Origin: Streptomyces sp. TG1A-8
GTDB taxonomy: Bacteria > Actinomycetota > Actinomycetes > Streptomycetales > Streptomycetaceae
DNA length: 64,000 nt
Direction of reading: 5' to 3'
Assembly: GCF_030499535.1 (NCBI RefSeq)
Contig: NZ_JASTLB010000001.1
Coordinates: 5,518,001 to 5,582,000 of the forward strand
Below, in pieces: positions 1 to 64,000 of the stretch; position 1 is the first letter of the stretch, and the number at the start of each line of letters is the position of its first letter. The notes under the pieces were generated by a model. That model made no database searches. It was not told the origin of the DNA and saw only the letters and a program-made list of their open reading frames with translations. The translations under genes were made by a program, and so were the position numbers.

Positions 1-609
1 GGGCACAAGCTCGCCGGAGCGCTGGAGGCGTTCGTCCCGCAGGGGCTCGTCGTCGCGGGCCGGCGCGCGCTGGACGCCGGCGCGTCCACCGGGGGCTTCA
101 CCGACGTCCTGCTGCGCGCGGGCGCCGCGCACGTCGTCGCCGTGGACGTCGGATACGGCCAACTCGCCTGGTCCCTGCGGCAAGATGAACGCGTCACCGT
201 CAAGGACCGTACGAACGTACGGGAGTTGACGCTGGAGGTGATCGACGGGAAGCCGGTGGACCTTGTCGTGGGTGATCTGTCCTTCATCCCGCTCGGCCTG
301 GTGCTGCCCGCCCTGAAGCGGTGCGTCGGGCCGGACGCCGACCTGGTGATGATGGTCAAGCCGCAGTTCGAGGTGGGCAAGGAGCGGCTCGGCAGCGGGG
401 GGGTCGTACGGAGCCCGCAGCTGCGGGCGGAGGCCGTGCGGGCGGTGGCCGGGCGGGCCTGGGAGCTGGGGCTCGGGGTGCGGGGCGTCACCGCGAGCCC
501 GCTGCCCGGCCCGTCGGGCAATGTCGAGTACTTTCTCTGGCTGCGAGCCGGTGCTCCCGCACCGGACCCGGCCGACGTCGACCGAGCAGTGGCGGAGGGG
601 CCGCGTTGA
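1..609 (+). CDS. tlyA: TlyA family rRNA 2'-O-methyltransferase, 5' truncated by window edge
   Basis: The reading frame is open from base 1, so the N-terminal part (the S4 RNA-binding domain expected in this family) lies before the window. What is visible is the methyltransferase domain. It has a SAM-binding loop, ALDAGASTGGFTDVLL, then VVAVDVGYGQLAW, a VGDLSFIPLG segment and a conserved VKPQFEVGKE block. TlyA proteins methylate 16S and 23S rRNA ribose and were once called hemolysins. The TGA stop overlaps the TTG start of the next gene, so translation is probably coupled to NAD kinase, and recN follows. This tlyA-nadK-recN order is common in actinobacteria. Confidence 0.93.
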   Translation, partial: GHKLAGALEAFVPQGLVVAGRRALDAGASTGGFTDVLLRAGAAHVVAVDVGYGQLAWSLRQDERVTVKDRTNVRELTLEVIDGKPVDLVVGDLSFIPLGLVLPALKRCVGPDADLVMMVKPQFEVGKERLGSGGVVRSPQLRAEAVRAVAGRAWELGLGVRGVTASPLPGPSGNVEYFLWLRAGAPAPDPADVDRAVAEGPR

Positions 610-1511
610 CACAGAACCGAGCGCGTACTGTTTTCCTGCTCGCCCACACCGGGCGGCCCGCGGCGATCCGCAGCGCGGAGCTCGTGGTCAAGGGACTACA
701 GCGGTCCGGCATCGGAGTGCGGGTGCTGGAGGAGGAGGCGCGCGACCTGCCCCTGTCCGGCGAGGTGGAACTCGTCACGGAGGCGACACCGCAGTGCCTC
801 GACGGCTGTGAACTGCTGATCGTCCTCGGCGGCGACGGCACGCTGCTGCGCGGCGCCGAGTTCGCGCGGGCCTCCGGGGTGCCGATGCTCGGCGTCAACC
901 TCGGGCGCGTCGGCTTCCTGGCCGAGGCCGAGCGGGACGACCTCGACCGGGTGGTGGACCGGGTGGTGGCGCGGTCGTACGAGGTCGAGGAACGGATGAC
1001 CGTCGACGTCGTCGTGCACCGCAACGGCGACATCGTGCACACCGACTGGGCGCTGAACGAGGCGGCCGTGCAGAAGGCCGGCGCCGAGAAGCTGCTGGAG
1101 GTCGTGTTGGAGATCGACGGGCGGCCGGTGACGGGCTTCGGGTGCGACGGGATCGTCCTGTCCACGCCGACCGGGTCCACCGCGTACGCCTTCTCCGCCG
1201 GGGGGCCCGTGGTGTGGCCGGAGGTGGAGGCGCTGCTGATGGTGCCGATCTCCGCGCACGCGCTGTTCGCCAAGCCGCTGGTCACCTCGCCGGACTCGGT
1301 GCTCGCCGTGGAGGTCCTGCCGCACATCCCGCCGGGGGTGCTGTGGTGCGACGGGCGGCGCACCGTCGAACTGCCGCCCGGGGCGCGGGTGGAGGTGCGG
1401 CGGGGTGCCGTGCCGGTGCGGCTGGCCCGGCTGCACCACGCCTCGTTCACGGACCGGCTGGTGGCGAAGTTCGCGTTGCCCGTCGCCGGGTGGCGGGGGG
1501 CGCCCCACTAG
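606..1511 (+). CDS. nadK: NAD kinase
   Basis: Encodes a 301-residue ATP-NAD kinase that makes NADP from NAD in the cytoplasm. The diagnostic GGDGT motif is near residue 75, followed by NLGRVGFLAE and the glycine-rich GCDGIVLSTPTGSTAYAFS block, all typical of the family. I chose the TTG at 606 because it overlaps the tlyA stop as TTGA and gives the usual N-terminus (TQNRARTVFLLAHTGR). The frame stays open further upstream, but that stretch lies inside tlyA and has no family similarity. A perfect 21-bp hairpin follows the stop codon directly. Confidence 0.95.
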   Translation: MTQNRARTVFLLAHTGRPAAIRSAELVVKGLQRSGIGVRVLEEEARDLPLSGEVELVTEATPQCLDGCELLIVLGGDGTLLRGAEFARASGVPMLGVNLGRVGFLAEAERDDLDRVVDRVVARSYEVEERMTVDVVVHRNGDIVHTDWALNEAAVQKAGAEKLLEVVLEIDGRPVTGFGCDGIVLSTPTGSTAYAFSAGGPVVWPEVEALLMVPISAHALFAKPLVTSPDSVLAVEVLPHIPPGVLWCDGRRTVELPPGARVEVRRGAVPVRLARLHHASFTDRLVAKFALPVAGWRGAPH

Positions 1512-1518
1512 GGCCCGC

Positions 1519-1563
1519 GTCCGGAGCGGGCCGGACCCCCGCGGGGTCCGGCCCGCTCCGGAC
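1519..1563 (+). terminator. Perfect 21-bp hairpin after nadK
   Basis: Arms 1519-1539 and 1543-1563 are exact inverted repeats with a 3-base loop, starting 8 bases after the nadK stop. There is no T tract, which is usual for Streptomyces terminators. It probably stops or attenuates tlyA-nadK transcription before recN. Confidence 0.7.
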
Positions 1564-1691
1564 GGAAGGCCCCGGCCGTCCGCGCGTGCCGCCTCCGGTT
1601 CCGCCGGCGGTGCGGGTGCCGCGCGCCACCGCGGGGGCACTCCCCGCAGTGGCGCGGGCGGGCCGTGTGCACTCTCCCGCCCGGACCTCGT

Positions 1692-3434
1692 ATGGTCTGT
1701 TCCGTGCTGGAGGAAATGCGGATACGGTCACTCGGGGTCATCGACGACGCCGTCGTGGAGCTGTCGCCGGGGTTCACCGCCGTCACCGGTGAGACGGGCG
1801 CGGGCAAGACCATGGTGGTCACCAGCCTGGGACTGCTGCTCGGCGGGCGGGCGGACCCGGCGCTCGTACGGATCGGGGCCGGGAAGGCGGTCGTGGAGGG
1901 GCGGATCGCCGTGCCCGCGGACGCCGCCGCCGTCGTACGCGCCGAGGAGGCCGGGGCCGAGCTGGACGACGGGGCCCTGCTGATCAGCCGCACCGTGTCC
2001 GCCGAGGGCCGCTCCCGGGCGCACCTGGGCGGGCGCAGCGTGCCCGTGGGACTGCTCGCCGAGCTGGCCGACGACCTGGTGGCCGTGCACGGGCAGACCG
2101 ACCAGCAGGGGCTGCTGAAGCTGTCCCGGCAGCGACAGGCGCTCGACCGGTACGCCGGTGACGCCGTGGCCGGGCCGCTGGCCAAATACGCCGAGGCCCA
2201 CCGGCGGCTGCGGACCGTCTCCGCCGAGCTGGAGGAGATCGTCACGCGCGCCCGTGAGCGCGCCCAGGAAGCCGACATGCTGCGCTACGGCCTGGACGAG
2301 ATCGCCGCCGTGGAGCCCCGGGCCGGGGAGGACGTGGAGCTGGCCGAGGAGGCGGAGCGGCTGGGGCACGCCGAGGCCCTGGCGTCCGCCGCCACCGTCG
2401 CGCACGCCGCCCTCGCGGGCAACCCCGAGGACCCCGAGGGCATCGACGCCTCGACCCTGGTGGCGGGCGCCGGCCGGGCGCTGGAGGCCGTGCGGTCCCA
2501 CGATCCGGCGCTGGCCTCGCTGGCCGACCGGATCGGGGAGATCGGCATCCTGGTGGGCGACGTCGCCGGCGAGCTGGCGGGATACGCCGACGACCTGGAC
2601 GCCGATCCGCTGCGGCTGGCCGCCGTGGAGGAGCGCCGGGCCGCGCTCAACGCCCTCACCCGCAAGTACGGCGCCGACGTGGGCGCGGTGCTCGCCTGGG
2701 CCGAGCACAGCGCCGCGCGGCTCACCGAACTCGACGGCGACGACGAGCGGATCGAGGAGCTGACCGCCGAACGGGACGCGCTGCGCGTCGAGCTGGGTGC
2801 CCTCGCGCAGGCCCTGACGGACGCGCGGGCGGAGGCCGCCGGGCGGTTCGCCGCCGCGGTGACCGCCGAGCTGGCCTCGCTGGCGATGCCGCACGCGCGG
2901 GTGTCCTTCGACATCCGGCAGACCGAGGACCCCGAAGGCGTCGAGGTCGGTGGGCGCACGGTCGCGTACGGGCCGTCGGGCGTGGACGAGGTGGAACTGC
3001 TGCTCGCCCCGCATCCGGGAGCGCCGCCGCGGCCCATCGCCAAGGGCGCCTCCGGCGGCGAGCTGTCGCGCGTGATGCTGGCCGTGGAGGTCGTGTTCGC
3101 GGGCACGGACCCGGTGCCGACGTACCTCTTCGACGAGGTCGACGCCGGTGTCGGCGGCAAGGCGGCCGTCGAGATCGGGCGGCGCCTGGCGAAGCTCGCC
3201 AGGACCGCGCAGGTCGTCGTCGTCACCCACCTCCCGCAGGTCGCCGCGTTCGCCGACCGGCACCTGCTGGTGGAGAAGACGAACGACGGGTCCGTCACCC
3301 GGTCCGGTGTGAAGGTGCTCGAGGGCGAGGAACGGGTCCGGGAGCTGTCCCGGATGCTGGCCGGCCAGGAGGACTCGCAGGCGGCCCGGGCCCACGCCGA
3401 GGAACTGCTGGCCACGGCCCGTGCCGAGGCCTGA
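1692..3434 (+). CDS. recN: DNA repair protein RecN
   Basis: A 580-residue SMC-like ATPase acting in double-strand break repair. It starts with LEEMRIRSLGVIDDAVVEL and a Walker A, TGETGAGKT, near residues 32-40. A long coiled-coil centre follows. The C-terminal ATPase half carries the ABC-type signature GASGGELSRVMLA, Walker B YLFDEVDAGVGG and the VVVVTHLPQVAAFAD switch region. The ATG at 1692 is preferred; a GTG at 1704 is an alternative that would remove four residues. It lies downstream of nadK across a hairpin, so it may have its own promoter. Confidence 0.95.
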   Translation: MVCSVLEEMRIRSLGVIDDAVVELSPGFTAVTGETGAGKTMVVTSLGLLLGGRADPALVRIGAGKAVVEGRIAVPADAAAVVRAEEAGAELDDGALLISRTVSAEGRSRAHLGGRSVPVGLLAELADDLVAVHGQTDQQGLLKLSRQRQALDRYAGDAVAGPLAKYAEAHRRLRTVSAELEEIVTRARERAQEADMLRYGLDEIAAVEPRAGEDVELAEEAERLGHAEALASAATVAHAALAGNPEDPEGIDASTLVAGAGRALEAVRSHDPALASLADRIGEIGILVGDVAGELAGYADDLDADPLRLAAVEERRAALNALTRKYGADVGAVLAWAEHSAARLTELDGDDERIEELTAERDALRVELGALAQALTDARAEAAGRFAAAVTAELASLAMPHARVSFDIRQTEDPEGVEVGGRTVAYGPSGVDEVELLLAPHPGAPPRPIAKGASGGELSRVMLAVEVVFAGTDPVPTYLFDEVDAGVGGKAAVEIGRRLAKLARTAQVVVVTHLPQVAAFADRHLLVEKTNDGSVTRSGVKVLEGEERVRELSRMLAGQEDSQAARAHAEELLATARAEA

Positions 3435-3554
3435 GCACCACCGTGGCGGACGGCAGGGGCAGGTGCCGCCCGTCGCGCACCCGGTGGACCGCCTCGCCGA
3501 CCCACCGGGCGGCCGCTCCGGCCGCCCGGCCCGAACCCGCTGACGGAGGCTTCC

Positions 3555-4867
3555 GTGCCCTGGTCCGACCACGCCATCTGGTGGCACGTCTACCCCCTCG
3601 GCTTCCTCGGTGCCGAACGCGCCGCCCTGCCCCCGGGCGAGCCGCCGCGCCACCGGCTGCCGGCCCTGGCCGACTGGCTGGACCACCTGCTCGGGCTGGG
3701 CTGCAACGGCCTCGCCCTCGGCCCGGTCTTCGCCGCCGAGACGCACGGCTACGACACGGTCGACCACTTCCGGATCGACCCCCGCCTGGGCACCGAGGAC
3801 GATCTGGCCGAGCTGGTCGCGCGCGCGGCCGAGCGCGGCGTACGGGTCCTGCTGGACGGGGTCTTCAACCACGTGGGCCGGTCCTTCGGACCGTTCGCCG
3901 ACGTGCTGCGGAACGGTGCCGCCTCGCCGTACGCGGACTGGTTCGTGCCCGACGGCGACGACTTTCGCACCTTCGAGGGGCACCGCCACCTGGTCGCCCT
4001 CGACCACTCCAGCCCCGCCGTCGCCGACCACGTGGTCTCCGTCCTGGAGTACTGGCTCGACCGGGGCGTGGCCGGCTGGCGGCTGGACGCCGCGTACGCC
4101 GTGCCGCCGCCCTTCTGGCGCACCGTCACCGACCGGGTGCGGGTCCGGCACCCCGGGGCGTGGTTCAGCGGGGAGGTCATCCACGGGGACTACGCCGCGT
4201 ACGTCACGGAGGGCGGCCTGGACTCCGTCACCCAGTACGAGCTGTGGAAGGCGATCTGGAGCTCGCTCAACGACGTCAACCCGCACGAACTGGCCTGGGC
4301 GCTCACGCGCCACAACGCCATGCTCGGCACCTTCGTGCCGCAGACGTTCGTCGGCAACCACGACGTCACCCGGATCGCCAGCAGGCTGCGCGAGCCCCGG
4401 CACCTGGCACACGCCCTCGCCGTGCTGTTCACCGTCGGCGGCGTCCCGTCCGTGTACGCCGGCGACGAGCGCGCCTGGCAGGGGGTCAAGGAGGACCGAG
4501 CGGGCGGGGACGACGCCGTCCGCCCGGCGTTCCCGGCCGACCCCGCGGACCTCGGCCCCGACCGGCTGGGCGCGGAGCGGCTCCACCGGACCCTGGTGGG
4601 CCTGCGCCGGCGCAACCCCTGGCTGGTGCGGGCGCGGACGGAGGTCCACACCCTGGACGACGCCGTGCTCGGCTACACCCTCACCGATCCCGCAGGGGGA
4701 GCCGCCGTCGCGGTCGGACTCAACTTCGCCACCGCGCCCGCGGTGGCCGCGGTGCCCGCAGCCTCCTGGACGCCCGAGGCGGGGAGGGCGCCGTCGACGC
4801 CCCGTCCGGAACCCTGTCCCTGCCGGGGCTCGGCTGGTGCGTGGCCACGGCTCCGGGAATCCCGTAG
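3555..4867 (+). CDS. GH13 alpha-amylase family hydrolase, frameshifted near its 3' end
   Basis: A cytoplasmic glycoside hydrolase family 13 protein with no signal peptide. Active-site blocks are visible: GYDTVDHF, VLLDGVFNHVG, GWRLDAAYAV (nucleophile Asp), FSGEVIHGDY (acid/base Glu) and FVGNHDVTRIA. Starting at the GTG at 3555, the frame is correct to about 4760. The expected C-terminal beta-sandwich end (LSLPGLGWCVATAP, stop at 4867) is in another frame. One missing base (or two extra) between about 4755 and 4785 explains this. Without correction the frame stays open for thousands of bases through unrelated genes, which is not credible as one protein. It may be a real mutation or a sequence error; the catalytic domain is intact. 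Confidence 0.85.
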
Positions 4868-4878
4868 GGGCGCCGTGA

Positions 4879-4897
4879 AGGGGGCACCGCGCCCCCT
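4879..4897 (+). terminator. Short hairpin after GH13 gene
   Basis: AGGGGGC at 4879-4885 and GCCCCCT at 4891-4897 pair perfectly around a 5-base loop, 12 bases after the corrected amylase stop. It is a plausible weak terminator. Confidence 0.4.
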
Positions 4898-5397
4898 CCG
4901 CGCGATCCCCGGGCCCCCGTACGGCGACGGCATGAGCACACCGGCCCGCCGCCGGCCCGGTCGCGGGCGCGCTGCCGGGGCCCGGGCGCGGTACCCGGCA
5001 CCGCCGTCGTCGCGGGCGGCGGGCGGGCCCGCCCGCGCACGCCGTCGCCGTCGCCGTCGCGGCCGCCGCCGGGCACCGGGACCGGGTGGGAGCGCGGGCG
5101 CGGGTGCTGTGGGTGTCCACCTCGGGACGCGGTGGGGGAGGGGAGAACGGGACGGCTCGGCCGGACCGGGCCCCCTCACCCGGCCGGGTGATGCGCCCCG
5201 GCGCGTGGCCCCGGCCGCCGCACGCTGTGCCGGGCCGGATCTCCCGCAACGCCCCTGTGTCCTGGCATGCTTGACGGAGAACGCGGTCCGCGCGGCAGGC
5301 GCGCGGCACGTCCTTCGCGCCCTCCGCGCCCGCTGCACCCGCTACCTTCTGTACGTTCCCCCGCGACCGCCCCGCGCCACATCAGGAGCCCCGGCCC
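4898..5397. other. Gene-poor intergenic region, 500 bases
   Basis: No convincing gene on either strand. The stretch is very GC-rich and partly low-complexity, with CGTCGC runs near 5041-5065. The promoter of the downstream glycosyltransferase should be in its last 130 bases, but I cannot assign one with confidence. Confidence 0.4.
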
Positions 5398-6534
5398 GTG
5401 AGCCCCGTGAGCAGCAACGCACCGCACGGCCAGACGCCGCTGCGCACCGTGCAGGTGCTGGGCGGGGGCAGCGCCGGCAGCAGTGCGCACGTGCGCTCCC
5501 TGACCGAGGGCCTCGTCTCGAGGGGCGTGCGGGTCAGGGTGTGCGCCCCCGCGGAGGCCGACCGCGCCCACGACTTCACCGGGGCCGGCGCCGAGCACGT
5601 GCACGTGCCGCGCAGCGGCGACCCGGCCTCCGTGGCCGCGCTCCGGGCGGCCTGCGCGGAGGCCGACCTGGTGCACGCGCACGGCCTGCACGCGGCCTTC
5701 CGCGCCGTGCTCGCGCTCGGCGGACGCAACACCCCCCTGGTGGTGACCTGGCACAACCGCGTCCGGGCGGAGGGGGCGCGGGCGCACCTGCTGCGGCTGC
5801 TGGAGCGGCGCGTGGCGCGGGCGGCCGCCGTGGTCCTCGGCACCACCTCCGACCTGGTGGACCGGGCACGCCGGACCGGCGCGCGGGACGCCCGGCTCGC
5901 CGCGGTGACCCTGCCCGGGCGGCGCCCGCCCGTCGACCCCGCCGACCCCGACCGGCTGCGCTCCAAGGTCCGCGCCGACCTCGGCGCCACCGGACGCCCG
6001 CTGCTCATGGCGGTCGGCTCCCTGGACCGGCAGGGCGGCCACGAGGTCCTGCTGGACGCGGCGCGGACGTGGCGGGACCTCGACCCCGTCCCCCTGGTGA
6101 TCGTCGCCGGGGAGGGACCGCTGCGGTCGGTGCTGCAACGGCGCATCGAGGACGAGGAGTTGCCGGTACGGCTCGTCGGACGGCGCGAGGACGTGCCCGA
6201 ACTGCTCACCGCTGCCGACCTGGTGGTGCTGACCAGCAGGTGGGAGGCGCGTTCCCTGCTCGCCCAGGAGGCGCTGCACGCGCGCGTACCGCTCGTCGCC
6301 ACCGCCGTCGGCGGCGTCCCGGAGCTGGTGGGCGACGCCGCCGAACTCGTCCCGTACGGCGACGCGGAGGTCCTCGCGGGCGCCGTCGTACGCCTGCTCG
6401 CGGACCCGCGGCGGCGGGAACTGCTGCGCGAGCGGAGCGTCAGGCAGACGGCGACCTGGCCGACCGAGGAGGAGACGGTCGCGCACGTGCTCAGCGTCTA
6501 CGACGAGCTCACCCAGCCCCGGCCGCTCGCCTGA
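5398..6534 (+). CDS. GT4-family glycosyltransferase
   Basis: A 378-residue GT-B fold glycosyltransferase with the N-terminal pattern VQVLGGGSAGSSAHVRSL (nucleotide-sugar retaining transferases) and a C-terminal donor domain. That domain has LLMAVGSLDRQGGHE, the EGPLRSVLQ segment and an E-x7-E motif in WEARSLLAQEALHARVPLV, followed by VGGVPELV. Substrate and product cannot be told from sequence. GTG at 5398 is used; a second in-frame GTG lies three codons later. The gene ends overlapping by 37 bases with the convergent PucR-type regulator. Confidence 0.88.
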   Translation: MSPVSSNAPHGQTPLRTVQVLGGGSAGSSAHVRSLTEGLVSRGVRVRVCAPAEADRAHDFTGAGAEHVHVPRSGDPASVAALRAACAEADLVHAHGLHAAFRAVLALGGRNTPLVVTWHNRVRAEGARAHLLRLLERRVARAAAVVLGTTSDLVDRARRTGARDARLAAVTLPGRRPPVDPADPDRLRSKVRADLGATGRPLLMAVGSLDRQGGHEVLLDAARTWRDLDPVPLVIVAGEGPLRSVLQRRIEDEELPVRLVGRREDVPELLTAADLVVLTSRWEARSLLAQEALHARVPLVATAVGGVPELVGDAAELVPYGDAEVLAGAVVRLLADPRRRELLRERSVRQTATWPTEEETVAHVLSVYDELTQPRPLA

Positions 6535-8225
6535 GCCGGGCCGGGTGCCTGGACCACGTGCCGGCGGGCGCGCAGGGCCAGGCTCAGCGCCAGCACGGTC
6601 TGCGGGTCGTCGAGGTCGGTGCCCAGCAACTCCCCGATGCGGGCGAGCCGGTTGTACAGGGTCTGGCGGTTGAGGTGCAGTTCGCGGGCGGTCTCGGCCT
6701 TGCGGCCGGCGTGCGCCAGGTAGGTCTCCAGGGTCGGCAGCAGGGGCGGCCTGGCGCGGTCGTCGTGGTCGCGCAGCGGGCCGATCGCCCGGTCCACGAA
6801 GGCCGCGAGGCCGGGATGGTCGCGCAGCCGCCACAGCAGCAGGTCGATGTCGAGGCGGCGGGCGTCGTACCAGGGGCGGTCGGGCAGTCCCCGGGCCGCG
6901 GTCGCCGTCTCCGCCGCGTGCCTCAGCCCGGCCGACGCGGTCGCCCAGTCACCGGCCGCCCCGACCACCACGACCGGCGGCGGGGCGTCCGGACGCCGCA
7001 TCCCGGCCCGCTCGGCGCCCGCCCGCAGCGCCGCCGCCACCCGGTCCGCGACCGCCGGCCGGTCCGCCTGCGCGCGCAGTCCGAGCAGCACCGGCACCCG
7101 GCCCTCGACCGGCCGCACCCCCAGCAGCGCCGGTACGCCCACCGAGGCCAGCTCCTCGGCGACCGCGCGGGCGAGCACCGCCCAGCCGCTCCCGTCCCCG
7201 GCACCGCCCGCGCGGGCGGTGCCGTCGAGGGGGAGGGGGTCGCCGACGCGCATGACGACCGGGAGCAGCGGGCCGTCGCCGGGCCTGAAGCCGAGGACAC
7301 GGGCCTGCGCCGGGGCATCCTGCGCCGTGACGCGGCCCTCGGCGAGATCGGTGAGGAAGTCGCCGCGCCCGCGCGCCGCCAGCTCCTCCTCCTGCCGGGC
7401 CTGCATCAGCACCACCGCCAGGGTGCCCGCGGCCCGCTCGGCGGCGATCCGGTGCACCGCCGCCAGCGGCGAGCGGACCGGCAGCAGCACCAGACGGGCC
7501 CGCACCGAACCGGCCCCGGGCCCGCCGCCGGGCACGTCCACCAGCACCGAGCCCGCCGGCGGCGGCGCGTCCTTGTGCGGGCCGCGCAGCCCCTCCCACA
7601 CCTGCAGCGGGTCCGTGCCCTCGGGTCCGGCCCCGGCGGCGTACAGCAGCCGGCCGTCCGCCGTCTCCAGGAACACCGGGTTGTCGCCGAAGCCGGCCAG
7701 GACCTCCAGCACCTGCGGCACCCCGCCCCCGTCCAGCAGCGCCCCGGTGCAGCGGCGGTGCACCTCCTCGGCCCGCTGGAGCAGCGCGTAGTGCCCGTTG
7801 ACGATCTCGGTGTGGATCTCCTCGGTGACGGCGACGAACGGCACCTCGCGGTGCAGCTGGACCAGCGGCAGTCCGGCGGCGCGGGCGGTGTCCACCAGGG
7901 CGGCCGGCAGTCGGGTGAAGCGCGGGCCCAGCTCCACCACCAGGGCGGCGATGCCCCGCTCGGCGAGCGTGCGCACGAACGCCCGCTGCTCGGCCGGGCG
8001 GCTGCCCAGGCCGTACCCGGTGGTCAGCAGCAGTTCGCCGCCCTTGAGCAGTGAGGCGATGTTCGGCACCTCGCCCGCGTGCACCCAGCGCACGGTCCGA
8101 CCCAGCCGGTCCGCGCCCGCCACGGTCTCCGGCAGCCCGCTGCGCAGCCCGGGCAGTTCGAGGGCCCGCTGCACGGTGATCCCCGCGCCCTGGGTGTCGA
8201 ATCGGTGGTCCGTGCGGCTGTCCAT
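6498..8225 (-). CDS. PucR family transcriptional regulator
   Basis: A 575-residue cytoplasmic regulator. The N-terminal PucR-like ligand domain (ITVQRALELPGLRSGLPE, then VHAGEVPNIASLLKGGELLLTTG) leads into a GGDEF-like middle region. At the C-terminus is the PucR-type helix-turn-helix (KAETARELHLNRQTLYNRL). Family members control purine or amino-acid catabolism genes, but no obvious target is adjacent. ATG at 8225 is preferred over an in-frame start eight codons upstream. The stop lies inside the end of the convergent glycosyltransferase gene. Confidence 0.88.
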   Translation of the reverse strand: MDSRTDHRFDTQGAGITVQRALELPGLRSGLPETVAGADRLGRTVRWVHAGEVPNIASLLKGGELLLTTGYGLGSRPAEQRAFVRTLAERGIAALVVELGPRFTRLPAALVDTARAAGLPLVQLHREVPFVAVTEEIHTEIVNGHYALLQRAEEVHRRCTGALLDGGGVPQVLEVLAGFGDNPVFLETADGRLLYAAGAGPEGTDPLQVWEGLRGPHKDAPPPAGSVLVDVPGGGPGAGSVRARLVLLPVRSPLAAVHRIAAERAAGTLAVVLMQARQEEELAARGRGDFLTDLAEGRVTAQDAPAQARVLGFRPGDGPLLPVVMRVGDPLPLDGTARAGGAGDGSGWAVLARAVAEELASVGVPALLGVRPVEGRVPVLLGLRAQADRPAVADRVAAALRAGAERAGMRRPDAPPPVVVVGAAGDWATASAGLRHAAETATAARGLPDRPWYDARRLDIDLLLWRLRDHPGLAAFVDRAIGPLRDHDDRARPPLLPTLETYLAHAGRKAETARELHLNRQTLYNRLARIGELLGTDLDDPQTVLALSLALRARRHVVQAPGPAQASGRGWVSSS

Positions 8226-8354
8226 GCGGCGGACGCTACCCGTGGACACGTTCAGGTGACACCTCCGCGAGGCCGCGGAGGCCGCGGTGCCCGGGGGACG
8301 CGAGGCCGCAGGGCGGGGGGAGGGAGAACGACGGGCACCGGCCCGCCGGGCACG

Positions 8355-8406
8355 GCACGGCGCCCCCGTGGTCCGGCGGCGGTGCGGGGACCACGGGGCG
8401 CCGTGC
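8355..8406 (-). terminator. Terminator hairpin of GH15 gene
   Basis: Arms 8355-8374 and 8388-8406 pair along 19 bases with a single bulged C. It lies 10 bases beyond the GH15 stop in the direction of transcription. Confidence 0.65.
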
Positions 8407-8415
8407 GGGGGCGGC

Positions 8416-10242
8416 TCAGCCGCCGTAGGCCCCCGACGCCGTAAGCCGCAGCGCGGTGTCGATCAGCGGGACGTGGCTGAAGGCCTGGGGGAAGTTGCCC
8501 ACCTGGCGCTTCAGGCGCGGGTCCCACTCCTCGGCGAGCAGACCGAGGTCGTTGCGCAGGGCGAGCAGCTTCTCGAACAGCCGGCGGGCCTCGTCCACCC
8601 GGCCGATCATCGCCAGGTCGTCCGCCATCCAGAACGAGCACGCGAGGAACGCGCCCTCGTCGCCGGGCAGACCGTCGACGCCCGCGTCCTGGCCCTCGGT
8701 CGGGTAGCGCAGGATGAACCCGTCCGGGGTGGACAGCTCGCGCTGGATCGCCTCGATGGTGCCGATGACCCGCTTGTCGTCCGGCGGCAGGAAGCCCATC
8801 TGCGGGATGAGCAGCAAGGACGCGTCCAGCTCCTTGGAGCCGTAGGACTGGGTGAAGGTGTTGCGCTCCTCGTCGTAGCCCTTCTCGCACACGTCCCGGT
8901 GGATGTCGTCGCGCAGTTCGCGCCAGCGCTCCAGCGGGCCGTCCGCGTCACCGGACTCGATCAGCTTGATGGTGCGGTCCACCGCCACCCAGGCCATCAC
9001 CTTGGAGTGCACGAAGTGCCGGCGCGGCCCGCGCACCTCCCAGATCCCCTCGTCCGGGTCCTGCCAGTGGCCCTCCAGGTAGCTGATCAGCTTCAGCTGG
9101 AGCAGGGAGGCGTAGTCGTTGCGGGCCAGACCCGTCATGTGCGCCAGGTGCAGGGCCTCGGTGACCTCGCCGTACACGTCCAGCTGGAGCTGGTGCGCGG
9201 CGCCGTTGCCGACCCGGACCGGGGCCGAGCCCTCGTAGCCGGGCAGCCAGTCCAGCTCGGCCTCGCCCAGCTCGCGCTCACCGGCGATGCCGTACATGAT
9301 CTGCAGGTTCTCCGGGTCGCCGGCGACCGCGCGCAGCAGCCACTCGCGCCAGGCGCGGGCCTCCTCGCGGTAGCCGGTGCGCAGCAGCGAGGACAGGGTG
9401 ATCGCCGCGTCCCGCAGCCACGTGTAGCGGTAGTCCCAGTTGCGCACGCCGCCGATGTCCTCGGGCAGCGAGGTGGTGGGGGCCGCGACGATGCCGCCCG
9501 TGGGGGCGTACGTCAGGGCCTTCAGGGTGATCAGCGAGCGGACCACCGCCTCGCGGTACGGGCCGTGGTACGTGCAGTGCTCGACCCACTCGCGCCAGAA
9601 GTCCTCCGTCGCCTCCAGCGACTGCTCCGGCTCCGGAAGCGGCGGCGGCTGCTTGTGCGAGGGCTCCCACGAGATCGTGAAGGCGATCCGGTCACCCGGG
9701 GCGACCGTGAAGTCCGCGTACGTGGTCAGCGCCTTGCCGTAGGTGTCGATCTCCGTGTCGAACCACACGGAGTCGGGTCCGGCGACCGCCACCGTCCGGC
9801 CCTCGTGCTTGTGCACCCAGGGCACCACGCGGCCGTAGGAGAAGCGCATCCGCAGCGCCGAGCGCATCGGCACCCGGCCGGTGACGCCCTCCACGATCCG
9901 GATCAGCTGGGGGGCGCCGTCACGCGGGGGCATGAAATCGGTCACGCGGACCGTGCCGCGCGGGGTGTCCCACTCCGATTCCAGGACCAGCGAGTCGCCG
10001 CGGTAGCCGCGCCGGGCCGCCCTGGGCGGTTCCGCGTCGGCCGCGTGCGCCGGGCCGAGCCGCCAGAAGCCGTGCTCCTCGGTACCCAGCAGACCGGCGA
10101 AGATGGCATGCGAGTCGAAGCGGGGCAGGCACAGCCAGTCCACTGTGCCGTCCCGGCAGACCAGGGCTGCGGTCTGCATGTCTCCGATGAGTGCGTAGTC
10201 TTCGATGCGCCCGGCCACGTGCAACTCCAGTCGAACGGCCAC
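8416..10242 (-). CDS. GH15 family glycoside hydrolase (glucoamylase/trehalase-like)
   Basis: A 608-residue cytoplasmic enzyme. The N-terminus has the pattern IEDYALIGDMQTAALVCRDG typical of actinobacterial GH15 proteins, several of which are trehalases. The (alpha/alpha)6 domain contains RNWDYRYTWLRDAAIT, the substrate-binding tryptophan block. Near the end is LLAEEWDP, where the second catalytic Glu is expected. The GTG at 10242 has a strong purine-rich site (GGGGGG) in front of it. It is divergent from pyrG and probably acts on trehalose or a glucan oligomer; the substrate is inferred, not visible. Confidence 0.9.
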   Translation of the reverse strand: MAVRLELHVAGRIEDYALIGDMQTAALVCRDGTVDWLCLPRFDSHAIFAGLLGTEEHGFWRLGPAHAADAEPPRAARRGYRGDSLVLESEWDTPRGTVRVTDFMPPRDGAPQLIRIVEGVTGRVPMRSALRMRFSYGRVVPWVHKHEGRTVAVAGPDSVWFDTEIDTYGKALTTYADFTVAPGDRIAFTISWEPSHKQPPPLPEPEQSLEATEDFWREWVEHCTYHGPYREAVVRSLITLKALTYAPTGGIVAAPTTSLPEDIGGVRNWDYRYTWLRDAAITLSSLLRTGYREEARAWREWLLRAVAGDPENLQIMYGIAGERELGEAELDWLPGYEGSAPVRVGNGAAHQLQLDVYGEVTEALHLAHMTGLARNDYASLLQLKLISYLEGHWQDPDEGIWEVRGPRRHFVHSKVMAWVAVDRTIKLIESGDADGPLERWRELRDDIHRDVCEKGYDEERNTFTQSYGSKELDASLLLIPQMGFLPPDDKRVIGTIEAIQRELSTPDGFILRYPTEGQDAGVDGLPGDEGAFLACSFWMADDLAMIGRVDEARRLFEKLLALRNDLGLLAEEWDPRLKRQVGNFPQAFSHVPLIDTALRLTASGAYGG

Positions 10243-10750
10243 GTCACCCCCCGAGCAGGGGGCTGTCGCTGATGAGGTCAGGGGGGTTGTTGTTGTGCGT
10301 CGTTGAGCGGTGAAGCAAAGCAGCCCGCCGAGTCCTAGGGCAAAACGGCAGTCTTTGCTCAACGAACTGCCGCGCTCTCGTTGTTCCGGAGGATGCGGGC
10401 GGGGGTGTGCCGTCGTTCCGGCCGGGCTCGGCAGTGAGTGTCCGAGCAGGATACGACGCGACCAGATGATCTGTGTGCCGCTCCGGACAACCCGTGTGGG
10501 CCGAACGGGTGAGCGCCGGGTGATGCCGGGTGGTCGTGCGGGCCCGGGACGGCCGGGTTGCGGGCGCTGGGTGTCCGCGCGGGTGCGGAGCGTGGCCGGG
10601 GGGCCATCTCCCTGCGGCGCTGATACCCTGGTAGCCCGTGGACCGGTGGGCGAGAAAACCCCCGAACCGCAGCGACGGCACCTCCGGCAGCGTCCGGGAC
10701 GGCAGCCGCACCGCACGACAGACCGCGACCACGGGAGCCCCCTCTTGGCC
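10243..10750. other. Divergent GH15/pyrG control region, 508 bases
   Basis: No gene seen. Base runs CGTTGAGC..GCAAAG (10301-10320) and CTTTGCTCAACG (10353-10364) are partly complementary and could form a hairpin in the GH15 leader. TGATACCCT near 10620 is a possible -10 for pyrG. Both are weak suggestions. Confidence 0.35.
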
Positions 10751-12418
<1,668 letters not shown>

Positions 12419-12518
12419 CGCACCAGTTGTACGGTGGCCGGGGTACTCATCCGCGAGGTGGGCACCCCGGTCGTCGTACGAGGCCGGTTTTCCTCTCGCA
12501 CGTGTGGAAGGACAGGGC

Positions 12519-13145
12519 ATGACGATCAAGGACATCCCCGAGGAGTGGGAGATCCGGGCGACCACGACCCCGTTCACCGGCAGCAAGACCTCCGTCCGCA
12601 CCGACGACGTGGTCATGCCCGACGGCTCCGTGGTCCACCGCGACTACCAGGTGCACCCCGGCTCGGTCGCCGTCCTCGCCCTGGACGAACAGGACCGGGT
12701 CCTGCTCATCAACCAGTACCGCCACCCGGTGCGGCACAAGCTGTGGGAGATCCCGGCCGGCCTGCTCGACGTGCCCGGCGAGAACCCGCTGCACGCCGCA
12801 CAGCGCGAGCTGTACGAGGAGGCGCACGTCAAGGCCGGGGACTGGCGGGTGCTGACCGACGTGTACACCACTCCCGGCGGCTGCGACGAGGCCGTGCGGA
12901 TCTTCCTCGCCCGCGAGCTGTCCGACGCCGAGGGCGAGCGCTTCGAGGCGGAGCACGAGGAGACCGACATGCAGCACGCGCGCGTGCCGGTCGACGAGCT
13001 GGTGCGCCGGGTGCTGGCCGGGGACGTGCACAACAACTGCCTCGTCGTCGGCGTGCTGTCCCTGGTCGCCGCGCGCGGCGGGGACGGACTGGACGTCCTG
13101 CGCCCGGCCGACGCCCCCTGGCCCGCGCGCCCCTTCACCTCCTGA
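12519..13145 (+). CDS. NUDIX hydrolase, ADP-ribose pyrophosphatase-like
   Basis: A 208-residue NUDIX protein. The Nudix box runs from GLLDVPGENPLHAA through QRELYEEAHVKAG, with the metal-binding REL-EE core intact. N-terminal VHRDYQVHPGSVAVLALDE and the INQYRHPVRHKLWEIPAG segment match the ADP-sugar pyrophosphatase branch, which hydrolyses ADP-ribose to AMP and ribose-5-phosphate. ATG at 12519 is preceded by GGAAGGACAGG; an in-frame GTG five codons earlier is less well placed. Exact substrate is inferred from family. Confidence 0.88.
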   Translation: MTIKDIPEEWEIRATTTPFTGSKTSVRTDDVVMPDGSVVHRDYQVHPGSVAVLALDEQDRVLLINQYRHPVRHKLWEIPAGLLDVPGENPLHAAQRELYEEAHVKAGDWRVLTDVYTTPGGCDEAVRIFLARELSDAEGERFEAEHEETDMQHARVPVDELVRRVLAGDVHNNCLVVGVLSLVAARGGDGLDVLRPADAPWPARPFTS

Positions 13146-13315
13146 CGCCGCGGGGGCGACATCCGGCCATCCGGTGTGACGATCGCCTGATCCGATCGGG
13201 GGATGCGCCCGCCGCGCTCCGCGGGGAACGCCACGGAGCCTGAACTAGGCTCTGGAAAACGCCCGTACCGGAGACCCGGCGGGCTTGCGCGTGCGGTGGG
13301 ACGGGAGTGTGGCCC

Positions 13316-15373
13316 GTGACGGATCAGGCGGTGGACGCAGGTGGTGTGCGGTTGTCGGCGCACTCGGCCACGGGGGGCCATTTCCTGGGGCGCACACGGG
13401 AGTTGAAGGAACTGCGTGCGGACATCGAGCGCGCGGGCCTGGACACCCTCTCCGGCCGCAAGGCCCCCCGCGCGCGCGTCCTGCTCATCGCCGGCCGTCC
13501 CGGCTCCGGCCGCAGCGCCCTCGCCGCGGAACTCGTCCGCCAGGTCGCCGACCGCTACCCCGACGGAGTGCTGCGGGCCCGGCTCAGCGACCCCGACGGC
13601 ACCCCGGTCCCGGTCGAACGCACCGCCCGCGAACTGCTCGCCGCGCTGGACGTGCGGGCCCCGGCGGGAGCCGCCGAGGACGACCTGACCGAGGCGCTGC
13701 GCGCCGCCCTCGCCGGGCGGCGGGCGCTGCTCCTGCTGGACGACGCCGCGGGCGCCGAACAGGTCGACGCGCTGCTCCCGGACGCCCCCGACTGCCTGGT
13801 CGTGGCCGTCTCCCGCGGTCCGCTCACCGGCATCGCCGACGTCCGCCCCTGCACCCTGGGCGGCCTGGACACCAAGTCGTCGGTGCAACTGCTCACCCGG
13901 TACGCCGGCGCGGTGCGCGTCACCGTCGACCCGCGGTCGGCCGAGAGCCTGGCCGAGGCCTGCCAGGGCCAGCCGGCCGCGCTCACCCTGGCCGGCGGCT
14001 GGCTCGCCGCCCGCCCCACGGCCGCGCTCTCCGACCTCGCCAAGCGCCTGCACGCCGACACCGGCGACGGCACCCCGCTCGCCCGCGTCTTCCGGCTCGT
14101 CCACGAGCAGTTGCCCGCCCCGGCCGCCCGGATACTGCGGCTGCTGTCGCTGGCCCCGGCCGGGCTGATCGACCCGCACACCGCCTCGGCCCTCGCCGGC
14201 TGCTCGGTCGGCGGCGTCCGCGCCACCCTGGACGAGTTCGTCACCCTCGGCCTGCTGCACGCCGTGGACTCCCCGCTGCCCGAGTACGACGTCCCCGGCT
14301 GCCTGCACCCCATGCTGCGCGCCCTCGCCGAGAGCCGGGACCGCCCGGCCGAGCTGCAGCTGGCCCGCGCCCGGATGCTGGAGCGGACCGTCCGGCTGCT
14401 GCAGGCCTGCCGGGCGATCACCGGGACGGACGACCCGCAGTCCCGGGAGAAGCTCGGCGGGCTGCCCCCCGAGCTGCGCTTCCCCACTCCCCGCGCGGCC
14501 GCCGACTGGCTGCGCGTCCGGCGGCCCGCGCTGCTGGCCGCCGCCCGTCTCGCGGTGGCCGACGGCGAGCTGGACACCCTCGCCCGGCGGTTGATGTCCC
14601 AGCTGGTCAGGGCCCTCGTGGCGCACGAGGGCACCCAGGCCGCCGCGGCCGACCTGTACGGCGTCCACGGCCTGGTCCTCGACGTCGCCGAGCGGCGCGG
14701 ACTGCCCCGGGAGAAGGCCGCGGCCCTGCTGAACCTGGGCGACCTGGACGCCCGGACCGGCCGCACCCGCGACGCGCTGGCCCGCTACCGGGCCGCCCTG
14801 GACGCGGGACGCGAGGCGAACGACCCGTATGCGACCGGCCGCGCGATGGAATCCGTAGGCGGCGCCTACCAGGAACTGGCCGACCACGACCGGGCCGCGG
14901 ACTGGTTCGGCCGGGCGCTGGCCGAGCGGCTGGCCCGGGGCGAGCGCGCGCAGGCCGCCCGGCTGTACGGCCGGATCGCCACCGCCCACACCTACGCGGG
15001 CCGCTACGGCGAGGCGCTCAGGAACTGGCGGGCCGCCGCGGCCGGACACCGCAAGGAGGGCGATGTGGCCGCCCACGCGCGCGCGTTGAGCGAACTGGCC
15101 CGGGTCCAGGAGTACGCGGGGCGGCCCGAGGAGGCGCTGCGCACCTGCCTGGAGGCGGTGGAGTGGGCGCGGCGCGCCGAGGACGCGCGGCTGCAGGCGG
15201 CGCTCCAGCTCCGGCTGGCCGACACCCTGGACCGGCTCGGCGACCCCGCGGCGGCCCGTCTGCACCGCTCGGCGGCCGCGCGCATGCTGGACGAGGGGCC
15301 CCCGGAAGGCGAAGCAAGCCAGGAACAATCCGCTAACGCCTGCGAAATCCGCAGTGCATCCGACGAAGATTGA
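13316..15373 (+). CDS. NB-ARC-like ATPase with C-terminal TPR repeats, no DNA-binding domain
   Basis: A 685-residue protein. After a short N-terminus it has HFLGRTRELKEL, a P-loop LLIAGRPGSGRSALAAEL, and a Walker B-like ALLLLDDAAGAEQ, as in STAND ATPases of the AfsR group. The C-terminal third is built of TPR-type helices (for example GDLDARTGRTRDALARYRAA and AGRYGEALRNWRAAA). I see no SARP, LuxR or other effector domain, which is unusual for this architecture. GTG at 13316 is preferred because GGGAG sits nine bases upstream; a GTG at 13307 would abut that site. Function is unknown, probably signalling. Confidence 0.82.
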   Translation: MTDQAVDAGGVRLSAHSATGGHFLGRTRELKELRADIERAGLDTLSGRKAPRARVLLIAGRPGSGRSALAAELVRQVADRYPDGVLRARLSDPDGTPVPVERTARELLAALDVRAPAGAAEDDLTEALRAALAGRRALLLLDDAAGAEQVDALLPDAPDCLVVAVSRGPLTGIADVRPCTLGGLDTKSSVQLLTRYAGAVRVTVDPRSAESLAEACQGQPAALTLAGGWLAARPTAALSDLAKRLHADTGDGTPLARVFRLVHEQLPAPAARILRLLSLAPAGLIDPHTASALAGCSVGGVRATLDEFVTLGLLHAVDSPLPEYDVPGCLHPMLRALAESRDRPAELQLARARMLERTVRLLQACRAITGTDDPQSREKLGGLPPELRFPTPRAAADWLRVRRPALLAAARLAVADGELDTLARRLMSQLVRALVAHEGTQAAAADLYGVHGLVLDVAERRGLPREKAAALLNLGDLDARTGRTRDALARYRAALDAGREANDPYATGRAMESVGGAYQELADHDRAADWFGRALAERLARGERAQAARLYGRIATAHTYAGRYGEALRNWRAAAAGHRKEGDVAAHARALSELARVQEYAGRPEEALRTCLEAVEWARRAEDARLQAALQLRLADTLDRLGDPAAARLHRSAAARMLDEGPPEGEASQEQSANACEIRSASDED

Positions 15374-15386
15374 TGCAATGGAAGGC

Positions 15387-15414
15387 TAGACAGTCGGAAC
15401 ACCTTCATTAAACT
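15387..15414 (+). promoter_or_regulatory. Putative ald promoter
   Basis: TAGACA (15387-15392) and TAAACT (15409-15414) are separated by 16 bases, resembling a vegetative sigma-70 type promoter just after the upstream stop codon. It lies in an AT-richer pocket. Confidence 0.4.
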
Positions 15415-15521
15415 GGCTCTGCCGCACGTTCTCCTGCGGTGTCTCCCGGTGTGCCCCGCATGCCTGGGTATGTCATGCATCACACCCCTCCATACCCTCT
15501 GAGCCAAGGACCGTGATCGAC

Positions 15522-16637
15522 GTGAAGGTCGGCATCCCCCGCGAGGTCAAGAACAACGAGTTCCGGGTGGCCATCACCCCCGCCGGTGTGCACGAGCTGG
15601 TGCGCCACGGGCACCAGGTCGTCGTCGAGCGGGGCGCCGGCCTCGGTTCCTCGATCACGGACGCCGAGTACGTGGCCGCCGGCGCCGGGATCCTGGACAC
15701 CGCCGACGAGGTCTGGGCCGCCGCCGACCTGCTGCTGAAGGTCAAGGAGCCCATCGCCGAGGAGTACCACCGCCTCCGCAAGGACCAGACCCTCTTCACC
15801 TACCTGCACCTGGCCGCCTCCCGGGAGTGCACGGACGCCCTGCTGGCGTCCGGGACCACGGCGATCGCCTACGAGACCGTCGAGCTGCCCGGCCGCGGGC
15901 TGCCGCTGCTCGCCCCCATGTCCGAGGTCGCGGGCCGCCTGGCCCCGCAGGTCGGCGCCTACCACCTGATGCGCGCGGCCGGCGGCCGCGGCGTGCTGCC
16001 CGGTGGCGTCCCGGGCGTCACCCCGGCCAAGGCCGTCGTCATCGGCGGCGGTGTCTCCGGCTGGAACGCCACCCAGATCGCCGTCGGCATGGGCTTCGAC
16101 GTGACCCTGCTGGACCGCGACATCAACAAGCTGCGCGAGGCCGACAGGATCTTCGGCACCCGGGTCAAGGCGATCATGTCCAACTCCTTCGAGCTGGAGA
16201 AGGCCGTCCTCGACGCCGACCTGGTCATCGGCGCGGTCCTCATCCCGGGCGCCAAGGCCCCGAAGCTGGTCACCAACGAGCTGGTGTCGCGGATGAAGCC
16301 CGGGAGTGTCCTTGTCGACATCGCGATCGACCAGGGCGGCTGCTTCGAGGACTCCCGCCCCACCACGCACGCCGAGCCGACCTTCCGGGTCCACGACTCG
16401 GTCCTCTACTGCGTCGCCAACATGCCCGGAGCGGTGCCGAACACCTCCACCAACGCCCTCACCAACGCGACGCTGCCCTACATCGTCTCCCTCGCCGACA
16501 ACGGCTGGGCGGAGGCGCTGCGCCGCGACCGCGCACTCGCCAAGGGGCTCAACACCCACGACGGCAAGGTCGTGTACAAGGAGGTCGCCGAGGCGCACGG
16601 CCTGGAGCACGTGGAGCTGGACTCCCTGCTCGGCTGA
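15522..16637 (+). CDS. ald: Alanine dehydrogenase
   Basis: A 371-residue NAD-dependent L-alanine dehydrogenase that interconverts alanine and pyruvate plus ammonia. N-terminal VGIPREVKNNEFRVAITPAG holds the substrate-binding Arg and Lys region. The Rossmann fold is at AVVIGGGVSGWNATQIA, and FTYLHLAAS and VDIAIDQGGCFEDSRPTTH are family signatures. GTG at 15522 gives the usual family start and sits 11 bases after AAGGA; the GTG at 15513 is only two bases from that site. No Lrp-type AldR gene is adjacent, unlike mycobacteria. Confidence 0.95.
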   Translation: MKVGIPREVKNNEFRVAITPAGVHELVRHGHQVVVERGAGLGSSITDAEYVAAGAGILDTADEVWAAADLLLKVKEPIAEEYHRLRKDQTLFTYLHLAASRECTDALLASGTTAIAYETVELPGRGLPLLAPMSEVAGRLAPQVGAYHLMRAAGGRGVLPGGVPGVTPAKAVVIGGGVSGWNATQIAVGMGFDVTLLDRDINKLREADRIFGTRVKAIMSNSFELEKAVLDADLVIGAVLIPGAKAPKLVTNELVSRMKPGSVLVDIAIDQGGCFEDSRPTTHAEPTFRVHDSVLYCVANMPGAVPNTSTNALTNATLPYIVSLADNGWAEALRRDRALAKGLNTHDGKVVYKEVAEAHGLEHVELDSLLG

Positions 16638-16714
16638 GCCGACCGGCCCGCGGAGTCGCCAAGTCGCCGTTGTGCAAAAGGCGATTCGTCAACTCGGGTC
16701 GTCAACCGCACGCG

Positions 16715-16749
16715 TCCGGCCGGACCTTGCCCGACAAGGTCCGGCCGGA
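16715..16749 (+). terminator. Terminator hairpin after ald
   Basis: A perfect 15-bp stem, arms 16715-16729 and 16735-16749 with a 5-base loop, 78 bases beyond the ald stop. Confidence 0.75.
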
Positions 16750-16906
16750 TGTGTGTATGGTCACTTTGCGGCACTCGGCCTTCTCGTCTCGAACGCGCCC
16801 CTTCAGCCGATTCGTACACCACCGAAATCCGCCGCGCGACGGCCGTACGCCCTTGACAGAGGGATGTTTCATTGCCGACACATCCTGCCGGGTCCGGCGG
16901 ATTGTG

Positions 16907-16936
16907 TTGCTGCGGACCGCCGACACGCCATAGAGT
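16907..16936 (+). promoter_or_regulatory. Putative promoter of the parA-like operon
   Basis: TTGCTG (16907-16912) and TAGAGT (16931-16936) are spaced 18 bases apart, about 75 bases before the start codon. A TTGACA at 16853-16858 lacks a good partner at the right distance. Confidence 0.45.
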
Positions 16937-17009
16937 CGCCAACCGTCGGCATGGTGCCACGCTGACCTTGTCTAGAAGTTCCCTGGTCACCAAGGAGGTA
17001 AGACGACTT

Positions 17010-18185
17010 GTGAATGAGTCGACATTTTCTCCCGGGGGTGGTCAACCAGGAATGCCTGTACGGGGCCAGGGCTCCGCGGGATTCGAGGCTGTCGGCTCCG
17101 TCGCTGTGCGCACCTTCGCAGCCCACCAGAGTCCGGGCTCGCAGCCGGCCCGGAGAGCACACCAGAGCATGGATGGCCATCACGTGAACGCCATGGCCGG
17201 CGACGGAAGTGGCGCGCCCCACAACCATTTCGCCGACTACGACGAACTGCCCGAGGGGCACTTCTACGACCCCGACGCCGAGTACGAGCCCGATCCCGAG
17301 TACGCGGCCACGCTCGCGCCCGACGCGGCCCGCCAGCGCCGTGAGCGCATCGGCCCGACCGGACGCCCCCTGCCGTACTTCCCGATCCCGGGCCCGCTGA
17401 CCGACCACGGTCCCGCGAAGATCATCGCGATGTGCAACCAGAAGGGCGGCGTCGGCAAGACGACGTCGACCATCAACCTGGGTGCCGCGCTCGCGGAGTA
17501 CGGCCGGCGCGTGCTGCTCGTGGACTTCGACCCGCAGGGCGCGCTGTCGGTGGGTCTCGGTGTCAACCCGATGGAGCTGGACCTCACGGTCTACAACCTG
17601 CTCATGGAGCGGGGCATGTCCGCGGACGAGGTCCTGCTGAAGACGGCGGTCCCCAACATGGACCTGCTGCCCAGCAACATCGACCTGTCGGCCGCCGAGG
17701 TGCAGCTGGTCTCCGAGGTCGCGCGCGAGTCGACGCTGCAGCGCGCCCTGAAGCCGCTGCTGCCCGACTACGACTACGTCGTCATCGACTGCCAGCCCTC
17801 GCTCGGCCTGCTCACGGTCAACGCACTGACGGCCGCGCACAAGGTGATCGTGCCGCTGGAGTGCGAGTTCTTCGCCCTGCGCGGCGTGGCCCTGCTGACG
17901 GAGACCATCGAGAAGGTCCAGGAGCGGCTCAACCCCGAGCTGGAACTGGACGGCATCCTCGCCACGATGTACGACTCGCGCACGGTGCACAGCCGCGAGG
18001 TGCTGGCCCGCGTGGTCGAGGCCTTCGACGACCACGTCTACCACACGGTCATCGGCCGCACGGTCCGCTTCCCGGAGACCACGGTCGCCGGTGAGCCGAT
18101 CACCACCTACGCCTCCAACTCCGTCGGCGCCGCCGCCTACCGCCAGCTCGCCAGGGAGGTGCTCGCCCGGTGTCACGCCGAGTGA
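17010..18185 (+). CDS. ParA family ATPase (second chromosomal ParA/Soj-like)
   Basis: A 391-residue ParA-type ATPase. An N-terminal extension of about 130 residues, rich in Asp, Glu and Tyr (for example YDELPEGHFYDPDAEYEPD), precedes the ATPase domain. That domain has the deviant Walker A IAMCNQKGGVGKTTSTINLG, switch LLVDFDPQGALSVGLG and VVIDCQPSLGLLTVNAL. GTG at 17010 has AAGGAGG 11 bases upstream. No parB is present. Instead the gene overlaps one for a small putative DNA-binding protein, then scpA and scpB follow, so a chromosome-organisation role is likely. The oriC-linked ParA of Streptomyces is a different gene. Confidence 0.9.
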   Translation: MNESTFSPGGGQPGMPVRGQGSAGFEAVGSVAVRTFAAHQSPGSQPARRAHQSMDGHHVNAMAGDGSGAPHNHFADYDELPEGHFYDPDAEYEPDPEYAATLAPDAARQRRERIGPTGRPLPYFPIPGPLTDHGPAKIIAMCNQKGGVGKTTSTINLGAALAEYGRRVLLVDFDPQGALSVGLGVNPMELDLTVYNLLMERGMSADEVLLKTAVPNMDLLPSNIDLSAAEVQLVSEVARESTLQRALKPLLPDYDYVVIDCQPSLGLLTVNALTAAHKVIVPLECEFFALRGVALLTETIEKVQERLNPELELDGILATMYDSRTVHSREVLARVVEAFDDHVYHTVIGRTVRFPETTVAGEPITTYASNSVGAAAYRQLAREVLARCHAE

Positions 18186-18724
18186 GTCTGCCCGGGGCCG
18201 ACGAACTGTTCCGCACGACCGGGGGGATGGCGCTCCAGCCGTCCACGCCCCGGCGCGGGGCCAACGGTGAGGCCCGGGTGCCGGCTCCCGCGGGGGAGAG
18301 CGACGAGGCGGCCGCCGCCGAGGACGTGCCGCAGTCGGTGCCCGTCCAGGGCGGCGACGGAGAGGGCGCGGAGCACGTCGCGGCGGACGCCGAGCAGACC
18401 GGGGCCGGCGAGTCCCGCGCCCGCCCGGCGCGGCGGCAGACGGCACCGGACGACGCTCCCGCGGCGGCGGCGCAGCCGGGCAAGCGGGGGCGGGGGGCCA
18501 CCCGGCGGCCCAGCGGGCGCGAACGCCACGACGAGAAGATCACGGTGTACGTCTCGGCCGAGGAACTGATGGACCTGGAACACGCCCGTCTGGTGCTCCG
18601 GGGCGAGCACGGACTGGCGGTGGACCGCGGGCGCATCGTCCGCGAGGCGGTGGCCGTGGTCCTGGCCGACCTGGAGTCCCGGGGCGACGCGAGCATCCTG
18701 GTACGGCGGCTGCGGGGCCGCTAG
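18170..18724 (+). CDS. Putative ribbon-helix-helix protein overlapping parA
   Basis: A 184-residue protein of unknown function, conserved next to this parA in Streptomyces as far as I recall. The first 120 residues are low-complexity (Ala, Gly, Glu, Pro rich). The last 60 look folded: a strand KITVYVSAEEL, a helix MDLEHARLVLRGEHGL, then RGRIVREAVAVVLADLES, which fits a ribbon-helix-helix DNA-binding unit. GTG at 18170 has AGGGAGG ten bases upstream and overlaps parA by 16 bases. A GTG at 18182 would give a classic GTGA overlap. It could be the DNA-binding partner of the ParA; that is inference. Confidence 0.72.
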   Translation: MSRRVSLPGADELFRTTGGMALQPSTPRRGANGEARVPAPAGESDEAAAAEDVPQSVPVQGGDGEGAEHVAADAEQTGAGESRARPARRQTAPDDAPAAAAQPGKRGRGATRRPSGRERHDEKITVYVSAEELMDLEHARLVLRGEHGLAVDRGRIVREAVAVVLADLESRGDASILVRRLRGR

Positions 18725-18763
18725 CCGGTTCCCCGGGCGGCAAGCGGTAGCCTGACGACGGCC

Positions 18764-19927
18764 ATGACCCCGAACGACGCTCCCGCCCCCGGTCGCAGAC
18801 GCGCACTGGGCCGGGGCCCCGGAGCACCTCCGCCCGAACCGCGCGCACCCCGCACCGGGGAGCACCCGCCGTCCCCCGGGCCGCTGCCCTGCGAGCCACC
18901 CCCCTGCACGGGCGAGCCGCGGCGCGGGACCGCGGGCGCTCCCCGGCCCGTGGCGGAACCGGAGCCCGAGCCGGCCCGGGCGGGGACACCGGAGCGCGGG
19001 CCGCGGCCCGCCGGTGGGCCCGGGCCGGGTGCCGGCACCGCAGCCGGGCCGGGTGCCGGCGGTGCCCCCGGGCCGGCGGCCGGGCACGTGGCCGGGGCGG
19101 GCGGCGAGGCGTTCGGCGAAGGGGTCTTCAAGGTCCGGCTCGCCAACTTCGAGGGCCCCTTCGACCTGCTCCTCCAGCTGATCTCCAAGCACAAGCTGGA
19201 CGTCACCGAGGTGGCCCTGTCCAAGGTCACCGACGAGTTCATGGCGCACATCCGGGCCGCGGGGCCGGACTGGGACCTGGACCGGACGACCGAGTTCCTG
19301 GTCGTGGCCGCCACCCTGCTGGACCTGAAGGCGGCCCGGCTGCTGCCCGCCGCGCAGGTCGAGGACGAGGCCGACCTGGCCCTGCTGGAGGCCCGGGACC
19401 TGTTGTTCGCCCGCCTCCTGCAGTACCGCGCCTACAGGCGGGTCGCCGACATCTTCGCCGCGCGCCTGGACGACGAGGCCCGCCGCCGTCCCCGTACCGT
19501 GGGCCTGGAACCCGAGCACGCCGAGCTGCTGCCCGAGGTCGTCCTCGGCATCGGTCCCGAGGGCTTCGCCCGGCTCGCGGTCAGGGCGATGCGGCCCCGG
19601 GTGGAACCGCAGGTCCGCGTGGACCACATCCACGCCCCGCTGGTCAGCGTGCAGGAGCAGGCCGGGATCGTGGTCGCGCGGCTCAGGGAACTGGGCGAGG
19701 CCAGCTTCCGGGCCCTCGTCGCGGACACCGGCGACACCCTCACCGTGGTGGCCAGGTTCCTCGCCCTGCTGGAGCTGTACCGCGAGAGGGCCGTCGTCCT
19801 GGAGCAGGAGACCGCGCTCGGCGAGCTGCTCGTGCGCTGGGCCGGCGGTGACGGGGACCGGGCGCCGGCGGTCACCGACGAGTTCGACCGGCCCCCGCAC
19901 GGGCCCGAGGAGGAGGGGAAGCCGTGA
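18764..19927 (+). CDS. scpA: Segregation and condensation protein A
   Basis: A 387-residue kleisin subunit of the SMC-ScpAB condensin complex. A proline/glycine/alanine-rich N-terminal extension of about 120 residues, longer than in most bacteria, precedes the kleisin domain. That domain starts at VFKVRLANFEGPFDLLLQLI and contains KLDVTEVALSKVTDEFMAHI. A winged-helix-like C-terminus follows. ATG at 18764. Its TGA overlaps the scpB GTG, indicating coupled expression. Confidence 0.95.
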   Translation: MTPNDAPAPGRRRALGRGPGAPPPEPRAPRTGEHPPSPGPLPCEPPPCTGEPRRGTAGAPRPVAEPEPEPARAGTPERGPRPAGGPGPGAGTAAGPGAGGAPGPAAGHVAGAGGEAFGEGVFKVRLANFEGPFDLLLQLISKHKLDVTEVALSKVTDEFMAHIRAAGPDWDLDRTTEFLVVAATLLDLKAARLLPAAQVEDEADLALLEARDLLFARLLQYRAYRRVADIFAARLDDEARRRPRTVGLEPEHAELLPEVVLGIGPEGFARLAVRAMRPRVEPQVRVDHIHAPLVSVQEQAGIVVARLRELGEASFRALVADTGDTLTVVARFLALLELYRERAVVLEQETALGELLVRWAGGDGDRAPAVTDEFDRPPHGPEEEGKP

Positions 19928-20574
19928 ACGAGGAGACCGCCGGGGCCCCGGCCGGCCCGCCCGCCGTCGCCGGACCCGACCTCAAACCCGCCCTGGAGGC
20001 GGTCCTCATGGTCGTGGACGAACCCGTGACCGAGGAGCGCCTGGCCGGGGTCCTGGAGCGGCCGAGGCGGCAGGTCGCGGCCGCGCTGCGCGAGCTGGCC
20101 GACGAGTACACCGCGCAGGGCCGCGGCTTCGAGCTGCGGTTCGTCGCGGGCGGCTGGCGCTTCTACACCCGCGCCGAGTACGCCGCCGCCGTCGAGCGCC
20201 TCGTGCTGGACGGCCGGACGGCCCGCCTCACCCAGGCCGCGCTGGAGACCCTCGCGGTCGTCGCCTACCGCCAGCCGGTCAGCCGCAGCCGCGTCTCCGC
20301 CGTGCGCGGGGTCAACTGCGACGGCGTGATGCGCACCCTCCTCCAACGCGGTCTGGTCGAGGAGGCGGGCGCGGAACCCGAAACAGGTGCGATCCTGTAC
20401 AGGACGACGAACCACTTCCTGGAGCGGATGGGCCTGCGCGGCCTGGACGAGCTTCCGGAACTCGCGCCCTTCCTCCCGGAGGCGGAGGCGATCGAGGCCG
20501 AGACCCAGGAGGGGGTTCTGTCGCTCGACCCGGACGCGCCCGACGCGCCCGGCGGTCAGGACGCGGACGACTAA
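19924..20574 (+). CDS. scpB: Segregation and condensation protein B
   Basis: A 216-residue winged-helix protein that dimerises and binds ScpA in the condensin complex. The two wHTH units are visible: LKPALEAVLMVVDEPVTEERLA at the start of the first, and RLTQAALETLAVVAYRQPVSRSRV in the second, which is the most conserved ScpB signature. Start GTG overlaps the scpA stop (GTGA). The acidic C-terminal tail is typical for actinobacteria. The pseudouridine synthase gene begins 13 bases later. Confidence 0.95.
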   Translation: MNEETAGAPAGPPAVAGPDLKPALEAVLMVVDEPVTEERLAGVLERPRRQVAAALRELADEYTAQGRGFELRFVAGGWRFYTRAEYAAAVERLVLDGRTARLTQAALETLAVVAYRQPVSRSRVSAVRGVNCDGVMRTLLQRGLVEEAGAEPETGAILYRTTNHFLERMGLRGLDELPELAPFLPEAEAIEAETQEGVLSLDPDAPDAPGGQDADD

Positions 20575-20586
20575 GACGGAACTTTG

Positions 20587-21651
20587 ATGCGAAGCAGCGG
20601 CAGCGGCAAGAGCGGCGGCGGGCGCGGTAACTACCGCGGTGCCGGCAACGACAGGGACGACAAGCAGGGGCAGGGCCGTCCCCGCAGGCCCCGCCCCGAG
20701 GAGCGCCGCTACGACGTGGGCCCCGGCGCCACCAAGGACGGCCCCAAGGCCGGGCGCGGCGGCGCGGCCCGCGGCGGCGCCAAGGGCGGCCCCAGGCGGC
20801 CCCAGCAGGACGGCCGTACGGCCCCGGCGCGCTCCCGCGAGTACGAGACGCGGGTCGAGGAGCGCAACCGGGAGCGGTACGCCGGCAAGAAGGAGGTCAA
20901 GCTCCCGAAGACCTTCCCCGGCGCCGAGCAGGAGGGCGAGCGGCTGCAGAAGGTCCTCGCGCGCGCGGGCTACGGCTCCCGGCGCGCCTGCGAGGAGCTG
21001 ATCGACCAGGCCCGGGTCGAGGTCAACGGCGAGATCGTCACCGAGCAGGGCAAGCGGGTCGACCCGGAGAGGGACGAGGTCAAGGTCGACGGCCTGACGG
21101 TCGCCACGCAGTCGTACCAGTTCTTCTCGCTGAACAAGCCCGCCGGCGTGGTCTCCACGATGGAGGACCCGGAGGGCCGTCAGTGCCTCGGTGACTACGT
21201 CACCAACCGCGAGACGCGCCTGTTCCACGTGGGCCGGCTCGACACGGAGACCGAGGGCGTCATCCTGCTCACCAACCACGGCGAGCTGGCGCACCGCCTC
21301 ACCCACCCCAAGTACGGCGTGAAGAAGACCTACCTCGCGCACATCGTCGGCCCGATCCCGCGCGACCTCGGCAAGCGGCTGAAGGACGGCATCCAGCTGG
21401 AGGACGGCTACGCGCGCGCGGACCACTTCCGGGTGGTGGAGCAGACCGGCAAGAACTACCTGGTCGAGGTGACCCTGCACGAGGGCCGCAAGCACATCGT
21501 GCGGCGCATGCTGGCCGAGGCGGGCTTCCCGGTCGACAAGCTGGTGCGCACCGCGTTCGGTCCGATCACCCTGGGCGACCAGAAGTCGGGCTGGCTGCGC
21601 CGCCTGTCCAACACCGAGGTCGGGATGCTCATGCAGGAGGTCGACCTCTAG
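20587..21651 (+). CDS. rRNA large-subunit pseudouridine synthase, RluB/RsuA family
   Basis: A 354-residue enzyme. Residues 1-115 form a basic, glycine/arginine-rich tail likely to contact RNA. Next is an S4 domain (RLQKVLARAGYGSRRACEEL) and the RsuA/RluB catalytic domain, with the catalytic Asp in HVGRLDTETEGVILLTNHG and the C-terminal EGRKHIVRRMLAEAGFPV. Such enzymes isomerise uridine in 23S rRNA. ATG at 20587. The scpA-scpB-rluB order is widespread in Gram-positive bacteria. Confidence 0.93.
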   Translation: MRSSGSGKSGGGRGNYRGAGNDRDDKQGQGRPRRPRPEERRYDVGPGATKDGPKAGRGGAARGGAKGGPRRPQQDGRTAPARSREYETRVEERNRERYAGKKEVKLPKTFPGAEQEGERLQKVLARAGYGSRRACEELIDQARVEVNGEIVTEQGKRVDPERDEVKVDGLTVATQSYQFFSLNKPAGVVSTMEDPEGRQCLGDYVTNRETRLFHVGRLDTETEGVILLTNHGELAHRLTHPKYGVKKTYLAHIVGPIPRDLGKRLKDGIQLEDGYARADHFRVVEQTGKNYLVEVTLHEGRKHIVRRMLAEAGFPVDKLVRTAFGPITLGDQKSGWLRRLSNTEVGMLMQEVDL

Positions 21652-21668
21652 CGGGCGCCCGCACGTCC

Positions 21669-21706
21669 GCGACGGCCGGTCCCGGGTTCCCGGGGCCGGC
21701 CGTCGC
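21669..21706 (+). terminator. Terminator hairpin after the pseudouridine synthase gene
   Basis: A 17-bp stem with one T-G wobble, arms 21669-21685 and 21690-21706 and a 4-base loop, beginning 17 bases after the stop. Confidence 0.75.
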
Positions 21707-21751
21707 CGTGTGCCGGACGGGGCCGCCGGGGGTTGCGGACGGCACCCGATA

Positions 21752-21780
21752 CCATTTAAAGTCAATCTGACTATTAATGG
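21752..21780. promoter_or_regulatory. 29-bp palindrome, likely operator of the NrtR-like operon
   Basis: Left arm CCATTTAAAGTCA (21752-21764) and right arm TGACTATTAATGG (21768-21780) match at 11 of 13 positions around a 3-base centre. The site is strikingly AT-rich for this genome and ends 16 bases before the start codon. A position over the promoter is expected of an autoregulated repressor site. Confidence 0.7.
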
Positions 21781-21796
21781 GAGCGGTGATTCGGGG

Positions 21797-22525
21797 GTGC
21801 CGGACGTGGAGGGCTACGACAAGTACGCCTACGAACCGTTCGCCGTGACCGTCGACCTCGCCGTCCTCACCGTCCGCGACGCCGCCCTGCACGTCCTGCT
21901 GGTCGAGCGCGCGCAGGAGCCGTACGCCGGGCACTGGGCGCTGCCCGGCGGCTTCCTGCTGCCCCACGAGTCCGCGGAAACGGCCGCCCGGCGCGAACTG
22001 GCCGAGGAGACCGGCCTGGCCGGCGTCCGCCGCCTGCGCCTGGAGCAGTTGCGCACCTACAGCGAGCCGGACCGCGACCCCCGCATGCGGGTCGTGTCCG
22101 TCGCGTTCACCGCGCTGCTGCCCGCGCCCCCCGAACCGCGCGGCGGCGGCGACGCGGCCCGGGCGCGCTGGCAGCCGTACGACTCGGCGGGACCGCTCGC
22201 CTTCGACCACGACCGGATCCTGGCCGACGCCCGCGAGCGGATCGGCGCCCGGCTGGAGAACAGCCCCGCCGCCACCGCCTTCTGCCCGCCCGAGTTCACC
22301 CTCGGCGAGCTGCAGCAGGTCTACGAGACCGTGTGGGGCACGGCCCTGGACCGGCCCAACTTCCGCCGCAAGGTGCTCGCCGCGCCCGGCTTCGTCGAAC
22401 CCGTCCGCGGCGCCGCCCGGCTGACCGGCGGCCGGGGCAAGCCGGCCGCGCTCTACCGCGCGGGCACCGCCACCGCCCTGCACCCGCCCCTGCTCCGACC
22501 GTCCCGGGAAGGACGCCCCGCATGA
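21797..22525 (+). CDS. NrtR-like transcriptional regulator (NUDIX domain plus winged helix)
   Basis: A 242-residue protein. The N-terminal NUDIX domain has an intact Nudix box, GGFLLPHESAETAARREL followed by AEETGL. The C-terminal winged helix carries FTLGELQQVYETVWG and the ALDRPNFRRKVLA segment diagnostic of NrtR proteins. Family members repress NAD-related genes and sense ADP-ribose. The start is uncertain: GTG 21797 or 21806. The gene overlaps the next by ATGA, and that gene encodes an ADP-ribosylglycohydrolase, which releases ADP-ribose. The pairing suggests a local ADP-ribose circuit, by inference. An intact Nudix box means it could also be an enzyme. Confidence 0.85.
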   Translation: MPDVEGYDKYAYEPFAVTVDLAVLTVRDAALHVLLVERAQEPYAGHWALPGGFLLPHESAETAARRELAEETGLAGVRRLRLEQLRTYSEPDRDPRMRVVSVAFTALLPAPPEPRGGGDAARARWQPYDSAGPLAFDHDRILADARERIGARLENSPAATAFCPPEFTLGELQQVYETVWGTALDRPNFRRKVLAAPGFVEPVRGAARLTGGRGKPAALYRAGTATALHPPLLRPSREGRPA

Positions 22526-23550
22526 CCACGACCCGGGCGGGCGCGCGCGCCGCCACCGGCTCCCTGCTCGGCCTCGCCCTCGGCGACGCCCTCGGCTTCC
22601 CGACCGAGTTCGACGACGTGCCCTCGATCCTCGCCCGGTACGGACCCTGGCGCGAGAGGGAACTGCCCGGGCGCGCCCTCGTCTCCGACGACACGCAGAT
22701 GACCCTCGCCCTCGGACGGGCGCTCAGGACGGCCATGGAACCCGGCCCCGGCACCCTCGCGCCCGAGCGGCTGGAGCGGCCCCTGCGCGAGGAGTTCGTG
22801 AGCTGGTACCGGTCACCGGAGAACGACCGCGCCCCCGGACGCACCTGCCTGACCGCGTGCGCCCTCCTCCAGGACGAGGAGCGGCCCTGGCAGCAGGCCG
22901 GCCAGGTCGGCTCCAAGGGCTGCGGCGCCAACATGCGCGTGGCCCCGATCGGGCTCGCACCCGGCCTGAGCGACGAACAGCGCGCCGGCGCCGCCCAGTT
23001 GCAGTCCGCGCTCACCCACGCGCACCCCACCGCACTGGCCGCCTCCGACCTCACCGCGCGCGCCGTCCACCTGCTCGCCCGGGGCGCCGCCCCGGACGGC
23101 CTCGTCGCACAGCTGCGCTCCTACGCCCACGACCACCGCACCCACTACCACCACGACTGGCTCGGCGACCTGTGGACCCGTGCCCAGGACCCCGGTCCCG
23201 AGCACTACATCGCACGCGGCTGGGACGAGTGCCTGCGGATCCTGGACCGCCTCCAGGAGGCCCTGCGCACGGTCTCCCCGGAGACCGACCCGTGCCTGGC
23301 CACCGGCGAGGGCTGGATCGCCGAGGAAGCCTTCGCCACCGGCCTGCTGTGCTTCCTGCTCTTCCCCGACGCACCCGTCACCGCCCTGCGCCGGGCCGCC
23401 TGCTCGCGCGGCGACTCCGACTCGATCGCCTGCCTCACCGGCGCCTTCGCGGGCGCCCGGCTGGGTGCGGACGCCTGGCCGGCGAACTGGACCGACCGCA
23501 TCGAGCACCGCGCCGAGCTGCTGGAACTCGGCGCGCCCTGGGACGCCTGA
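22522..23550 (+). CDS. ADP-ribosylglycohydrolase family protein
   Basis: A 342-residue DraG-like enzyme that removes ADP-ribose from modified targets using two Mg ions. Metal-binding signatures are visible: GLALGDALGFPTEF and VSDDTQMTLALG near the N-terminus, and CSRGDSDSIACLTGAFAGA near the C-terminus. In the last, Ser replaces the usual Thr of the GDTDT motif. KGCGANMRVAPIGLA is also typical. Start ATG overlaps the stop of the NrtR-like gene, so the two are co-translated. Target proteins or nucleic acids are unknown. Confidence 0.9.
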   Translation: MTTTRAGARAATGSLLGLALGDALGFPTEFDDVPSILARYGPWRERELPGRALVSDDTQMTLALGRALRTAMEPGPGTLAPERLERPLREEFVSWYRSPENDRAPGRTCLTACALLQDEERPWQQAGQVGSKGCGANMRVAPIGLAPGLSDEQRAGAAQLQSALTHAHPTALAASDLTARAVHLLARGAAPDGLVAQLRSYAHDHRTHYHHDWLGDLWTRAQDPGPEHYIARGWDECLRILDRLQEALRTVSPETDPCLATGEGWIAEEAFATGLLCFLLFPDAPVTALRRAACSRGDSDSIACLTGAFAGARLGADAWPANWTDRIEHRAELLELGAPWDA

Positions 23551-23648
23551 GCGGACCGTCTCAGCGGGCGGGCGGGGCACGTCCCGGCCGCGCGGCCCGA
23601 CTAGGCTGTACGGGCCAGAGCCGAAGCACGTCAGCGAGGAGCAGCACC

Positions 23649-23750
23649 GTGGCGGTACGAGCGGTCCGGGGGGCCGTCCGGCTCGGACGGGACGAGGCCG
23701 GGCACCAGGACGAGCAGGTGGGCGCACCGCACGGGGACGCCGCCCGGTGA
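23649..23750 (+). pseudogene. aroH: Remnant of chorismate mutase gene aroH
   Basis: A 33-codon frame starting GTG at 23649 reads MAVRAVRGAVRLGRDEAG, the characteristic start of Streptomyces AroH-type chorismate mutase (normally about 120 residues). Similarity ends after about 24 residues, and the frame stops at 23750, overlapping the tyrA GTG as GTGA. The rest of the gene is absent, so a deletion of roughly 290 bases is inferred. In related Streptomyces an intact aroH sits in exactly this position before tyrA. The upstream sequence with TAGGCT near 23600 may still drive tyrA. Confidence 0.75.
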
Positions 23751-24832
23751 GGACCGCACTCGTCATCGGCACCGGCCTCATCGGCACCTCCGCCGCGCTC
23801 GCCCTGACCGGGCGGGGCGTCACCGTCCACCTCGCCGACCACGACCCCGGGCAGGCGCGCACGGCCGCCGCGCTCGGCGCCGGCACCCACGAGACGCCCG
23901 GGGAGCCGGTGGACCTGGCGATCGTCGCCGCCCCGCCCGCCCACGTGGCCGGCGTCCTCGCGGACGCCATGTCCCGCGGCCTGGCGCGCGGCTACGCCGA
24001 CGTGGCCAGCGTCAAGGGCGGCCCGCGCCGCGAGCTGGAGGCCCTCGGCCTCGACCTGTCCGCCTACATCGGCACCCACCCCATGTCCGGCCGCGAGAAG
24101 TCCGGTCCGCTCGCCGCCAGCGGCGACCTCTTCGAGGGCCGTCCCTGGGTGCTCACCCCCACCCGGGACACCGACACCGAGGTGCTGAACCTCGCTCTGG
24201 AGCTGGTCTCGCACTGCCGCGCCGTGCCGGTCGTCATGGACGCCGACGCCCACGACCGCGCCGTGGCCCTCGTCTCCCACATGCCCCACCTGGTCTCCAG
24301 CATGGTCGCCGCCCGCCTGGAGCACGCCGAGGAGGCGGCCGTGCGGCTGTGCGGGCAGGGCATCCGGGACGTCACCCGGATCGCCGCCTCCGACCCCCGG
24401 ATGTGGATCGACATCCTCTCCGCCAACCCCGGCCCGGTCGCCGACCTCCTCGCGGACCTCTCCGCCGACCTCGACGGGACCGTCCGCGCCCTGCGCGCCC
24501 TGCAGTCCCGCGACGAGGACGAGCGGCGCGAGGGCAGCACGGGCATCGAGGAGGTGCTGCGGCGCGGGAACGCCGGCCAGGTGCGGGTGCCCGGCAAGCA
24601 CGGGTCCGCGCCGCGGGCCTACGAGGTCGTGGCGGTGCTGATCAGCGACCAGCCGGGACAGCTGGCCCGGATCTTCGCCGACGCGGGACGGGCCGGGGTC
24701 AACGTCGAGGACGTGCGCATCGAGCACGCGACGGGGCAGCAGGCCGGCCTCGTGCAGCTGATGGTGGAGCCGAAGGCGGTGCCGGTGCTGAGCGCCGCGC
24801 TGACCGAGCGGGGCTGGTCCCTGCGGCAGTAG
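23747..24832 (+). CDS. tyrA: Prephenate dehydrogenase
   Basis: A 361-residue NAD(P)-dependent enzyme of tyrosine synthesis. The N-terminal Rossmann motif is TALVIGTGLIGTSAALALTG. Family blocks YADVASVKGGPR, the prephenate-binding GTHPMSGREKSGP and DAHDRAVALVSHMPHLVSS follow. A C-terminal ACT-like domain (VVAVLISDQPGQLARIFADA) probably gives feedback control by tyrosine. GTG at 23747 is used. The gene now lies directly behind the aroH remnant, and cmk follows after 114 bases. Confidence 0.94.
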   Translation: MRTALVIGTGLIGTSAALALTGRGVTVHLADHDPGQARTAAALGAGTHETPGEPVDLAIVAAPPAHVAGVLADAMSRGLARGYADVASVKGGPRRELEALGLDLSAYIGTHPMSGREKSGPLAASGDLFEGRPWVLTPTRDTDTEVLNLALELVSHCRAVPVVMDADAHDRAVALVSHMPHLVSSMVAARLEHAEEAAVRLCGQGIRDVTRIAASDPRMWIDILSANPGPVADLLADLSADLDGTVRALRALQSRDEDERREGSTGIEEVLRRGNAGQVRVPGKHGSAPRAYEVVAVLISDQPGQLARIFADAGRAGVNVEDVRIEHATGQQAGLVQLMVEPKAVPVLSAALTERGWSLRQ

Positions 24833-24946
24833 GCGGCCGGTGCCGCGGGCGGCCGTCCGTTCGGGTCACCCGCACACAGTAATCTGGTGCGGGGGCCCTC
24901 GCTCCTGCCCCCCGCTCACCGCACCGCACCAGGAAGGTGTCCCTCC

Positions 24947-25642
24947 GTGGAAAACGGCGCCGCCCCGACCGCCAAGCCCGTGATCGTCGCGATCGACGGC
25001 CCCTCCGGCACGGGCAAGTCGAGCACGTCGAAGGCCGTGGCCGCACAGCTCGGTCTGAGCTACCTGGACACCGGCGCCCAGTACCGGGCGATCACCTGGT
25101 GGATGGTGACCAACGGCATCGACCTGAGCGACCCGACCGCCGTCGCGGCCGTCGCCGGCAAGCCGGAGATCGTCTCCGGCACCGACCCGGCCGCCCCCAC
25201 CATCACGGTCGACGGCGTCGACGTGGCCGGCCCGATCCGCACCCAGGAGGTCACCTCCAGGGTCAGCGCCGTCAGCGCGGTGCCCGAGGTGCGCGCCCGC
25301 ATCACCGAACTGCAGCGCTCCCTGGCCGCCGGCGCCGAGCGGGGCATCGTGGTCGAGGGCCGGGACATCGGGACGACCGTGCTGCCGGACGCCGACCTGA
25401 AGATCTTCCTCACCGCCTCCGCGGAGGCCCGCGCGGCCCGCCGCAGCGGTGAGCTGCAGGGTGCCGACGTCGCCGCCACCCGCGAGGCGCTGATCAAGCG
25501 GGACGCGGCCGACTCCAGCCGCAGCGCCTCGCCGCTGGCCAAGGCCGACGACGCGGTCGAGGTGGACACCACCGCCCTCACCCTCGCCCAGGTCGTCGAG
25601 TGCGTCGTCACCCTGGTCGAGGGGAAGCGGGCCGCGCGGTGA
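24947..25642 (+). CDS. cmk: Cytidylate kinase
   Basis: A 231-residue kinase phosphorylating CMP and dCMP. P-loop IAIDGPSGTGKSSTSKAVA, then LDTGAQYRAITWWMV, the NMP-binding insert region around VTSRVSAVSAVPEVR, and VVEGRDIGTTVLPDADLKIF with the lid LIKRDAADSSRSASPL. GTG at 24947 follows AGGAAGGTG. The TGA overlaps the plsC GTG. The order cmk-plsC-der is typical of Streptomyces. Confidence 0.96.
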   Translation: MENGAAPTAKPVIVAIDGPSGTGKSSTSKAVAAQLGLSYLDTGAQYRAITWWMVTNGIDLSDPTAVAAVAGKPEIVSGTDPAAPTITVDGVDVAGPIRTQEVTSRVSAVSAVPEVRARITELQRSLAAGAERGIVVEGRDIGTTVLPDADLKIFLTASAEARAARRSGELQGADVAATREALIKRDAADSSRSASPLAKADDAVEVDTTALTLAQVVECVVTLVEGKRAAR

Positions 25643-26298
25643 GGGTCGCGTCCGAGCGGGGCGCCGAGGTCGGGCGGCGCATCGGCGTCGGCCTGATGTA
25701 CGGACTGTGGCGACCGCGGGTGCTGGGCGCCTGGAAGGTGCCCGCGACCGGCCCGGTCATCCTCGCCGTCAACCACGCGCACAACATCGACGGCCCGATG
25801 GTCATGGGCGTGGCGCCCCGGCCGACGCACTTCCTCATCAAGAAGGAGGCGTTCGTCGGCCCGCTGGACCCGTTCCTCACCGGGATCGGCCAGTTGAAGG
25901 TGGACCGCGCCCGCGCCGACCGCACGGCCATCACCCAGGCGCTCGGCGTCCTGGCGGACGGGGGAGTGCTGGGCATCTTCCCGGAGGGCACCCGGGGCGA
26001 GGGCGACTTCGCCTCGCTGCGCGCCGGGCTCGCCTACTTCGCGGTCCGCAGCGGGGCGCCGATCGTGCCCGTGGCCGTGCTGGGAAGCTCCGACCGCCCG
26101 GGACGGTTGATAAAGGCGCTGCCCCCGCTGCGCTCCCGCGTCGACGTCGTCTTCGGCGACCCGTTCGGGGCGGGCGACGGCAGCGGGCGGCGTACGCGCG
26201 GCGCGCTGGACGAGGCGACCGGGCGCATCCAGGAGCGGCTCACGGTCCACCTGGAAAACGCCAGGCGCCTGACCGGGCGCCGGGCGACACTTGAGTAG
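25639..26298 (+). CDS. plsC: 1-acyl-sn-glycerol-3-phosphate acyltransferase family protein
   Basis: A 219-residue PlsC-type acyltransferase of phospholipid synthesis. The catalytic H-x4-D motif appears as [15 protein letters not shown], the substrate motif as [13 protein letters not shown], and [12 protein letters not shown] is the third conserved block. There is no clear membrane-spanning segment beyond a hydrophobic N-terminal patch. Translation is coupled to cmk by a GTGA overlap. Acyl donor and acceptor specificity are not readable from the sequence. Confidence 0.92.
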
Positions 26299-26359
26299 TG
26301 GAACGGCCCCGCCGGGGCCTTCCACCGATCACCACGATGAACGACGAGGTACGGACTTC

Positions 26360-27841
26360 ATGAACGACCAGATCCAGCCCGACGGCTCGGCCGAGCACGA
26401 GTACGAGCACGGGGCACTCGGCGATGCCGAGTACGCGGAGTTCATGGAGCTCGCCGCGGAAGAGGGCTTCGACCCGGCGGACGTCGAGGGCGCCATCGAG
26501 GCGGCCGGCCACGGTCCGCTGCCCGTGCTCGCCGTCGTCGGCCGCCCCAACGTCGGCAAGTCGACCCTGGTGAACCGGATCATCGGCCGCCGTGAGGCGG
26601 TCGTCGAGGACCGGCCGGGCGTCACCCGCGACCGCGTCACCTACGAGGCCGAGTGGGCGGGCCGCCGCTTCAAGGTGGTCGACACCGGCGGCTGGGAGCA
26701 GGACGTCCTCGGCATCGACGCCTCCGTGGCCGCCCAGGCCGAGTACGCGATCGAGGCGGCCGACGCGGTCGTCTTCGTCGTCGACGCCAAGGTCGGCGCG
26801 ACCGACACCGACGAGGCGGTCGTACGGCTGCTGCGCAAGGCCGGCAAGCCGGTCGTGCTGTGCGCCAACAAGGTCGACGGCCCGAGCGGCGAGGCCGACG
26901 CGGCCTACCTGTGGAACCTCGGCCTGGGCGAGCCGCACCCCGTCTCGGCGCTGCACGGCCGCGGCACCGGCGACATGCTGGACGCCGTCCTGGAGGCGCT
27001 GCCCGAGGCGCCCGAGCAGAGCTTCGGCACCGCTCCCGGCGGCCCCCGCCGCATCGCCCTGATCGGCCGCCCCAACGTCGGCAAGTCCTCGCTGCTGAAC
27101 AAGGTGGCCGGCGAGGAGCGCGTCGTCGTCAACGAACTGGCCGGCACCACCCGCGACCCGGTGGACGAGATCATCGAACTGGGCGGCAGGACCTGGAAGT
27201 TCGTGGACACCGCCGGCATCCGCAAGCGCGTCCACCTCCAGCAGGGCGCCGACTACTACGCCTCCCTGCGCACCGCCGCGGCCGTGGAGAAGGCCGAGGT
27301 GGCGGTCGTCCTGATCGACGCCGCCGACACCATCTCCGTACAGGACCAGCGGATCGTCACCATGGCCGTCGACGCGGGACGTGCCCTGGTCATCGCCTAC
27401 AACAAGTGGGACACCCTGGACGAGGAGCGCCGCTACTACCTGGAGCGGGAGATCGAGACCGAGCTGGGCCAGGTCGCCTGGGCACCCCGCGTCAACGTCT
27501 CGGCGCGCACCGGCCGGCACATGGAGAAGCTGGTCCCGGCGATCGAGACCGCGCTCGCGGGCTGGGAGACCCGGGTTCCGACGGGCCGGCTGAACGCCTT
27601 CCTCGGCGAGCTGGTCGCGGCCCACCCGCACCCGGTCCGGGGCGGCAAGCAGCCGCGCATCCTGTTCGGCACCCAGGCCGGCACCAGGCCCCCGCGGTTC
27701 GTGCTGTTCGCCTCCGGCTTCATCGAGGCGGGCTACCGGCGCTTCATCGAGCGCCGCCTGCGCGAGGAGTTCGGCTTCGAGGGCACGCCGATCCACATCT
27801 CGGTGCGGGTGCGCGAGAAGCGCGGCGCGAAGAAGAAGTAG
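26360..27841 (+). CDS. der: Ribosome biogenesis GTPase Der
   Basis: A 493-residue double GTPase needed for 50S assembly. After an acidic N-terminal extension of about 55 residues come two G domains. Each has a G1 motif ([16 protein letters not shown] and [16 protein letters not shown]), the DTGG or DTAG switch and an NK-D motif (ANKVDG and YNKWDT). The KH-like C-terminus ends in a basic tail, [14 protein letters not shown] at 26360. A strong hairpin follows. Confidence 0.97.
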
Positions 27842-27848
27842 AAGGGGC

Positions 27849-27910
27849 GGCGCGCACACGGAGAAGGGGCGGCCCCGGTGAGGGGGCCGCCCCTTCTCCG
27901 TGTGCGCGCC
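27849..27910. terminator. Perfect 28-bp inverted repeat, bidirectional terminator
   Basis: Arms 27849-27876 and 27883-27910 are exact reverse complements around a 6-base loop. It sits between the end of der and the end of the convergent hypothetical gene, so it can stop transcription from both sides. Confidence 0.9.
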
Positions 27911-27915
27911 GTCCG

Positions 27916-28311
27916 TCACACGCCTCGGCGCGGACCGGGCGGCAGTGCCGCCGGAACGTGGTGCATCCCGGTGTCCTGCTGCCGCCCGAGCGCACCGACC
28001 CGCTGCCACTGCGGCGGCTGCTGCTGCTGACCGCCGCCGTGGCGGGCGCTCTGGGCCCCGGCGCTGTAGGCGCCGTAGACGTTCGCGCGGTAGGAGCCGG
28101 TGCCGTGCGGGGCGTGCCCGAAGGTGTTGAACCCCAGCTCCTCCTCACCGCTGCGGTCGCCCGGCAGCGTGCGGAAGGTCTTGACCCACTCCGCGTAGAG
28201 CCGGTCGTAGATCGGCGTGGCCGAGGGGCCGCCCGGAGCCTCCTGCGCCGACCGGGCGGGGGGAACGGAGGAGAAGGCGGGCCGGTGCGGAGGAGTGTCG
28301 TATGCGTGCAC
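27916..28311 (-). CDS. Conserved hypothetical protein
   Basis: A 131-residue protein with no recognised domain. The N-terminus is Pro/Ser rich, the middle has a compact segment (PIYDRLYAEWVKTFRTLPGD), and the C-terminal part is Gly/Gln/Ser rich with GTGSYRANVYGAYSA and ends VPAALPPGPRRGV. No signal peptide or membrane segment. GTG at 28311. I recall similar proteins in this position in other Streptomyces, which supports coding. It faces der across the long hairpin. Confidence 0.7.
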   Translation of the reverse strand: MHAYDTPPHRPAFSSVPPARSAQEAPGGPSATPIYDRLYAEWVKTFRTLPGDRSGEEELGFNTFGHAPHGTGSYRANVYGAYSAGAQSARHGGGQQQQPPQWQRVGALGRQQDTGMHHVPAALPPGPRRGV

Positions 28312-28378
28312 GTATGTCCAAACGACCGGGTCCGCAAAGGGATGCGGTCCGGGCGGCGGGGCTCGCGGCCGGGCGCCG

Positions 28379-29152
28379 TCAGGTGCCCGCGAGGGGCAGC
28401 GCCGCCGCCACCAGCTGGCCGTTCGCCGCCGCCCTGTCGAGGGAGGCGCGCAGCAGGTCCTCCCGCGGCTGCCGTCCGATGGACCCCACCGGCGCCGCGA
28501 ACATCAGCACCTGCTGACGCTTGTTGGCGGCCGCCCGCCAGTCGTTCGTGGCCTGCAGCGGCTGGTGGGCCTGCCACCAGGCGACCGGCCGGCCGCCGTG
28601 CACGTCGGGCTGGAGCACCGCGTGCAGCTGACCCGCGGCCAGCAGCACCGACCAGCCGTGCAGGACCGGCGGAACGGACGTCAGCCCGGTCACCGGCATG
28701 AAGCCCTGCTCGATGAGCAGGGGCAGGAAGTCGTCGCCGGCCCCGAAGGATCCCGGGCGGGCGATGGGGGCGGTCGGCTCGACCACGAGCGCGGGGTGCA
28801 GTTCGCCCTCGATCAGGACGAGCCCGCTGGTCACGCCGAGCACGGCCTGCTCGGGGACGGTCCGGGGCGGCTCGGCGGCGTCGCCGATGGAGCGGACGGC
28901 GCCCTGCAACTGCTCCTCGGTGACCTGGACGACCTGCGAGGGCAGGCAGCCGGCGTGGGCGAAGGCGAGGACGGCGGTCTCGTCGCCGACGAACAGAACG
29001 GTGCTGGTGCGCTCCTGCTCGGAGTCGCCCGGGGTGCGGCAGGACGTGCAGTCGTAACCGCCCGGGGCGTTCTCTCCGGCGAGCAGCCGGTCGGCTTCTT
29101 CGTCGCCGATCTCGGCGCGTACGGCGTCGCTGACGTCGAGCATGCGCGGCAC
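28379..29152 (-). CDS. Conserved hypothetical protein with CxxC motif
   Basis: A 257-residue soluble protein of unknown function. A CxxC pair occurs in YDCTSCRTPGD near residues 34-37, and the rest alternates short hydrophobic strands (VLFVGDETAVLAFAHAGC, LVLIEGELHPALVV) with polar loops. GTG at 29152 is preceded by GGGAG at six bases. An in-frame ATG three codons later is an alternative. It is upstream of, and transcribed towards, the smaller hypothetical gene, so the two may form an operon. Confidence 0.75.
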   Translation of the reverse strand: MPRMLDVSDAVRAEIGDEEADRLLAGENAPGGYDCTSCRTPGDSEQERTSTVLFVGDETAVLAFAHAGCLPSQVVQVTEEQLQGAVRSIGDAAEPPRTVPEQAVLGVTSGLVLIEGELHPALVVEPTAPIARPGSFGAGDDFLPLLIEQGFMPVTGLTSVPPVLHGWSVLLAAGQLHAVLQPDVHGGRPVAWWQAHQPLQATNDWRAAANKRQQVLMFAAPVGSIGRQPREDLLRASLDRAAANGQLVAAALPLAGT

Positions 29153-29494
29153 GGTGGCTCCCTCGGGATGCGGTGCTGGGCCGGCCGGGTGGCTACCGGC
29201 CGCTGAGCGCCAGGGGGTTCGGGCTCATGAAGGAGACAACGGGCGTCCTGTGGTGGGGGTCACGCCCCGGCACGAACGGAATCGAACCACCCGGCGCGCA
29301 GGGTCACCCCCGCCCCGGAATCGGCCACGCACCGTCAACTCCGCGCGTACCGCGGGGGTCTGAACGGGTGAAGTGGCTCACACGCCGTCGCGACGTGTGA
29401 TCGAAAAATCATGAAATCAGGGTATAAAGGTGCTGGCCGGAAATCGACGATACCGGCAGTAACACGCAACTGGCCTGGAATGACGAGGAGTTGG
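29153..29494. other. Intergenic region without a gene
   Basis: No coding region supported. A tRNA-like T-loop string near 29280 on the minus strand does not form a tRNA. The last 100 bases are AT-richer and lead into the transglycosylase promoter. Confidence 0.4.
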
Positions 29495-30335
<841 letters not shown>

Positions 30336-30361
30336 CGGGAGCCCGGCGCCGGGCACCCGGC

Positions 30362-30895
30362 GGGGGACGGTCGGTCGCCGCTGCGGTGCCCCTTCGGCTC
30401 GGGCTGCGGCGCCTGTGCCGCGTACTCCGGGTGGTGCAGGTCGAACGCGGGGGACTCGGAGCGGATGCGCGCCAGGGTGACGAAGTTGTGCCGGGGCCGC
30501 CGGCCGTGAGCAGCGAGCCCGGCACGATCGGGCCGCCGAACAGGAACAGCCAGGACGAGACGGCGTGTTCAACCGCGGGAACGCCACGTCCGGCGCGCCG
30601 ATCCGCAGCGGCATCAGCTCGTTGGCGAAGCCCGGTGCCGGGAACAGCGGCATGATCGTGCCGTGCAGCGTGAACGGCTGGTCGTACTGCTCGCCGTTCG
30701 TGATCTGCGGGCCCGGCCGGGCGAGCTCGGCGCGCATCGTCAGCGCCGTCACGCCGGCGGCCGGGAAGAGCACGAAGGACGTGATCAGGCGGAGGTGGCC
30801 GGTCCCCTTGCGGTCCGTGGTGATGGGCCACTCCACCACCAGGCGGCCGGGCCGCCGCCCGCCGCGCACCGGTTCCGCCGCCCCCACGGTCCCGG
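30362..30895 (-). pseudogene. ctaD: Decayed cytochrome c oxidase subunit I gene (ctaD)
   Basis: On the minus strand, three disconnected pieces of CtaD are recognisable. The N-terminal part includes LITSFVLFPAAGVTALTMRA, ELARPG, EQYDQPFTLHGTIM, FANELMPLRIGAPDVAFPRL. In a second frame follows SSWLFLFGGPIVPGSLLT. In a third frame is the C-terminal signature RPRHNFVTLARIRSESPAFD then LHHPEYAAQ. A normal CtaD is about 560 residues; here roughly 400 central residues, including all haem and copper ligand helices, are missing and frames are shifted. It is clearly non-functional and must be an extra copy. Confidence 0.85.
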
Positions 30896-31327
30896 TCCCC
30901 AACGCCCGCCCCTTCGTTCCTCGCGCCCGGGTCCGCCACGGCACGCGTACCCGCGGGCCGGTCCCGTGGTGCTCGCGCGGGCGCGGTCCGGCAGCGGTGC
31001 ACGGCGGTCGTGTGCGGAATCCGTGAATTTCTCATGCGGCACCGGCCGCCACCGCGCCGACCGGATTCCGCGGGGAATCGCGCCCGGACCCGCGCCGGTC
31101 CCCACGGCGGCACTTTCCACCGGACAATAAGAGGGGGCGGCCCGACACGCGGAAATCCTGTTCACTTACCCCCGGAAGCGGTACGGAAACCCCCGTACGT
31201 GTGACGGAGTTCGCGGAAACGGATACCGGGAACCTGTGACAGAAGTGTGACAGGGCGGGGACGCGGAAGGCCGGCTCCGGCCCGGCCGCGGCTTCCGCCG
31301 CCGCCGGATGCCGCCTAGCGTGGCCGC
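30896..31327. other. Intergenic region without a gene
   Basis: Between the start of the ctaD remnant and the I78 inhibitor gene. I see no gene and no strong hairpin. The centre (31020-31150) is somewhat AT-richer and may hold the promoter of the inhibitor gene. Confidence 0.35.
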
Positions 31328-31543
31328 ATGGCACCGATTCCCACTCCGCCAGCGGAGCCCCAGGACAGCCCCGACGGATACGTCGGCCTCGACGCCGCGC
31401 ACGCCGAGCGGCTCGCCCGGGAGCGGGGGTGGCCGACGGTGCGATCGCTGCCGCCGGGCGCGATCATCACCATGGAGTACCGGGCGGGCCGGCTGAACTT
31501 CGAGGTGCGCGACGGCCGGGTGGCCCGTGCCTGGAAGGGTTAA
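31328..31543 (+). CDS. Small I78-family peptidase-inhibitor-like protein
   Basis: A 71-residue protein. YVGLDAAHAERLARERGW, then TVRSLPPGAIITMEYRAGRL and NFEVRDGRVARAWKG match the pattern of inhibitor I78 family proteins, whose members inhibit serine proteases or lie near secreted proteases. No signal peptide is visible, so it would be cytoplasmic. ATG at 31328. Two hairpins follow the stop codon. Confidence 0.82.
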   Translation: MAPIPTPPAEPQDSPDGYVGLDAAHAERLARERGWPTVRSLPPGAIITMEYRAGRLNFEVRDGRVARAWKG

Positions 31544-31548
31544 CGCCC

Positions 31549-31583
31549 CCGGCGGTGCGGGCCGGACGGGCCCGCACCGCCGG
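31549..31583 (+). terminator. First of two tandem hairpins
   Basis: A perfect 15-bp stem, arms 31549-31563 and 31569-31583 with a 5-base loop, starting six bases after the I78 gene stop. Confidence 0.75.
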
Positions 31584-31596
31584 GTGGGAACCGTCA

Positions 31597-31640
31597 CGGC
31601 GAAGGCCCCGTCCCTCCGACGGGGGACGGGGCCTTCGCCG
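31597..31640. terminator. Second tandem hairpin, between convergent genes
   Basis: A perfect 18-bp stem, arms 31597-31614 and 31623-31640 with an 8-base loop. It stands between the I78 gene and the convergent PAP2 phosphatase gene and may act on both strands. Confidence 0.8.
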
Positions 31641-31692
31641 CCGCGGCGACGGGGCTTGGTCGTGCGCACCGGGTCCCGCCGCCGCGGTGCCG

Positions 31693-32733
31693 TCAGCCGC
31701 CCGTCAGGGGGCGGGCCGACGGAGAGGTGCCGCGCGGCAGGCGGTCGGCGTGCGGCGGGCGGCGGCTGCCCGCCGGGGTGACCGGGGTGCGCTCCGAACG
31801 GGTCGTGTGCGGCCCCGGGGCCAGGTGCGCCGGGGCCAGGTGCGCCGGGGCCCGGGGAGCGCGGCCCGACGACACCGGCTCGCGTGCCGGCGGGGACTGC
31901 TCGGCCGGCGCGCTGCGCGGCTTGACCACCACCGGGGTGACCGGCATGGCCGGAACCGGTGCCGTGCGTCCGCGGCGGGCGCGCCAGCGGTCACGCAGGT
32001 CGAACAGGGTGGTCTCGGCCCTGGTGATGAGCGGCTCGAACCACGGCAGGGCGAGCAGGATCAGCAGACCCGCGGCCCAGCCCAGCAGTACGTCGCTCAG
32101 CCAGTGCGTACCGAGGTAGACGGTGGTGAGGCCGACGCCGAGCGAGGTGACCGCCGACAGGGCGGACAGCCAGCGCCGCGCCCGCGGGCTGGAGGCCAGG
32201 TAGGCCAGGATTCCCCAGGTCACGACCGCGTTGGCGGTGTGGCCGCTGGGAAATATGTCGCCGCCCAGGCCCATCTCGTTGGAGCCGATCACGGTCGCGT
32301 AGTGCGGACCGAGCCGCCCCATGCCGATCTTGGCGGCGCCGACCGTGATGTTCAGCAGCAGCAGGGAGGCGGCCAGCGTCAGCAGCGGGCGGAGGGTGTG
32401 CTGGCGCCAGGAGCGCCAGCCGAGCCAGGCCGCGACCATCACGGCGGTGGGGCCGCGCTGGCCGAGCACCACGTAGTAGTCGAGGAAGGCGTGGATCTCG
32501 GGCCACTGCTGGTACGGCCGGAAGAACATGACCTGCCAGTCGAGCCGGACCAGCCACGAGGTGATCACCACGGCCCACACGATCGCCAGGTAAAAGGCGA
32601 GGGTCGCGGTGAACAGCACGACCCGGTGCCGGCTCATCCTGGGCACATCGATGTGAGCCGGTCGTTCCGGCTCACGGTCCAGTCTGGCGAACACCCGGTC
32701 CAGACGCCGGGTGAGGTTTCGTTCGGTACGCAC
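31693..32733 (-). CDS. PAP2-family membrane phosphatase
   Basis: A 346-residue integral membrane protein with about six helices. The three phosphatase motifs are visible: KIGMGRLGPHYA (a KX6RP variant, with Gly-Pro order changed), GDIFPSGHTANAV, and TVYLGTHWLSDVLLG with the catalytic His and Asp. Such enzymes dephosphorylate phosphatidate or undecaprenyl pyrophosphate at the membrane. The C-terminal 100 residues are a Pro/Ala/Arg-rich cytoplasmic tail with a short repeat, APAHLAPAHLAP. ATG at 32733. Substrate is not determined. Confidence 0.88.
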   Translation of the reverse strand: MRTERNLTRRLDRVFARLDREPERPAHIDVPRMSRHRVVLFTATLAFYLAIVWAVVITSWLVRLDWQVMFFRPYQQWPEIHAFLDYYVVLGQRGPTAVMVAAWLGWRSWRQHTLRPLLTLAASLLLLNITVGAAKIGMGRLGPHYATVIGSNEMGLGGDIFPSGHTANAVVTWGILAYLASSPRARRWLSALSAVTSLGVGLTTVYLGTHWLSDVLLGWAAGLLILLALPWFEPLITRAETTLFDLRDRWRARRGRTAPVPAMPVTPVVVKPRSAPAEQSPPAREPVSSGRAPRAPAHLAPAHLAPGPHTTRSERTPVTPAGSRRPPHADRLPRGTSPSARPLTGG

Positions 32734-32970
32734 CCAATCGACGTTACAGCGAGTGAGCTGTGGGCCCGGTCGAAACAGCGGCTTTGTGATGACGATGTGA
32801 TGTGGGAAACCTCTCAGGAGTGCTTCGAATTCCTGAGAATCCGCAATCCTGTGCGGCTGGTTCCTGCAATTCCTTTGATCATGCCGGAGTCGGTTTTATG
32901 CCACTTATGAATTCGTTCACCGAATGATCGGCTGGATTTCTCCGGCCGCTCACACACCGTGAGAGCCCGG

Positions 32971-34257
32971 TCAGGGCGGACCGGAGCCGTTCAGCCAGAA
33001 GGCGCCGTAGGCCGCGGCGAGGACGGCTGTGCCTGTTGTGACCAGCGCGAACCGGGCGCCGCGCAGCCGGGCGAGGGCCTGGGCCACGGGGAACAGCAGC
33101 GGGAAGGCGGGCAGCAGCAGGCGCGGCTTGGAGCCGAAGTAGCCCGACGCGCACAGGGCGAGCGCGAGGACGACACCCGTGTACACCAGCAGTTCCACGG
33201 GCTGGCGCCGGCGGACGCCGGCCATGTACAGCCGGATCAGGAGGGCGACCCCGGCGACCAGGCCCGCGCCCGCGAGGGCCGACGGAAACGACGTGAACTT
33301 GCCGGCGGTGAAGCGGGCGAAGGCGTACCCGCCGTCGAACCCGTTGCGCCACCCGGCCTGCACGTCCAGGTACCCGAGCGGCCCCCCGCCGGTGTGGTGC
33401 CCGACCCACAGCACGTAACCGGCGGCGCCCAGCGGGGCGAGGAGCATGCCGAGGGCACGGCGCCGGACGGGGGCACGGGGTGCCTCCCGTGCGCCTGCCC
33501 GAGCGCAGGGCGCCCCGGTCTGCCCGGGTGCGCCCCGCGCGGACGGGACACGCCCGGCCTCCGCCGGAAAGGGGGCGCGCCCGCCGCCCCGCGCGCCGTG
33601 CCCGTGGCGCGCGCTTCGCTCCCGCACGAACGGGGCCACCCCCGCCGCCCACACCGCCGCGACCACCGCGAGCCCCACCGGCCGGGTCAGCCCGGCCAGC
33701 GCGGCCAGGGCGCCCGCCCCCACCCACCGGCCGGTCAGCACCGCGTACAGCGACCACGCGGCCAGCGCCGTGAAGAGGGACTCGCTGTACGCCATCGACT
33801 GCACGATCCCGACCGGCAGCACCGCCCACAGCAGCACCGCGCAGACTCCCGCCCGGGGCCCGTACACCCACTCCGCGACCGCGAAGATGCCACCGGCGGC
33901 GGCGAGCGAGGCGAGCAGGCTCACGACGAAGCCCGCGTCCGCGTACGACAGCGGCGTGAGCGCGTGCAGCAGCCGCTCCAGCCACGGCAGCAACGGGAAG
34001 AAGGCCAGGTCGGAGTGGACGTCGCCGTTCGGCAGCCGCACCTCGTGGCCGTACCCGGCTCCGGCCACCCGCGCGTACCACAGCGCGTCCCAGCGCGCGG
34101 TGAGCAGCGTGTACGCGCTCGTGCCGCGCGCCGTGCTCCACACCGCGAGCACCGCCAGGCCCAGGGCGCGGATCGCCGCGTACCCGAGGAGGGCCGGGGT
34201 CGCCCGGCGCGGGAGTGCGGCGCGGGGCGCGGCCGCGCGCCGTCCAGGATCGGTCAC
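32971..34257 (-). CDS. Polytopic membrane protein, PIG-V-like mannosyltransferase
   Basis: A 428-residue protein with about ten hydrophobic segments. RWDALWYARVAGAGYGHEV in the first external loop and AYSESLFTALAAWSLYAVLTG match GPI mannosyltransferase 2 (PIG-V) type GT-C enzymes, which use polyprenyl-phosphate mannose. A long basic, Ala/Gly/Pro-rich loop (about residues 210-265) between membrane segments looks like a lineage-specific insert. GTG at 34257. The acceptor is unknown; a role in protein or lipid mannosylation is inferred. Confidence 0.82.
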   Translation of the reverse strand: MTDPGRRAAAPRAALPRRATPALLGYAAIRALGLAVLAVWSTARGTSAYTLLTARWDALWYARVAGAGYGHEVRLPNGDVHSDLAFFPLLPWLERLLHALTPLSYADAGFVVSLLASLAAAGGIFAVAEWVYGPRAGVCAVLLWAVLPVGIVQSMAYSESLFTALAAWSLYAVLTGRWVGAGALAALAGLTRPVGLAVVAAVWAAGVAPFVRERSARHGHGARGGGRAPFPAEAGRVPSARGAPGQTGAPCARAGAREAPRAPVRRRALGMLLAPLGAAGYVLWVGHHTGGGPLGYLDVQAGWRNGFDGGYAFARFTAGKFTSFPSALAGAGLVAGVALLIRLYMAGVRRRQPVELLVYTGVVLALALCASGYFGSKPRLLLPAFPLLFPVAQALARLRGARFALVTTGTAVLAAAYGAFWLNGSGPP

Positions 34258-34512
34258 GGGCCCGATTATCGACCGGCCGGGGAGCCGGGCCGTCCGTCGG
34301 GGCGCGGCCCGGGACGGGCGGTGGCGCACGCCACACCGGTTCGGCCGGACGGGTGAGAGGTCCGCCACGTGCCCGCGCGGCGGACTCGCGTACGCTGACC
34401 AGTCACCCGCGCGGGGTCGCGCGGGCCGGAGACACCGCCTGACCGGCCGTACGGCAGGGGGCCCCGCCCCGCCGGTCCGCCGCACGCGAGGGATCACCTG
34501 GGAGGTACGCGC

Positions 34513-36156
34513 ATGTCCGGGACGACCACGGCTGCCGCAGGGCCGCGCCGCCGGGCGGCCGGGGCCGGCGCGAGCCGCTGGGCCGTCCTCGTCGTCCTCT
34601 GCGTGAGCCTGCTGCTCGTCGCCCTCGACGCGACCGTGCTGCACGTGGCGGTCCCCGCCGTCACCGAGGACCTCAGGCCCGGCGCCGTGGAACTGCTCTG
34701 GATCGTCGACGTCTACCCGCTGGTGTGCGCCTCGCTGCTGATCCTGTTCGGCACGCTGGGCGACCGCGTCGGACGCAGGCGCGTCCTGCTGCTCGGCTAC
34801 GCCCTGTTCGGCGTCGCCTCCGCCGCGGCCGCCTTCGCGCCGAGCGCCCGGACGCTGATCCTCGCCCGGGCGCTGCTCGGCGCCGGCGGCGCGATGATCA
34901 TGCCCGCGACCCTGTCGATCCTCCGCCAGGTCTTCCCCGACCGGCGCGAGCGGGCGCTCGCGATCGGCATCTGGAGCGCGGTCGCCGCCGTCGGCGCGGC
35001 GGTCGGCCCACTGCTCGGCGGCTTCCTGCTGGAGCACTTCTGGTGGGGTTCGGTCTTCCTGGTCAACATCCCGCTGATGCTGGTGAGCCTGCCGGTCGGG
35101 CGGATCCTGCTACCCGAGTCGCGCGGCGGAGGCGACGGTCCGTGGGACGTGACCGGCGCGCTCATGGCGGCGGCCGGTCTGTTCGGCGCCGTCCTCGGCG
35201 TCAAGCGGATCGGCGGCGGCGAGCCGCCGGCCGGCCCCCTGACCCTCGGGCCGCTGCTGGCCGGCGCGGCCCTCCTCCTGCTCTTCGTACGGCGTCAGCG
35301 CCGGCGCCCGCACCCGCTGGTCGACCTGCGGATGTTCCGCCGCCCGGCGTTCAGCACCTCGGTGGGCTGCATCGTGCTGGCGATGCTCGCGCTGGTCGGC
35401 CTGGAGCTGATCGCGGCGCAGTACCTGCAGCTGGTGCTCGGCCTGTCGCCGCTGCGGACCGGCCTCAGGCTGCTGCCGCTGACCGTCGCGGCGATGGCGG
35501 CGGGTCTCGCGGGCGCGCGGATGCTGCGCCGCTTCGGGCCGCGCCGGATGGTCTGCTGCGGTTTCTGCCTCACCGCCGCGGCCGTCGTCGCGCTCACGGC
35601 GATGGGCGGCGGCGACGACCCGGCCCTGCTGCTCGGCGGTTTCGTGCTGCTCGGCTTCGGTCTGGAGACGACCCTGTTCGGGGCGTACGAGTCGATGCTC
35701 AGCGAGGCCCCCGTGCACCAGGCGGGCGGGGCGGCGGCGATCGGCGAGACCTCCTACCAACTGGGCGCCGGCATCGGGATCGCCCTGCTCGGCAGCGTGA
35801 TGAACGCGGCCTACGCACCCGGTCTCGCCTCGGTGCCGGGCGTGTCCCCGCGCGCGTCGGCGGCGGCCGGGCACTCGCTCGGCGAGGCCTACGAGGTCGC
35901 CGGACGCCTCGGCGGGTCCGCGGGGTCCGCCCTGCGCCGGGCGGCGCGCGACTCCTTCGTGCACGGGCTGCACGTGACCCTGCTGGTGAGCGCGGGACTG
36001 CTGCTGCTGGGTGCCGTGATGGCGCTCCGGCTGCCCCGGACCGCGCAGTGCGGGGAGCACGGGGCGGACCGGGAGGGCGGGGGGTACGGGGAGGGGGCCG
36101 CGGGGGTGGGGCTGCCGTCCCCGCGCGGGGCGGAGAAGCCGAGGGTGTCGGCCTGA
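34513..36156 (+). CDS. DHA2-family MFS drug exporter (14 TMS)
   Basis: A 547-residue transporter of the EmrB/QacA family. Motif C-like VALDATVLHVAVPAVTEDL in helix 1, motif A GTLGDRVGRRRVLLLGYALF after helix 2, and GAGGAMIMPATLSIL and GAAVGPLLGGFLLEHFWW in helices 4-5 are visible, with hydrophobic segments adding up to about 14. It should expel hydrophobic compounds by proton antiport. ATG at 34513 has GGGAGG upstream. The C-terminal 40 residues are Gly/Glu rich. No adjacent TetR regulator. Confidence 0.9.
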   Translation: MSGTTTAAAGPRRRAAGAGASRWAVLVVLCVSLLLVALDATVLHVAVPAVTEDLRPGAVELLWIVDVYPLVCASLLILFGTLGDRVGRRRVLLLGYALFGVASAAAAFAPSARTLILARALLGAGGAMIMPATLSILRQVFPDRRERALAIGIWSAVAAVGAAVGPLLGGFLLEHFWWGSVFLVNIPLMLVSLPVGRILLPESRGGGDGPWDVTGALMAAAGLFGAVLGVKRIGGGEPPAGPLTLGPLLAGAALLLLFVRRQRRRPHPLVDLRMFRRPAFSTSVGCIVLAMLALVGLELIAAQYLQLVLGLSPLRTGLRLLPLTVAAMAAGLAGARMLRRFGPRRMVCCGFCLTAAAVVALTAMGGGDDPALLLGGFVLLGFGLETTLFGAYESMLSEAPVHQAGGAAAIGETSYQLGAGIGIALLGSVMNAAYAPGLASVPGVSPRASAAAGHSLGEAYEVAGRLGGSAGSALRRAARDSFVHGLHVTLLVSAGLLLLGAVMALRLPRTAQCGEHGADREGGGYGEGAAGVGLPSPRGAEKPRVSA

Positions 36157-36210
36157 CCCCCGGCCCTGGACGTGCGGGACACCGAGCCGTAACGTCGGCC
36201 GCGGAATCGT

Positions 36211-36227
36211 AACTAGCGTTGCTAGTT
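36211..36227. promoter_or_regulatory. Perfect palindrome upstream of the acyl-CoA dehydrogenase gene
   Basis: AACTAGC (36211-36217), GTT, GCTAGTT (36221-36227): exact 7-bp arms in AT-rich sequence 53 bases before the start codon. It is a likely operator for a TetR-type or similar regulator. Confidence 0.55.
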
Positions 36228-36279
36228 TTCCTGTGTCCCGCCGCGCCTCAGCGTGCCCCAGTGTTCCGGAGGGTGTTCC

Positions 36280-37470
36280 ATGTCCGCGTCCGCGAAGTTG
36301 CCCCCGTTCGACGCCGCCGACCCGCTCGGGATCGACGACCTGCTGGACCCGGAGGACCTGGCCGTCCGGGACACCGTCCGGGGCTGGGCGGCCGACCGGG
36401 TGCTGCCCCGCGTCGCCGACTGGTACGAGAAGGGCGAGCTGCCCGTCGTCAGGGACCTCGCGCGCGAACTCGGCGCCCTCGGCGCCCTCGGCATGTCCCT
36501 GACGGGCTACGGCTGCGCGGGCGCCTCCGCCGTGCAGTACGGCCTGGCCTGCCTGGAGCTGGAGGCGGCCGACTCGGGCATCCGGTCCCTGGTCTCGGTG
36601 CAGGGCTCCCTCGCGATGTACGCGATCCACCGGTTCGGCAGCGAGGAGCAGAAGCAGGAGTGGCTGCCCCGCATGGCCGCCGGCGAGGTGATCGGCTGCT
36701 TCGGCCTCACCGAGCCCGACCACGGTTCCGACCCCGCCTCCATGCGCACCCGCGCCAGGCGGGACGGCGGCGACTGGGTGCTCGAGGGCCGCAAGATGTG
36801 GATCACCAACGGGTCCGTGGCCGGGGTCGCCGTCGTGTGGGCGCAGACGGACGACGGCATCCGCGGGTTCGTCGTGCCGGCCGGCAGCCCCGGCTTCTCG
36901 GCGCCCGAGATCAAGCACAAGTGGTCCCTGCGCGCGTCCGTCACCAGCGAACTCGTCCTGGACGGCGTACGGCTGCCCGCCACCGCCGTCCTGCCCGGGG
37001 CCACCGGCCTGCGCGGACCGCTCAGCTGCCTCTCGCACGCCCGCTACGGCATCGTCTGGGGCGCCATGGGCGCGGCGCGCAGCAGCCTCGAGGCGGCCCT
37101 GGAGTACGCGAGGACGCGGGAGCAGTTCGGGCGGCCCATCGGCGGCTTCCAGCTCACCCAGGCCAAGCTCGCCGACATGGCGGTGGAACTGCACAAGGGG
37201 ATCCTGCTCGCCCACCATCTGGGGCGGCGGATGGACGCCGGCCGCCTGCGTCCGGAGCAGGTCAGCTTCGGCAAGCTCAACAACGTCCGCGAGGCCATCG
37301 AGATCTGCCGGACGGCGCGGACGATCCTCGGTGCCAACGGGATCTCCCTCGAATACCCCGTCATGCGGCACGCGACCAACCTGGAATCGGTGCTCACCTA
37401 CGAGGGCACCGTGGAGATGCACCAGCTCGTGCTGGGCAAGGCGCTCACCGGGCAGGACGCGTTCCGGTGA
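36280..37470 (+). CDS. Acyl-CoA dehydrogenase (glutaryl-CoA dehydrogenase-like)
   Basis: A 396-residue FAD enzyme of acyl-CoA beta-oxidation. Family signatures are CFGLTEPDHGSDPASM in the flavin-binding middle domain, KMWITNGSVAGVAVVWAQ, and the C-terminal ARTILGANGISLEYPVMRH followed by YEGTVEMHQLVLGKALTG. The Glu of YEGT is the catalytic base in the glutaryl-CoA branch. ATG at 36280 follows GGAGGGTG. The substrate is inferred only from the closest subfamily. A palindromic operator candidate lies upstream. Confidence 0.93.
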   Translation: MSASAKLPPFDAADPLGIDDLLDPEDLAVRDTVRGWAADRVLPRVADWYEKGELPVVRDLARELGALGALGMSLTGYGCAGASAVQYGLACLELEAADSGIRSLVSVQGSLAMYAIHRFGSEEQKQEWLPRMAAGEVIGCFGLTEPDHGSDPASMRTRARRDGGDWVLEGRKMWITNGSVAGVAVVWAQTDDGIRGFVVPAGSPGFSAPEIKHKWSLRASVTSELVLDGVRLPATAVLPGATGLRGPLSCLSHARYGIVWGAMGAARSSLEAALEYARTREQFGRPIGGFQLTQAKLADMAVELHKGILLAHHLGRRMDAGRLRPEQVSFGKLNNVREAIEICRTARTILGANGISLEYPVMRHATNLESVLTYEGTVEMHQLVLGKALTGQDAFR

Positions 37471-37506
37471 GCCCCGGGGCGAGCGGGGCCGGTGGGCGGC
37501 CCCGGC

Positions 37507-37944
37507 TCAGCTCTGGTTGAAGAAGCCGTCCTCGCGGTGGGCCGCGGGCTCACCGCTGACGATCTGGGTGTTCGCGGGCGTCAGCAGGAAGACCCGGTTC
37601 GCGACCCGCTCGATCGTGCCTCTCAGGCCGAAGGTCAGCCCGGCCGCGAAGTCGACGACACGCTTGGCGTCGGCGGGCTCCATCGCCGTGAGGTTCATGA
37701 TGACCGGGATCCCGTCCCGGAACAGCTCGCCGATGGCGCGGGCGTCCCGGAAGCTGTCCGGGGTGACCGTGCCGATCCGCCGGCCCCTCTCCTCGGCCGT
37801 GTCCGTGGCCACCCTCACCCGGGGGTCCGTGACCCAGGCGTCCCCGGACCCGGTGCCCTCGGTGTACTCGTCGTCGTAGTAGCGCTCGTCATCGTTGTCG
37901 TCGACGAGGCCGAGCCACGCACTCGCCTTGCGTACCGATCCCAT
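37507..37944 (-). CDS. sflA: SepF-like cell division protein (SflA type)
   Basis: A 145-residue SepF-family protein. The N-terminal membrane-targeting helix is [20 protein letters not shown], followed by an acidic linker ([11 protein letters not shown]). The SepF core then has [60 protein letters not shown]. SepF anchors FtsZ at the membrane. Streptomyces has one SepF in the division cluster and two SepF-like paralogs; the position beside a DUF5685 gene fits the one named SflA in S. coelicolor, from memory. ATG at 37944 follows GAGAGGAGG. Confidence 0.88.
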
Positions 37945-38256
37945 GGACGCCTCCTCTCACAGCGGTCTTCCTTGCTTTCCGCATCCCTATGGTCATCCAT
38001 GATGCGGACGGCGCGCCAAGTGGATAGTCGCCGCGCGGGGGGTTTGTGACGCTACTGGTGCACAGGCGATCCGTCGAGAGTCCTTGTGCCCCAAGGGTCG
38101 TGACTCATACGGCTGCTGACTGTGAGTGAAATATGATTGTCGTTGGCGGACGGGTGAGGCGCGGTGCGTACGGGTGAACGCGGCGCCTCGTACGAGCAGA
38201 CAGTCGGCCGATACGATGCCGCGGCTCAACACCGCGCCACACCGCGGGGAATCGTC
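37945..38256. promoter_or_regulatory. Divergent control region of sflA and the DUF5685 gene
   Basis: A 312-base region, AT-richer than its surroundings. TATGAT at 38132-38137 is a consensus -10 on the plus strand, without a clear -35. No small gene is apparent. Confidence 0.4.
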
Positions 38257-39399
38257 GTGTTCGGAATCGTCAGACCGTGCGGCCACCGGCTCGGGAAGGG
38301 CCTCACGGCCCAGTGGGCCGCGCACTTGTGCGGGCTCTGCCTCGCCCTGCGCGAGGACCACGGGCAGCTCGCCCGGGTCGTGACGAATTACGACGGGCTG
38401 CTGCTCTCCGTCCTGACGGAGGCTCAGACCGGCACGGCCGGCGGGTCCCGGCGGACGGCGGGGCCGTGCGCGCTGCGCGGGCTGCGGACGGCGTCCGTCG
38501 CACAGGGTGAGGGCGCGCGGCTCGCCGCCGCCAAGGTGCGCGACCACGTCGCCGACCGGGACGGACTGCTGGCCCGCCGGCCGGTGGCGGCCGCGGCCCG
38601 CCGGGTCGCCGAGAGCTGGGGGCGGGCCGGGGCGCGCGGCGGCTCGGCGGTCGGCTTCGACACCGGCGTCCTCCTCGACGCCGTCGACCGGCAGGGCGGC
38701 ATAGAGGCCCGGGCCGGCCCCGGCACCCCGCTGCTCACGGTCACCGAGCCCACCGAGACCGCCACCGCGGCGGCCTTCGCGCACACCGCGGTGCTGGCCG
38801 GGCGGCCGGGCAACGCCGCACCGCTGGCCGAGGCGGGCCGCCTCTTCGGGCGGCTCGCCCACCTCCTGGACGCCGTCGAGGACCGGGAGGCCGACGCCGC
38901 GGCGGGCGCATGGAACCCGCTCGCCGCCACCGGCACCCCCCTCACCGAGGCCCGCCGGCTCGCCGACGACGCCGTGCGCGGCATCCGGCCGGCCCTGCGC
39001 GGGACCGGGTTCGCGGACGGCCGGCTCGCCCACCTGCTGCTCGTGCACGAACTGCCGCGCTCGGTGGACCGCGCGTTCGCCACCCGGACCTGCGCCCACG
39101 CGCCCGAGGCCTCCTTCGGGCCGCCCCCGGGCCGCCACGCGCCCAAGGCGCCGGCGCACCCCCGCGGCAACCCCTTCGGCGGTGAACCGCCGCGCCCGGA
39201 CAAGCGGGGCCTGTGGGCCGGGTGCGCGGCCGCCCTCGGGCTGTGCTGCACCTGCAAGGTGTGCTGCGCCGACGAGTTCGAGGGCCCCTGGTCGCGCAAG
39301 AAGCGCAAGGGCTGGTGCGACGGCTGCGACTGTTCGTGCTGCGAGGCCTGTGAGTGCTGCGAGTGCTGCGAGTGCTGTTCGTGCTGCGACGGCTGCTAG
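38257..39399 (+). CDS. DUF5685 family protein with a cysteine-rich tail
   Basis: A 380-residue protein. The N-terminus has the family pattern FGIVRPCGHRLGKGLTAQW, HLCGLCLALREDHGQLARVV. It includes a CxxC and His residues that could bind metal. The middle is helical. The last 55 residues are extraordinary: about 24 cysteines in runs such as LCCTCKVCCADEFEGP and CDGCDCSCCEACECCECCEC. Family function is unknown; metal binding or membrane anchoring by the Cys cluster is possible. GTG at 38257 has GGGGA five bases upstream; the frame is open further 5'. Confidence 0.83.
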   Translation: MFGIVRPCGHRLGKGLTAQWAAHLCGLCLALREDHGQLARVVTNYDGLLLSVLTEAQTGTAGGSRRTAGPCALRGLRTASVAQGEGARLAAAKVRDHVADRDGLLARRPVAAAARRVAESWGRAGARGGSAVGFDTGVLLDAVDRQGGIEARAGPGTPLLTVTEPTETATAAAFAHTAVLAGRPGNAAPLAEAGRLFGRLAHLLDAVEDREADAAAGAWNPLAATGTPLTEARRLADDAVRGIRPALRGTGFADGRLAHLLLVHELPRSVDRAFATRTCAHAPEASFGPPPGRHAPKAPAHPRGNPFGGEPPRPDKRGLWAGCAAALGLCCTCKVCCADEFEGPWSRKKRKGWCDGCDCSCCEACECCECCECCSCCDGC

Positions 39400-39454
39400 C
39401 GGCACCGCCGCCGTCCCGCGCCCGCCCGGGGCGCGGGGGCCGTTCCCCGGTTCC

Positions 39455-40402
39455 TCAGTTCCCCAGCTCCGGCGGGCTGATCTCCGACCTGCTGATCGCC
39501 GAACCGGTCGTCCCCCACTTCTTCAGGATCCTGGCGTACGTGCCGTCGGCGATCAGCCTGTCGACCGCGGCCCGGAAGGCCGGCGCCAGCCGGGTGCCCT
39601 TCCGGAAGGCGAAGCCGACGTCCAGGCGGCGGAACTCGTTGAGGAACTTCAGGCCCCGCTGGTGGGCCACCGCGTAGCGCAGGCCGTTGATGGTGGACAT
39701 CACGACGTCGCTGCGGCCCTGCTGGACCGAGGACCAGACCGCGCTCGGCTCGGAGTACGCCTGCACCCGGTACGCCTTCCTGCCCGCGTCCGCGCACACG
39801 TGCTCGTTCTCCTCCAGCGTGGCCTCGAAGGTCGTGCCGGCGCCGGTGGCGACGTTCAGGCCGCACAGCTGCTTCAGGTCGGTGATCCGGGACAGCCCGC
39901 TGTCCTCGCGGGTGGCGAAGCCCTGTCCGTCGTTGACGTAGGTGACGAAGTCGATGGTCCTGCGGCGCTCGTCGGTCACCCCGAAGTTGCTGGCGCCGAC
40001 GTCGTACTTGCCGCTGTCCAGTGCGGGCAGGATCGCCTCGAAGCTCGCCTGCTCCACCTTCAGCCGGAGCCCCAGCACCTTGGCGACCGCCTCGGTGAAG
40101 TCGACGTCCTGCCCGGTCAGGGTCTTGCCGTCGGGCAGGTAGGTGGTGCCGGGCGGCGTGCCGCCGACGCTGATCGCGACGGTGAGCCGCGTGACGCCCG
40201 CGGGCAGCAGCCGCGCGGCCGCGCCGTCCTCGCGGACGGCGGAGACCACGTCCGTGGTCGGGACCCCGTCGGCCCGCGCGGCGACGCCGGCCGCGCCGGT
40301 TCCGGCCGGGCCTCCGGAACCCGAACCGCAGGCGGTGAGGAGGAGGACGGACGACGTGATCGCGGCAAAAGGCACAAAAAGCCGATAGGTGGGCGTGCGC
40401 AT
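39455..40402 (-). CDS. ABC transporter substrate-binding lipoprotein, family 3 (amino-acid type)
   Basis: A 315-residue lipoprotein. The lipobox LLLTACGSG puts the lipidated Cys at residue 25. The SBP_bac_3 domain shows LTVAISVGGTPPGTTYLPDG, DVDFTEAVAKVLGLRLKVEQ, KYDVGASNFGVTDERRRTID and FVTYVNDGQGF. It should deliver a polar amino acid or related compound to the permease encoded divergently. A short leader ORF ending in Cys lies upstream in its transcript, which suggests control by cysteine supply and so a sulfur-containing substrate (inference). Confidence 0.9.
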   Translation of the reverse strand: MRTPTYRLFVPFAAITSSVLLLTACGSGSGGPAGTGAAGVAARADGVPTTDVVSAVREDGAAARLLPAGVTRLTVAISVGGTPPGTTYLPDGKTLTGQDVDFTEAVAKVLGLRLKVEQASFEAILPALDSGKYDVGASNFGVTDERRRTIDFVTYVNDGQGFATREDSGLSRITDLKQLCGLNVATGAGTTFEATLEENEHVCADAGRKAYRVQAYSEPSAVWSSVQQGRSDVVMSTINGLRYAVAHQRGLKFLNEFRRLDVGFAFRKGTRLAPAFRAAVDRLIADGTYARILKKWGTTGSAISRSEISPPELGN

Positions 40403-40521
40403 GGGGAAGCGGTCTCCTGGGAGCGGAAGCGGGCGGAGCGCGAGGGGAGGGGTGCGCGTGTGAAGGCGGGGAGGAAGAGAAAGGAAGAAGGGGGGATGAG
40501 GAGAAGGGGGAACGCGCAGGC

Positions 40522-40541
40522 CGCCCGCTCAGGAGGCGGGC
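40522..40541 (-). promoter_or_regulatory. Hairpin between leader peptide and lipoprotein gene
   Basis: On the minus strand GCCCGC pairs with GCGGGC around CTCCTGA. It begins about 16 bases after the leader stop codon, where an attenuator or sequestering structure would be expected. The stem is short, so this is tentative. Confidence 0.4.
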
Positions 40542-40556
40542 ACGCAGGGGGTCAGC

Positions 40557-40628
40557 TCAACAGGACGAGGACCACACGCGACCGAAGTCGATGTGGGAGC
40601 GGGTGACCAGCCACTGCTGTGGACGCAT
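40557..40628 (-). CDS. Putative sulfur-responsive leader peptide, 23 aa
   Basis: ATG at 40628, TGA at 40557-40559. The peptide ends TRSHIDFGRVWSSSC, with Cys as the last residue. This matches the actinobacterial leader peptides with an H-[IV]-D-x-x-R-V pattern and terminal cysteines that lie upstream of sulfur-assimilation and transport genes and sense cysteine through translation. It lies 155 bases upstream of the lipoprotein start codon on the same strand. It is short, so coding is supported by motif rather than statistics. Confidence 0.72.
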   Translation of the reverse strand: MRPQQWLVTRSHIDFGRVWSSSC

Positions 40629-40699
40629 GGCCCAAGTGGAACAGGCATCCGATGTCACGTCAACCGCCCTGAGACGTCCGGCTCACAGTGCGGACACCC

Positions 40700-40730
40700 T
40701 TGACAGCGCACCGAAACGCCCGCGTACCCT
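40700..40730 (+). promoter_or_regulatory. Putative promoter of the permease operon
   Basis: A consensus TTGACA (40700-40705) and TACCCT (40725-40730) spaced 19 bases apart. It would give a leader of about 130 bases before the permease ATG. Confidence 0.45.
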
Positions 40731-40867
40731 CGTCGGGCGGCCCTGCTGAGGGGCTCGGCCGTGTCCGCGCCGCGAGGCGCTCCCGTGTGAAGGCACCACC
40801 CGTGTTCGTTCCCCGCTCCCGGCCCCGGTCGAGCGGGAGGGACTCCCAGCCGCCACGGAGCCTTCGC

Positions 40868-41725
40868 ATGTCATCCGACACCCTCGCCCAAGTCCCCGCC
40901 GCCCCCGAGGCGTCCGAACACGCGGACGCCCTCAGGACCGTCCCGCAGCGCCGTCCCGGGCAGTGGGCGGCCGCCGTCGCCGTCCTGGTGCTGCTCGCGC
41001 TCGCCGTCACCTCCGTCCTGCGCAACAAGGCGTTCCAGTGGGACGTGGTGGCCGACTACTTCGCCTCGGACTCCGTGCTGCGCGGACTGTGGCTCACGCT
41101 GTGGCTGACCGCGGTGGTCATGGTCCTCGGCTTCGCCCTCGGCACCCTGCTCGCCGCGTTCCGACTCTCCGCCAACCCCGTGCTCCGCTGGGTCGGCCGG
41201 GGCTACGTGTGGCTGTTCCGTTCGATCCCGCTCCTGGTGCAACTGCTGCTGTGGTTCAACATCGGCGCCCTGTACCCGCGGGTCCTCGGGGTCAGGACGG
41301 TCGACCTGCTCAGCCCGGTCGCCGTCGCGATCGTCGGCCTCACCCTGCACGAGGCCGCCTACGCCGCCGAGGTCGTCCGAGGCGGCATCCTCTCCGTGGA
41401 CCGCGGGCAGGTCGAGGCCGCCCAGGCGCTCGGCCTGAGCCGGCGGCGGCGCTGGTGGCGCATCGTGCTGCCGCAGGCCATGCGCTCCATCGTGCCGCCC
41501 GCCGGCAACATGCTGATCGGCACCCTCAAGGGCACCTCCATCGTCAGCGTCATCGCGGTCGACGACCTGCTGTTCTCCACCCAGTTGATCTACCACCGCA
41601 CCTATCAGGTCATCCCGCTGCTGATGGTCGCCACCCTCTGGTACACCGCCGTCACCTCGGTGCTCGGCGTCGGCCAGTACTACGTCGAGAGGCACTACGC
41701 GCGCGGCACGGAGGCCGCACGATGA
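40868..41725 (+). CDS. ABC transporter permease, amino-acid (HisM/GlnP) type
   Basis: A 285-residue inner-membrane permease with about five helices. The polar-amino-acid permease pattern is clear: VLRGLWLTLWLTAVVMVLGF, WLFRSIPLLVQLLLWFN, and the EAA loop EVVRGGILSVDRGQVEAAQA, LGLSRRRRWWRIVLPQAM. ATG at 40868; the frame is open upstream, but this start fits the family and follows CGGAG. Its TGA overlaps the next ATG. A single permease implies a homodimer. It works with the lipoprotein encoded divergently and the ATPase two genes downstream. Confidence 0.92.
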   Translation: MSSDTLAQVPAAPEASEHADALRTVPQRRPGQWAAAVAVLVLLALAVTSVLRNKAFQWDVVADYFASDSVLRGLWLTLWLTAVVMVLGFALGTLLAAFRLSANPVLRWVGRGYVWLFRSIPLLVQLLLWFNIGALYPRVLGVRTVDLLSPVAVAIVGLTLHEAAYAAEVVRGGILSVDRGQVEAAQALGLSRRRRWWRIVLPQAMRSIVPPAGNMLIGTLKGTSIVSVIAVDDLLFSTQLIYHRTYQVIPLLMVATLWYTAVTSVLGVGQYYVERHYARGTEAAR

Positions 41726-43479
41726 AGCCGCAGCTGGTGATCGTGGGAGCCGGGCCGCGGGGGACCGGACTGCTCGAACGCATCGCCGCCAACGCCCCCG
41801 ACCTGTACGCCGGTTCGTCCCTCGACATCCACCTGGTCGACCCCCATCCGCCGGGCGGCGGCCGCATCTGGCGCGAGGCGCAGTCACCGCTGCTGTGGAT
41901 GAACTCGCACGCCGAGGACGTCACCATGTTCACCGACGAGACGGTGGCCATGGACGGCCCGGTGCGCGCGGGCCCCACCCTGCACGAGTGGGCCGGCCTG
42001 GACGGCCGTACCTTCGCCGACCGGCGGATCCAGGGCCGCTACCTGCGGTGGTGCTACGAGCGGGCGGTCGCCGAACTGCCCCCGGGCATCACCGTCCACC
42101 ACCACCCCCGGCGCGCCGTGCGGATCGGCGGCCCGCGCGGGGGACGCCAGCAGGTGTGGCTGGAGGGCCGCCCGCGCCCCCTGCTCGCCGACCTGGTCGT
42201 CCTCGCCCTCGGCCACCTAGACTCCGAACCGGACGACGAGCAGACCGGGCTGGCCGCGTACGCCCGCGCCCACGAACTGGTCCACCTGCCGCCCGACTTC
42301 ACCGCCGACAGCGACCTGTCCGCGCTGCGGCCCGGTGAACCCGTCCTGGTACGGGGCTTCGGGCTGGCCTTCGTCGACCTGATGGTGCTGCTCACCGAGG
42401 GCCGGGGCGGACGGTACGAAGGGGACGCCTACGTTCCCTCCGGCCGCGAGCCGGTGCTGTACGTGGGCTCACGGCGCGGGGTGCCGTACCACGCGAAGAT
42501 CGGCTACGACTGGACCGGGGAACGGCCGCCGCTGCCCCGCTTCTTCGGCCCCGACGAGGTCCGGGCGCTGCTGGCCAGGCCCCAGGGGTTCGACTTCCGC
42601 GCCGATGTGTGGCCGCTGGTGGAGAAGGAGCTGGGCTTCGCCCACTACCACCGGCTCTTCACCGCCCACGCCGGGCGCACGGCGATGGACTGGGCCGGCT
42701 TCGAGGAGGAGTACGCGGCCGCCACCGGCCCCGACGAGGTCCGGGCACTCGTCGCCGCCGCCGTGCCGGACCCCGCCGACCGCCTCGACCTCGCAGCGCT
42801 CGACCAGCCCCTGGACGGGGTGCGGTACGCCTCGCACGAGGAGTTCCAGGAGGGCCTGCGCGGGTACGTCGAGGCGGACCTGACCCGCCGCCACGACCCG
42901 CGCTTCAGTCCCGACCTGGGCGTCTTCCTCGGACTGCTGTCCGTCTACGGGCAACTGGTGCGGCTCGGGAACGTGGGTCCCCGGTGGCACGGATTCTTCA
43001 GTTTCCTGGCGTCCGGCCCCCCCGGACCCCGGCTGCGGCAGATGCTCGCCCTGTCCCGGGCCGGTCTGCTGAGGTTCGTCGGCGCCGGCATGACCGTCAC
43101 CGCAGAGGACGGGGTGTTCCGGGCGGCCAGCGCGACCGTGCCGGGGTTCTCCGTCGAGGCGCGGGCGCTGGTCGAGGCACGGCTGCCCGAGCCGACCGTG
43201 GCGCGCGCCCGCGACGGCCTGCTGCGGGAGCTGCACGCCGACGGTGCCGCCGAGACCCCCGACGGGCTGCTGCGCGTCGACCCCGCCGACGGCCGGATCC
43301 TCGACGGCGCCGGCCGCCCGCACCCGAGGCGCTTCGCGCTCGGCCCGTACACCGACGGCCGCACCCCCGGCGCCTTCACCCGGCCGCGCACCGGCGGACC
43401 CGCGTTCCGGCAGAACGACGCCACCGCCCGGGCCGCCCTGTCCTTCCTGCGGGAGCGGGCCGACCGCGCCGCCGCCTGA
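41722..43479 (+). CDS. FAD/NAD(P)-binding protein (NAD_binding_9 type) inside the ABC operon
   Basis: A 585-residue flavoprotein-like enzyme. The N-terminal Rossmann motif is QLVIVGAGPRGTGLLERIAA, with PHPPGGGRIWREAQSPLLWM, then a second dinucleotide region near LVVLALGHLDSEPDD and VRGFGLAFVDLMVLLTEGRG. The C-terminal half is mostly helical and lacks known motifs. Proteins of this type are poorly characterised oxidoreductases. Its ATGA coupling to the permease and position before the ATPase mean it should act on, or prepare, the transported substrate (inference). No signal peptide. Confidence 0.85.
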   Translation: MKPQLVIVGAGPRGTGLLERIAANAPDLYAGSSLDIHLVDPHPPGGGRIWREAQSPLLWMNSHAEDVTMFTDETVAMDGPVRAGPTLHEWAGLDGRTFADRRIQGRYLRWCYERAVAELPPGITVHHHPRRAVRIGGPRGGRQQVWLEGRPRPLLADLVVLALGHLDSEPDDEQTGLAAYARAHELVHLPPDFTADSDLSALRPGEPVLVRGFGLAFVDLMVLLTEGRGGRYEGDAYVPSGREPVLYVGSRRGVPYHAKIGYDWTGERPPLPRFFGPDEVRALLARPQGFDFRADVWPLVEKELGFAHYHRLFTAHAGRTAMDWAGFEEEYAAATGPDEVRALVAAAVPDPADRLDLAALDQPLDGVRYASHEEFQEGLRGYVEADLTRRHDPRFSPDLGVFLGLLSVYGQLVRLGNVGPRWHGFFSFLASGPPGPRLRQMLALSRAGLLRFVGAGMTVTAEDGVFRAASATVPGFSVEARALVEARLPEPTVARARDGLLRELHADGAAETPDGLLRVDPADGRILDGAGRPHPRRFALGPYTDGRTPGAFTRPRTGGPAFRQNDATARAALSFLRERADRAAA

Positions 43480-43514
43480 CCCCCGATCCGCCTCCCGAGA
43501 AAAGGAACCCCGCG

Positions 43515-44276
43515 ATGACCGTCATGGTCGACATCAGGTCGGTGCACAAGAGCTTCGGCTCCCTGGAGGTCCTCAAGGGCATCGACCTCCAGGTCCGCGC
43601 CGGCGAGGTCACCGTCGTGCTCGGCCCCTCCGGTTCCGGCAAGTCCACGCTGCTGCGCGCCGTCAACCACCTGGAGAAGGTGGACCGGGGGGCGGTCAGC
43701 GTGGACGGCGTGCTCATCGGCTACCGGCGCTCCGGCGACAAGCTGTACGAACTGCCCGAGCGCGAGGTGCTCCGGCAGCGCACGCACATCGGCTTCGTCT
43801 TCCAGAACTTCCACCTCTTCCCGCACCTCACCGTGCTGGACAACGTCGTCGAGGCCCCGGTGTCCGCGCTGAGGCGGCCCCGCGGGCAGGCCGTGCGGGA
43901 CGCCCGCCGGCTGCTGGAGCGGGTGGGGCTCGGCGACAAGGCCGACGCCTACCCCCGGCAGCTGTCCGGCGGCCAGCAGCAGCGCGTCGCCATCGCGCGG
44001 GCGCTCGCCCTGGAACCGAAACTGCTGTTGTTCGACGAGCCGACCTCGGCGCTGGACCCCGAGCTGGTCGGCGAGGTGCTCGATGTCATCCGGGACCTGG
44101 CCCGGCAGGGCACGACGATGATCGTCGTCACGCACGAGATCTCCTTCGCCCGGGAGGTCGCCGACACCGTGGTGTTCATGGCCGACGGCCGGATCGTCGA
44201 GCAGGGGCCGCCCGACGAGGTGCTGGGCGCTCCGCGCGAGGAGCGGACACGGGCGTTCCTGGCGAAGGTGCTGTGA
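43515..44276 (+). CDS. ABC transporter ATP-binding protein, amino-acid type
   Basis: A 253-residue ATPase of the GlnQ/HisP group. Walker A is VVLGPSGSGKSTLLRAVNHL, the Q-loop HIGFVFQNFHLFPHLTVLDN, signature QLSGGQQQRVAIARALA, Walker B LLLFDEPTSALDPELVGEVL, and switch His in VVTHEISFAREVAD. An insert of about 10 residues (YRRSGDKLYELPE) after the first beta subdomain is slightly unusual. ATG at 43515 follows AAAGGAA. It completes the transporter with the upstream permease. Confidence 0.94.
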   Translation: MTVMVDIRSVHKSFGSLEVLKGIDLQVRAGEVTVVLGPSGSGKSTLLRAVNHLEKVDRGAVSVDGVLIGYRRSGDKLYELPEREVLRQRTHIGFVFQNFHLFPHLTVLDNVVEAPVSALRRPRGQAVRDARRLLERVGLGDKADAYPRQLSGGQQQRVAIARALALEPKLLLFDEPTSALDPELVGEVLDVIRDLARQGTTMIVVTHEISFAREVADTVVFMADGRIVEQGPPDEVLGAPREERTRAFLAKVL

Positions 44277-45114
44277 GGGAGGGCCGCCCCGGGGCGCGCC
44301 GCGCCCGGCGCCGCCGGCCCCGGCCGCCGTGCCCGCCGGCGCGGCGCGGCGCGACGGTCCCCGCGTCCTGCGGCCCGCTCGCGCCGACCGTCCCACTGCA
44401 TCGGAGGGCTTTTCGGAAGGGCGACTTCCGGACACCCCCGGAACACGGGTGACGGATGAGCACGGAGCGCCGCCCACCGCCGTCCAGGGCCGACGGCCCG
44501 GCCCTGGACGGCCATCCCCGCGGGGGAGGCCCGGCCGGGCGCCGGCCCCGGTCCAAGGGTGCGGGCACGGGTCGCGCCCGGCGGGGAACGGCTGGTCGTG
44601 CCGGTCCGCGAGGGGGTCCGGGGGTGCGGGTGCACGGCCCCGGTCGGCGGGCCGCCGCGCCTTCCGGGGCATCGCGGCCACCCCGTACGACCCGCGCCGG
44701 CCGGTGCCCGGACGCTGCACGCCGCACGGCGCCACCCGCACCGCGTGCGCCGGCGACGCCGACGGACGGGAGCGCGCCCCGCCCCCGCCGGCGCCTCGCC
44801 TTCTCCGACCCCGGCATCCGCCCCCGCCCGGCGCCGGGCAGCCGGCCGGACGCGGCCGCCGGGGCCGCGGCGGAGCGCACCCCGCGCCGGACCTCACGCC
44901 CGTCCGTCGTGGAAGCTGAACGCGCGTAGTGCGGGGGACGGTCGAGGACCGCACGGCCGAAAGGCACCCTTGCGCCGACCGTCCGTTCGGCCGAATACTC
45001 CCCCTCAGCGCTTGTCAGGGGCATGTACGTTCGGAACCCTGGTACCGACCCTGGCTGCGCCTCACGGGCCCCGACCCCACGCGGCCCCCGACTTCCCCTG
45101 GGAGGGAACGACAA
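44277..45114. other. Long intergenic region, 838 bases
   Basis: I see no supported gene. Open frames here are Arg/Pro/Gly-rich in every direction, as expected from random very GC-rich DNA. GGAAG-GCGA-CTTCC near 44416-44433 is a small hairpin. The last 170 bases probably hold the protease promoter. Confidence 0.4.
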
Positions 45115-46014
45115 GTGAGGATCAAGCGCACCACTCCTCGCGGCGGCACCGCCAGACGGACCCGGCTGATCGCCGTGGCCACCGGCTTCCTGGCCGCGGC
45201 CGCGTTCGCCGCCCCCACCGCAAACGCCAGCGACGTCCACACGTTCAGCGCCACCCAGCTCACCAAGGCCGGCGACTCCGTTCTCCAGGCCGACGTCCCG
45301 GGCACGGCCTGGGCGGTGGACAGCAAGACCAACCGTGTCGTCGTCACCGTCGACAGCACGGTGTCGCAGGCCGAGATCGCCAGGATCAAGAGCGAGGCCG
45401 GCAGCAACGCGGGGGCGCTGACCATCAAGCACACCCCCGGCAAGTTCAACAAGCTGATCACCGGTGGCGACGCCATCTACGGCGGCTCCTACCGCTGCTC
45501 GCTCGGCTTCAACGTGCACAGCGGCAGCACGTACTACTTCCTGACCGCGGGCCACTGCGGCGAGGTCGTCTCCACCTGGTACAGCAACTCCAGCAAGACC
45601 ACGCTGCTCGGGACCAACGTCAACTACAGCTTCCCGGGCAACGACTACGCGCTGGTGCGCTACACCAACACCTCGATCGCGCACCCGAGCGCGGTCGGCA
45701 GCCAGACCATCACCAGCGCGGCCACGCCGAGCGTGGGCACGACGGTGTACCGCCGCGGCTCCACCACCGGTACGCACAGCGGCCGGGTCACCGCGCTGAA
45801 CGCCACGGTCAACTACGGCAGCGGCGACATCGTCTCCGGTCTGATCCAGACCACGGTCTGCGCCGAGGGCGGCGACAGCGGCGGCCCGCTCTACGGCGGC
45901 TCCGTGGCCTACGGCCTGACCTCCGGCGGCAGCGGCGACTGCACCTCCGGCGGCACGACCTTCTTCCAGCCGGTCACCGAGGCGCTGAGCGCGTACGGCG
46001 TGAGCGTCGGCTGA
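45115..46014 (+). CDS. Secreted serine protease, streptogrisin (S1E) family
   Basis: A 299-residue preproenzyme. The signal peptide ([19 protein letters not shown], cut near TANAS) precedes a propeptide of about 75 residues with [20 protein letters not shown]. The mature enzyme starts around [10 protein letters not shown]. The catalytic triad is visible: His in [10 protein letters not shown], Asp in GNDYALVRY, Ser in [12 protein letters not shown]. The overall sequence is closest to streptogrisin B. GTG at 45115 follows GGGAGG. A paralog with a frameshift follows in the same direction. Confidence 0.94.
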
Positions 46015-46049
46015 CGATCCCCCCACGGGACCGGGTCGAACCCCGGAAC

Positions 46050-46082
46050 GGGCCCCCGCACGCAACCGGCGTGCGAGGGCCC
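46050..46082 (+). terminator. Hairpin after the first protease gene
   Basis: Arms 46050-46063 and 46069-46082 pair over 14 positions with one mismatch and a 5-base loop, 36 bases past the stop. Confidence 0.65.
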
Positions 46083-46371
46083 AGTCCTGTCCGGACCGCA
46101 CCGGTGGGCGGCCGCCCACCGAAGAGGGACGACTTTCGGCCAGGAGCGTCGGTGACGGTCCGTCGAGTGGTTACGCGTACGTAGTGTCTGCACTGCGCAT
46201 CTCCCTGGGATGACTTCTCCTGCTGAGCGGAACGCGCGGTGTCCCCGTACGCGCGTCCGGAAGTCGACCTCGTGTGTCCCCTGCGGGCCCCGGAGCGGCG
46301 GGCGTCCGTCCAACCCTCCGGCCCGCGATTCCCCGCACGAACCGGGTCGCCCCCCCGCAGGAGGACATGAG
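46083..46371. other. Spacer between the two protease genes
   Basis: No gene seen. TTACGCGTACGTAGTGT near 46171-46187 is AT-richer and may belong to the promoter of the second protease gene. Confidence 0.3.
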
Positions 46372-47453
46372 GTGAAGCACCGACGCACAGCCGGACGGCG
46401 AGCCGCCGTGGCCGGCGCGGGAACCGCCGCACTCGTGGTCGCGGGTGCCGCCTTCCGGACCGCGAACGCCGGTGAGGCGGCGGATCCCCCCGCGGAACCG
46501 CGGTTTCCGTCCGCCCCGGCGGCCGGAAACCGCGCCCCGGCACTCACCGGGGACCTCGGCCCCGGTGCGGCGGGCGGCCACGACGACGCCCGGACGAGGC
46601 ACCTCGTCGCCCACGTCCCCGCCGCCACCGCCGTCCGGTCCGTCCCGGCGGCCGGCGCCCGGACCGGAACCGTCGCCCACTCCCTCGCCGAACTCGACGA
46701 CGCCCGCGCGACGCCCGAGAGGGGCGCGGCCGTCCCCGGCACCTCGTGGGTGACCGATCCGGTCATCGGCAAGGCCGCCGTCACCGCCGGCGCGACGGTC
46801 TCCGGCGCGCGGTGGGCAAACTCTCCGAGGTGGTCAGCGGACTCGGGGGCAAGGCCGAACTGCGGCGGATCGGAGGGAAGTGCGAACCCTCCGTGGCCGG
46901 TGGCGGCGCGATCACCGGCTCGGGCGGGCGCTGCCCACTCGGCTTCAACGTGGTCAAGGACGGACAGCCGTACCTCCTGACCGCGGGCCACTGCACCGGG
47001 GCCGTCTCCGACTGGTCGGACTCCGCCGGCAACCCGATCGGGCAGAACGAGCGGTCCGGCTTCCCGGGCGACGACTTCGGCCTGGTCAGGTACACGGCCC
47101 AGGTGGGCCACCCGGGCGAGGTCGACCTCTACGACGGCTCGGCCCGGCAGATCACCGGCGCGGCCGGGGCCACCGTCGGCGTGACGGTCACCCGCAGCGG
47201 CCCGACCACCCGGGTGCACGGCGGCACGGTCACCGACCTGGACGCCACCGTCAACTACGCGGAGAACTCCGTCGGCGGTCTGATCCAGACCGACGTGTGC
47301 GCCGGGCCCGGCGACAGCGGCGGTCCGCTCTTCGCGGGCGGCAGTGCCCTCGGCCTGACCTCCGGCGGCACCGGCGACTGCACCGCCGGTGGTACGACCT
47401 TCTTCCAGCCGGTACCCGAGGCCCTGCCGGCGGCGGGCACCCGGATCGGCTGA
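46372..47453 (+). pseudogene. Second streptogrisin-family protease gene, frameshifted in the propeptide
   Basis: GTG at 46372 begins a signal peptide (RRAAVAGAGTAALVVAGAAF) and a propeptide reading to TAGATVSGA near 46803. The match then continues in another frame, VGKLSEVVSGLGGKAELRRI, into the mature enzyme with His in LLTAGHCTGAV, Asp in PGDDFGLVRY and Ser in GPGDSGGPLFAGG, ending at 47453. One missing base (or two extra, in the GCGCGCGG run) near 46803-46812 joins the two. The mature part resembles streptogrisin A. As written, signal and catalytic domain are in different frames, so no secreted enzyme is made unless this is a sequence error. Confidence 0.85.
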
Positions 47454-47656
47454 CCCGGCCGCTCCCGCCTTCCGTGCGGCCCGCCCCGCGCACGAGGGCG
47501 GGATCGCGGGCGGCCGGCCCGGCCGCTCCCGCCGCCCGCGACCCGGGGGAGGGGCGCAGGGCCCGTGGCGGGAAGGGGGTCGTGGCACCGGAGCCCGTGA
47601 CACCGGCCCCCGGGCGCCACAGCGGGCACGGACGCCACGGCGACTTTTTACTGACG

Positions 47657-47700
47657 CGTAACTTCACACTTGCACTACTCACCCGTAACTTGACGGGTGA
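47657..47700. promoter_or_regulatory. Repeat-containing control region of the lipase gene
   Basis: CGTAACTT occurs twice in the same direction (47657-47664 and 47684-47691). The second copy is in the loop region of an exact inverted repeat TCACCCGT (47679-47686)/ACGGGTGA (47693-47700). The cluster lies 72-115 bases before the lipase ATG and looks like a regulator site. Confidence 0.5.
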
Positions 47701-47771
47701 ACAGCATCCTCGTGATCCGGATCACTGGGTTAGGCCGTCGCACCTCCCCTGAGCCGCAAGGAGATCACACG

Positions 47772-48635
47772 ATGCTGCCCTGGAAACGAGTGCTCAGACC
47801 GCTCGCCGCAGCGCTCCTCACCGCCGCCGTCGCCGTCGTCCCCGCCGCCACCGCCGACGCGTCGACCGGCGTACCCAGCAGCGGCTGGAACGACTGGTCC
47901 TGCAAGCCCTCCGCCGCCCATCCCCGCCCGGTCGTCCTCGTCCACGGCACCCTGGGCAACTCCGTCGACAACTGGCTGTCCCTCGCGCCCTACCTGGAGG
48001 ACCGCGGGTACTGCCTCTACTCCCTGGACTACGGCCAGCTGCCCGGCGTGCCCCTCTTCCACGGCCTCGGCCCCATCGACAAGTCGGCCGAGCAGCTGTC
48101 CGCCTTCGTCGACCGGGTGCTCACCGCGACCGGAGCCGCCAGGGCCGACCTGGTCGGCCACTCCCAGGGCGGCATGATGCCCCGCTACTACCTGAAGTTC
48201 CTCGGCGGAGCCGCCAAGGTCAACGCCCTCGTCGGCATCGCCCCCGACAACCACGGCACCGACCTGAGCGGCCTGACCAACCTGCTGCCGTACTTCCCCG
48301 GCGCCGAGGGCCTGATCGAGGCCACCACTCCGGGCCTCGCCGACCAGATCACCGGCTCCGCCTTCCTGACCAAGCTCAACGCGGGCGGCGACACCGTCCC
48401 CAAAGTGCACTACACGGTCATCGCCACCCGGAACGACGAGGTGGCCACGCCCTGGCGCACCCAGTACCTGAGCGGCCCGGACGTCCGCAACGTGCTGCTC
48501 CAGGACCTGTGCCCGCTCGACCTGTCCGAACACGTGGCGATCGGCCTGTTCGACCGGATCGCCTTCCACGAGGTGGCCAACGCCCTCGACCCGGCCCACG
48601 CCACCGCCACCACCTGCGCGTCGGTCTTCGACTGA
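47772..48635 (+). CDS. Secreted lipase/esterase, alpha/beta hydrolase
   Basis: A 287-residue secreted lipase. The signal peptide PLAAALLTAAVAVVPAATADA is followed by RPVVLVHGTLGNSVDNWLSL (oxyanion region), the nucleophile elbow DLVGHSQGGMMPRYYLKF, and a late His in DLSEHVAIGLFDRIAFH. Pairs of Cys suggest disulfides. It corresponds, from memory, to the secreted lipase SCO1735. ATG at 47772 has AAGGAG eight bases upstream. Convergent with the LPMO gene across a strong hairpin. Confidence 0.92.
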   Translation: MLPWKRVLRPLAAALLTAAVAVVPAATADASTGVPSSGWNDWSCKPSAAHPRPVVLVHGTLGNSVDNWLSLAPYLEDRGYCLYSLDYGQLPGVPLFHGLGPIDKSAEQLSAFVDRVLTATGAARADLVGHSQGGMMPRYYLKFLGGAAKVNALVGIAPDNHGTDLSGLTNLLPYFPGAEGLIEATTPGLADQITGSAFLTKLNAGGDTVPKVHYTVIATRNDEVATPWRTQYLSGPDVRNVLLQDLCPLDLSEHVAIGLFDRIAFHEVANALDPAHATATTCASVFD

Positions 48636-48693
48636 GCACGGCCGGGGGCCGTCCGGCCTGAGCCGCCGGACGGCCCCCGGGGTCCTGCCGTGC
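48636..48693. terminator. Bidirectional terminator between lipase and LPMO genes
   Basis: The core stem is 16 perfect base pairs, 48642-48657 with 48665-48680. An outer pair GCACGG (48636-48641)/CCGTGC (48688-48693) extends it. Confidence 0.85.
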
Positions 48694-48698
48694 GGCGC

Positions 48699-49715
48699 TC
48701 AGCGACCGTGCCGCCCGCCGCCCGCCGCACGGCGCCGCACCGAGAGGAACAGCGCCGCCGACCCGAGCGCCAGCGCCGCCGCGCCGCCGGCCGCGGCGTA
48801 CGAGGTGCCGGCCCCCGCGCCGGTCTCGGCGAGGTCCGCCGCGGCACCTGCGGTCTCCGGCGCGTTGCCGGCCGGGGCCGCCGCGGCCGGGGTGTGCGCC
48901 GCCGCGGGTCCCGCCGGCGTGCCCGCGTCGCCGTCGCCGTGTCCGTGGTGCTCGACCGTCGACCTGTCGGCGCCGGCCGCCACCTGCGCGTCGGAGGGCG
49001 CGGAGGCGACGGGTGCCGGGGTGGTCCCACCGGTCGTGCCGTCGGCCGCCGCACCGGCCCCGTCACCGTCGCCGGTGCCGCCGCCGAAGTCGACGTCGGA
49101 GCAGGAGTAGAACGCCTCCGGGCTGTCCGAACGCTGCCAGACCGCGTACAGCAGCTGCCTGCCGGTGCGCTGCGGGAGGGTGCCGGAGAAGGTGTAGAAG
49201 CCGTCCGCGGCGACCGGGTCGGTGACCGTCGCGACGGGATGCTCCAGGTCCAGGGCGGACCAGCCCAGCGGCTTCGCCGGGTCGTACCCGGGCCGGGTGA
49301 GGTACACCGTGAAGGTGCCCCGGTGCGGGGCGGTCACGCGGTACCTGAAGGCGTACGCGCCGCTGTGCACGCTCGTCGCCGGCCAGTCCGCGCGGGCCAG
49401 GTCGAGGCCCTTGAACTCGTCGTCGCCCGCGCTGCACAGCTCGCCGTCCGGGATCAGCTGCCGGTGCCGGCCGGCGGCGTCACCGATCCGGATGCCGTTC
49501 CAGTCGTACAGCGCCTGGGTGCCGCCGGCCGCCACCGCCGCCCGGCACGCCGCCGACCCGGGACTCTCCGGACCCTCCGCGTAGCACTGGCCGACCCGGC
49601 TGACCGGGTCGGCCATCGAGCCGTGCGCGGACGCGGGGGCGGCGGCGAGCGCGGCCAGCGCGAGCGGCACCGCACCGAGCACGGCGGCGACGGCGGCCTT
49701 GCGGCGAGCGGGCAT
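48699..49715 (-). CDS. AA10 lytic polysaccharide monooxygenase with sortase signal
   Basis: A 338-residue surface enzyme. The signal peptide ends APASA and leaves HGSMADP as mature N-terminus, so His1 can form the copper histidine brace, with the second His in SVHSGAYAFRYRV. YDWNGIRIGDAAGRH and LLYAVWQRSDSPEAFYSCSD are AA10 signatures. A Thr/Ala/Gly-rich linker leads to LAETGAG, a class E sortase motif, then a membrane helix and RRRAAGGGRHGR. The enzyme oxidatively cuts chitin or cellulose and should be anchored to the wall. From memory it is the counterpart of SCO1734. ATG at 49715. Confidence 0.92.
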   Translation of the reverse strand: MPARRKAAVAAVLGAVPLALAALAAAPASAHGSMADPVSRVGQCYAEGPESPGSAACRAAVAAGGTQALYDWNGIRIGDAAGRHRQLIPDGELCSAGDDEFKGLDLARADWPATSVHSGAYAFRYRVTAPHRGTFTVYLTRPGYDPAKPLGWSALDLEHPVATVTDPVAADGFYTFSGTLPQRTGRQLLYAVWQRSDSPEAFYSCSDVDFGGGTGDGDGAGAAADGTTGGTTPAPVASAPSDAQVAAGADRSTVEHHGHGDGDAGTPAGPAAAHTPAAAAPAGNAPETAGAAADLAETGAGAGTSYAAAGGAAALALGSAALFLSVRRRAAGGGRHGR

Positions 49716-49906
49716 GCGAACTCCTCGGAACGGTCCTCTGAGGTGGATCCCGTGGGCTGGATCCCGTGGGGGTGGTCAGAAGCTAACCCCGAGAAGGCGC
49801 GGAACCGCCTGTTCGAAGGCCGTGGGGGAGATCTTTATGGTCGCCTTAAGGACCGGATCAGGCTGCGCTCAGGCAGCGGGCGTCCCGGGGCGTGCCCGGG
49901 CCGGGC

Positions 49907-50041
49907 TCACCCGGCGGGCCACCAGGTGCGCGCGATGTCCTTGCGCACCTCCGGACGTGCCGCGGGGCGGTCCTCCGCCTCGTCGCGGCCCCGGCGGCCG
50001 TCCGTCCTCTTCAGGGGCTTCTGCACGGTCACACGGCGCAT
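49907..50041 (-). CDS. Small conserved hypothetical protein, 44 aa
   Basis: ATG at 50041 is preceded by GGAGG at five bases. The peptide begins MRRVTVQKPLKRTDGRRG and ends VRKDIARTWWPAG. It is basic at the start and has a Trp pair at the end. I recall very similar tiny proteins in other Streptomyces. No signal peptide or known domain. Function unknown. Confidence 0.65.
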   Translation of the reverse strand: MRRVTVQKPLKRTDGRRGRDEAEDRPAARPEVRKDIARTWWPAG

Positions 50042-50232
50042 GGCTGCCTCCTTCGGCGCCCACCGGGTTCCGCGTCGTCACGGAGGTAGGCCCCCGGGGT
50101 GAGAATTCCTCATCGAAACGGCCGTGTCAGTGGCGGGTGTCACTCCGGGGGGCACGGTGATCGGGGGTGAGCGCCCGGTCGCGAACGGTGGCGGCGCGGA
50201 CCGGGGCGCGCGGGCCGCCGCCCGGGGCGGCG

Positions 50233-50733
50233 TCAGGCCGTCAGGGTCCCGAAGCCGCCCCCGCGGGCCAGCGTCTCCAGTTCGGCCAGTGCGGCCAGGG
50301 CCGCGGAGGCGGCCCGGGGGTCCCGTTCCGCCAGGCCGCTCCCGGCGAACTCGTCCTCGTCCAGGCGCCGTACGTCCCTGCCGTCGGCGGAGCGCCACAG
50401 GTCCAGGTCGAGGTCCTCCACGACCAGTTCGGTGCCGGACAGGACCGCGGGGCGGGTGACGTCGCAGTACCAGCCCTTGACGGTGCCGTCCGCCGCGCGC
50501 ACCTGCTTCACGGAGTACCACCGGTCCCGCCAGTAGTGCTCGGTGAACACGTCACCGGGCTCGAAGCGCACGAAGCCGAAGTCCCGCACGCCGTCGCCCG
50601 CCCACGGCGCGCGCACGGACACCCGGGTGCCGTCGTCGCCGAGCAGTTCCGCCGGATAACTGATCTTCGTCCGGCCGCCCTTGACCAGGACGACCGTCAC
50701 CCGGGCCGGGCCCTCAGCCGATTTCGCGGACAT
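50233..50733 (-). CDS. DUF402 domain protein
   Basis: A 166-residue protein with the DUF402 pattern: KISYPAELLGDDGTRVSVRA, then TEHYWRDRWYSVKQVRAADG, KGWYCDVTRPAVLSGTELVV and the acidic EDLDLDLWRSADG. Some DUF402 proteins are nucleoside phosphatases that need divalent metal; the Asp/Glu cluster fits that, but activity here is not shown. Its ATG overlaps the end of the upstream acetyltransferase gene by 20 bases, so the two are co-transcribed. Confidence 0.88.
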   Translation of the reverse strand: MSAKSAEGPARVTVVLVKGGRTKISYPAELLGDDGTRVSVRAPWAGDGVRDFGFVRFEPGDVFTEHYWRDRWYSVKQVRAADGTVKGWYCDVTRPAVLSGTELVVEDLDLDLWRSADGRDVRRLDEDEFAGSGLAERDPRAASAALAALAELETLARGGGFGTLTA

Positions 50734-51643
50734 AACGCACCTCCGTGGCGCAGACCTCGTAGCCGAGCCACCTGTTGACGGCGATCATGGGGTCGTTGCG
50801 GGCGTCGTTGCCGGTGAAGGCCTCGGTGAGACCCGCCGCGCGGGCCCGGTGCAGGGAGTGGGCCTTGGCGAGCTTGGCCAGACCGCGGCCGCGGTGGGCA
50901 CGGGCGGTACCCGTCATCGCGGTGGCGTAGCGGGTGCAGCCGTCGGTGTGGGCCACGGTGAAGGCGGCCGGACGGCCGTCGACGACCGCCACCGTGGTCA
51001 GCTCGTGGTCGAGCAGCGGATGCCTCCAGTTCTGCTCGATCCACGCGTCGTAGTCGGTCAACTCCACGGCGGTCTCGCCGGGTTCGTCCGCCACCGTCTC
51101 CGCGTCCAGTTCGAACAACGGGCGCGGGTCGTCCGCGAAGTCGGCGGACGTGCGCAGCTCGACACCCGGCGGGACGGCGGGCGGCGGCGGAAGGGTGCCG
51201 TGTGCCAGGTCCAGGCGCAGGAAGTGGGCCGGGCGGCCCCTGGTGTAGCCGTGCCGCACGGCGAAGGCGTGGTGGGCCGGTCCGTCCAGGACCCAGGTGA
51301 ACAGCTCCGTCGCACCGGCGGCGGCGAGGTGCTCCTCGGCGGCGCGCACCAGGAGCCCCCCGGCCCCGCGTCCGGTCCGGTCGGGTCGCACGTACACGTT
51401 GGCGTACCCCTGGCCCGGCCGGGGGCTGTCGTGCGCCAGGCCGGCCTGGGCCGTGCCGATCACCTCGCCGTCCTCCTCCGCGACGAGCGGGCGGAAGCGG
51501 GAGCCGGGACGGCTGCGGGTGACGAGGTGCCGGACCGAGTCCGGGGTGAACAGGATGTACGGGAGGGCGAGGCGGCGGACCCGGGCGAAGCCCTCGGTGT
51601 CGGCCGGTACGTCGGGACGCAGGTCGCGCACGATCACGGTCAT
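50714..51643 (-). CDS. GNAT family acetyltransferase, tandem domains
   Basis: A 309-residue protein with two GNAT-like halves. The first has the acetyl-CoA loop VRPDRTGRGAGGLLVRAAEE, the second GTARAHRGRGLAKLAKAHSL and the later NRWLGYEVCATEVRY. Such two-domain GNATs include mycothiol synthase-like and antibiotic-acetylating proteins; the substrate is not readable. ATG at 51643. Divergent from the GntR gene, whose start is 85 bases away. Confidence 0.87.
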   Translation of the reverse strand: MTVIVRDLRPDVPADTEGFARVRRLALPYILFTPDSVRHLVTRSRPGSRFRPLVAEEDGEVIGTAQAGLAHDSPRPGQGYANVYVRPDRTGRGAGGLLVRAAEEHLAAAGATELFTWVLDGPAHHAFAVRHGYTRGRPAHFLRLDLAHGTLPPPPAVPPGVELRTSADFADDPRPLFELDAETVADEPGETAVELTDYDAWIEQNWRHPLLDHELTTVAVVDGRPAAFTVAHTDGCTRYATAMTGTARAHRGRGLAKLAKAHSLHRARAAGLTEAFTGNDARNDPMIAVNRWLGYEVCATEVRYVREIG

Positions 51644-51727
51644 GGGCAGGCACCGTACGCACGGGGACGCCGGGGCCGCCTCCCCTTTCCCGGGATGCCG
51701 CCGGCTTGGGTGAGGGACAATCGGCCT

Positions 51728-52099
51728 GTGAGCCTGAAGATCCACATCGATGACAGCGCGCCGCCGTACGAGCAGGTGCGGGCACAGATCTCCGAGCAGG
51801 CGCGGTCGGGGGCGCTGCCGGTGGGGCACCGGCTGCCGACCGTGCGCGGCCTGGCCGAGTCGCTGGGGCTCGCGGTGAACACGGTCGCCAAGGCGTACCG
51901 GGCGCTGGAGGGCGACGGGGTCGTCGAGACCCGGGGGCGCAACGGAACGTACGTCGCCGCCGCCGGTTCGGCCGCGGTGCGCGAGGCCTCCCTGGCCGCT
52001 CAGGCCTACGCCGAGCGGGTGCGGCGGCTCGGTCTGGGGCAGGAGGAGGCGCTGAGCGCCGTACGGGACGCCCTGCGGGCGGCCTACGGGGCGGGCTGA
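51728..52099 (+). CDS. GntR family regulator, YtrA type
   Basis: A 123-residue regulator. The N-terminal winged helix-turn-helix PPYEQVRAQISEQARSGALP, GHRLPTVRGLAESLGLAVNT, VAKAYRALEGDGVVETRGRN is followed by only a short helical tail, as in YtrA-type GntR proteins. These normally control an ABC transporter in the same operon, but none is present here. GTG at 51728. It may autoregulate and control the divergent acetyltransferase. Confidence 0.9.
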   Translation: MSLKIHIDDSAPPYEQVRAQISEQARSGALPVGHRLPTVRGLAESLGLAVNTVAKAYRALEGDGVVETRGRNGTYVAAAGSAAVREASLAAQAYAERVRRLGLGQEEALSAVRDALRAAYGAG

Positions 52100-52112
52100 A
52101 CCGGGCACCGGC

Positions 52113-52883
52113 TCAGCGCGGCCGTTCCGGCTCCGGGACCCGCGCCACCGTCAGGCCCGCCCCGGCCGCCGCCCTGCCGAAGGCCGCCGCGTCCGCCACC
52201 GCCGCCCCGCCCGGGTCGTTGTTGAAGTACGCGTACACGTCCCGGCCCCCGGGCCAGGCGCCCGCGACCCGGTCCGCCCAGGTCTCCAGCGACCGCCTGC
52301 CGTAGCGCGGCCAGGGCTGGGCGCGGCCCTGGTGGAAGCGGACGTAACCCCAGTCGGCGGTGCGCCACAGCGGGGTCGCCGGCCGGGCCCGGACGTCCGC
52401 CCAGCACAGGGCCGCTCCCCGGGCCGTCAGCACCCCGCGCACCCCGGCCGTCCACCACGAGGCGTGGCGCGGCTCCACCGCCACCCGCGTGCCCGGCGGG
52501 AAGCAGGCCAGGCAGGCGTCCAGCAGGGCAGGGTCGGCGCGCAGGGTCGGCGGGAGCTGGAGGAGCACCGGGCCGAGCCGGCCGCCCAGGCCCGCCGCGT
52601 GGGCCATCAGGCGGTGGACCGGTTCCCCGGGATCCTTCAGGCGCTTGACGTGGGTCAGGAAACGGCTGGCCTTGACGGCCACCACGAAGTCCGCGGGCAC
52701 CCGCTCCCGCCAGGCGGCGAAGGTGTCGTACGACGGCAGCCGGTAGAAGGCGTTGTTGATCTCCACGGTCGCGAAGAGCCGCGTGTACTCCTCCAGCCAC
52801 AGCCGCGCCGGGACCCCGGCCGGGTACACGCGCTCCCGCCAGTCCTTGTACTGCCACCCCGATGTGCCGGCGAACACGGTCAT
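52113..52883 (-). CDS. DUF72 domain protein
   Basis: A 256-residue TIM-barrel-like protein. FAGTSGWQYKDWRERVYPAG, ATVEINNAFYRLPSYDTFAA, VKASRFLTHVKRLKDP, GPVLLQLPPTLRAD and YVRFHQGR are the DUF72 hallmarks. Function is unknown across the family. ATG at 52883. It ends 14 bases from the end of the convergent GntR gene and lies downstream of the DUF5925 ATPase gene on the same strand, 29 bases away. Confidence 0.92.
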   Translation of the reverse strand: MTVFAGTSGWQYKDWRERVYPAGVPARLWLEEYTRLFATVEINNAFYRLPSYDTFAAWRERVPADFVVAVKASRFLTHVKRLKDPGEPVHRLMAHAAGLGGRLGPVLLQLPPTLRADPALLDACLACFPPGTRVAVEPRHASWWTAGVRGVLTARGAALCWADVRARPATPLWRTADWGYVRFHQGRAQPWPRYGRRSLETWADRVAGAWPGGRDVYAYFNNDPGGAAVADAAAFGRAAAGAGLTVARVPEPERPR

Positions 52884-52911
52884 ACGCCCATGGAAGCACC
52901 GGCGGCGGCCG

Positions 52912-54006
52912 TTACAGGTACAGCCCCGCGTCCGCCCCCTCCCGCGCGCCCGGCACCGACGTCGGCGCCGAGCCCCGGCGCAGCGCGTACAGCTCGGCCA
53001 GCGTCGCGCCCTCCCGGCCGACGCCCTCCTCCGTGCCGAGCCAGTCCACCGCCTCCCGGCGGGTCAGCGGGCCCACCTCGATGCGGGCCAGACAGCGCCC
53101 GGGGCGGACCACGGCCGGGTGCAGGCGCTCCAGGTCCTCGTTGGTGGTGACGCCGACCAGGACGTTGCGGCCCTGGCCGAGCAGGCCGTCGGTGAGGTTG
53201 AGCAGCCGGGACAGGGCCTGCCCCGCCGTGTGCTTGGCCTCGCCCCGGATCAGTTCGTCGCAGTCCTCCAGCAGGAGCAGCCGCCAGCGGCCCTTGCCCG
53301 CGCCGTCCTCCTCGCCGATCGCGATGTCCATCAGGTAGCCGACGTCGGAGAACAGCCGTTCCGGGTCCAGGACGCAGTCCACCTGGCACCAGTCGCGCCA
53401 GGAACGGGCGAGCGTGCGCAGCGCGGAGGTCTTGCCGGTGCCGGGCGGGCCGTGCAGGAGCAGCAGCCGGCCGGCGATGTCCTGCGGGGTGGTCTTCATC
53501 AGCCGGTCCATCGCGTCCGCCACCGGCGCCGTGTAGTTGGGCCGGACCTCGTCCCAGGTGCCCGCGGAGATCTGCCGGGTGGTGCGGTGCGGGCCGCGCC
53601 GGGGGGAGACGTACCAGAAGCCCATGGTGACGTTCTCCGGCTGCGGTTCGGGCTCGTCGGCCGCGCCCTCCGTGGCCCGGTCGAGGACCGACTGCGCCAG
53701 TTCGGCGCTGGTCGCGGTGACGGTGACGTCCGCGCCGCGGTTCCAGCGGGACACCAGCAGGGTCCAGCCGTCGCCCTCGGCGAGGGTCGCGCTGCGATCG
53801 TCGTCGCGGGCCACCCGCAGCACCCGGGCGCCCTCCGGCAGCAGGGTCGCGCCGGAGCGGACGCGGTCGATGTTCGCCGCGTGCGAGTACGGCTGCTCGC
53901 CCGTCGCGAAGCGGCCGAGGAACAGCGCGTCGACGACATCGGACGGCGAGTCGGAGTCGTCGACGTTGAGCCGGATCGGCAGAGCGTCGTGTGGGTTCGC
54001 AGACAT
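52912..54006 (-). CDS. AAA ATPase, DUF5925 type
   Basis: A 364-residue protein. An N-terminal domain of about 170 residues (DUF5925; for example PIRLNVDDSDSPSDVVDALF) precedes an AAA domain with Walker A LLLLHGPPGTGKTSALRTLA, Walker B RWRLLLLEDCDELI, sensor NVLVGVTTNEDLERLHPAVV and arginine-finger region RPGRCLARIEV. Such proteins are common in Streptomyces, but their clients are unknown. ATG at 54006 is preferred; the frame is open 45 codons further upstream without family-like sequence. Confidence 0.88.
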   Translation of the reverse strand: MSANPHDALPIRLNVDDSDSPSDVVDALFLGRFATGEQPYSHAANIDRVRSGATLLPEGARVLRVARDDDRSATLAEGDGWTLLVSRWNRGADVTVTATSAELAQSVLDRATEGAADEPEPQPENVTMGFWYVSPRRGPHRTTRQISAGTWDEVRPNYTAPVADAMDRLMKTTPQDIAGRLLLLHGPPGTGKTSALRTLARSWRDWCQVDCVLDPERLFSDVGYLMDIAIGEEDGAGKGRWRLLLLEDCDELIRGEAKHTAGQALSRLLNLTDGLLGQGRNVLVGVTTNEDLERLHPAVVRPGRCLARIEVGPLTRREAVDWLGTEEGVGREGATLAELYALRRGSAPTSVPGAREGADAGLYL

Positions 54007-54222
54007 GCCGCCATGATCCGGCACGGATGCGCTCCACGCACGGCATTTCCGCCGCTCGTCCCGGGGCGTCCCCACCGCATCCGCCGGGCGCCGCTTCCCG
54101 GCCGTGCCTTCCCCGCGGCGGAATTGACGGAGCATCAACACGACAGCGGTGAAAGCGCAATACGCGGGTGGGTGAACGTCCGGGGCCGATGTCGTCGAGA
54201 AGTCGTCGAGTCGGCAAAAGTT

Positions 54223-54298
54223 TTGACATGAACACTTCCCGTCAACGCGCGTAGCTGATACCTAAGTTGTCGCAGCGATCCTGCTAAAGGGAGGTGCC
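54223..54298 (+). promoter_or_regulatory. Upstream region of the SGNH esterase gene
   Basis: TTGACA at 54223-54228 is a good -35; the best -10 candidates (TAGCTG 54252, GATACC 54257) are too far for certainty. GTCGTCGAG is directly repeated just upstream (54190-54211). AAAGGGAGG at 54286-54294 is a strong ribosome site. Confidence 0.35.
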
Positions 54299-55102
54299 AT
54301 GAGACGTTCCCGCGTCACGGCATACGTGACCTCGTTCCTACTCGCCACCGGCCTCGCCCTCACGGGGGCCGCCACCGCACAGGCCTCGACGGCCGTGAGC
54401 GGTGGGTATGTGGCACTGGGTGACTCCTATTCCTCCGGAGTCGGCTCGGGCAGCTACATCAGCTCCAGCGGTGACTGCGACCGCAGCACCAAGGCGTACC
54501 CGTACCTCTGGAACGCCGCGCACCAACCGTCCTCGTTCGCCTTCAACGCCTGCTCGGGCGCCAAGACGGGGGACGTGCTCGCCAATCAGCTCGGTTCGCT
54601 CAACTCCTCCACCGGCCTGGTCTCGATCAGCGTCGGCGGCAACGACGCCGGTTTCGCCGATGTCATGACGACCTGTGTGACCAGCTCGGACAACACCTGC
54701 GTCGCCAAGATCAACACCGCCATGTCGTACGTCGACACGACGCTGCCCGGCAAGCTCGACACCGTGTACAACGCGATCCGCGCGAAGGCCCCGTCCGCCC
54801 GCGTCGTCGTCGTCGGCTACCCCCGCTTCTACATGCTCGGGCAGACCTGCCTCGGCCTCTCCGAGACCAAGCGGTCCGCGATCAACGACGCGGCCGACCA
54901 CATGGACAACGCCATCCAGAAGCGCGCACTGGACCACGGCTTCGTCTTCGGCGACGTCCGCACCACGTTCTCCGGCCACGAGATCTGCTCCGGCAGCTCC
55001 TGGCTGCACAGCGTCAACCTGCTCGACCTCACCGAGTCGTACCACCCCACCGCGGCCGGCCAGTCCAGCGGCTACCTGCCGGTGTTCACCAACGCGGCCT
55101 GA
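54299..55102 (+). CDS. Secreted SGNH/GDSL esterase
   Basis: A 267-residue secreted hydrolase. The signal peptide TSFLLATGLALTGAATAQAS is followed by block I YVALGDSYSSGVGSGSY (nucleophile Ser in GDSYSSG), block III ISVGGNDAGFADVMTTC with the Gly and Asn oxyanion residues, and a late SYHPTAAGQ with the catalytic His. Six Cys residues fit three disulfides, as in Streptomyces phospholipase and esterase relatives. ATG at 54299. Confidence 0.94.
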   Translation: MRRSRVTAYVTSFLLATGLALTGAATAQASTAVSGGYVALGDSYSSGVGSGSYISSSGDCDRSTKAYPYLWNAAHQPSSFAFNACSGAKTGDVLANQLGSLNSSTGLVSISVGGNDAGFADVMTTCVTSSDNTCVAKINTAMSYVDTTLPGKLDTVYNAIRAKAPSARVVVVGYPRFYMLGQTCLGLSETKRSAINDAADHMDNAIQKRALDHGFVFGDVRTTFSGHEICSGSSWLHSVNLLDLTESYHPTAAGQSSGYLPVFTNAA

Positions 55103-55694
55103 ACCGGATGCGCGGGTCGCGCCGGTGAGCCGCACGGGCGGGCCGCGCGTGCGCCCGTCAATCGGTGGCTCCCCGCGGACCGGTCCGTCAGGGTGAACCG
55201 GCCGGGACCGGCCGCGGCGGACCCGGAGGCGAAGCGGCGGCGGAGGCCGCGTCCCCCGGGGCCTCCGCCGCCGTCGTGCGGGGCGCCGGGCCCGCCGAGG
55301 CCGGCCCGGCGCCCCGCACCGCGGGCGGTGCGGACACCCCCACGGCCGCGGAACCGGGGCGGCCGCCCGCGGGCCGGAGCGGCGGACCGCCGTCGCACCC
55401 GTCGTGCGGGACGCGGCGCCCGCCGGGCGACACGCCCTTGCGGCGACAGGGCTCGGCCCGTCCGCGACGTCACTCGCCGTGACCGCCGGACCCGGCGGCG
55501 GCCCGGCGCGACCCGCCGGTCGGCCCGTTGTCCAACTGACCCTGAAATTGGCCGGATTCGGAGAGTAGTCGACGAGGGATGGCCAACCGCCTTACGGGGA
55601 AGGTGAATCCTGTGGCCGAGATACACGGGTGCCCCACTGGGACGATAGGGTTACCCTGCCCGGGCCGGGTGGACTCGTACGGGTGGGGAGTGAC
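55103..55694. other. Intergenic region with a terminator, 592 bases
   Basis: No gene supported. A perfect 17-bp stem (55276-55292 with 55303-55319) lies about 170 bases after the esterase stop. TAGGGTTACCCT near 55647 is a short palindrome close to the next gene and could be a promoter element. Confidence 0.45.
55276..55319 (+). terminator. Terminator hairpin downstream of the esterase gene
   Basis: Exact 17-bp arms with a 10-base loop. Confidence 0.65.
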
Positions 55695-55964
55695 ATGGAG
55701 CAGATAACAGTGCGCAGCAGGGCCAGGATCCCTGCGATCACCTGCGGGAGCAGCGCGACCAGTTCGCGGCTCGACCGCCATCTGGCGGTGCTGGCGGGTC
55801 CCGCCATACCGCAGCGGGAGACCGTCGAGGCGACCTCCCTGATGCGTGAGCTGACGGCGCGTGACACCCCGCACCGGCGCAGCGACCGGGGACGGCGGGT
55901 CAGCGGCGTCTCCCTCTTCGCACCGCTGCGCCGGCTGCGCCGCTCGCTGTTCGGCGGGCACTGA
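55695..55964 (+). CDS. Small conserved hypothetical protein, 89 aa
   Basis: ATG at 55695 has GGGGAG five bases upstream. The protein starts MEQITVRSRARIPAITCGSS and is basic, with VEATSLMRELTARD in the middle and LFAPLRRLRRSLFGGH at the end, an amphipathic Arg-rich helix that could touch a membrane or nucleic acid. I recall close relatives in many Streptomyces. Function unknown. Confidence 0.75.
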   Translation: MEQITVRSRARIPAITCGSSATSSRLDRHLAVLAGPAIPQRETVEATSLMRELTARDTPHRRSDRGRRVSGVSLFAPLRRLRRSLFGGH

Positions 55965-56010
55965 GCGGCCGCCGCGCACCGGCACCCCCGGACGCCCTCC
56001 GGGGCCGCGC

Positions 56011-56772
56011 TCAGGCCACCGCACCGTCCCGGCGCAGTGCCGCGCTCTCGCCGTCCGTCATTCCCGCGGCGCGCAGCAGTGCCCCGGTGTGCTGACCCAG
56101 CGCGGGCACGCCACCCATGCGGGCCTCCTCTCCGCCCGGCAGGGTGAGAGGAGGCAGCAGCGCCCTCAGCGGCCCGGCCGGCGACCCCACCCGACGCCAC
56201 CGCTCCCGGGCCGCCAGCTGCGGTTGCTCCGCCAGGTCGTGCACGTCCCTCAGCCGCGCACAGGCGATGCCCGCCTCCTCCAGCCGGGCCACCGCCCCGT
56301 CGGCGCCCAGGCCCCCAGCGGCCGTGCGACCGGCTGGTCCGTCCGCGCCCGGTGGGCCGCCCGCGCCGCGTTCGTCGCGCCGGCCGGATCCGTCCCCGGC
56401 TCCGGTCGGCCGATGACCCGCTTGGCCAGCCGCCGCCACTCCCGGTCGTTCTGCACCGACAGCAGCACCTGCCCGCCGTCCGCCGTCGGACAGGCGTCGT
56501 ACGGCGCGATGACGGCGTGCGCGAGGCCGGTGCGCGCCGGGGGCTCGCCGCCGTGCATCGCGTGGTGCGGCGGATGCCCCGTCCACCCGGCCAGCGCCTC
56601 CAGCATCGACACCTCCACCGGCCCCCCGCCCGGTCGTGCCGCGCCGCACCAGCGCGGCCAGCCCCCGGAGAAGGCGTACGTGGCCGCCGCGATGTCCGCC
56701 ACCGGGACGTCCGCCGTGACCGGCTGCCCGGGCGTGCCGGTCACGGACACCAGCCCGGCCTCGCACTGAGCC
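56011..56772 (-). pseudogene. Truncated, frameshifted CoA-transferase (CaiB/BaiF) gene
   Basis: The minus strand encodes recognisable class III CoA-transferase pieces. From about 56770: GLVSVTGTPGQPV, VPVADIAAATYAFSG, then EVSMLEALAGW, HHAMHGGEPPARTGLAHAV and LLSVQNDREWRRLAKRVIG. The match then shifts frame near 56295 to VARLEEAGIACARLRDVHDL and runs to the stop at 56011. A pair of compensating shifts also scrambles the stretch before SMLEALAG. The first 120 or so residues, with the CoA-binding start, are absent. The gene is dead, and its 5' end marks a sequence junction. Confidence 0.82.
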
Positions 56773-57182
56773 TTTTCCAACCTGGCCGTCAGCCCTGCTG
56801 AGCACCTCCAGTGGAACGTCCCGGGTCGCCGCGACCGACTAGGGACCTGCTGGTCAGGACTTCGTCGCCGGGCGGTGCGTTCAGCCGTCAGCAGGCTGGT
56901 GACCAGCGCGGACATCAGGTTGGAAAGGGCTCACTGCCGACCAGCCCGCTGGCACGGACCCGACACATCGCAGCCGGCCGGACGGTCGGGTAAGAACCCT
57001 CGTACCTGAGACAGCATCAGCTGTTATGCGATAAAGCCCCACGACAGCGATCCCACCCATCGATCTCTCACCTCGTAACGGCGGCTCACCCACCCACAAA
57101 CAACCGCTGACCAGCACCAGAACACCCCACCCCGAAACACCACCGACTCTCACCACCACCGACACGAAACCGAGAGATCGCA
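56773..57182. other. Junction region of altered composition, no gene
   Basis: Clearly less GC-rich from about 56990 on, with long C/A-rich stretches (57085-57165). A 9-bp inverted pair, CGATCTCTC (57061-57069) and GAGAGATCG (57172-57180), bounds about 120 bases. No transposase can be read. It is possibly scar tissue of a mobile element, but this is not shown. Confidence 0.4.
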
Positions 57183-58070
57183 TCAGGATGCTGCGGAACC
57201 AAGGGCGAGGAGCGCCCGCAGGGGCCGGGCGGCCCGCAGGGTGCCCCGCCAGATCAGCGCCTTGCGGTAAGTGAGGGAGGGACTGACCGGGACAGCACTG
57301 ACCCGGGGGTTACCGGCGAGAGCCCGGTCGGTACCCACCGACAGGGAGACGCCGACACCCGCCTCCACCAGAGCGACATGGAGGGCCCCGTCGTTGGTCG
57401 CGTACCGGGTGGTGAAGTCGATGCCCGCGGCATCGAACGCGGACTGCAGCCATGGCCGCAATCCGCTGTCCTGCCCGTAACTGATCAAAGTTTTTCCGGA
57501 CAGCAGCTCGATGGGAATGCTTTTTCGGCCCGCCAGCGGAGAGTCCGCCGGGACGACGGCCACGATCTCGTCTTCGAGCATGACCACGCTGCGCAATCCT
57601 TCGGGCAGAGACCTCTCCGGAAGGGCCACCACGGCGGCGTCCAGCTCGCCGTTCTCGACGCGTGAGATGAGCTCGGCGCTGCGCCCGTCGACGAGTTGCA
57701 CGGTGACGCCCGGGTACTGGCGGTGGAAGGCGCCCAGGAGCGTGGGCAGGCGGGTGTGCTCGACCCCGTCCACGGTGCCCAGGACGAGTGTGCCGGTGAC
57801 CAGCGCGGTGCGGGAGGCGAACTCGGCGGTCACCCTGTCGGCGTCGGCGAGAGTCTGGGTGGCCATGGGAAGCAGCACCCGGCCTGCCTCGGTCAGGCGG
57901 ACGCTGCGCGCGTTGCGTTCGAAGAGCGCTTCGCCGAGTTCCTTTTCCAGGGAGCGGATCTGGTGACTGACGGCGGGCTGTGCGACCGACAGCCGCTCGG
58001 CGGCACGGGTGAAGCTCTGCTCCTCGGCCACGGCAACGAAGAACCGCAAGGTTCTCAATTCCACGATCAT
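57183..58070 (-). CDS. LysR family transcriptional regulator
   Basis: A 295-residue LysR-type regulator. The N-terminal HTH is LRTLRFFVAVAEEQSFTRAA, ERLSVAQPAVSHQIRSLEKE, LGEALFERNARSVRLTEAG, and the effector domain has VTGTLVLGTVDGVEHTRLPT and DAAVVALPERSLPEGL. ATG at 58070. It is divergent from an MFS transporter gene with only 70 bases between, the standard layout for a LysR protein controlling its neighbour. Codon use is less GC3-extreme than in the first 55 kb. Confidence 0.93.
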   Translation of the reverse strand: MIVELRTLRFFVAVAEEQSFTRAAERLSVAQPAVSHQIRSLEKELGEALFERNARSVRLTEAGRVLLPMATQTLADADRVTAEFASRTALVTGTLVLGTVDGVEHTRLPTLLGAFHRQYPGVTVQLVDGRSAELISRVENGELDAAVVALPERSLPEGLRSVVMLEDEIVAVVPADSPLAGRKSIPIELLSGKTLISYGQDSGLRPWLQSAFDAAGIDFTTRYATNDGALHVALVEAGVGVSLSVGTDRALAGNPRVSAVPVSPSLTYRKALIWRGTLRAARPLRALLALGSAAS

Positions 58071-58087
58071 TCACCTCGTTTATTGCT

Positions 58088-58134
58088 GACATCAAAAAAT
58101 GGTCTTTGACCTCAGTGCTGTTTATCTTCACTGT
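58088..58134. promoter_or_regulatory. LysR-type operator overlapping the MFS promoter
   Basis: TCAAA (58092-58096) and TTTGA (58105-58109) are exact inverted arms around 8 bases; including flanks, GACATCAAA and TTTGACCTC match at 7 of 9. TTGACC (58106-58111) is a likely -35 for the MFS gene, so the operator covers it. Confidence 0.55.
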
Positions 58135-58140
58135 AGAGGC

Positions 58141-59355
58141 ATGACCGATGTGCAACAGGCGTCGAAGCGCCTTGACGGGGGCGACCCGAAAACTGCGGGC
58201 ACCCCTGACCGGGCCGGACTCAGCAGCGGGCACGTGATGTGGATGTCGATCGCGGCCGGCGTGAGCGTCGCCAACGTCTACTACCTGCAGCCGCTATTGC
58301 GCCCGCTGGCCACCTCCTTCGGCGTCTCTGACGCGCTCGTCGGACTGCTGCCGATGATCACTATGGTGGGCTACGCGACAGGGCTGCTCCTGGTGGTGCC
58401 CGTCCTGGAAAGGTCCGGGCTGCACCGGCTGATGCGCTGGCTGAACGCGGGCAGGCTGATCGCCCTGGCTCTGGCGGCATCCGCGACTGGCTACCCGGTG
58501 TTCGCAGCGGCATCGGTGCTGCTGGGAGCAACGAGCGTGCTGGCACAGATCCTCATGCCGGCGGCCGCGTCGCTGGCGCCGCGGGAGGCCGTGGGGCGCA
58601 CCACTGCGCGCATCACGGCCGGCCTCTTCGGCGGCATCGTGGGTGCCCGCGTCATCGCCGGGGCGCTCGACGGTCTCGTCGGCTGGCGTTCGGTGTATGT
58701 GCTGTCGGCACTGATGACGCTGGTCGTGCACCTCGCGCTGCGACGGTTGCCCGAGCCGCCCGTGCGCCACGGGCTGAGCTACCGGGCCCTTATGGCGTCG
58801 CTTCTTCCCCTCCTGCGCAGCGAGCGCGGTCTGCGTCGAGCGGCGCTCACCGCGGCCGCCGGTTTCGCCGCGTTCAACGTCTTCTGGACGGCGGTGACGT
58901 TGTATGTGACCGGTCCGGCGCACAACTGGTCGACGGCCGGTGCGGGGCTGCTGGGCTTGGTGGGCGTCATAGGCACCGCCACGGTGCTGGCCATCAGCCG
59001 GTTCCTCGACCGGGGGATGCAGCGGGGTCTCGCCGTGGCGGCCGCCGGTGTGATGGCTCTCGGTCTCCTCATCGCCGGTCCGTGGGGCTCCTCGGCCGGC
59101 GCGCTCATCGTCGGGGCACTGCTGCTGGACTCCGGTGCGCGCGTGAGCAACGTCGCCAATCAGACGCAGGCCCTCAGACAGCGCCCCGAGGCGCGCGCTC
59201 GCCTCAACACCCTTTACATGACCGCCTACTTCGCAGCCGGGTCCGTCGGTTCCGCGGCGGGGGCACTACTGTTCGCACACGCCGGCTGGACCCTCGCCGC
59301 CCTGGTCGCGGCGGCCCTGGCCACCCTCGGTGCCGCGCTCGCAGCCAGGGCGTAG
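58141..59355 (+). CDS. MFS transporter (12 TMS)
   Basis: A 404-residue major facilitator protein with about 12 hydrophobic segments. AAGVSVANVYYLQPLLRPLA in helix 1 and VGLLPMITMVGYATGLLLVV in helix 2 are typical of the arabinose-efflux-like branch (YnfM type). VGRTTARITAGLFGGIVGAR and GSVGSAAGALLFAHAGWT are later blocks. ATG at 58141; an in-frame start 14 codons upstream would lie in the promoter. Probably exports a small molecule sensed by the divergent LysR protein. Confidence 0.9.
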   Translation: MTDVQQASKRLDGGDPKTAGTPDRAGLSSGHVMWMSIAAGVSVANVYYLQPLLRPLATSFGVSDALVGLLPMITMVGYATGLLLVVPVLERSGLHRLMRWLNAGRLIALALAASATGYPVFAAASVLLGATSVLAQILMPAAASLAPREAVGRTTARITAGLFGGIVGARVIAGALDGLVGWRSVYVLSALMTLVVHLALRRLPEPPVRHGLSYRALMASLLPLLRSERGLRRAALTAAAGFAAFNVFWTAVTLYVTGPAHNWSTAGAGLLGLVGVIGTATVLAISRFLDRGMQRGLAVAAAGVMALGLLIAGPWGSSAGALIVGALLLDSGARVSNVANQTQALRQRPEARARLNTLYMTAYFAAGSVGSAAGALLFAHAGWTLAALVAAALATLGAALAARA

Positions 59356-59749
59356 CGAGGGGTTCGACAGCGTCCTCGATGCCGAGTACGCCCATCGGCA
59401 CGCAGGCCCTGCCCAGCAGGACCGTGACCTGCGGCTTCATGTGCATGATGCACTACGGGCGCATTGGCGGTGCACTGACGGGCATGCGCCTCTGGTCCAC
59501 CGGTTCTACGCTGATGGCATCCGAAGAATGCGAGCAGACGCCGCATCCGACGCCATGGCGCCGGTGATCCTGATGCTGGAAACCGCGGCGACGCCGAGCC
59601 CGTACCACCCCTCCCCCCTTAGCCCTCATCGAAGGCGACTAGGCGGTCGGCGGACTACCGAGGGCGGTCGAACCGACAGTGTCCGCACAGCCTTCCCTGC
59701 ACAAACCGGCCCGGCTCCAGCTGCGGCCCTCACCGAAGGAAGCGAACAA
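59356..59749. other. Intergenic region, 394 bases
   Basis: Less GC-rich than average. I find no convincing gene; short frames on the minus strand show no family similarity. The ribosome site AAGGAAG at 59736-59742 belongs to the next gene. Confidence 0.35.
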
Positions 59750-60307
59750 GTGAGTGATTCGAAAAAGGTCCTGTCCGATCTGGTCCTGTCCACCTCGACG
59801 GAACACGCCCCGCTCGACGCGCCCTGGGACGCGATCGACATCGCCGACTGGCTGCTGAACCTCCCGGACAAGGAATACCAGCGCTGCGCTCCGCCCGACC
59901 ACAAGGCGGCCGGTTACACCACGACCGACGACGGCCGGCCGATGTCGATCAACGTGGAGATGATTGGCACCGGGCTGGTGATCCAGCACTACGTCGCCGA
60001 GATCGCCGAGAAGCACCACTGCCACATGGTGTCCCTCTCCGATGTGCTCACCCCGCACGGCTGGACGACGGTCCAGGTGATCTGGGACCTGTCGGCCAAG
60101 GACGACGGCGACGGCACCGTCACCTACACCAACCAGGTCACCAGCCACCCCACCCAGGAGTTCATGGAGTTCAACGAGAAGAACGGCGGCACCTTCGAGG
60201 AGGCCGCGGCCGCACGGCAGGCCGCCTCCGGTGATCACAACCGGCGGGAAACACCGCTGTTCGCCGCGAGCATCGCACGCCACGCCATGGCACGGAGCTC
60301 ACGATGA
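59750..60307 (+). CDS. Hypothetical protein, possibly a START/SRPBCC-like ligand-binding fold
   Basis: A 185-residue soluble protein. GTG at 59750 is preceded by AAGGAAG. Recognisable stretches are EHAPLDAPWDAIDIADWLLN, PDKEYQRCAPPDHKAAGYTT, MSINVEMIGTGLVIQHYVAE and HGWTTVQVIWDLSAKDDGDG followed by TYTNQVTSHPT. The alternating strands after residue 60 would fit an SRPBCC-type fold, but I do not recognise the family with certainty. Its TGA overlaps the ATG of a 53-residue gene. It lies downstream of the LysR/MFS pair. Confidence 0.72.
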   Translation: MSDSKKVLSDLVLSTSTEHAPLDAPWDAIDIADWLLNLPDKEYQRCAPPDHKAAGYTTTDDGRPMSINVEMIGTGLVIQHYVAEIAEKHHCHMVSLSDVLTPHGWTTVQVIWDLSAKDDGDGTVTYTNQVTSHPTQEFMEFNEKNGGTFEEAAAARQAASGDHNRRETPLFAASIARHAMARSSR

Positions 60308-60465
60308 CCACGCAGCCCGAGCTGCATTCCACGCCTCCGTCGCCCCGGGAGCACTTCCGGCCCCGCCGCCACCTGATGACCGCCTCTGCCCATCGCGCCG
60401 AGATGACCCTCCGCTTCGCCATCCGGGAGCAGGTCACCGGCGTCGGCCGGCCCACCACGGCCTGA
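60304..60465 (+). CDS. Small hypothetical protein, 53 aa, ATGA-coupled
   Basis: ATG at 60304 overlaps the preceding stop. The peptide MTTQPELHSTPPSPREHFRP continues with RRHLMTASAHRAEMTLRFAI and ends GVGRPTTA. It has no known domain. The exact overlap suggests a real coupled gene; it may be the start of a longer protein cut short. Confidence 0.45.
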   Translation: MTTQPELHSTPPSPREHFRPRRHLMTASAHRAEMTLRFAIREQVTGVGRPTTA

Positions 60466-60672
60466 ACACAGGTCCGAGCCGCGGGCCCACCACACCCGAC
60501 ACACCATCAGACAGTCACACGCCCAACAACGTGACTGTGAGGATGATCGGGTGCCGCTCCGGGAGGTGGCTTGACTCGCAACGTGACTGGCCGTGTGCCT
60601 TGGCATTGGTCTGTCGGCTACTGCAGCGCACCGGGTTCCTCGGCGCCTCACCGCCTGCCGTGCACGAGCTCG

Positions 60673-61542
60673 TCAGTCGGTGGCCGCCTCCTGTGCGGTG
60701 TCGGTGCGGGTGAAGCGCTGGGTGAGAGTGCCGATGTGGTCGATGTGCGTGGTGAGGATGTCGCCGGGGGCAAGGTAGCGCGGCGGCTTGCGGCCCCAGC
60801 CGACGCCCGCAGGGGTGCCGGTGAGGATGACGTCGCCCGGGTGGAGGGTGATCACCTGGCTGAGGCGGGCGAGCAGGACCGGCACGGGGAGGACGAGGTC
60901 CCGAGTGTTGCCGTCCTGGACGATCTCGCCGTTGAGGGCACACGTCAGGCGGAGGTCGCCGGGGTCGGGGATCTCGTCCGGCGTGACAAGCCAGGGGCCG
61001 AGGGGAGTGAAACCGCAGAACGACTTGGCCAGGCCGAACTGGGGGACGGGACCGGACATCTGCATTATGCGCTCGGTGAGGTCCTGGGCGGCGGTGTAGC
61101 CGGCGATGTGCTGTGCGGCCTCCGCTTCGGTGACGTGGCTGGCGGTGGTGCCGATGACGACGGCGAGTTCGGCCTCCCAGTCGACGTTGCCCCGGGGCAG
61201 ACCGACGGTGGTGTGGGGACCAGAAATGGAGGAGGTGAACTTGCCGAACACCGTGAGCAGTTCCTCCGGAACGGTGACTCCGGTCTCGGCCGCGTGGTCG
61301 TGGTAATTGAGGCCGACGGCCACCAGTTGTGCGGGGGCGGGTGCGGGCGAGCCGAGCTCGGCGGGCTCGAAGGGCTGTCCGCCGGGGAGTTCCGCCTGCT
61401 GCTCCCATGCTCTGAATTCCTCCCACCGGGCGTAGACCTTCTGCGGATCGGCGTCGAACCTGCCGCCGCTGGCCGTGGCGACGTCGACGGCTCCGGTGCT
61501 GGTGATCAGGTGCAGACGTCCGGCTTTGTTCGCTGTGCGCAT
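60673..61542 (-). CDS. Fumarylacetoacetate hydrolase family protein
   Basis: A 289-residue enzyme. The FAH fold signatures are present: [16 protein letters not shown] (metal-binding start of the core), [12 protein letters not shown] with the acidic metal ligand, [33 protein letters not shown] and [20 protein letters not shown]. Relatives hydrolyse or decarboxylate 2-oxo diacids such as in homoprotocatechuate breakdown, or acylpyruvates. ATG at 61542 follows GGAGGAAA. Downstream of a decayed GntR/FCD regulator gene that may once have controlled it. Confidence 0.9.
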
Positions 61543-61585
61543 CAGATTTCCTCCGGGGCTCATCGGGGACATCGGCCGAGGGAAC

Positions 61586-62202
61586 GGCCGCGGTGGTGGT
61601 CAGGTGCTGGACTAGGGCTTCGGCGGCGGCATCGGTGTCATGGGCCGGGACTGCCCGTTCCCGGCGGCGATGCCCGCCGGCTGCGTCGCGGTCGGTGGTG
61701 TGGTGGCCCGACCGCCGGCGCGTCGGTTCACTTGCCGTCCGCATCCGGTCGAAGGTGCCCGGCAGCACGGAGTCGTGCGCCGCCCCCAGCAGCGTGTGGT
61801 GGAAGACGTGGTGGGCCGTGGGGCGGGCGGCGCTGAAGTACGGCCCCTCGCCCGACGACCACATCGGCGTACGGGCGAACCGGTGGTGGACGGCGTACGC
61901 GCATCCCTCCTTCGGGTCACCGCACCCCACCGGCATGCGCAGCACGATCGGTTCCACGGTCCGGCGGGCCTCGGCGACTTCCCGCCGGTGGTACTCGGGG
62001 AAGGCCGCTGTGGCGAACCCGCGATCGGGCAGCCGCTCGGGGAGTCCGTCCCCCACCCACCGCACCGACGCGCTTCGCGCGTCACCGCCAGGCTCACATC
62101 TTGCTCCTTCGTCGGTCCCTGCGGCTCGAGGACTTCGCCCGGAATCCGGCCCCCGAGCACGATCGCCACCCGCAGTCGGTCGCGGGCCGGCTCGGACAGC
62201 AT
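61586..62202 (-). pseudogene. Decayed GntR/FCD family regulator
   Basis: Minus-strand pieces in two frames fit a FadR-type GntR protein. The HTH start is [27 protein letters not shown] and [11 protein letters not shown] from 62202. After a frame change near 62060-62080 come [19 protein letters not shown] and [24 protein letters not shown] (FCD domain). Another shift pair surrounds [10 protein letters not shown] before [19 protein letters not shown] near 61586. The HTH recognition region is eroded and no single frame covers the gene, so it should be inactive. Confidence 0.62.
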
Positions 62203-62248
62203 CCGTCTGCTCGGCAGTAGTGAGGGCCGGCCGCCGACATCATGCATC

Positions 62249-62298
62249 ATCATCGATGATCAAAACAATAATCGATTATCAGTGTTACAGTCGATTTA
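62249..62298. promoter_or_regulatory. Three TCGA-core operator-like sites at 19-bp spacing
   Basis: ATCATCGATGAT (62249-62260) and ATAATCGATTAT (62268-62279) are perfect 12-bp palindromes. ACAGTCGATTTA (62287-62298) is a weaker third copy. The centres are exactly 19 bp apart, near two helical turns. The array lies between the GntR remnant and the YbhB-family gene and probably covers the latter's promoter. Confidence 0.6.
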
Positions 62299-62381
62299 TT
62301 GGTGCCCGTTCGAACGCTCCGGAGGATCCGGAGCGCGCTCCTTTGCCGGGCGGGACCTCAGCGCGTGAGAGGAAAACCGTG

Positions 62382-62921
62382 ATGCCCGCGAATAACCCCT
62401 TCGCCCGCCTCCCCGAGGCGGCGACCTTCAGCGTCACCAGCACCAGCGTGTCCGACGGTGCAGCATGGGGCATCGAGCAGATGTCCGGGATCATCGGCGT
62501 CCCCGGTGGTAAGGACGTCTCCCCGCAGTTGTCGTGGAGCGGCGCCCCTGAGGGCACCAAGAGCTACGCGGTGACGGTGTACGACCCCGATGCCCCGACG
62601 GGGTCGGGCTTCTGGCACTGGGCGGTGGTGGACATCCCCGCCTCCGTCACCGAGCTCGCGGAGGGCGCGGGCGACGACACCGGCTCCGGCCTGCCCGAGG
62701 GGGCTTTCCAACTGCCCAACGATGCCCGCGCGGCCCGCTACATCGGCGCTGCACCACCCGCCGGTCACGGCGTGCACCGATACTTCGTCGTCGTGCACGC
62801 CCTCGACACCGAACACATCGGCGTCCCCGCCGACGCCACGCCGGCCTACCTGGGCTTCACCCTGGCCGGTCATGTCCTGGGCCGCGCCGTACTGACCGCC
62901 ACCGCCGAGACTCCGGCCTGA
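62382..62921 (+). CDS. YbhB/YbcL family Raf kinase inhibitor-like protein (PEBP)
   Basis: A 179-residue PEBP-family protein. The core motifs are [40 protein letters not shown] (ligand pocket DPDAP), then [20 protein letters not shown]. No signal peptide, so cytoplasmic. Bacterial members have unknown roles. ATG at 62382 is used, with AGAGGAAAA upstream; a GTG one codon earlier is possible. The upstream region has three operator-like palindromes. Confidence 0.92.
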
Positions 62922-63177
62922 CGCGCAGCCGGTCCCGCGGTAAACCGTCCGGGCCGCCGCTCGCCGGCGCGCGAGCCGACGGGCGGCCGTACGGCCATCG
63001 GCCCGGCGGCGGACCGTCGGGCGGCGCATGCCCGGTCGCCCGGTGGTACGACGCCCGCGGGAGCGCGACGGCGGCCGGGCGGTGCTGCGACCGGCTCCGG
63101 GGGACTGCCTGCCGGCCCGGCTCGGGCACAGCCCCGCCGACCGGTCCACAACCGCACTCGGTCCCGGTGGAATCCGC

Positions 63178-63864
63178 TCACTGCCGAGGAGTCGCCTCGG
63201 GTGCGGCATCTCCGGCGTTCCCCGGGGTCGCGGCACCGGCGCGGTGACGGTTTCGGTAGTTGCGCATGGCGACTTGCGAACTGCAGGTAGTGGTGCAGTA
63301 GGCGCCGGAGGTGTTGCGGCTGCGGTCGTAGAAGGCGAAGTGGCAGGGCGGGTTGCGGCAGGCCTTCAGGCGTTGCCAGGCACCGGTGAGGGCGAGTTCC
63401 GCCGCCGAGGCCAGGATGCCGGCCAGTACGCCGGGGAGTCCGTCGTGTCCGGGGACCAGGCGGGCACCGTACCGGTCGAGGACGGCGGCGAGCGGATAGC
63501 GGGCCGCCGCGCGGCGCAGGAGGTGCTCGGCGCGCGTCAGGGCCTGCTCGCTGGTGCGGGGATCGGCGGAGTGGCCCAGCAGGACGGTCACCAGGGCGTC
63601 GCGCAGTTCGCGGACCGCGGCGGCGTCGGCCTCGCTCACGTCGGCCGCCGCGTCGGGCAGACCGTTGTCCGTCAGCCACCGGGCCAAGCCCTCGGCGTCC
63701 GCGAACCGCTCCTGGCGACCGCCGGCGTCGGCATGGGTGTTGGCGAACGCCAGCACGGCGTCCGCGGCCGCGGAAGGGGCGGAAGGGGTCCTGTGCGGCT
63801 TCGCGCTGGGCGTCGTGTCGGCCGCCCCGCCCGTCGGTGCACTGCGTGTCGTGTCGCTCGCCAT
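63178..63864 (-). CDS. CGNR zinc-finger / ABATE domain regulator
   Basis: A 228-residue protein. The N-terminal ABATE-type ligand domain (AFANTHADAGGRQERFADAE, GLARWLTDNGLP) is followed by a C-terminal zinc finger LKACRNPPCHFAFYDRSRNT, YCTTTCSSQVAMRNYRNRH. The four Cys ligands are intact, but the usual CGNR is CSSQ here. Such proteins are stress-linked transcription regulators. ATG at 63864. A divergent gene beyond the window probably shares its AT-rich control region. Confidence 0.88.
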   Translation of the reverse strand: MASDTTRSAPTGGAADTTPSAKPHRTPSAPSAAADAVLAFANTHADAGGRQERFADAEGLARWLTDNGLPDAAADVSEADAAAVRELRDALVTVLLGHSADPRTSEQALTRAEHLLRRAAARYPLAAVLDRYGARLVPGHDGLPGVLAGILASAAELALTGAWQRLKACRNPPCHFAFYDRSRNTSGAYCTTTCSSQVAMRNYRNRHRAGAATPGNAGDAAPEATPRQ

Positions 63865-64000
63865 GCCTTCACCTTACCGCCACACAGCTGAGTGTGTGAT
63901 GTTCGTAGCCGCAAAACTCATAACCAGTGAGTCAAAACAAGAGTTGAAGTTATGACTGTAACGTGTATGGTCTTAACGGCGAATGGAAGAGTGAAACCAG
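63865..64000. promoter_or_regulatory. AT-rich divergent control region at the window end
   Basis: TCATAAC (63918-63924) and GTTATGA (63949-63955) are exact inverted 7-mers; ACTCA-TAACCAG-TGAGT overlaps the first. CACACAGCTGAGTGTGTG near 63882 is another short inverted repeat. These look like operator sites. Confidence 0.45.

Follow-up and report, generated by a model that had tools for sequence, protein, structure and literature searches.

A conserved single-cysteine leader ORF at a putative sulfur-scavenging locus of Streptomyces, kept in some relatives without a lipoprotein gene behind it

Cysteine-responsive leader open reading frames (ORFs) have been described in mycobacteria, for nirA/Msmeg_4527 and cysA2/Msmeg_5788 (PMC4633059; Canestrari 2020, via PMC9031893; both in excerpt). 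For the Cys leaders predicted in Actinobacteria by Seliverstov 2005 (PMC1262725), the sections available report no intrinsic terminator and propose the involvement of Rho. Acetylate-oxidise routes are treated in the accessible parts of PMC10863075 and PMC9706529. Our literature searches, which left most subscription papers outside their coverage, found no paper on the leader studied here, nor on any leader that persists where its gene is absent.

An earlier note on the window (the whole stretch of DNA analyzed, 64,000 nucleotides from Streptomyces sp. TG1A-8) had described a reading frame of 23 amino acids on the minus strand upstream of a lipoprotein gene, and a divergent operon of permease, enzyme, and ATPase; we found both as described. 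The leader ORF (40557..40628, minus strand) has 23 codons, MRPQQWLVTRSHIDFGRVWSSSC, and ends in SHIDFGRVWSSSC, with one Cys codon, TGT, immediately 5' of the TGA stop; it contains no run of Cys codons. The lipoprotein gene (39455..40402, minus strand) encodes a family-3 substrate-binding protein (PF00497, E 2.8e-26). On the plus strand are a polar amino-acid type ABC permease (40868..41725; PF00528, with TIGR01726 above its cut-off), a FAD/NAD(P)-binding enzyme (41722..43479; PF13454), the start of which overlaps the permease stop as ATGA, and an ABC ATPase (43515..44276; PF00005), for which the best NCBIfam model was that of L-cystine TcyN (NF008428, E 2.6e-96, under its cut-off). According to these profile matches, the parts of an importer (family-3 binding protein, 3TM-type permease, and ATPase) are all at the locus, and their reading frames and that of the enzyme are intact. 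In the alignment, the lipoprotein has no acidic residue at the position of the AncQR Asp; thus, its ligand may not be a free amino acid.

We searched for the leader with the pattern [any]ID[FL][GC]RV[WC], which requires neither His nor Cys. The core was present in the window and in 88 of the 90 orthologous loci read (it was missing from L115 and L118), and Cys occupied the same position in 89/89 leaders. Tyr replaces His in one leader (L119), and a second Cys is located two places before the final Cys in 17/88. The leader adjoins the enzyme gene in 101 of the 103 listed orthologous loci of the genus, a number that comprises the 88 loci read and 13 further listed loci located by coordinates, in all of which the 26-base core lies at most about 1.5 kb from the enzyme; the Cys status refers to the 89 leaders read and not to these 13. 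Among loci from named records (79 titled Streptomyces and one 'Actinobacteria bacterium', with genomes partly overlapping the ortholog set), 79/80 have the leader, and the single miss is a 3.2-kb contig. The core was found in 0/10 loci of enzyme paralogues. Variation among the leaders is mostly at third codon positions of the leader frame. A chance ORF was rejected on this conservation, and, as judged by comparison among relatives, the leader is real; the absence of the leader, or of its Cys, from close relatives, which was to speak against a cysteine-sensing leader, was not borne out. As in cysteine attenuation, a short ORF with Cys near its stop lies upstream of sulfur genes. Against the Cys-rich leader family of Ms4527A (NF042936, leader_Ms4527A), it scored 21.7 bits (E 1.1e-4), below the cut-off of 45.

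Individual codons are also fixed. The Cys codon is TGT in 88/88 leaders, compared with a usage of 17%, and a GGT and a GTG codon are frozen in 86/88 and 88/88, respectively. A codon-blind search gave GGT in 146 and GTG in 150 among the 150 cores listed. The frozen pattern fits a UUCG hairpin, or a DNA dyad, within the leader (40572..40596, minus strand), CCACATCGAC-TTCG-GTCG-n-GTGTGG, in which the Arg wobble base is bulged; GGC in 4 and ATA in 1 of the 150 listed cores each break one pair. Folded alone, the segment has an energy of -12.1 kcal/mol (z -3.45), and 9 of its 10 pairs are each broken in no more than one of 108 leaders. The stem is invariant across the 108 leaders and gave no covariation support, and the entire leader RNA folds no better than shuffles (z -0.54). 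A C-rich, G-poor stretch 3' of the leader (40407..40556, minus strand; C 0.53, G 0.19) is a candidate Rho-binding region; in the RNA at this position, C exceeds G more than 1.5-fold in 84/88 leaders versus 104/625 gene ends. A consensus scan of 40380-40900 found no promoter-like or terminator-like site; by eye, TTGACG (40658..40663, minus strand), 35 nt 5' of the leader ATG, is a possible -35 hexamer. No Rfam family reached its gathering score within the window.

The same-strand gene 3' of the leader, present in the window, is absent in 24/90 relatives, which keep the leader without a lipoprotein gene behind it. Along the enzyme tree, this orphan state was gained or lost at least 7 times. Behind the orphan leaders, no lipoprotein remnant was found (best match, E 0.16), and the permease-like matches, of which the best had E 0.013 (L088), were all short or weak. 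A convergent gene faces the leader in 22/24 of these loci; it belongs to DUF5685 in 14/24 orphan loci, and the DUF5685 members at this locus (52 genes) end in a tail where 15-27 of the last 70 residues are Cys. Across about 38 sites of the 17-codon core, each of nine orphan pairs has at most 1 nonsynonymous change, at an enzyme dS of 0.07-0.60. Because no lipoprotein gene lies behind it, the leader must serve something else in these 24 relatives. The earlier note regarded the leader as a cysteine-type control of the lipoprotein gene, and this view stands in part: the leader and its Cys are conserved, but cis-attenuation of the lipoprotein gene cannot, on this comparison, be the whole function of the leader.

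In many relatives, the locus includes two luciferase-like monooxygenases (LLM1 and LLM2, one of them near YtnJ/CmoJ) and a DUF1684 gene. LLM2 of L032 matches YtnJ, which we take to be CmoJ, with an E value of 1.3e-63. In the 55% group of loci, SsuD-like genes occur in 9/10 and SsuA matches in 6/10, and those six have a second leader. A GNAT gene is present in 22/90 relatives and absent at the window locus, and various relatives have lost other members of the gene set. LLM1 and LLM2 are absent from the window, where an ORF without a Pfam match (44416..44772, plus strand) is a remnant of the DUF1684 gene (40% over 131 positions, residues 49-168 of 269, E 2e-14). The earlier note knew of no described system with the layout of the window. 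The gene order holds, but the permease-enzyme-ATPase arrangement looks like the remainder of a longer organosulfur locus, because the monooxygenases have been lost and DUF1684 is only a remnant.

Three more leaders were found in the same genome, and all precede organosulfur genes: two NtaA/DmoA-type monooxygenases (one above the cut-off and one below), SsuC/SsuB-like and SsuD-like genes (below the cut-off), and SsuE (above the cut-off) with an SsuD-like gene. By eye, the peptide pattern is common to them and the dyad is not. Among 20 picked leader copies away from the enzyme, the leader was followed by an SsuD-like gene in 10, an SsuE-like gene in 2, a GNAT gene in 3, and LLM1 in 1. Taken from gene context, the link between the leader and sulfur is strong.

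The enzyme matches the L-aspartate N-hydroxylase structures 8cp2 and 8cp5 near full length (residues 5-573, E 9e-95), as would be expected if it were such an enzyme and the locus made a nitro compound. In an alignment of 87 sequences, including the window and after four rows were dropped, the class B FAD/NADP catalytic residues Arg13 (84/87), Trp51 (86/87), Asn62 (87/87), and Arg577 (87/87) are kept, but none of the aspartate/sulfate-binding Arg/Asn cluster (266, 276, 409, 412, 413, and 416) is kept in any sequence; Arg266, Arg276, Arg409, Arg412, Asn413, and Arg416 correspond to K, P, a gap, Y, G, and V in the window enzyme. The paralogues L125 and L127 retain all six residues, and L122 retains Arg409 only. 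Since the six binding residues are replaced in 87/87, L-aspartate N-hydroxylase function was rejected, and we consider this reading hardly credible; to judge from the alignment, the enzyme is a relative of L-aspartate N-hydroxylase with an altered substrate site. The earlier note had proposed that it oxidizes or reduces a sulfur compound; the sulfur setting is strong, and oxidation, presumably as an S-oxygenation, is possible but inferred. Because LLM1 and LLM2 are absent, the enzyme of the window may be idle or may rely on a monooxygenase pair elsewhere in the genome. The window copy might even be decaying, the loss of LLM1, LLM2, and DUF1684 having left a transporter and an enzyme that no longer form a working path, just as other relatives drop other genes of the set. 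We consider this unlikely: all four reading frames (lipoprotein, permease, enzyme, and ATPase) are intact, and the genome has, away from this locus, a monooxygenase pair preceded by a Cys leader of its own.

Alternatively, the conserved leader island may function chiefly as an operator in the DNA, or as a bidirectional element, that serves the divergent operon; the near-palindrome CCACATCGAC-TTCG-GTCGnGTGTGG would then bind a sulfur regulator, and the peptide would be secondary. Freezing at the nucleotide level and retention in the 24 loci agree with this explanation, and the leader lies on the strand of the enzyme in L101 and on that of LLM1 in L144, which an orientation-blind site would tolerate. 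However, substitutions in the leader frame are mostly synonymous, with free Arg and Thr wobble bases; the Cys and its TGT codon are invariant although outside the dyad; and the other leaders of the genome have the peptide pattern without the dyad. We hold an operator to be somewhat unlikely. A trans-acting small RNA or peptide produced from the leader would account for its survival under constraint in the 24 loci, but the same leader elsewhere directly precedes ssuD-like and ssuE-like genes, as cis leaders do, and we regard this explanation as very unlikely.

We consider it fairly probable that the locus is a sulfur-scavenging locus with a cysteine-sensing leader, in which a polar amino-acid type ABC importer and a class B flavin monooxygenase would act on an organosulfur compound; the likeliest candidate is an S-substituted cysteine or else a related thioether or sulfonate. 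The ancestor would have been the longer locus with two luciferase-like monooxygenases and DUF1684. When Cys-tRNA is plentiful, the ribosome would complete the leader and depart at the stop, and the exposed C-rich RNA would lead to the end of transcription, probably by Rho. When Cys-tRNA is scarce, the ribosome would stall at the single rare TGT and cover the C-rich RNA, and transcription would continue into the lipoprotein gene. In our opinion, the leader may also tune the divergent operon from a shared promoter island. A quite doubtful extension is a two-way switch, in which stalling at one Cys codon would set read-through of the leader strand, and this read-through would affect neighbors that it does not encode. 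At the shared promoter island, supercoiling or promoter coupling would convey the effect to the divergent enzyme operon, and the transcript would act as antisense to the convergent gene. If true, one small ORF would induce sulfur scavenging and shut down a cysteine-rich protein when cysteine is scarce.

Cys leaders are known from mycobacteria; here, one family, in which a single Cys codon is conserved and a hairpin-like sequence is frozen, spans several sulfur-scavenging gene sets in a Streptomyces-type genus. Orphan retention is not explained by standard cysteine attenuation and opens experiments on roles of leaders besides cis-attenuation. The enzyme appears to be a naturally occurring example of an aspartate N-hydroxylase scaffold adapted to a different substrate, which may be a sulfur compound.

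Like the mycobacterial leaders, as presented in the excerpts cited, the leader precedes sulfur genes and encodes a short peptide with Cys close to its C-terminal end; it differs in having one Cys codon in the window rather than a run, in the frozen UUCG hairpin or dyad, and in its retention at 24 loci that lack the downstream gene. The absence of an intrinsic terminator and the proposed role of Rho are shared with the leaders of Seliverstov 2005, which, in the sections available, precede cys and cbs operons, whereas the present family precedes organosulfur genes. With the Bacillus subtilis yxe route and S-alkylcysteine salvage (CmoO/CmoJ), as far as the accessible texts describe them, the locus shares the amino-acid type ABC importer, and its relatives share the two luciferase-like monooxygenases and, in 22/90, GNAT; the additional class B flavin enzyme, DUF1684 gene, and Cys leader are differences. 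The two luciferase-like flavin monooxygenases typical of CmoO/CmoJ are present in many relatives, whereas the window has neither these nor GNAT. The L-aspartate N-hydroxylase of Streptomyces sp. V2 (8cp2, 8cp5; PMC10404684, in part) shares fold-length homology and Arg13, Trp51, Asn62, and Arg577, and differs in the aspartate entry-chamber residues, which are replaced in the window enzyme. The ssu alkanesulfonate genes carry the present leader elsewhere in the genus and relatives of it in this genome, whereas the importer of the window is of the polar amino-acid type.

The leader ORF (MRPQQWLVTRSHIDFGRVWSSSC and stop; 23 codons) lies at 40557-40628 on the minus strand of the window, in a genome of 7.66 Mb, and the gene of the family-3 binding lipoprotein (39455-40402, minus) starts 154 nt past it. 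Divergent from the leader, on the plus strand, are the permease (40868-41725), the FAD/NAD(P) enzyme (41722-43479), which is ATGA-coupled to the permease, and the ATPase (43515-44276); sequence and profile matches confirmed this layout as first described. A DUF5685 protein gene (38164-39399, plus) is convergent with the lipoprotein gene. The SepF gene (37507-37944, minus; PF04472) adjoins the locus in many fetched relatives as well. Aligned with the comparison binding protein AncQR, the lipoprotein keeps the TDER region and has no acidic residue at the AncQR Asp position; the ligand may therefore be one that lacks a free amino group.

A search covering 199 genomes of the genus listed 103 loci, not counting the window, whose enzyme has at least 54% identity; weaker matches continue below this value, some of them unlisted. 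We fetched 90 of these ortholog loci, in most cases including some 5 kb of flanking sequence on either side, together with 10 weaker-homologue loci. The leader proposed in the earlier note was borne out in the relatives: a core pattern that required neither His nor Cys was found in 88 of the 90 ortholog loci (all except L115 and L118), with Cys at the identical position in each of these 88 and also in the window's leader. Tyr replaces the core His in L119. In the 13 unfetched ortholog loci, coordinate comparison placed a 26-base core next to the enzyme every time, giving a core beside the enzyme in 101 of 103 ortholog loci among the matches listed. The same pattern was found in none of the 10 weaker-homologue loci. 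Among named-record loci, which partly represent the same genomes, 79 of 80 had the core, the single miss being a 3.2-kb contig. Substitutions in the leader frame fall mostly at third codon positions. Judged by this conservation, the leader is real. The core Gly and Trp are replaced by Cys in two relatives (L110 and L120; HIDFCRVCSAAC), which thus have extra Cys codons.

Three further ORFs with the leader pattern were found in the window's genome. One precedes two NtaA/DmoA-type monooxygenases (one above and one below the cut-off) with a TauD-family gene nearby, another SsuC- and SsuB-like genes and an SsuD-like enzyme, and another SsuE (above the cut-off) and an SsuD-like enzyme. Such labels rest on matches by BLAST or HMM, several of which fall short of the curated cut-offs. 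With at most one mismatch, the core occurs in 128 of the 199 genomes, including copies distant from the enzyme or in enzyme-less genomes. From this list we hand-picked 20 copies away from the enzyme or where it is missing; the first leader-strand gene was SsuD-like in 10, GNAT in 3, SsuE-like in 2 and the luciferase-like monooxygenase LLM1 in 1, and of the other four copies 2 face DUF5685, 1 sits at the end of a contig and 1 is ambiguous. Ten ortholog loci have about 55% identity (L108-111, L114, L116-120). In 9 of them the leader and the lipoprotein gene are separated by an SsuD-like gene, and 6 have, downstream of the enzyme, an SsuA match that carries its own leader; the SsuA of L108 is above the cut-off. 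The GNAT protein directly after the leader of L154 starts by eye like the SsuD-like enzyme (MSVEFLGTAATDDDS), possibly as a fusion remnant. A sulfur-scavenging role of the locus is very likely; an S-substituted cysteine-like compound is a possible, tentative ligand.

C exceeded G more than 1.5-fold in the 150 nt past 84 of 88 leaders (60/64 and 24/24), compared with 104 of 625 ends of script-called genes, and no terminator-like site was found around the window leader. Because of this C-rich downstream RNA and the lack of such a site, Rho likely terminates transcription past the leader, as was proposed for actinobacterial Cys leaders in the part of PMC1262725 consulted. Cys would then be sensed by ribosome stalling in the leader, with termination through Rho, a mechanism that we consider probable.

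The leader Gly codon is GGT in 86 of 88 leaders, Val is GTG in all 88 and Cys is TGT in all 88, compared with 9%, 39% and 17% use of these codons in genes called at the same loci; at the Arg codon, the wobble base is free to vary. A search across 293 genomes of the order, blind to codon choice, gave GGT in 146 and GTG in 150 of the 150 matches listed. The invariant bases form a candidate hairpin, CCACAUCGAC-UUCG-GUCG-n-GUGUGG, in which the Arg wobble base bulges out. It folded alone at -12.1 kcal/mol (z -3.45); for the 72-nt ORF it was in the centroid and absent from the minimum-energy fold (z -0.54), and for 129 nt from the ATG it was in the minimum-energy fold (z -1.79). Among 108 leaders, a set biased by 20 gathered by nucleotide pattern, nine of the ten stem pairs are preserved in 107 or more and the outermost pair in 105; no covariation was found in the stem. 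By eye, the hairpin is absent from the other leaders found in the window's genome.

A lipoprotein match opposite the enzyme is missing in 27 of 90 loci, and the leader is still on the usual strand in 24 of these (in L101 a leader is on the enzyme's strand). The first permease is absent in 23 of the 24. The next gene, from a caller that could overlook very small genes, is convergent in 22 of the 24, 37 to 681 bp away: DUF5685 in 14 and, by eye, GTPase-type in 7 and kinase-like in 1. In L067 it is same-strand SepF, 606 bp off, and the L093 locus stops at a contig end. By a quick method that does not tell losses from gains, lipoprotein presence or absence has to change 15 times on the enzyme tree, and well-supported branches force no fewer than 7 of these changes. 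In nine orphan pairs (about 38 nonsynonymous sites; enzyme dS 0.07-0.60), the 17-codon core, chosen for being conserved next to more variable N-terminal codons, had no nonsynonymous change in six and one in three. In an ungapped view, conservation is under 70% for most columns lying further than about 40 nt beyond the core. From this constraint and the low conservation beyond it, selection seems to hold the leader without a lipoprotein gene behind it, while genes flanking the island on both sides are lost. The DUF5685 protein of the window has a tail very rich in Cys, and 52 related genes at this locus encode 15-27 Cys in the last 70 residues; read-through from the leader would run antisense to this gene.

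Orphan leaders must have either some further role or a target not seen here. We favor coupling of the leader to the divergent operon through a shared promoter island, because that operon is the constant neighbour. The leader might instead work as a DNA operator, and a DNA dyad would fit the fixed bases as well as the hairpin does, or it might work through a trans product.

In many relatives, LLM1, a second luciferase-like monooxygenase (LLM2) and DUF1684 follow the ATPase; others include an additional permease and an additional binding protein, and individual genes are absent in places. LLM2 of L032 matched TIGR03860 above the cut-off, and its closest solved structure was YtnJ (E 1.3e-63). Neither LLM1 nor LLM2 had a match in the window at E 1e-3, and DUF1684 is only a remnant there; GNAT, present in 22 of 90 ortholog loci, is absent from the window locus. 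By gene content, the window locus is a reduced form of the relatives' locus. A same-class monooxygenase pair with its own leader lies at about 1.13 Mb of the genome. By eye, the enzyme N-terminus in L034 and L067 resembles the permease start (MSSDTLA-type); the permease may have been lost there through in-frame deletion.

The enzyme matched L-aspartate N-hydroxylase across nearly its full length. In 87 aligned sequences (the window and 86 orthologs, leaving out L094, L111, L115 and L118), cofactor and catalytic residues are kept (Arg13 in 84, Trp51 in 86, Asn62 and Arg577 in 87). Unlike that hydroxylase, none of the 87 retains any of the sulfate- or aspartate-binding residues named in the part of PMC10404684 consulted (Arg266, Arg276, Arg409, Arg412, Asn413 and Arg416); among three weaker homologues checked, L125 and L127 have all six and L122 Arg409 alone. 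By homology, the enzyme is therefore a class B monooxygenase, with a substrate other than aspartate; that it is an S-oxygenase is our guess. With an ABC importer, an acetyltransferase and two flavin monooxygenases, the relatives resemble the CmoO/CmoJ and yxe routes as described in the portions of PMC10863075 and PMC9706529 consulted.
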